Assembly: GCA_025453305.1 (NCBI GenBank)
Contig: JALOQO010000017.1
Coordinates: 1 to 16,521, forward strand
Direction of reading: 5' to 3'
Source of the DNA: Patescibacteria group bacterium
Lineage (GTDB): Bacteria; Patescibacteriota; Saccharimonadia; Saccharimonadales; CAIOMD01
Length of the DNA stretch: 16,521 nt
The translations under genes were made by a program, and so were the position numbers. Each line of letters begins with the position of its first letter. Within the stretch, counting starts at the first letter, position 1. Below the pieces are notes generated by a model that saw nothing but the letters and a program-made list of their open reading frames with translations, did not search any database and was not told the origin of the DNA. This document shows, one piece after another, positions 1 to 16,521 of the stretch.

Positions 1-1
1 G

Positions 2-1093
2 AGGGGTATTCGCCAGAAATTGCGAAATGGAATATGGCCCGCTTGGGCGCCACTTGGCTATATAAACGATAAAAACGCCCGCTGTATCGCTGTGGATAAA
101 GAAAAGGCAAAGTATATAAGGCGGGCTTTTGAAATGTACTCAACTGGCGAATACCCCCTCGCTCAAATCCGAAAGATTATAAATTCCTTGGGCTTGGTTG
201 GCAAGAAAGGCAAAATGCTTTCTGTCTCAAATTATCAGTATATGCTCAAGAATAAAATCTATTACGGAATGATTGAATATAACGGCGAATTGTATGACGG
301 AAAGCATGAACCGATTATCACAAAGAAACTTTTTGACTCCGTTCAAGAAGTGATGATGAGAAAATCCAAACCAAAAACGCCCAAACTCAAACCTTATTTG
401 TATAGAGGATTTTTCCGTTGTGGAGAATGTGGATGTTTCATCACTACCGAAACACAGAAAGGACATAACTATTTGCGATGCACTAAACGGAAAAATCCTT
501 GCTCGCAAAGATACGCCAGAGAAGACGCCATCACTTCTCAAATAAAAGAGGAAATCAAAAAAGTTTCTTTGTCTTCCGCTTGGGCAAACGCTTCAATCAA
601 TTATTTTGAAAACGAAAAAATAAAACTTGCCCAAGCGGAAAGCTCTTTCGCCCAAAAAGCGAGAAATGAACTTGTGGAGATAGAAACAAAACTTGATCGT
701 TTGCTCGACTTGCAACTTGACGGCAATTTATCGCAAGCGGAATATACCGCTAAAAAGCACAAGCTCATTCTCGCCAAAAAGGATTTAGAGGAAAAAATCA
801 CCGCTTTTGGGCGAAAGAGCAATAATCGGTTCGAACTTGCCATTGCCTTTCTAAAAGATGCCAACCAAGCCGAAAAATACGCTCAACAAGAAAATCCCGA
901 AAGGATTCGGGATTTTCTCAAAAAGATTGGTTCGAACTTCCGCATTGCCGACCGCACTTTGTTTTTGGATTTCAAAAATGCCTTCAAAATTGCGGAAAAA
1001 TACCATACCGAGGCGCTTTGCGCCGAGGCTCATTCTTACGATTTCACAAAAAGTGAAAATTGGCGGAGAGGGAGGGATTCGAACCCTCGATGA
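2..1093 (+). CDS. Large serine recombinase, C-terminal part (5' end outside window)
   Basis: Site-specific DNA integrase of the serine recombinase family. The frame is already open at base 2, so the N-terminal catalytic resolvase domain with its active-site serine lies outside the window. What remains starts in the recombinase domain (KLRNGIWPAWAPLGYIND, about residues 6-23 of the fragment). A zinc ribbon follows with cysteines at about 140, 143, 160 and 167 (CGECG, then LRC and PC). A lysine/glutamate-rich coiled coil covers about 200-265, and then comes a short C-terminal domain. This is the usual order of large serine integrases. The last 11 codons (ending GRDSNPR) are antisense to the 3' end of tRNA-Ser(CGA), and the TGA stop lies inside that tRNA. 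I infer that the gene sits at the end of an element integrated in the tRNA, with most of the element to the left of the window. Confidence 0.9.
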   Translation, partial: RGIRQKLRNGIWPAWAPLGYINDKNARCIAVDKEKAKYIRRAFEMYSTGEYPLAQIRKIINSLGLVGKKGKMLSVSNYQYMLKNKIYYGMIEYNGELYDGKHEPIITKKLFDSVQEVMMRKSKPKTPKLKPYLYRGFFRCGECGCFITTETQKGHNYLRCTKRKNPCSQRYAREDAITSQIKEEIKKVSLSSAWANASINYFENEKIKLAQAESSFAQKARNELVEIETKLDRLLDLQLDGNLSQAEYTAKKHKLILAKKDLEEKITAFGRKSNNRFELAIAFLKDANQAEKYAQQENPERIRDFLKKIGSNFRIADRTLFLDFKNAFKIAEKYHTEALCAEAHSYDFTKSENWRRGRDSNPR

Positions 1094-1151
1094 TGTTGCC
1101 ACCATACTGCATTTCGAGTGCAGCGCACTAGACCAACTATGCGACCTCTCC
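1061..1151 (-). tRNA. tRNA-Ser(CGA)
   Basis: Read on the minus strand, a 7-bp acceptor stem (GGAGAGG with CCTCTCC), a T arm (GAGGG, loop TTCGAAT, CCCTC), a long class II variable arm and an anticodon arm CTGCA-CTCGAAA-TGCAG are visible. The anticodon is CGA, reading UCG. Discriminator G and an encoded CCA (1061-1063) complete it. The 3' end is overlapped antisense by the end of the serine recombinase gene, and no terminator of its own lies beyond it, unlike the other tRNAs here. Confidence 0.95.
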
Positions 1152-1160
1152 GTGTTATTA

Positions 1161-1190
1161 ATTATACGAGTTTAAAAACCGGGGATTCAA
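1161..1190 (-). promoter_or_regulatory. Promoter of tRNA-Ser(CGA)
   Basis: On the minus strand TTGAAT (1190-1185) is followed after 18 bp by TATAAT (1166-1161), a good vegetative promoter. Transcription would start a few bases before the tRNA 5' end at 1151. A stem-loop (CCGGTAA, loop TCGCCG, TTGCCGG) lies just upstream at about 1198-1217. Confidence 0.65.
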
Positions 1191-1300
1191 CCCGCGTCCG
1201 GCAACGGCGATTACCGGTAAACTTCTCTAACAAATAGATTGTAGCAAATCAGACCTAAATAATATTGTACAGAATTAGTTTTAAAGTATTATCAAATTAT

Positions 1301-2383
1301 ATGTTCAATAATAAACATAAGCCACATTGTGAAACAAGACAAGACGCTAGGTTAAATTATCGAACCCTAGGTACAATGAGCCATTTGGCACTAGGAGCTG
1401 TTTTATCTGTTAATACACTAAACTCTGCTGGTACCTTAATGCAAAATGATAAAGAGCCAGCTATTGTTGCCTACGAAGGTGCAGAAATAAAAGACGAGGC
1501 TTTGGTAGCTTTTTCTGGATTAGGCGGTTATGGATCAGACCTTTATTGTACGCTTAATGCCATTGATACAAGGGATATTTGGGGGGTGTTTCATAATGGC
1601 CGTTTTGATTTAGAATTTCAAAGCCGGGCGATAGTAGATAGGGCAAAACAAGAAGGAAAGAATAACTTAACAATATTGGGTGACAGTGCCGGCGGTTTAA
1701 TGGCTTTAAAAGTTACGGCAAATTTAATTAAATCGGGCCAAATTAATGTTAAAGAAGTAATTATTGTTACTACCCCAATCAGTGCAAGTAATCTTAGAAC
1801 AAAAGAACGAATCGGCCTTGAGCTATCCAGCTTGGCGCTTACTATAGGTGGATACTCATCTAGGCTACCCGGTGAGTTGATTATAGAATTTGACAGAGAT
1901 TATGCCAAAGGAACTCTAGCCAGTATAAAAAATGTGATAGAGCGAACATCTAATATGCCTAATGATGTTTTAGAACCACAAATAGACCTTGTTAGAAACG
2001 GGGCAGCTTATGAAGACATTGAAACTATAGTAAGGGCCGGTACAAAAATTACATATTTTGCACCGCAAAATAATAACCAGGATGAGCTAGTAGATACCGA
2101 TATGGCTTATGAGGATCTGAAACAAATGGTTTTAACCGCCATGGCAAAAACAGGCATAGATTTAAGTTTAATAGATAACTACCTAACAATAGCAAGGGTA
2201 GGGCAAAAACACTCTATGATTACCAAAGAAGAAGGCAAGCTTGTAAACGACGGCCAGTGGGTTAGATACACAAACGCCGAACGGACCAAATACTTATTTG
2301 AGATTAGTCAACTAGACGGCTCCTCTAATGGTTGTGGTGATACTTTTCGCGATGTACAAGCCACCCTAACAGCACATAGGTAA
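1301..2383 (+). CDS. Alpha/beta-hydrolase-like protein of unknown substrate
   Basis: A 360-residue protein with a nucleophile elbow, LTILGDSAGG, whose serine is at about residue 129. The elbow sits after a strand-rich segment (LVAFSGLGGYG) that could form the oxyanion hole, as in lipases and esterases of the alpha/beta-hydrolase fold. Candidate acid and base are an Asp in the DELVDTD stretch and the His in GQKHSM; this assignment is inferred from order only. The N-terminus is basic and then mildly hydrophobic (LALGAVLSV), so a weak signal or anchor is possible. The ATG at 1301 is chosen; a TTG at 1265 would add 12 residues, and neither has a clear ribosome binding site. It stands alone between tRNA-Ser(CGA) and the insertion-scarred region. 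No specific family name can be given. Confidence 0.75.
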   Translation: MFNNKHKPHCETRQDARLNYRTLGTMSHLALGAVLSVNTLNSAGTLMQNDKEPAIVAYEGAEIKDEALVAFSGLGGYGSDLYCTLNAIDTRDIWGVFHNGRFDLEFQSRAIVDRAKQEGKNNLTILGDSAGGLMALKVTANLIKSGQINVKEVIIVTTPISASNLRTKERIGLELSSLALTIGGYSSRLPGELIIEFDRDYAKGTLASIKNVIERTSNMPNDVLEPQIDLVRNGAAYEDIETIVRAGTKITYFAPQNNNQDELVDTDMAYEDLKQMVLTAMAKTGIDLSLIDNYLTIARVGQKHSMITKEEGKLVNDGQWVRYTNAERTKYLFEISQLDGSSNGCGDTFRDVQATLTAHR

Positions 2384-2426
2384 TTTAATGAGATAACTAC
2401 TCTTTTTGATTTCCACAATATATATA

Positions 2427-2463
2427 GACCGTTCTTAGGGCGAACGGACTCTTTATTTGGTAC
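2427..2463. repeat. Diverged copy of the tRNA-Arg 3' flank and terminator hairpin
   Basis: This 37-bp stretch matches 3411-3447 at 32 of 37 positions. It includes the hairpin arms CCGTTC and GAACGG, the shared 15-mer GGGCGAACGGACTCT, and TTGGTAC, which in the intact copy is the complement of the tRNA-Arg 3' end. The tRNA body itself is missing here. The two copies enclose about 1 kb with the kinase remnant and the toxin-antitoxin pair. Confidence 0.8.
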
Positions 2464-2496
2464 GCCGTAGTATGCGAAATTATAACTTTGCGCTAA

Positions 2497-2656
2497 TTAT
2501 AATTTAGATATTTCCAATATTTCATCAATTATTGTTTTAGCATCTAGAGTTGAGTCAACCTCTATCGCATAGGCTTTATAACCTCTTTTGATAAGGTATT
2601 TATAAATAGTTGTTTTTTCCTTATGCCGTTGGTCCAGTAATATAAATAAGCGCCAT
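2497..2656 (-). pseudogene. Remnant of a P-loop kinase-like gene
   Basis: Read on the minus strand from ATG at 2656, the product begins MALIYITGPTA and is then broken. A TAA codon stands where the glycine-loop residue before GK is expected, and the following A-run has one base too many. Correcting these two faults gives GPTAxGKTTIYKYLIKRGY, a clear Walker A and following helix of an adenylate-kinase or dephospho-kinase-like NTPase. The frame then ends after DSTLDAKTIIDEILEIS, which resembles the C-terminal end of such kinases, so the middle also seems to be deleted. At about 50 codons it is far shorter than any working member. Two disabling changes plus an internal deletion make a pseudogene much more likely than a sequencing error. 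Confidence 0.65.
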
Positions 2657-2706
2657 AGGTAAATTTTACCAAATGAAAAACATTGTTTTACGAATATAAT
2701 AAAGCC

Positions 2707-2735
2707 TTGACGTCATGAAGTTATAGCGCTACAAT
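2707..2735 (+). promoter_or_regulatory. Promoter of the toxin-antitoxin operon, giving an almost leaderless mRNA
   Basis: TTGACG (2707-2712), exactly 17 bp, then TACAAT (2730-2735). The antitoxin ATG is at 2743, seven bases after the -10 box, so transcription should begin at or within a base or two of the start codon. The 8-bp palindrome TGACGTCA (2708-2715) overlaps the -35 box, and AGCGCT (2725-2730) abuts the -10 box. Either could be an operator for autoregulation. Confidence 0.75.
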
Positions 2736-2742
2736 TGTTATT

Positions 2743-2982
2743 ATGACTACACTTAGTGACAAAACAACTATATATTTAGATCCAAAAGTTAAAAAGTTTT
2801 TAAAGCATAAGGCGATAGCAGAGGGTCGTTCTGTATCTGACCTAATAAATGAACAGTTTGCAGACATGCTAGAAGATCTATATGATATAAAAGAAGTAGA
2901 AAAACGAAGAAACGAAGATACTGTGAGTTTTGAGGATGTTCTAAAAGACCTTGGCTTAACTTATGAACAAATACGAAGTTGA
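2743..2982 (+). CDS. Ribbon-helix-helix antitoxin (RelB/CopG-like)
   Basis: A 79-residue protein. Residues about 8-40 fit a ribbon-helix-helix DNA-binding domain: the strand TTIYLDPKV, a helix, the turn EGRSVSDL, and a second helix. The charged C-terminal half (DIKEVEKRRNED onward) would wrap the toxin, as in RelB/ParD-type antitoxins. The gene overlaps the toxin start by 20 bp, so the two are translationally coupled. There is no ribosome binding site, because the predicted transcript starts at the ATG. By analogy with the family it should neutralise the toxin and repress its own promoter as a complex; this is not shown by the sequence. Confidence 0.85.
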   Translation: MTTLSDKTTIYLDPKVKKFLKHKAIAEGRSVSDLINEQFADMLEDLYDIKEVEKRRNEDTVSFEDVLKDLGLTYEQIRS

Positions 2983-3223
2983 ATTTACAAAATCTTCTCA
3001 AAAAGAACTAAATAAACTGCCGAAACAAACCGTCACAAGAATCTTAAAAAATATCGATAAATTAAGTGAAAATCCAAGGGCTGGATCTGTTAGGCCGATG
3101 GTTGGCATCAGCAGCTGGCGTTTAAGGGTAGGCGAATATCGAGTAGTCTATGACATTCATGACGGCAAACTAACCATCATGATTATTCGTATCCGTCACC
3201 GCAAAGACATTTATAGAAAATAA
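2963..3223 (+). CDS. RelE/ParE-family toxin
   Basis: An 86-residue basic protein with the classic layout of the RelE/ParE superfamily. It opens with the strand YEVEFTKSSQKELNKLP, followed by helices, and then SWRLRVGEYRVVYDI, which contains the conserved R-x-R...YRV-x-Y pattern. It ends with a last strand and RHRKDIYRK, matching the C-terminal basic/tyrosine motif of RelE toxins. RelE members cleave mRNA in the ribosomal A site and ParE members poison gyrase. The retained C-terminal RHR and tyrosine favour the RelE side, but this is not decisive. It begins inside the antitoxin gene with a 20-bp overlap. All core residues appear intact, so the module is probably active. Confidence 0.87.
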   Translation: MNKYEVEFTKSSQKELNKLPKQTVTRILKNIDKLSENPRAGSVRPMVGISSWRLRVGEYRVVYDIHDGKLTIMIIRIRHRKDIYRK

Positions 3224-3251
3224 AAACTTTATCTTACTATAACATTTTTGC

Positions 3252-3332
3252 TTGGTACACCCGGCGCGATTCGAACGCTTAAACTTATTATTCGGTCGCA
3301 AACGGCAGAGGCCTATTTGCTCCGCCAAGCAA
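3252..3332 (-). pseudogene. tRNA-Arg 3'-end fragment in a degenerate tRNA-like stretch
   Basis: Bases 3252-3278 are identical, over 27 bp, to 3441-3467, the complement of the T arm, acceptor strand and CCA of tRNA-Arg(GCG). Beyond that the sequence departs from the real tRNA: the anticodon region keeps only TTTGCG and cannot form a proper stem, and the spacing to the T arm is four bases too long. An 8-bp inverted repeat (TTGCTTGG at 3248-3255, CCAAGCAA at 3325-3332) closes the unit in place of an acceptor stem. It is not a functional tRNA; it may be an attachment-site duplicate or a decayed tRNA. Confidence 0.7.
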
Positions 3333-3338
3333 GGAAAA

Positions 3339-3363
3339 CATAAACACCCACTGGGTGTTTATG
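3339..3363. repeat. 25-bp perfect palindrome around a single central base
   Basis: CATAAACACCCA (3339-3350) and its exact reverse complement TGGGTGTTTATG (3352-3363) flank one C. As RNA it folds into a strong hairpin. On the minus strand it is followed by GTTTTCC, so it could act as a terminator in that direction; it might equally be a protein-binding site. Confidence 0.7.
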
Positions 3364-3368
3364 CCTAC

Positions 3369-3405
3369 GGTCGTGCGTTCCAATCAGCGGGGTATATGGC
3401 CAACT
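3369..3405 (+). repeat. Inverted, degenerate copy of the tRNA-Arg 3' half
   Basis: GGTCGTGCGTTC (3369-3380) on the plus strand is identical to the T-arm region of tRNA-Arg on the minus strand (complement of 3462-3473). It is followed by partial matches to the acceptor and flank, including CCAACTA (3400-3406). Together with the real tRNA it forms an inverted repeat around the tRNA terminator hairpin. Confidence 0.55.
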
Positions 3406-3431
3406 AAAAAGCCCGTTCATGGGGCGAACGG
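3406..3431 (-). terminator. Rho-independent terminator of tRNA-Arg
   Basis: On the minus strand CCGTTC (3431-3426), a 7-base loop and GAACGG (3418-3413) form a stem followed by GCTTTTT. It begins about 10 bases beyond the tRNA CCA. The hairpin arms are shared with the copy at 2427-2463. Confidence 0.75.
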
Positions 3432-3441
3432 ACTCTATAGT

Positions 3442-3518
3442 TGGTACACCCGGCGCGATTCGAACGCACGACCTCCTGTACCGCAAACAGACGCTCTATC
3501 CAGCTGAGCTACGGGTGC
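3442..3518 (-). tRNA. tRNA-Arg(GCG)
   Basis: Minus-strand cloverleaf: acceptor GCACCCG with CGGGTGT (one G-U pair), a D arm with GCTC and GAGC, anticodon arm TCTGT-TTGCGGT-ACAGG, T arm with TTCGAAT, discriminator A and encoded CCA. The loop bases give anticodon GCG, reading CGC. Most bacteria use an A34 (inosine) tRNA-Arg(ACG) for this box, so G34 is notable. Its 3' end is repeated at 3252-3278 and, inverted, at 3369. Confidence 0.93.
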
Positions 3519-3699
3519 TCGTCATAAGTAGCTATTTTGACTTATATTTTGTAAATTCAAAATGTCCCGCCAAACCGCACTTATTCCTCTAATTTTAACA
3601 AACAGCTTAGGGCTTGGTTTGTTGAAAATTGTTAATCGCTTAAATAAAGGTGCAATTAAGCATTGGTTACTATAACAGATTGAAACTGTTTTTGCTAGG

Positions 3700-4020
3700 C
3701 TACTTTTTGGTAAGAATAATTATGCCTATAATAGGGCCTGCAAAAATTAACATAAAACCAGCCAATCCAAATAGCCATGTAAATATATTAACAAGCAACA
3801 TAAAAATATTGCCATCAACTGTATTAAAAACTAACCTAAATAATATTTGTAGTATTATAACCGTAAAAATTATTATCCATCCTGAAAATATCCATAAAAT
3901 CCCTTTAAGAACCTTTTTATTCTTCTTTTCTGGTATATTTACGGTTTGACTATTTACATAGCCATCAGTAGTGTAAGAACTATTAATACTATTGTCGTTA
4001 AATTGATTTTGATTATCCAT
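3700..4020 (-). CDS. Small two-helix membrane protein, unknown function
   Basis: A 106-residue protein with a polar, Asn/Ser-rich N-terminal 40 residues and then two hydrophobic segments (about 41-62 and 72-102), ending in a short basic tail (LTKK). It starts 12 bp after the stop of the upstream gene, so the two form an operon on the minus strand. The asparagine-rich N-terminal tail resembles that of the partner protein (MDNQNQF here, MDQNSQNQ there), which suggests both tails face the same compartment. I recognise no family. Confidence 0.7.
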   Translation of the reverse strand: MDNQNQFNDNSINSSYTTDGYVNSQTVNIPEKKNKKVLKGILWIFSGWIIIFTVIILQILFRLVFNTVDGNIFMLLVNIFTWLFGLAGFMLIFAGPIIGIIILTKK

Positions 4021-4032
4021 AATACTTCTGAC

Positions 4033-4650
4033 TTAATATCTTATTTTTGTGGCCCATTTATCTACAAAATCTTGTTCTTTTTGATCGTAGGGCAGGTAGC
4101 TACCAATAAGTTCTACAATTTTATCTATATCATCTGGGTCAACAAATATTGCATAGGCTATCATAAATTTTTTTCTAGGAATAAGCTGCACATAGGGTAT
4201 TGTTGTATCTTGTATAACACAAAAACTTTTATAATCAGAAAATAGTATAGGCTTTTTATTGGTAATAATACCCGTTGAGGTGATTTTATAATCTATGACA
4301 TCTGGTTTGGCGTTGGCAAAAACACCAAATACAAGCCCCAGTACCATAATGACCACCACCGATAATACATCCCTTGTAATAAAAAACATAAGTCCAGAAA
4401 ACAAAACAGTAGCCAAGAATAATAATGCGAACCATTTAAATGATTTTTCGTGGTGTATAAATTCGTGTGCCGACCATTCGGCTAGCACCTCTTGAGTATC
4501 ATTATTCTGCGTGGTATTACTATCCTGCTGGCCGTCAAGCTTGCCAGAGTTATAGCTCCAGCCTGCTTGATTATTAGATTGAGTATCCGAACCATTAAAA
4601 ATTTTCTGGTACAATTGCTGATTGTCTTGGTTTTGTGAATTTTGATCCAT
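4033..4650 (-). CDS. Conserved CPR-type membrane protein with a soluble C-domain
   Basis: A 205-residue protein. Residues 1-58 are Gln/Asn-rich and probably disordered. AEWSAHEFIHHEKSFKW (about 57-73) comes just before two transmembrane helices (about 73-90 and 94-112). The rest is a small alpha/beta domain (YKITSTGIITNKKPILFSDYKSF onward) resembling membrane-attached PH-like domains, with alternating strands and a final helix. I recall similar WSAHEF-HHEKS proteins as widespread in Saccharibacteria, but their role is unknown to me. It is the first gene of a two-gene minus-strand operon with the small membrane protein downstream. ATG at 4650 is used; no strong ribosome binding site is visible. 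Confidence 0.75.
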   Translation of the reverse strand: MDQNSQNQDNQQLYQKIFNGSDTQSNNQAGWSYNSGKLDGQQDSNTTQNNDTQEVLAEWSAHEFIHHEKSFKWFALLFLATVLFSGLMFFITRDVLSVVVIMVLGLVFGVFANAKPDVIDYKITSTGIITNKKPILFSDYKSFCVIQDTTIPYVQLIPRKKFMIAYAIFVDPDDIDKIVELIGSYLPYDQKEQDFVDKWATKIRY

Positions 4651-4672
4651 CTTAATGTTAATTGTACTATAA

Positions 4673-4843
4673 AACAGTTATGTAAACTCGGCTTACCAAA
4701 AAACTTCGGCTCAAAATGAGTTAAATTTGGTTATGCCAGAAGTGATTTTATCTGATGGAGAGGTAGCCGTAGCTACATTGACAGCAGAAAAATTGATTAT
4801 GGCGGACCAAAATAAGTCAGATGAGTCAGGGATTTTTTCGTAA
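4673..4843 (+). other. Short open frame of doubtful status
   Basis: A 56-codon open stretch, with its first ATG at 4733 giving 36 residues (MPEVILSDGEVAVATLTAEK...). The composition is protein-like and the stop is TAA at 4841-4843. There is no ribosome binding site and no family I recognise. It may be the tail of a decayed gene in this otherwise empty region between 4651 and 4853. Confidence 0.2.
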
Positions 4844-4853
4844 GTCGAGTTAT

Positions 4854-5042
4854 CTAGAACCAATCAGACCTTGCAATTATTTTCTGTAGAATTTTCATTT
4901 TTTGCACCGATAAACCGATTAGTTCTTTAAGGGCTTTCTTATTTTCTGTTTGAGTATCGGATTTTAATTGTTCTTCGTATTATATTATTGCTAGTAAACC
5001 TTCTTGGGTGAGCATATCGCTAAAATCAATAATATTTGCCAT
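4854..5042 (-). pseudogene. Small protein gene interrupted by an in-frame UAA
   Basis: An ATG at 5042 is preceded by a strong ribosome binding site (AAAGGAG, six bases upstream). The frame reads MANIIDFSDMLTQEGLLAII, then TAA (4982-4980), and continues in the same frame for 41 more sense codons (YEEQLKSDTQTENKKALKEL, then a Lys-rich helix ending ARSDWF) to TAG. The downstream part is clearly protein-like: charged and helical, with no further stop. Together it would be a 62-residue, mostly helical protein. Either a recent nonsense mutation, a sequencing error, or a 20-residue peptide followed by unused frame. Function unknown. Confidence 0.55.
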
Positions 5043-5061
5043 AATTTACTCCTTTACTACT

Positions 5062-5151
<90 letters not shown>

Positions 5152-5163
5152 TTACAGATGTTA

Positions 5164-5172
5164 AGTATAGCA
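5164..5172 (-). promoter_or_regulatory. Extended -10 promoter of tRNA-Ser(UGA)
   Basis: On the minus strand TGC-TATACT (5172-5164) is an extended -10 element placed 12 bases before the tRNA 5' end. No convincing -35 box is seen (TTTCAT at the expected spacing). Confidence 0.55.
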
Positions 5173-5191
5173 AAAATACATCTTTTATGAA

Positions 5192-5228
5192 AAATAAATA
5201 ACCCTGCAATGAGCTGGGTTATTTATTT
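5192..5228. terminator. Hairpin abutting the duplicated tRNA-Ser tail
   Basis: AAATAAATAACCC (5192-5204) and its exact complement (5216-5228) form a 13-bp stem with an 11-base loop. AT-rich stem ends make it terminator-like in both directions. It directly joins the tRNA-Ser 3'-end fragment at 5226, as the hairpin at 5391-5430 joins the real tRNA-Ser(GCU). Confidence 0.65.
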
Positions 5229-5365
5229 GGCGGAGGAGGAGGGATTTTCGACCCACAAGTCAAAAAGCTTTGCTTTTTGCTTTCGGGCCCGGCTCGCGGT
5301 CTCACTAATTGGTTCGACATCGCTCCGCCCGTTCGAATCCCACGCGACTAAAGCAGTTTAGTCGC
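5226..5365 (-). pseudogene. Duplicated 3' end of tRNA-Ser(GCU) with scrambled tRNA-like sequence
   Basis: Bases 5226-5246 repeat 5425-5445 exactly (complement of CCA, acceptor strand and part of the T arm of tRNA-Ser(GCU)). The T loop is then spoiled by two extra T bases and no anticodon arm follows. Instead there are two perfect hairpins, CAAAAAGC-TTT-GCTTTTTG (about 5261-5279) and GCGACTAAA-GCAG-TTTAGTCGC (5344-5365), and an isolated GTTCGAATCCCAC (5330-5342) like another T loop. It looks like the debris of one or more insertions at the tRNA 3' end. Confidence 0.6.
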
Positions 5366-5373
5366 TTCCTTGC

Positions 5374-5407
5374 GCCAAAAAGAAACCACCGCCAAAAAGA
5401 AACCACC
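5374..5407. repeat. Two tandem copies of a 17-bp unit
   Basis: GCCAAAAAGAAACCACC occurs at 5374-5390 and again at 5391-5407. The second copy forms the left arm of the adjoining terminator hairpin, so the first looks like a slippage duplicate of that arm. Confidence 0.85.
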
Positions 5408-5430
5408 CTAAAAGGGTGGCTCTTTTTGGC
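5391..5430. terminator. Terminator of tRNA-Ser(GCU), bidirectional
   Basis: CCACCCT, loop AAA, AGGGTGG forms the core stem, extended outward by GCCAAAAAGA (5391-5400) pairing with TCTTTTTGGC (5421-5430). A T-rich tract follows in both directions. On the minus strand it lies immediately after the tRNA CCA. Confidence 0.8.
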
Positions 5431-5519
5431 GGAGGAGGAGGGATTCGAACCCTCGCGCCAGGTTGCCCCAGCCTAACGATTTAGCAAACCGTCCCCTTCA
5501 GCCTCTTGGGTACTCCTCC
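5427..5519 (-). tRNA. tRNA-Ser(GCU)
   Basis: Minus-strand class II tRNA: acceptor GGAGGAG with CTCCTCC, anticodon arm ACGGT-TTGCTAA-ATCGT (anticodon GCT, reading AGC/AGU), a long variable arm, T arm GAGGG-TTCGAAT-CCCTC, discriminator G and encoded CCA (5427-5429). Confidence 0.95.
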
Positions 5520-5547
5520 GTGTTATTTATATCAATAACAGATACAA

Positions 5548-5556
5548 ATTATAGCA
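5548..5556 (-). promoter_or_regulatory. Extended -10 promoter of tRNA-Ser(GCU)
   Basis: On the minus strand TGC-TATAAT (5556-5548) gives a transcript starting about 20 bases before the tRNA. A second possible extended -10, TGA-TATAAA (5536-5528), lies closer. Between here and 5778 I see only AT-rich sequence with no gene. Confidence 0.5.
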
Positions 5557-5778
5557 CCTTTCAACAAATTAGAATACACAATTTTGTTATTCACTATATA
5601 CGAAATAATTAACACATCTAGTTACACTCAACCCTAAATCCCTCACTCAATACTGTCCTCTGTAAACCGTTCACCGTCAGCTTATAATCTTATATATAAT
5701 ATCCCCAAATGATATACGAAACACTATCTACTGTCTCCGAAACCTCCCATTACCCAGTTCCCATACCCCAAGCCCCAA

Positions 5779-6450
5779 CTACGGTGTTCTAGCAAAGGCT
5801 AAAACTTCTACATTTGTTGCTCCGGCATCCAATAATAATGCGCTGCAGGCTTCTATTGTTGAACCCGTAGTAACAACATCGTCTATTAGTAAAATATCGG
5901 CACCTTTAATAATATCGCTATATATAACCGTGTAAGCACCTTTAACTTGTTCCTGTCTTTGCGACCGACTAGCCCCAACTTGTATAGTGTTTTTAGTTTT
6001 TAAAAGCAAACTGTATGATTTCCAGTTTCTTAATTTTGCAAACTCTTGAGCTAATAATTTTGAGTGATCAAAACCTCTTTGCCTTATATGTTTACTCATG
6101 GTTGGCACATATGTAACAAGTGGGGGATTGGGTTTATATATGTAGTAGTCATTCAGCAATTGAGCAATATTTTTGGCACCAGCTCTTTTTGATAAAAATT
6201 TATAGTCGTGAATTGTCCTAATTACTAGATCTTTATATTCTGCATATATATAAATAGCTTTTGGTTTATGTATTGAACTGTGTTTAAAGCAGGGAGAATG
6301 ATTTTTGGTAGCTTTTTGGCAAACATAACAAATGCTTGGCAATGGTTTAATATCTTGTGAACAACCCGGGCAAATAACAAAACCCGCCAGATAGCAACCG
6401 ACACAATGATGCGGAGCAATAGCAGATAATATTTGGTCTAAAATGCTAAT
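5779..6450 (-). CDS. comF: ComF-like phosphoribosyltransferase with N-terminal zinc finger; start codon uncertain
   Basis: Type I phosphoribosyltransferase-fold protein of the ComF/GntX family, linked to DNA uptake during competence; its exact reaction is not settled. The PRPP-binding loop LLIDDVVTTGST (about residues 177-188) is intact. Upstream are HIRQRGFDHS and QVGASRSQRQ, matching the conserved QRGFNQ and Q...R..N motifs of ComF. Upstream of the first usual start (TTG, 6342) the same frame keeps running and encodes the family's N-terminal zinc finger: HHCVGC, ICPGC, ICYVC and a later Cys, preceded by SILDQIL. There is no ATG, GTG or TTG in that extension before the stop at 6486-6484, so an ATT start (6450 or 6444), or a fault in the sequence, must be invoked. 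From 6450 the length is 223 residues, normal for ComF. A divergent promoter lies just beyond. Confidence 0.82.
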   Translation of the reverse strand: MSILDQILSAIAPHHCVGCYLAGFVICPGCSQDIKPLPSICYVCQKATKNHSPCFKHSSIHKPKAIYIYAEYKDLVIRTIHDYKFLSKRAGAKNIAQLLNDYYIYKPNPPLVTYVPTMSKHIRQRGFDHSKLLAQEFAKLRNWKSYSLLLKTKNTIQVGASRSQRQEQVKGAYTVIYSDIIKGADILLIDDVVTTGSTIEACSALLLDAGATNVEVLAFARTP

Positions 6451-6486
6451 GTTGTAGAAAATATGTTGTAAATCCGGTTTAGTTTA

Positions 6487-6515
6487 TTGATACTCTAGTT
6501 ATCCTAGTCTATAAT
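6487..6515 (+). promoter_or_regulatory. Promoter of the Hsp20 gene
   Basis: TTGATA (6487-6492), exactly 17 bp, TATAAT (6510-6515): a near-consensus vegetative promoter giving a leader of about 60 bases. No CIRCE element (the HrcA operator) is visible around it. Confidence 0.8.
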
Positions 6516-6582
6516 CTCATTTAAAGATAAAAAAGCAAACCGCTATAAATAAGCTGCAATTATTTAAACCTTGGAGGGTAAT

Positions 6583-7045
6583 ATGGCACGACGATCATCT
6601 GATGACGATTTATTAATGGAAGAGGAGTTAACCGCTGCATTTTTAGAGGGTGACGACATGAACGATGCCCAACCCGTTCAGCAACCAGCACCAGCTGACG
6701 ATGAGTGGGACGAGGGCGAAACAATCTTAGGCCAACTAGCCGTAGATGTTTACGAAACAAAAGAAAAGCTAGTTGTAAAAGCCCGTACTGCTGGTGTTAA
6801 CAAGAACGATTTAGATGTAAGCATAGCAGATAACACATTATCAATCCGCGGTACACTATCTGCGGGCAACGAAGAAGAGGTAGAAAACTACCACTTGCAA
6901 GAATGTTATTGGGGCGAGTAGAAGTCTAGTTTTGCCAGTACCGGTTAAAGAAGATGAAATACAAGCTAATCTTAAAGACGGCGTACTAACAATTAGCTTT
7001 ACCAAGGTACAACAAGATACTGTTAAGAAAATCCAAGTTCTTTAG
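6583..7045 (+). pseudogene. Small heat-shock protein (Hsp20/alpha-crystallin), frameshifted
   Basis: ATP-independent chaperone family that binds unfolding proteins. ATG at 6583 follows a good ribosome binding site, GGAGGG (6573-6578). Residues 1-45 are acidic and variable; the alpha-crystallin domain starts near LGQLAVDVYET and runs to NYHLQECYWGE (residue 112), where TAG (6919-6921) stops it. The family continues WGEFSRSLVLP at this point. In the +1 frame from 6917 the sequence reads SRSLVLPVPVKEDE, ANLKDGVLTISF and a final KKIQVL to TAG at 7045. So the second half of the domain, including the A-x-x-x-x-G-V-L motif, is present but out of frame. Loss of five bases between two AGT triplets would explain it. 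Either a recent pseudogene, an assembly error, or a recoding site. Confidence 0.85.
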
Positions 7046-7065
7046 TAATTTTTATTTACTGATAT

Positions 7066-7096
7066 AAAAAACCCCCTAAAAATAGGGGAGTTTTTT
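7066..7096. terminator. Bidirectional terminator between Hsp20 and the pilin operon
   Basis: CCCCTA, loop AAAA, TAGGGG with A6 on the left and T6 on the right. It ends the Hsp20 transcript on the plus strand and the pilin operon, whose last stop is at 7107, on the minus strand. Confidence 0.85.
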
Positions 7097-7106
7097 ATAA
7101 GTTATA

Positions 7107-7538
7107 CTAGTTTAAAAACATACTTCCCGACTGAGTAGTAAGATCACCTACAGTACCCAGTACAAATTTTACAATTATTTGCGCCAAGGCTACTATAATA
7201 AGACCAATAATTGCATACAGTATTGTGTTTTTAGCGCTACCAACCTTGGTGGTATCGCCACCGCTGGTAATGTACCTAAATCCACCGTAGATTATCATAA
7301 TCACCGATATTACGCCTACTATCCAAGAAAATATATTAATAACCGTTTCTACTAGACTGTTAACAGCAGCTGCATTCTGTTCTTCGCTTGTATCGCAACC
7401 CTCGTCACTTCCAAATTCTAGATTTGCTCCTTCACACAATTGATCATTGATATTTGGTGCTGCACTAACTGTTAATGCTGGGATGAAAGCTACTGCAAGC
7501 AAAAACACCCCGGCTATCATTAGTTTTAAACTTTTCAT
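7107..7538 (-). CDS. T4SS pilin-like protein 6 (VirB2/TrbC type)
   Basis: A 143-residue precursor: signal peptide (MKSLKLMIAGVFLLAVAFIP...VSAAP, cleavage about residue 27), a short outer segment with two cysteines (QLCEG and EGCDT), and two hydrophobic helices. The core (about residues 73-130) reads VIMIIYGGFRYITSGGD, a polar turn with TKVGSAK, then ILYAIIGLIIVALAQIIVKF. This is the pattern of the VirB2-like pilins of CPR bacteria (Pfam T4SS_pilin, named from memory). Ribosome binding site AAAGGAA lies eight bases before ATG 7538. It is the last of six paralogs and is separated from the others by 104 bp holding TTTACA-18-TAATAA, so it may also have its own promoter. Confidence 0.88.
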   Translation of the reverse strand: MKSLKLMIAGVFLLAVAFIPALTVSAAPNINDQLCEGANLEFGSDEGCDTSEEQNAAAVNSLVETVINIFSWIVGVISVIMIIYGGFRYITSGGDTTKVGSAKNTILYAIIGLIIVALAQIIVKFVLGTVGDLTTQSGSMFLN

Positions 7539-7642
7539 ATAAATATTCCTTTATTACTGTTTTTGATTATAGTTAATTATTACCACAAAAAGCTAATGCT
7601 TGTAAATAGAATTCAAATACTTAATTAATATTATCGCCTCGA

Positions 7643-8020
7643 TTACCCCACTCTATTGATTACAAACCATACAATAGACTGCGCAAGAACAACAATAATT
7701 AAACCAATAATCGCATACAAAATTGTATCTTTGGCGGTTTTTGTTTTGCTAGAATCTCCGCCTGAAGTTACATACTTAAAACCACCAACCATAATCATTA
7801 TTACCGAAGCTATACCAATTAACCACGAAAAAAAATCAATTATTGTACCAACAATATTATTTAATTTATTTTCTGGATCTGCCTCTCCGGGGCACACACC
7901 AGACGGGCATGTAGCTCTTATACCATCTTCAATTTGTGCACTAGCAAAGTTACCGAATGCTGTAAATGACAAGACAAAACAAAAAACTGTTGCCAAAAAA
8001 GTTATTGTTAATAATTTCAT
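7643..8020 (-). CDS. T4SS pilin-like protein 5 (VirB2/TrbC type)
   Basis: A 125-residue precursor with a signal peptide ending near NFASAQ, an outer segment with the cysteine pair ATCPSGVC, and a core VIMIMVGGFKYVTSGGD, turn KTKTAKD, then ILYAIIGLIIVVLAQSIVWF. It is the closest of the six to pilin 6, with almost the same helices. ATG at 8020 has a good ribosome binding site (AGGAG, 8033-8029) and starts 14 bases after the stop of the preceding gene. As a VirB2-like subunit it would polymerise into, or cap, a surface pilus; that role is inferred from the family. Confidence 0.88.
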   Translation of the reverse strand: MKLLTITFLATVFCFVLSFTAFGNFASAQIEDGIRATCPSGVCPGEADPENKLNNIVGTIIDFFSWLIGIASVIMIMVGGFKYVTSGGDSSKTKTAKDTILYAIIGLIIVVLAQSIVWFVINRVG

Positions 8021-8034
8021 TATTTATGCTCCTA

Positions 8035-8451
8035 TTATTTAAATTGGTTTATAAAGAACAATACGATATACCTACTTAGCACTATGACAATCACTCCAAT
8101 TAACGCATAGATTATCATTTTACGGCCATCTGCTGCCTTTTCTGACGATCCAGCACTTTTTATATACCTAAAACCGCCCCACATAATATATAAAACCGCC
8201 AATATTCCAGCAATATATGCTAAGAGGTCAATTATTCTTTTAATTATATCTAGGACAACATTGTCTGAATTTTCGGTGTTTTCTGAACCCTGTCTCCAGC
8301 CTATGCAAAGTGAGCTATTTTTATTTTTAGACTGGCTACAAATTGCATCTAAATCGTCTACCGCTTTACCCTCTGCCACTAAAACAGCACTAGGAGCAAT
8401 AAAGGTAAGCCAAAATAATAAAATATATAATGATAATACTGCTTGTTTCAT
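8035..8451 (-). CDS. T4SS pilin-like protein 4 (VirB2/TrbC type)
   Basis: A 138-residue precursor: signal peptide (LYILLFWLTFIAPSAVLVAEG), an outer segment of about 45 residues with two cysteines (AICSQ and SLCIG), and a core with AVLYIMWGGFRYIKSAG, turn SEKAADGRK, then IIYALIGVIVIVLSRYIVLFF. The ATG (8451-8449) overlaps the TGA stop of the upstream gene as ATGA, with TAGGAC upstream as a weak ribosome binding site, so translation is coupled. The outer segment is more charged than in pilins 5 and 6. Confidence 0.85.
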   Translation of the reverse strand: MKQAVLSLYILLFWLTFIAPSAVLVAEGKAVDDLDAICSQSKNKNSSLCIGWRQGSENTENSDNVVLDIIKRIIDLLAYIAGILAVLYIMWGGFRYIKSAGSSEKAADGRKMIIYALIGVIVIVLSRYIVLFFINQFK

Positions 8452-8723
8452 TTTGTCCTATCTATTACAAACCTTACAATGGTCCAGGCAAAGCTAGCAA
8501 CTATAAGCCCAACAACCACATATATAATATTTCGCCGAGCGCTAGCTACTTTTTCTGGGTTACCGCTAGACAATATTAATTGTACGCCAGCCCAGGTTAC
8601 CATTAATACGCCAATAGCGCCTAGCACAGCGAATACTAAATTTACAATATCAGATAATGAATTGCTTGGATTAGGCAAATAAGTCGGTTTGAGCAGTTGC
8701 GCTATATATAAAAATGCTTTCAT
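8448..8723 (-). CDS. T4SS pilin-like protein 3, short form without cysteines
   Basis: At 91 residues the shortest member. It has no clear cleavable signal peptide and no outer cysteine pair: a short N-terminus (MKAFLYIAQLLKPTYLPNPS) leads straight to the two helices, GVLMVTWAGVQLILSSGN, turn PEKVASARRN, and IIYVVVGLIVASFAWTIVRF. The NPEKVxSAR turn is typical of pilins from Gram-positive and CPR conjugation systems. Its ATG overlaps the TGA of the preceding gene (ATGA at 8723-8720), and its own TGA overlaps the next ATG. It may be the main pilin or an inner-membrane partner; the sequence does not decide. Confidence 0.85.
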   Translation of the reverse strand: MKAFLYIAQLLKPTYLPNPSNSLSDIVNLVFAVLGAIGVLMVTWAGVQLILSSGNPEKVASARRNIIYVVVGLIVASFAWTIVRFVIDRTK

Positions 8724-9166
8724 GAATTAAACCTTGTAGCAATAAAACCTACCAGTTGAGAGGCAAATACTGCAATTACTAAACCAACAATGGCGTTAAA
8801 AATTGTAGTTCTAGCGGCAGCAATTTTGTTAGAATCACCGGTTGATGTTAAAAATCTAAAAGAACCATAAATTATCATTATCACCGCCAAAAAACCGGCA
8901 CCAAACATAAGAATATCAAATACCCCCATAAGTATTAACACCGTTAATGTACCGGCATTTACGCCACCATTAGAAGTATCTGTATTAATAGTGCAATCGG
9001 GGTTCATGGGTAGATATTCGTACCATACCGGAATGCTAAAAAAGCCATTAGATCTTCTGTTTTCGCACCCTAACTGGTTAGACGCATAGGCTGGGCTAGC
9101 AAAAATAAACATCATAAGCATAAGCAAAGATAAAACTAATGGGATTGATTTATAACTGAAAACCAC
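8720..9166 (-). CDS. T4SS pilin-like protein 2 (VirB2/TrbC type), GTG start
   Basis: A 148-residue precursor. GTG at 9166-9164 is chosen because GGAGGTGT (9180-9173) lies nine bases upstream and the codon overlaps the TAG stop of the preceding gene (TAGTG). A further upstream GTG at 9193 would place the ribosome binding site inside the gene. The signal peptide (SIPLVLSLLMLMMFIFASPAYA) is followed by an outer segment of about 45 residues with two cysteines (LGCEN and PDCTI), then a hydrophobic stretch and the core VIMIIYGSFRFLTSTGD, turn KIAAARTT, IFNAIVGLVIAVFASQLVGF. Confidence 0.85.
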   Translation of the reverse strand: MVFSYKSIPLVLSLLMLMMFIFASPAYASNQLGCENRRSNGFFSIPVWYEYLPMNPDCTINTDTSNGGVNAGTLTVLILMGVFDILMFGAGFLAVIMIIYGSFRFLTSTGDSNKIAAARTTIFNAIVGLVIAVFASQLVGFIATRFNS

Positions 9167-9735
9167 TAGAACACACCTCCGGGCACCAGCCACTGTAAAA
9201 ACGCATATAAAAAGAAGTAAGTCAAAAGTCCTATTACAACATTACCAATTTGTTCTTTTGCCGCCTTAACACCACCAGCATCATCTCTGGCTAATATATA
9301 TCTAACACCAGCATATGCAACCATAACCGTAGACCCGGCCACAATTAAAACCGTTAGCCAGTTCATAAAAAATTGTATCCACAGTATTATTGGGTGATCT
9401 CCGTCTAAGTCACCCCTATAGACACCGATCTGATTCGTAGGCGGAGCAAGTGGATTAGTAGATTCAGCATCTATAACGGGTCTTGTTCCGTCATAACTTC
9501 CGCTATTATCTTTAACAACTTTCTCTGCACATTTTCTCTGATCAACTAACTTAGTTTCTTTCCTAAAACATGCTTCTACCTGTGCAATACACTGGCTAGA
9601 CCTACTATCCGTTGGGCAACCATATTCACCGGCAGCCGTAGCATTGTTGTTAAACCCAAAAAATAACGAATATACAACAACGATTACAACAAAAGTGTAG
9701 GTTAGGCTTAAATTGTTACGGTTTATGATTTTCAT
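9166..9735 (-). CDS. T4SS pilin-like protein 1, largest paralog with four cysteines
   Basis: First gene of the pilin operon, 189 residues from the ATG at 9735; a TTG at 9768 would add 11 residues, and neither has a ribosome binding site. Signal peptide (LTYTFVVIVVVYSLFFGF), then an outer domain of about 90 residues with four cysteines (YGCPTDSRSSQC, EACFRK, RKCAEK). The two-helix core is the most diverged: VMVAYAGVRYILARDD, turn GGVKAAKEQ, then VIGLLTYFFLYAFLQWLV. The usual GGD turn is replaced by RDDAGG. Its TAG stop overlaps the next GTG start. The larger outer domain makes a tip or minor subunit conceivable; this is speculation. Confidence 0.82.
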   Translation of the reverse strand: MKIINRNNLSLTYTFVVIVVVYSLFFGFNNNATAAGEYGCPTDSRSSQCIAQVEACFRKETKLVDQRKCAEKVVKDNSGSYDGTRPVIDAESTNPLAPPTNQIGVYRGDLDGDHPIILWIQFFMNWLTVLIVAGSTVMVAYAGVRYILARDDAGGVKAAKEQIGNVVIGLLTYFFLYAFLQWLVPGGVF

Positions 9736-9768
9736 ATTTAATTGTTGTTTGATAGTATTTAATAACAA

Positions 9769-9941
9769 AAAGCTTACGATTACAACCTTAATAACATTTT
9801 ATTCTTATCCTAACCCACTGTTTTCAATCTTTCTTTTGCATATTATTTATAATTATAATAGTCCTCAATCCTTAAGGTTAAATATATTACCAAATCAAAG
9901 TAGAATATTTATTCAACTTATGGTTAAATTTATTTATTAAT
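9769..9941. promoter_or_regulatory. Divergent control region between the pilin operon and the VirB6 arm
   Basis: AT-rich 170-bp gap between two divergent T4SS transcripts. Toward the plus strand, TATAAT (9854-9859) would give a leader of about 75 bases, but its -35 is poor. Toward the minus strand, TTGAGG (9868-9863), 17 bp, TAATAT (9845-9840) fits a promoter. The two overlap around the palindromic TTATAATTATAA, so the arms could be controlled together. A 6-codon open frame, ATG GTT AAA TTT ATT TAT TAA (9920-9940), ends one base before the VirB6 start. Confidence 0.45.
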
Positions 9942-12803
9942 ATGGCATTGCGCAAAAGAAAAATATCATTATACTTTTTTTCTCTACTAATAATTAGTAG
10001 CTTGGTATTTGGTATTTTACAGAACACGGTGTTTGCTTACCAACTATCAGCATTGGGTGTAGATGACAGAATAAAAGTTAGAAACTTAGCAATAATATTT
10101 GAGAAGTGTTATTCCCTTTCAGGTTATGACGATAGGGTGTCCCAAGAAGAGGTAAATAACGGGCGCTGGCTAGCAAGCGGCACCGGGTCGGATCATATAG
10201 TAGCGGCCGGCATACTAGTTGATTCAGTAGATGGAATAGTTGACTGCGCCGGAGATGATGCAAATTGGATGCAGCAATTTATGACCCTGGCCTCATACGG
10301 CTCGCTGGCTCAAGCATTCAATGACCTTTCTAAAACAAAAGCCCCAGGAGACACCGATCCGCTTGGATATTTAAAACCAATGAATGAAATAAAAACAGTC
10401 TTAAACGGAAGATTTGGCTACGATATATGGACACTAGGCAGCCAGGACTATCTGACTTATAGAAGTAACTTTTTAGATTGGGAGAACACATGTCAGGCAC
10501 AGCCGGTAACCCAAAGATCGAATGTTGGTATTTATGGCGAAATATGGGTTGTAAGAAACAATCAAGTAGAAAAGCAGCTGTATTCATACCAAGACAATAA
10601 TGTATATAACCGAATTGGTGAAGAAAAATTCGGCCGTAATAACGATACTATTGATCATGTTAAATGCTCCGAGCTATTGGGATACTTAGCTACTAAGTCC
10701 CATGCTGACGCATATTTGGCTTCCCTTGCCACACTACCCAGTGCACCACCCGTCGCAACACCCGGCGGCGCAGCGGATCCATCTAGTGGTGTATCCGACG
10801 GTGATGGCTCATGTGAAGCGTCAATGGCTCTTGGCTGGATTGTATGTGCCATAGGCGAGGGCTTATCTCATGTCACCCGTTTGATAGATGGTACTATGTA
10901 TGATTTATTATATATTAACACCGAGGAATGGAACGAAGACAGTGGAGTATATGTTTTCTGGGGTGTGTTTAGAACACTTGCAACTACATTATTGGTAGTA
11001 ATTGCTTTGGTTGCCATTGCTAGTCAGATATTTAATTTTAATTTTTTAAGTGCCTATACAGTTAAAAAGGTTTTACCTAAAATAATTATTGCAGCAATAG
11101 CTATACAGTTAAGCTTCTTTTTAGCTAAAATTGCGGTGGACATATCAAATACAATAGGTTACAGTATCCAATCTTTAATGTCGGCACCTTTTGAAAGGTT
11201 CATTGATACATCTGCTTCTCCTGATGGTTGGATAAGTTTTCAAAATATAATGAGCCTTTGGGCCGACAATACACCCGCCATACAGCAACAAGCAGGTGCA
11301 GCTGCTGCAATTACCGCTACCGGTCTAGCCGGGTTATTTGTTGCCGCACCGGCTTTAATAGCACTAGGTGGAGGAATTATTGGAAGCGCCACCGCTGGCC
11401 CTTTTGCGGTAGTGATGTTAATAATAGCCACACTTGTACCTGCGGTAATCGCACTTATAATAGCTTATGCGACACTAGTTTTAAGAGTTGCGATTATAAT
11501 CGGCCTTATTGCAGTTTTACCACTGGCGATAATTGCCTGGATACTGCCCAATACAGAAAAATGGTGGAAACAGTGGTGGGGCATGTTTTTTGCAGCCTTA
11601 ATAATGTTCCCAGTAATTATTGCTACTTTAACTTTTGGTAAATTGGTTGCAGTAATGTTTGCAATAAACAACAGCGGTGGCCTAAGACCAATTATTACCC
11701 TTTTTGCAATAATAATTGCATATTTTTTGCCTTATTTCTTAATTTTTAAAATGATTAAATTTAGCGGTGGTGCATTGGGCAAATTACAAGGTGTAATAGA
11801 TAATACTAAATCAAAAATCAGTGGTAACGAGGGTCTTAAAACCTGGCGCCAAAGAAAGAAAGAATCCGCTAAATACTATTCGGATGAGCGAGCACGGTCA
11901 GCTGCTTTGGGAGCTCAAGGTTATCTAGACGATAAAGATAATAAAAATAAAAGATTTCGACGAGCTTGGAATAGGCGAGTGCTTAGCAATGCTCAATCTC
12001 GACTGGGTAATTCTGGATATTACGGGGAACTACAGGAAGCCGAAATGGCTAAAATTTTAGATAAAGCCAAGTCTGACGCAGAAGGACAATATACTAGAGC
12101 AGAGGCTTCTGTAGGTCAAAATAATCATAAGAAATTTAATGCCTGGGCATTAACCGGCTTAGATGAAAATGGGGAAAAAAAGGATACATTTATCGACGAA
12201 GATACTAATGCAGAAATAAAGTGGAGCGAAGAACTACAAGCCGCAGCCGTACCAAAAGGTCTTATGTTTAAACACAATGATCAAGTTAAAAAAGTTATAG
12301 CTGAGGGTAAAAATAGAAATGACGGTACTGGTGCGGTTATTCGGCGCTTTGCTCAAGATAATCAAAGCAAGCTAGACGAACTAATGCCCTCTTTGACTAG
12401 GGGTAGATACGGCTTAGAAGAAAAGAAAGATAAGGGTGTTGTAGTGAAAGACAAACAAGGTAAACCAATTATAGTAATGTCTGGTTCTACGGAGAAATCC
12501 TTTGGTTCTATTGGTAAAATTAACGCAAGTTCGGATGAGTTTAAGGAAATGACAGATGCTCATGTAAAGGGCTTGACAAACGACGCAACAAAACAAAGAG
12601 CACTGGATATAATAAACTCTGTTACGATACCCGGAACAGCCTCTAACGACCTAGATGATTACGAAAAAGCGTTAAGAGAAATTGACGAAAATTTAATAGA
12701 CAAGGGTACAATAGCTATGGTAAAAGTATCAGACGGCAATTTGAAATTAGGTTTTGATCCCACTGGTAAAATTATTGCGGTCAAAACAGACCTAGCCCCT
12801 TAG
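9942..12803 (+). CDS. VirB6/TrbL-like polytopic T4SS channel protein
   Basis: A 953-residue protein. The signal peptide (about 1-32) is followed by a large outer domain (33-335) with cysteines at about 56, 101, 184, 242, 291 and 302. Hydrophobic segments lie at about 337-361, 375-402, 452-480, 486-510, 512-534, 547-573 and 583-604. The Ala/Gly-rich loop-helix QQQAGAAAAITATGLAGLF, and the WWKQWWGMFF before a helix, fit the VirB6/TrbL inner-membrane channel family. The last 340 residues (from KTWRQRKKES) are highly charged and soluble, probably cytoplasmic and partly coiled. Typical VirB6 proteins have about 300 residues, so both the outer domain and the tail are extensions. No ribosome binding site precedes ATG 9942. 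The order VirB6-PrgI-VirB4 supports the call. Confidence 0.85.
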   Translation: MALRKRKISLYFFSLLIISSLVFGILQNTVFAYQLSALGVDDRIKVRNLAIIFEKCYSLSGYDDRVSQEEVNNGRWLASGTGSDHIVAAGILVDSVDGIVDCAGDDANWMQQFMTLASYGSLAQAFNDLSKTKAPGDTDPLGYLKPMNEIKTVLNGRFGYDIWTLGSQDYLTYRSNFLDWENTCQAQPVTQRSNVGIYGEIWVVRNNQVEKQLYSYQDNNVYNRIGEEKFGRNNDTIDHVKCSELLGYLATKSHADAYLASLATLPSAPPVATPGGAADPSSGVSDGDGSCEASMALGWIVCAIGEGLSHVTRLIDGTMYDLLYINTEEWNEDSGVYVFWGVFRTLATTLLVVIALVAIASQIFNFNFLSAYTVKKVLPKIIIAAIAIQLSFFLAKIAVDISNTIGYSIQSLMSAPFERFIDTSASPDGWISFQNIMSLWADNTPAIQQQAGAAAAITATGLAGLFVAAPALIALGGGIIGSATAGPFAVVMLIIATLVPAVIALIIAYATLVLRVAIIIGLIAVLPLAIIAWILPNTEKWWKQWWGMFFAALIMFPVIIATLTFGKLVAVMFAINNSGGLRPIITLFAIIIAYFLPYFLIFKMIKFSGGALGKLQGVIDNTKSKISGNEGLKTWRQRKKESAKYYSDERARSAALGAQGYLDDKDNKNKRFRRAWNRRVLSNAQSRLGNSGYYGELQEAEMAKILDKAKSDAEGQYTRAEASVGQNNHKKFNAWALTGLDENGEKKDTFIDEDTNAEIKWSEELQAAAVPKGLMFKHNDQVKKVIAEGKNRNDGTGAVIRRFAQDNQSKLDELMPSLTRGRYGLEEKKDKGVVVKDKQGKPIIVMSGSTEKSFGSIGKINASSDEFKEMTDAHVKGLTNDATKQRALDIINSVTIPGTASNDLDDYEKALREIDENLIDKGTIAMVKVSDGNLKLGFDPTGKIIAVKTDLAP

Positions 12804-13029
12804 GTCAAAACAAACCCAGACCCTAATGACGAGAGCTAGCTTATTATAAATAAGTCGTAACCACCCCGAAATAGCCAGTACCATCAGGTGCGGGTGGTGG
12901 TCACAGCGAAACAGTAGATCCAAGCGGTTTGTGGACTCTGGGCCCTTAAACAATCTTCCGATATAGTTAATAACGGTTAGTGTGTGTATAATCTGCTACA
13001 ATATAAGCATAATCAGAAAATAAAATACC
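12804..13029 (+). promoter_or_regulatory. Intergenic gap with a stem-loop and a promoter for the PrgI gene
   Basis: ACCACCCCG (12860-12868) pairs with CGGGTGGT (12891-12898) with one bulged C. It has no T tract, so it is not a standard terminator. Farther on, an extended -10, TGC-TACAAT (12994-13002), would start a transcript about 20 bases before the PrgI ATG; a second box, TATAAT (12987-12992), lies just upstream. Neither has a strong -35. No ribosome binding site precedes ATG 13030. Confidence 0.5.
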
Positions 13030-14157
13030 ATGGCAGAATATAAAGTAATCCAAGATGTAGAAGCAGAAGATAAGATTATAGGTAGCTTAAGTTTAAAGCA
13101 ACTTATTTTTGCTGCTATAGCGGTAGCTATAGCTTTTTTGGGTTTTAGGATATTTATGCTGGTAGGTAATATTTTTATATTTATTCCTTTTTTGCCATTT
13201 ATTATAGTTTTTGGACTTTTAGCAGCACCCCTGGGTAGGCAGCAATCTACCGAGCTATGGCTAGCCGCGCAAGTGCATTTTTATACCAAGCCTCGTAAGC
13301 GCATTTGGGATCAAAGCGATATAAAGCAGCTAGTACATATAACCGTTCCTAGAAAAATCGAAAAACAATACACCGACGGTTTAAACCAAGGTCAGGTAAA
13401 AAGCCGAATAAGCGCCCTAGCAACAGCTATGGACTCTAGAGGCCAAGCAATTTTACACCCAATGCAAATAAGCGACTATACCAATGGTAATTATGGCCGA
13501 ATCATAGAATCTAAAGTTAATAAAAGTAGGGTAGATTTAGACATTAAACCAGGTGATGACATACTAGATGCCAATAATTCTACTTCTCAAAATTTTTCTA
13601 AATTATTACAAGAATCAGACAAAAACCATAAACAAAAAATTATAGAAGACTTAAAAAAGCCCAAACCAGCCAATCCCGCAAAAGATCAAGATAATACCGT
13701 ATGGTTTACGCAAACCACCGATCAAATAATAGATACCCCAAAAGATATATCTATAGCCAACTATGCTGGTTTCGCCCCCGAACCACAAGCAAAAATAGTA
13801 TCCTTACCAGCAAACAAGGCAGCAGAAGAAACAGAAGAAGACAAAGCCATTTTAAAAAATAACCGTGCATTATCAACCGAAAAATTCAGAAATCCACACC
13901 ATAAAGTTGTCCCAACGCCAGAACAAATTGCCGCACAACAAGAGCAAGATAAGCTAGATCAAGAAATTCAAAATAAAGCTAAACAAGCAAGACAAAAAAG
14001 ACTACAAGATAACAAACCCAAGACAGGACTAACAAAGACTGATACAATAGAACTTGCTTATGATAATAATTTATCGGTGTCATCTGTACAACATTTAGCC
14101 GATAGAAAAGCTGCTAAGCAAAAAAGCCCAAGCGAAGTAGTTGTAAAATTACATTAG
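13030..14157 (+). CDS. PrgI-family T4SS membrane protein with a long charged tail
   Basis: The first about 95 residues match the PrgI family: MAEYKVIQDVEAEDKIIGSL, two transmembrane helices (about 24-40 and 43-66), then LGRQQSTELWLAAQVHFYTKP and IWDQSD. PrgI-type proteins of Gram-positive and CPR conjugation systems sit in the membrane next to VirB4 and are thought to take the VirB3 place. Here the family domain (usually about 100-150 residues in all) is followed by some 280 residues rich in Lys, Gln, Asp and Pro, low in hydrophobics and probably disordered, with a basic Gln/Lys stretch near 300-335. Function of the tail is unknown. The next gene starts 30 bases on. Confidence 0.85.
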   Translation: MAEYKVIQDVEAEDKIIGSLSLKQLIFAAIAVAIAFLGFRIFMLVGNIFIFIPFLPFIIVFGLLAAPLGRQQSTELWLAAQVHFYTKPRKRIWDQSDIKQLVHITVPRKIEKQYTDGLNQGQVKSRISALATAMDSRGQAILHPMQISDYTNGNYGRIIESKVNKSRVDLDIKPGDDILDANNSTSQNFSKLLQESDKNHKQKIIEDLKKPKPANPAKDQDNTVWFTQTTDQIIDTPKDISIANYAGFAPEPQAKIVSLPANKAAEETEEDKAILKNNRALSTEKFRNPHHKVVPTPEQIAAQQEQDKLDQEIQNKAKQARQKRLQDNKPKTGLTKTDTIELAYDNNLSVSSVQHLADRKAAKQKSPSEVVVKLH

Positions 14158-14187
14158 CATTTTTTAGGTTTAATAAAAGTATATAAA

Positions 14188-15012
14188 ATGCCACCCGAGC
14201 CACCACAGCCAGAACCAAGCCAATTGACTCAACCGCCAATAGGTGCAGCTGCTCCTATAGTGCCTACACCCGCCAGCGGTGGTCAAGCAAAAGGTAACCC
14301 CAATAGCACCCAAAACACCTTACAAATTGCCGAAATAAGAGACGGTGTTGTGATTATGAATGACGGATCTTTTAGGGCTGTTCTGCAAATTCAAAGCATA
14401 AATTACGATCTTATGAGTGGCGAGGAAAAAGAGGCTGTAGAATACGCCTACCAAAGTTTTTTAAACTCACTTTATTTTGAAATTCAAATAGTAGTTAAAT
14501 CTTCTAAAATAGATATCCGGCCTTATTTAGATAAACTAGACAAAATTAGATCAGAACACGACAATATGCTACTAGCCGTACTGATGGACGATTATCTTAA
14601 TTATATTGCTAATTTAGCCGAACAAACCAACATTATGGATAAGAAATTTTTTGTAGTAATACCGTTTTATAGCAATTTAGACACCCGAAAAGTAGCCCAA
14701 GCTAGCAAGGGGCTTATAGAAACAATTTTTGGCAAAAAAGAACAAGTGGTAACAATAGACGAAAACATACTTGAAACGGGCAAAACAGAGCTTAAAAACC
14801 GCGCTCAAACCGTACTGGCCGGCCTAAACGGCTGTGGCGTGCAGGGTGTATCATTAAACACCCAAGAACTTATAGAACTATATTATGATTTTTATAATCC
14901 AGACACAGCTACTCACCAAAAATTAATTAACTTTAGCAACCTTACGGCGCCGATTATCGAAAAGGGTGAAGGTAGCGCATATCAACCTAACCTAGAAAAA
15001 GAGGTGGTGTAA
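14188..15012 (+). CDS. Free-standing VirB4 N-terminal-domain protein (TraC-like)
   Basis: A 274-residue protein. Residues 1-40 are Pro/Gln-rich (PPEPPQPEPSQ...) and flexible. From about 45 the sequence (DGVVIMNDGSFRAVLQIQSI, then NYDLMSGEEKEAVEYAYQSF) resembles the N-terminal domain of Gram-positive VirB4/TraE-type proteins, which open with a similar mixed beta-alpha region. It has no Walker motif. It ends two bases before the ATPase gene begins (GAGGTGGTG within its last codons acts as the ribosome binding site for the next start). I infer that VirB4 is split into two chains here, a non-catalytic membrane-docking subunit and the ATPase. No transmembrane helix is visible. Confidence 0.75.
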   Translation: MPPEPPQPEPSQLTQPPIGAAAPIVPTPASGGQAKGNPNSTQNTLQIAEIRDGVVIMNDGSFRAVLQIQSINYDLMSGEEKEAVEYAYQSFLNSLYFEIQIVVKSSKIDIRPYLDKLDKIRSEHDNMLLAVLMDDYLNYIANLAEQTNIMDKKFFVVIPFYSNLDTRKVAQASKGLIETIFGKKEQVVTIDENILETGKTELKNRAQTVLAGLNGCGVQGVSLNTQELIELYYDFYNPDTATHQKLINFSNLTAPIIEKGEGSAYQPNLEKEVV

Positions 15013-15014
15013 AT

Positions 15015-16521
15015 ATGGGATTATTTGGCAAAAAACAAACCACCGATCCATCACAACAAGCACAAATGCAAGTTGTACAAGATCAAGAAAACATTAAAGT
15101 GGCCTTTGACAAAGGTATAACCGCCTTAAGAGATTTTATTGCACCCAGTAGTATCGAATATTTTAGCAATTATTTTCAGATAGGCACTAGGTTTGCCAGA
15201 ACCTATTATGTTTACGGCTATCCAAGGCAAATATTTACCGGTTGGTTAAGTGGTTTTATTAATATAGACGAGGTAGTGGATCTATCGATGTATATCTACC
15301 CAGTCGAAAGCGAAGTCGTGCTTAATAACTTGCGCAAAAAAGTATCCCAGCTAGAGGCCGGTATACAGATAGACTCCGAACATGGCAGAGTTAGAGACCC
15401 GGCAAAGCAGGCAGCCATACAAGACGCCGAAGAACTAAGAGATAAACTACAGGTGGGCGAAGAACACTTTTTTAGATTTGGATTTTATTTTACGGTTTAC
15501 GGAGAATCAAAAGAAGAGCTTGATTTTGTAAGCCACAAAATAGAATCTATGTTAGGCCAACAACTAATATACAGCAAACCAGCTACAGCCCAGCAAGAGC
15601 AAGGTTTAAATAGCACAATTCCGCAGTTCACCGATCACCTTAAAATTAGACGAAACATGAACACCGGCGCTATCAGTACAAGCTTTCCTTTTACCAGTGC
15701 TGATCTTAGCGATAACCACGGCATTTTATATGGTGTAAATATGCATAATAGCGGTTTGGTAATTTTTGATAGATTTAGCCTAGAAAACGGCAATAGTGTT
15801 GTTTTTGCCAAATCTGGCGCTGGTAAAAGCTTTACTGTTAAGCTAGAAGCCTTGCGCAGTTTAATGCTAGGCACCGATGTTTTTATAATAGACCCAGAAA
15901 ACGAATACGAAAAAATGGCAGAGGCAGTTGGCGGGAGCTATGTTAAGCTTAACTTAAACTCACCAACCAGAATTAACCCTTTTGATTTACCAGGTGTACT
16001 AGAAGAAGATAAAGACAATGCTCTTAGAAGTAATCTTGTAACTTTGCATGGTTTGTTAAGACTAATGATGGGTGGGGCGCAAGTTCAAATTGCCGGTGGC
16101 CAAGGTGGTGCAGCATCAACACCCGTTTTAGAACCCGAACAAGAAGCAGATTTAGACGCCGCACTACTAGAAACCTATGCTAAAGCCGGTATTACTACCG
16201 ACCCACTTACCCATAATAGCCAGCCACCAACAATTAATGATTTATACGATGTTCTTTTGCATATGGGGGGGACCGGCCCACAGCTAGCCCAAAGGTTGCG
16301 CAAATACACCACCGGTACATTTAGCGGCTTGTTTAGCCAACAAAGTAATGTTGATATTAACAACCCATTTGTAGTATTTAATATCAGAGATCTAGAAGAC
16401 GAACTGCGGCCTGTTGCAATGTATATAGTGCTTAATTTTATCTGGAACAAAACCAAAAAAGACCGCAAAAAAAGAATTTTAATTGTAGACGAAGCTTGGC
16501 AGTTAATGAAGTACGAAGACA
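15015..16521 (+). CDS. virB4: VirB4/TraC-family ATPase (3' end outside window)
   Basis: Energiser ATPase of the T4SS. The frame is open from ATG 15015 to the window edge (502 codons, no stop). Residues 1-30 are polar (MGLFGKKQTTDPSQQ). The N-part (about 40-250) includes FARTYYVYGYPRQIFTGW, typical of VirB4 just before the ATPase domain. Walker A is AKSGAGKS (265-272), followed by IIDPENEYE (about 291-299) and RINPFDLPG. Walker B is RILIVDEAWQL, with Asp 492 and Glu 493. GPQLAQRLRKYTTGTFSGLF precedes it. All nucleotide-binding residues visible so far are intact. It starts two bases after the stop of the VirB4 N-domain gene. Confidence 0.95.
   Translation, partial: MGLFGKKQTTDPSQQAQMQVVQDQENIKVAFDKGITALRDFIAPSSIEYFSNYFQIGTRFARTYYVYGYPRQIFTGWLSGFINIDEVVDLSMYIYPVESEVVLNNLRKKVSQLEAGIQIDSEHGRVRDPAKQAAIQDAEELRDKLQVGEEHFFRFGFYFTVYGESKEELDFVSHKIESMLGQQLIYSKPATAQQEQGLNSTIPQFTDHLKIRRNMNTGAISTSFPFTSADLSDNHGILYGVNMHNSGLVIFDRFSLENGNSVVFAKSGAGKSFTVKLEALRSLMLGTDVFIIDPENEYEKMAEAVGGSYVKLNLNSPTRINPFDLPGVLEEDKDNALRSNLVTLHGLLRLMMGGAQVQIAGGQGGAASTPVLEPEQEADLDAALLETYAKAGITTDPLTHNSQPPTINDLYDVLLHMGGTGPQLAQRLRKYTTGTFSGLFSQQSNVDINNPFVVFNIRDLEDELRPVAMYIVLNFIWNKTKKDRKKRILIVDEAWQLMKYED

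Follow-up and report, generated by a model that had tools for sequence, protein, structure and literature searches.

Why should a T4SS have several pilins? The canonical T4SS has a single pilin gene, whereas the window analysed here, a 16,521-nucleotide stretch of a Saccharimonadales genome, has six: at 7107–9735, on the minus strand, six consecutive ORFs encode T4SS_pilin (PF18895) proteins, and the first-pass annotation of this DNA was correct in calling them pilin paralogues. The first of them, P1 (9166–9735, 189 aa), has the longest outer segment, with four cysteines (residues 40, 49, 56 and 69), and a C-terminal VPGGVF. P2 (8720–9193, 157 aa) has IPVWYEYL between two outer cysteines (43 and 67); its start is likely to be the GTG at 9166, within the TAGTG that holds the P1 stop, giving a shorter protein. 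P3 (8448–8723, 91 aa) is a short pilin with neither a signal-like segment nor a cysteine. P4 (8035–8451, 138 aa) and P5 (7643–8020, 125 aa) each have a leader and two outer cysteines (38 and 49 in P4, 38 and 43 in P5), and P6 (7107–7538, 143 aa), which has the best conserved core and occupies a slot that is duplicated in relatives, also has two (35 and 48). The leaders of P2 and P5 carry one further cysteine each (7 and 14, respectively). These numbers agree with the earlier count of four outer cysteines in the first protein, two in four others and none in the shortest. The coupling of four genes described at the same time is likewise seen in the sequence, P1/P2 being joined via TAGTG and P2/P3 and P3/P4 via ATGA; the spacers that follow measure 14 bp (P4–P5) and 104 bp (P5–P6). 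Core identity between the window pilins ranges from 12% (P1–P4) to 64% (P5–P6).

Five of the six window pilins exceed the PF18895 cut-off of 26.6 in a Pfam profile search; P1 scores 24.4 in the search of the window and 26.9, over the cut-off, in the genome frame, and the array as a whole belongs to this family. PF18895 matches are present in 37 of 40 genomes, including the window's own, and in relatives they form arrays, some of which are truncated where the contig stops; the array is not a product of chance. VirB2/TrbC pilins are short two-helix proteins with a leader, a description that fits the window proteins too, and five of the six matched the corresponding model, PF04956, with E-values of 0.017 or better. 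Four of the six score 15.8–23, clearly under the PF04956 cut-off, P5 scores 27.9, equal to the printed cut-off of 27.9, and P1 is unlisted; the array is not assigned to that family. The top NCBIfam match of P2–P6 is NF045849 (Mbov_0395 pilin-like), which from its name we take to be a pilin-like conjugal transfer protein of mycoplasma elements, and none of the six reaches its cut-off of 40 (P1 16.7; the best, P3, 38.0). The P6 model is a helical hairpin (pLDDT 67.8), for which Foldseek gave no PDB match at E ≤ 0.001; VIA, which looked at 10 chains, was likewise uninformative for such a hairpin, and PDB sequence searches returned weak, unrelated rows only. In seven large P1, P3 and P4 variants, no domain accompanies the pilin one, bar a sub-threshold DUF6112 match in one of them.

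Across a divergent intergenic region (9736–9941), and on the plus strand, P1 faces a gene for a 953-residue VirB6-like membrane protein (9942–12803), which has no Pfam match and is named from its position and its relatives. The same divergent placement upstream of P1 is seen on non-overlapping contigs for the VirB6-like gene in all of the 37 loci that include both. In the window, the VirB6-like gene is followed on the same strand by a gene for PrgI (13030–14157; PF12666, VirB3-like, by Pfam), a separate gene for the N-terminal part of VirB4 (14188–15012), recognised by NCBIfam VirB4-type models that all score under their cut-offs, and the VirB4 ATPase part (15015–16520), which is named as the continuation of the N-terminal part, extends past the window end and is the sole match of its kind in the window's genome. 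The combination of VirB4, PrgI/VirB3 and VirB6 that defines a monoderm (FATA-type) T4SS is present, with VirB6 identified from position and relatives only. A search for the VirD4 coupling protein (PF02534) found nothing in the window's genome, whose completeness is 70%; 11 of 40 genomes have matches over the cut-off (best 39.9 bits).

Arrays of this kind are in print, in line with the first-pass remark that the family is known in CPR genomes (PMC12102498, PMC10633639, PMC12857230). Patescibacteria are reported to carry T4SS pilin arrays of 2–11 genes (PMC12102498) and Southlakia epibionticum one of six (PMC10633639, PMC12857230), the pilin series being described as essential in that species (PMC10633639). 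In the only species tested so far, the T4SS of Saccharibacteria is reported to be essential for growth on a host, and PMC11665869 calls the role of this system 'completely unknown'. With the same PF18895 proteins and the same T4SS neighbours, the window is a member of that kind. The accessible portions of the Patescibacteria and S. epibionticum accounts deal with variability and essentiality, to which the present analysis adds slot orthology, cysteine parity, a P6 promoter-like element and neighbour fusions. In the literature on such arrays, we did not find an answer to the question of whether each position has its own orthologue group; since the arrays are already known, what appears to be new, judged from sequence, is slot-specific orthology within the window's order.

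Slot models were trained on 22 of 41 listed loci, each with exactly six matches (132 domains). Most of the remaining loci had some other number of matches; G018, G019 and G006, which also have exactly six, were removed from training by hand. Two of the 132 cores, too short or containing X, are missing from the tree (130 rows) and from the training-set cysteine table. The second set comprised 80 scan loci minus 28 overlapping the training set; its contigs are non-overlapping, though not necessarily from new genera, and counts across genomes are taken without correction for relatedness. When each genome was left out in turn, the models were right for 128 of 132 domains, whereas shuffled orders gave 30 and 18. 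On the non-overlapping contigs, core-only models were right for 233 of 251 (P1 39/39, P2 39/39, P3 38/39, P4 32/39, P5 30/39 and P6 55/56), and 40 of 46 complete arrays have the exact order 1-2-3-4-5-6(6). Individual slots also have marks of their own on these contigs: PGG lies close to the C-terminus in 32 of 40 P1 proteins compared to 1 of 254 other pilins, and a W-aromatic-x-aromatic-aliphatic motif occurs in 39 of 40 P2 proteins and in no other slot. The outer segment of P1 is the longest and most variable (23–272 residues in 22 arrays).

In a tree of 130 cores from the 22 arrays, a branch at 100/100 sets P1 apart from the rest, P2 is nearly set apart (91/89) and P3 is nearly one clade (two changes), whilst P4, P5 and P6 are intermixed, with 9, 15 and 12 changes (14, 33 and 32 in a further count). 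Within Saccharimonadales there is an orthologue group for each slot; for P1–P3 both profiles and trees support this, and for P4–P6 the profiles do and the clades do not. Because P4–P6 give no clean clades, this part of the idea of six specialised subunits is weak. P1–P4 are single, ordered and recognisable over 18 family codes. Free variation in copy number and order, which the first-pass annotation took as the sign of plain gene amplification, is absent for P1–P4, where the slots keep both order and sequence, and on the strength of slot identity such amplification is rejected there; for the tail of the array, which behaves differently, we retain it.

Arrays of seven or eight members make up 17 of the 46, always with the additional copies in the tail and with P6-like copies in all 17; a P5-like extra copy in G035 is the one exception to P6-like extras. 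P5 and P6 are sisters within one genome in 3 of the 22 tree arrays (G009, G021 and G029). Mean pairwise core identity is 65.9% for P6 as against 41–54% for the other slots. P5 and P6 are separated by 40 bp or more in 40 of 46 arrays, the medians of the remaining junctions being −1, 2, −4 and 9. In the window, the gap (7539–7642, minus strand) contains TATAAT (7566–7571) and AAAGGA ahead of P6; this −10-like element lacks the TG, its −35 is weak, and a promoter-motif scan of the window gave 14 matches where chance predicts 13.3, which is no excess. In relatives the signal is clearer: TGNTAYAH precedes P6 in 32 of 51 cases (shuffled 3.6) and is absent in 19, whereas ahead of P1–P5 it occurs at chance level (2/44, 3/41, 1/46, 1/50 and 2/44; shuffled 3.9, 2.2, 2.3, 3.4 and 3.4). 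P6 thus usually has its own promoter-like element. The fixed ratios of products proposed earlier are plausible for the packed P1–P5 genes, but because of this element fixed-ratio expression of all six is unsupported. An RNA element in the gap was considered and rejected: folds compared by eye had no shared structure, and what is conserved there is the −10-like motif. A terminator-like stem-loop lies 3′ of P6 (7072–7089, minus strand; the other strand can also be read as one), weak by itself because 2 were found in 7000–10000 against 1.7 expected.

Outer cysteines are even in number in 290 of 294 proteins from non-overlapping contigs (P1 40/40, P2 39/40, P3 44/46, P4 50/50, P5 45/45 and P6 72/73), counted without fused and edge-cut ORFs and with leaders set by a crude hydrophobicity rule. 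On the same contigs, exactly two are found in 46 of 50 P4 and 41 of 45 P5 proteins and none in 32 of 46 P3 proteins; they are also missing from two P1 and two P5 proteins there, and from one P1, two P5 and one P6 in the training set. The even counts in relatives support the earlier suggestion of paired outer cysteines, from which we infer the disulfides themselves. Enzymes that could close them are present, with two VKOR matches and one DsbA-like match in the window's genome and, among the 40 genomes, VKOR in 24 (16 without a match) and DsbA-like proteins in 36; the genomes with no VKOR match and the members that have no outer cysteines weigh against disulfide closure.

In relatives the positions keep their identity, their order and their paired cysteines, which points to a fibre or channel assembled from specialised components and not from copies of a single subunit. 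The array may be read as encoding VirB2/T4SS-pilin-type subunits in a fixed set, differentiated by position, that serves the chromosomal T4SS of Saccharimonadales. We give slightly better than even odds to an arrangement in which P6 is the major pilin and P1–P5 are a specialised minor or tip set of one chromosomal T4SS, with disulfide-closed outer segments. The usual promoter-like element, best conserved core and duplicated slot of P6 would suit the major subunit; the products of the packed P1–P5 unit would meet in a hetero-complex that starts, caps or anchors the P6 polymer, VKOR/DsbA-type enzymes closing their outer segments. Like the first-pass annotation, we infer P1, with its long variable outer part, to be the best candidate for an exposed tip, and P3, leaderless and usually without cysteines, to be a candidate membrane-side (inner) partner. 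A more specific version, a conserved hetero-complex, locked by disulfides, in which four or five minor pilins (P1–P4/P5) join in nucleating or tipping a separately controlled P6, is tentative, at somewhat under an even chance. Type IV pili and type II secretion systems have a fixed, specialised minor pilin set beside one major subunit, and the proposed working is alike; fold and export route are unrelated and no membership is claimed. If correct, this would be a T4SS counterpart of the type IV pilus minor-pilin tip, independently arisen in an unrelated fold, and a monoderm T4SS would be able to build a composite structure outside the usual one-VirB2 picture. The complex would also be the part of an epibiotic machine, essential for growth, that makes contact with the host, and if the pilin genes encode distinct parts, the 'essential series of pilins' would become named subunits, separately testable as major pilin, cap and host contact.

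The gene overlaps in the P1–P4 part would also fit a mixed pilus in which all six proteins, as structural subunits, make up a single repeating unit in fixed ratio. One-ORF fusions favour this locally, as they do the preferred reading, uniting neighbours only (P1+P2 in 4, P2+P3 in 6 and P3+P4 in 2) and so forcing 1:1 for the fused pairs; some P1+P2 fusions may be one event, and the G023 P3+P4 fusion is weak, its second domain scoring 62.4 as P4 versus 58.2 as P5. (A '6+6' double match at L166 is a single protein of 121 aa and is left out of the fusion counts.) As P6 usually stands behind a gap that carries a promoter-like element of its own, and as the number of tail copies varies, a strict 1:1:1:1:1:1 unit is improbable, and we hold out little prospect for the mixed pilus. 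About equally improbable is antigenic or host-range diversification through gene amplification, the interpretation offered by analogy with the VirB2 paralogues of Bartonella and Anaplasma, which have several genes per T4SS, as here, said to serve variation (PMC12102498). The sister P5/P6 pairs, the extra tail copies and the very variable length of the P1 outer segment speak for it, but single, ordered, recognisable P1–P4 slots over so many families are not what free diversification predicts; the head slots, unlike those paralogues, are fixed, and for P1–P3 this reading is largely excluded.

A little less improbable, though still doubtful, is that P1–P5 form an inner-membrane channel or platform replacing missing T4SS components, with P6 alone or nothing polymerising. 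A cryoET study of the related species N. lyticus argued that the thick pilus seen there probably does not belong to the T4SS (PMC12206443), which also tells against the preferred reading. Signal-like segments, assigned by a crude hydrophobicity rule, are found on non-overlapping contigs in just 4 of 46 P3 and 21 of 40 P2 proteins (19 of 22 P2 in the training set); the 42 P3 orthologues without one match the first-pass observation that the shortest pilin lacks a signal peptide. Fused hairpins would suit a static complex. A model of a P1+P2 fusion has two helical hairpins (pLDDT 76.3; no PDB match at E ≤ 0.001). Against a channel, all of the proteins keep the pilin core and the outer part of P1 is long.

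A six-slot set across the phylum was considered and lacks support: in 40 loci among the matches listed, 39 of them from other classes, slot-model margins were 0–13 bits, and beyond the class the slots can no longer be recognised. Outer cysteines are mostly absent in other classes (proteins of more than 220 aa excluded from the count). The only one of those 40 loci with a clear P1 (+46) is G085, which belongs to the same class as the window but to another order.

All six minus-strand ORFs at 7107–9735 were identified by profile search as members of the T4SS_pilin family (PF18895), and we number their slots in the direction of transcription, from P1 (at 9735) to P6 (at 7107). The cysteine counts and gene overlaps given in the first-pass annotation, and its short third gene without a leader (P3), proved correct on checking the sequence. 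Arrays like this one are already known: 441 arrays of 2–11 pilin genes from 383 assemblies, with a mean identity of 25%, have been described and suggested to help adaptation to different hosts (PMC12102498), and S. epibionticum has an essential row of predicted pilins (PMC10633639), six in number (PMC12857230). The role of the T4SS itself is described as open (PMC11665869). No slot-specific work on pilin arrays was found in the literature searched, which did not cover preprints, supplements or many journals.

PF18895 matches are present in 37 of 40 genomes, that of the window included. From 41 loci, 22 unfused six-gene arrays (18 family codes) were taken as a training set, and one model was built per slot, anew each time without the genome under test. 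These leave-one-genome-out models assigned 128 of 132 domains to the slot from which they came, compared with 30 and 18 when the order of the genes was shuffled. The left-over arrays are mostly in slot order as well, the exceptions being a second 4-like domain (genome G023), a 5-like copy at the array end (G035), a 1-2-3-6-6 reading (G038), a missing 5-like member (G039), arrays cut by contig ends and a weak fragment (G032b). A genome scan yielded 80 loci, 52 of them with no overlap to the training set; 46 of this second set are complete and 40 of the 46 read exactly 123456(6). The other six read 124456 (locus L152), 1234666 (L185, L188, L192, L199) and 123466 (L190). Models restricted to 67 core columns correctly placed 233 of the 251 proteins from 39 unfused arrays; the slot result is therefore not driven by the outer segments.

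The head and tail of the array behave differently. In a tree of 130 cores, P1 forms one side of a branch with support of 100/100 and P2 does so with 91/89; P3, P4, P5 and P6 need 2, 9, 15 and 12 changes, and P5 and P6 of one genome are sisters in G009, G021 and G029. With 378 cores, the changes needed from P1 to P6 are 1, 3, 7, 14, 33 and 32. Mean pairwise core identity runs 41, 46, 41, 41, 54 and 66%. Arrays hold six domains in 29 of 46 cases, seven in 15 and eight in two, the extra members lying at the tail. The head is a fixed set and the tail an amplifiable one. As to whether each position has its own orthologue group or the array is plain gene amplification, orthologue groups are upheld for P1–P3 by both models and clean or nearly clean clades, and for P4–P6 by the models but not by the clades.

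The window corresponds to contig 94 in a genome of 659,616 bases that is 70% complete. On the plus strand, divergent from the array, lie a VirB6-like gene, PrgI and then VirB4 (14188–16520), the last as two adjacent genes, the N part followed by the ATPase part. P1 has the VirB6-like gene divergently upstream in all 37 second-set loci showing both. The two VirB4 parts are separate ORFs in 21/21 training loci showing both and in 7/7 second-set loci; neither 'split' nor 'two genes' occurs in the main text of PMC12102498.

The genes from P1 to P5 are closely packed (junction medians −1, 2, −4 and 9), and P6 is set off from P5 by a gap with median 76, which measures 40 bp or more in 40/46. Within 90 bp before each gene (120 bp for P1), the extended −10 motif TGNTAYAH precedes P6 in 32/51 cases (shuffled mean 3.6). 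Before P1–P5 it is at the level of shuffles (2/44, 3/41, 1/46, 1/50, 2/44), so the start of the P1 unit is not marked by such a motif. The window's own gap carries TATAAT without the TG (7566–7571), and a general scan there was not above chance; a promoter-like element for P6 in the window thus rests on its relatives.

Two slots carry signatures: PGG close to the C-terminal end in 32/40 P1 proteins (1/254 others), and a W-aromatic-x-aromatic-aliphatic motif in the outer part of 39/40 P2 proteins and in no other slot, flanked by two cysteines in 38/40. Outer cysteines are even in number, from P1 to P6, in 40/40, 39/40, 44/46, 50/50, 45/45 and 72/73 second-set proteins and in 20/22, 20/22, 20/22, 21/21, 22/22 and 21/21 training proteins. 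In other classes, 108 of 144 pilins lack outer cysteines, 27 carry two and six an odd number, so cysteine pairing looks like a trait of the window's lineage. VKOR is matched twice and a DsbA-like protein once in the window's genome; among the 40 genomes, 24 have the former and 36 the latter. In the 16 genomes without a VKOR match, another oxidation route would be needed, or the bonds would be absent. P3 and P4 of G006 reach 419 and 581 aa and P1 of G022 reaches 714 aa (L060:5385–8386 and L039:9647–11791 for the three); their large outer extensions have no Pfam match besides the pilin domain.

Neighbouring slots are sometimes fused in one frame: P1+P2 in L171, L176, L182 and L190, with common linkers and perhaps from a single event; P2+P3 in G019, G026, G030, G038, L225 and L194 (a complete genome by its title); and P3+P4 in G028 and, weakly, G023. 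No P4–P5 or P5–P6 fusion was seen in training, left-over or second-set loci. Such fusions are indirect evidence suggesting physical contact between the products. We propose that P1–P4, and probably P5, would form a specialised hetero-complex of subunits with distinct roles, one perhaps at the tip, that P6 would be the major pilin and that the outer parts would be closed by disulfides. Against this count the lack of clean clades for P4–P6, the lack of a structural match, and a cryoET study of N. lyticus, which argues that the thick pilus of that species probably does not belong to a T4SS (PMC12206443).

Beyond the order, slot-model margins are lost in 40 loci chosen among the matches listed (39 outside the class), except for P1 of G085, which belongs to the window's class. 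Slot differentiation either was born within that class or is older and has drifted past recognition. Some pilin-domain matches from other Patescibacteria classes fall within very long ORFs, of 2305 aa (L145:3–6917, cut by the stretch end) and 1239 aa (L111:4841–8560). Matches in 410–602 aa frames lie off the array contig or stretch in relatives (G011:C10, G018:C42, G027:C3:163606, G030:C82), and the window's genome has a weak one away from the array, in a frame of 418 aa (G000:C61:2353–2496, L007; 21.5 bits, below the cut-off).

Elsewhere in the window, the ORF at 20–1093 resembles a serine recombinase gene, the two small overlapping ORFs at 2743–3223 may encode an antitoxin and RelE-type toxin, and that at 6571–6921 is a putative HSP20 gene, seemingly cut short, with coding-like sequence continuing downstream. 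The ORF at 5779–6342 presumably encodes a ComF-type phosphoribosyltransferase. A comF gene has been noted near such T4SS loci (PMC12102498).
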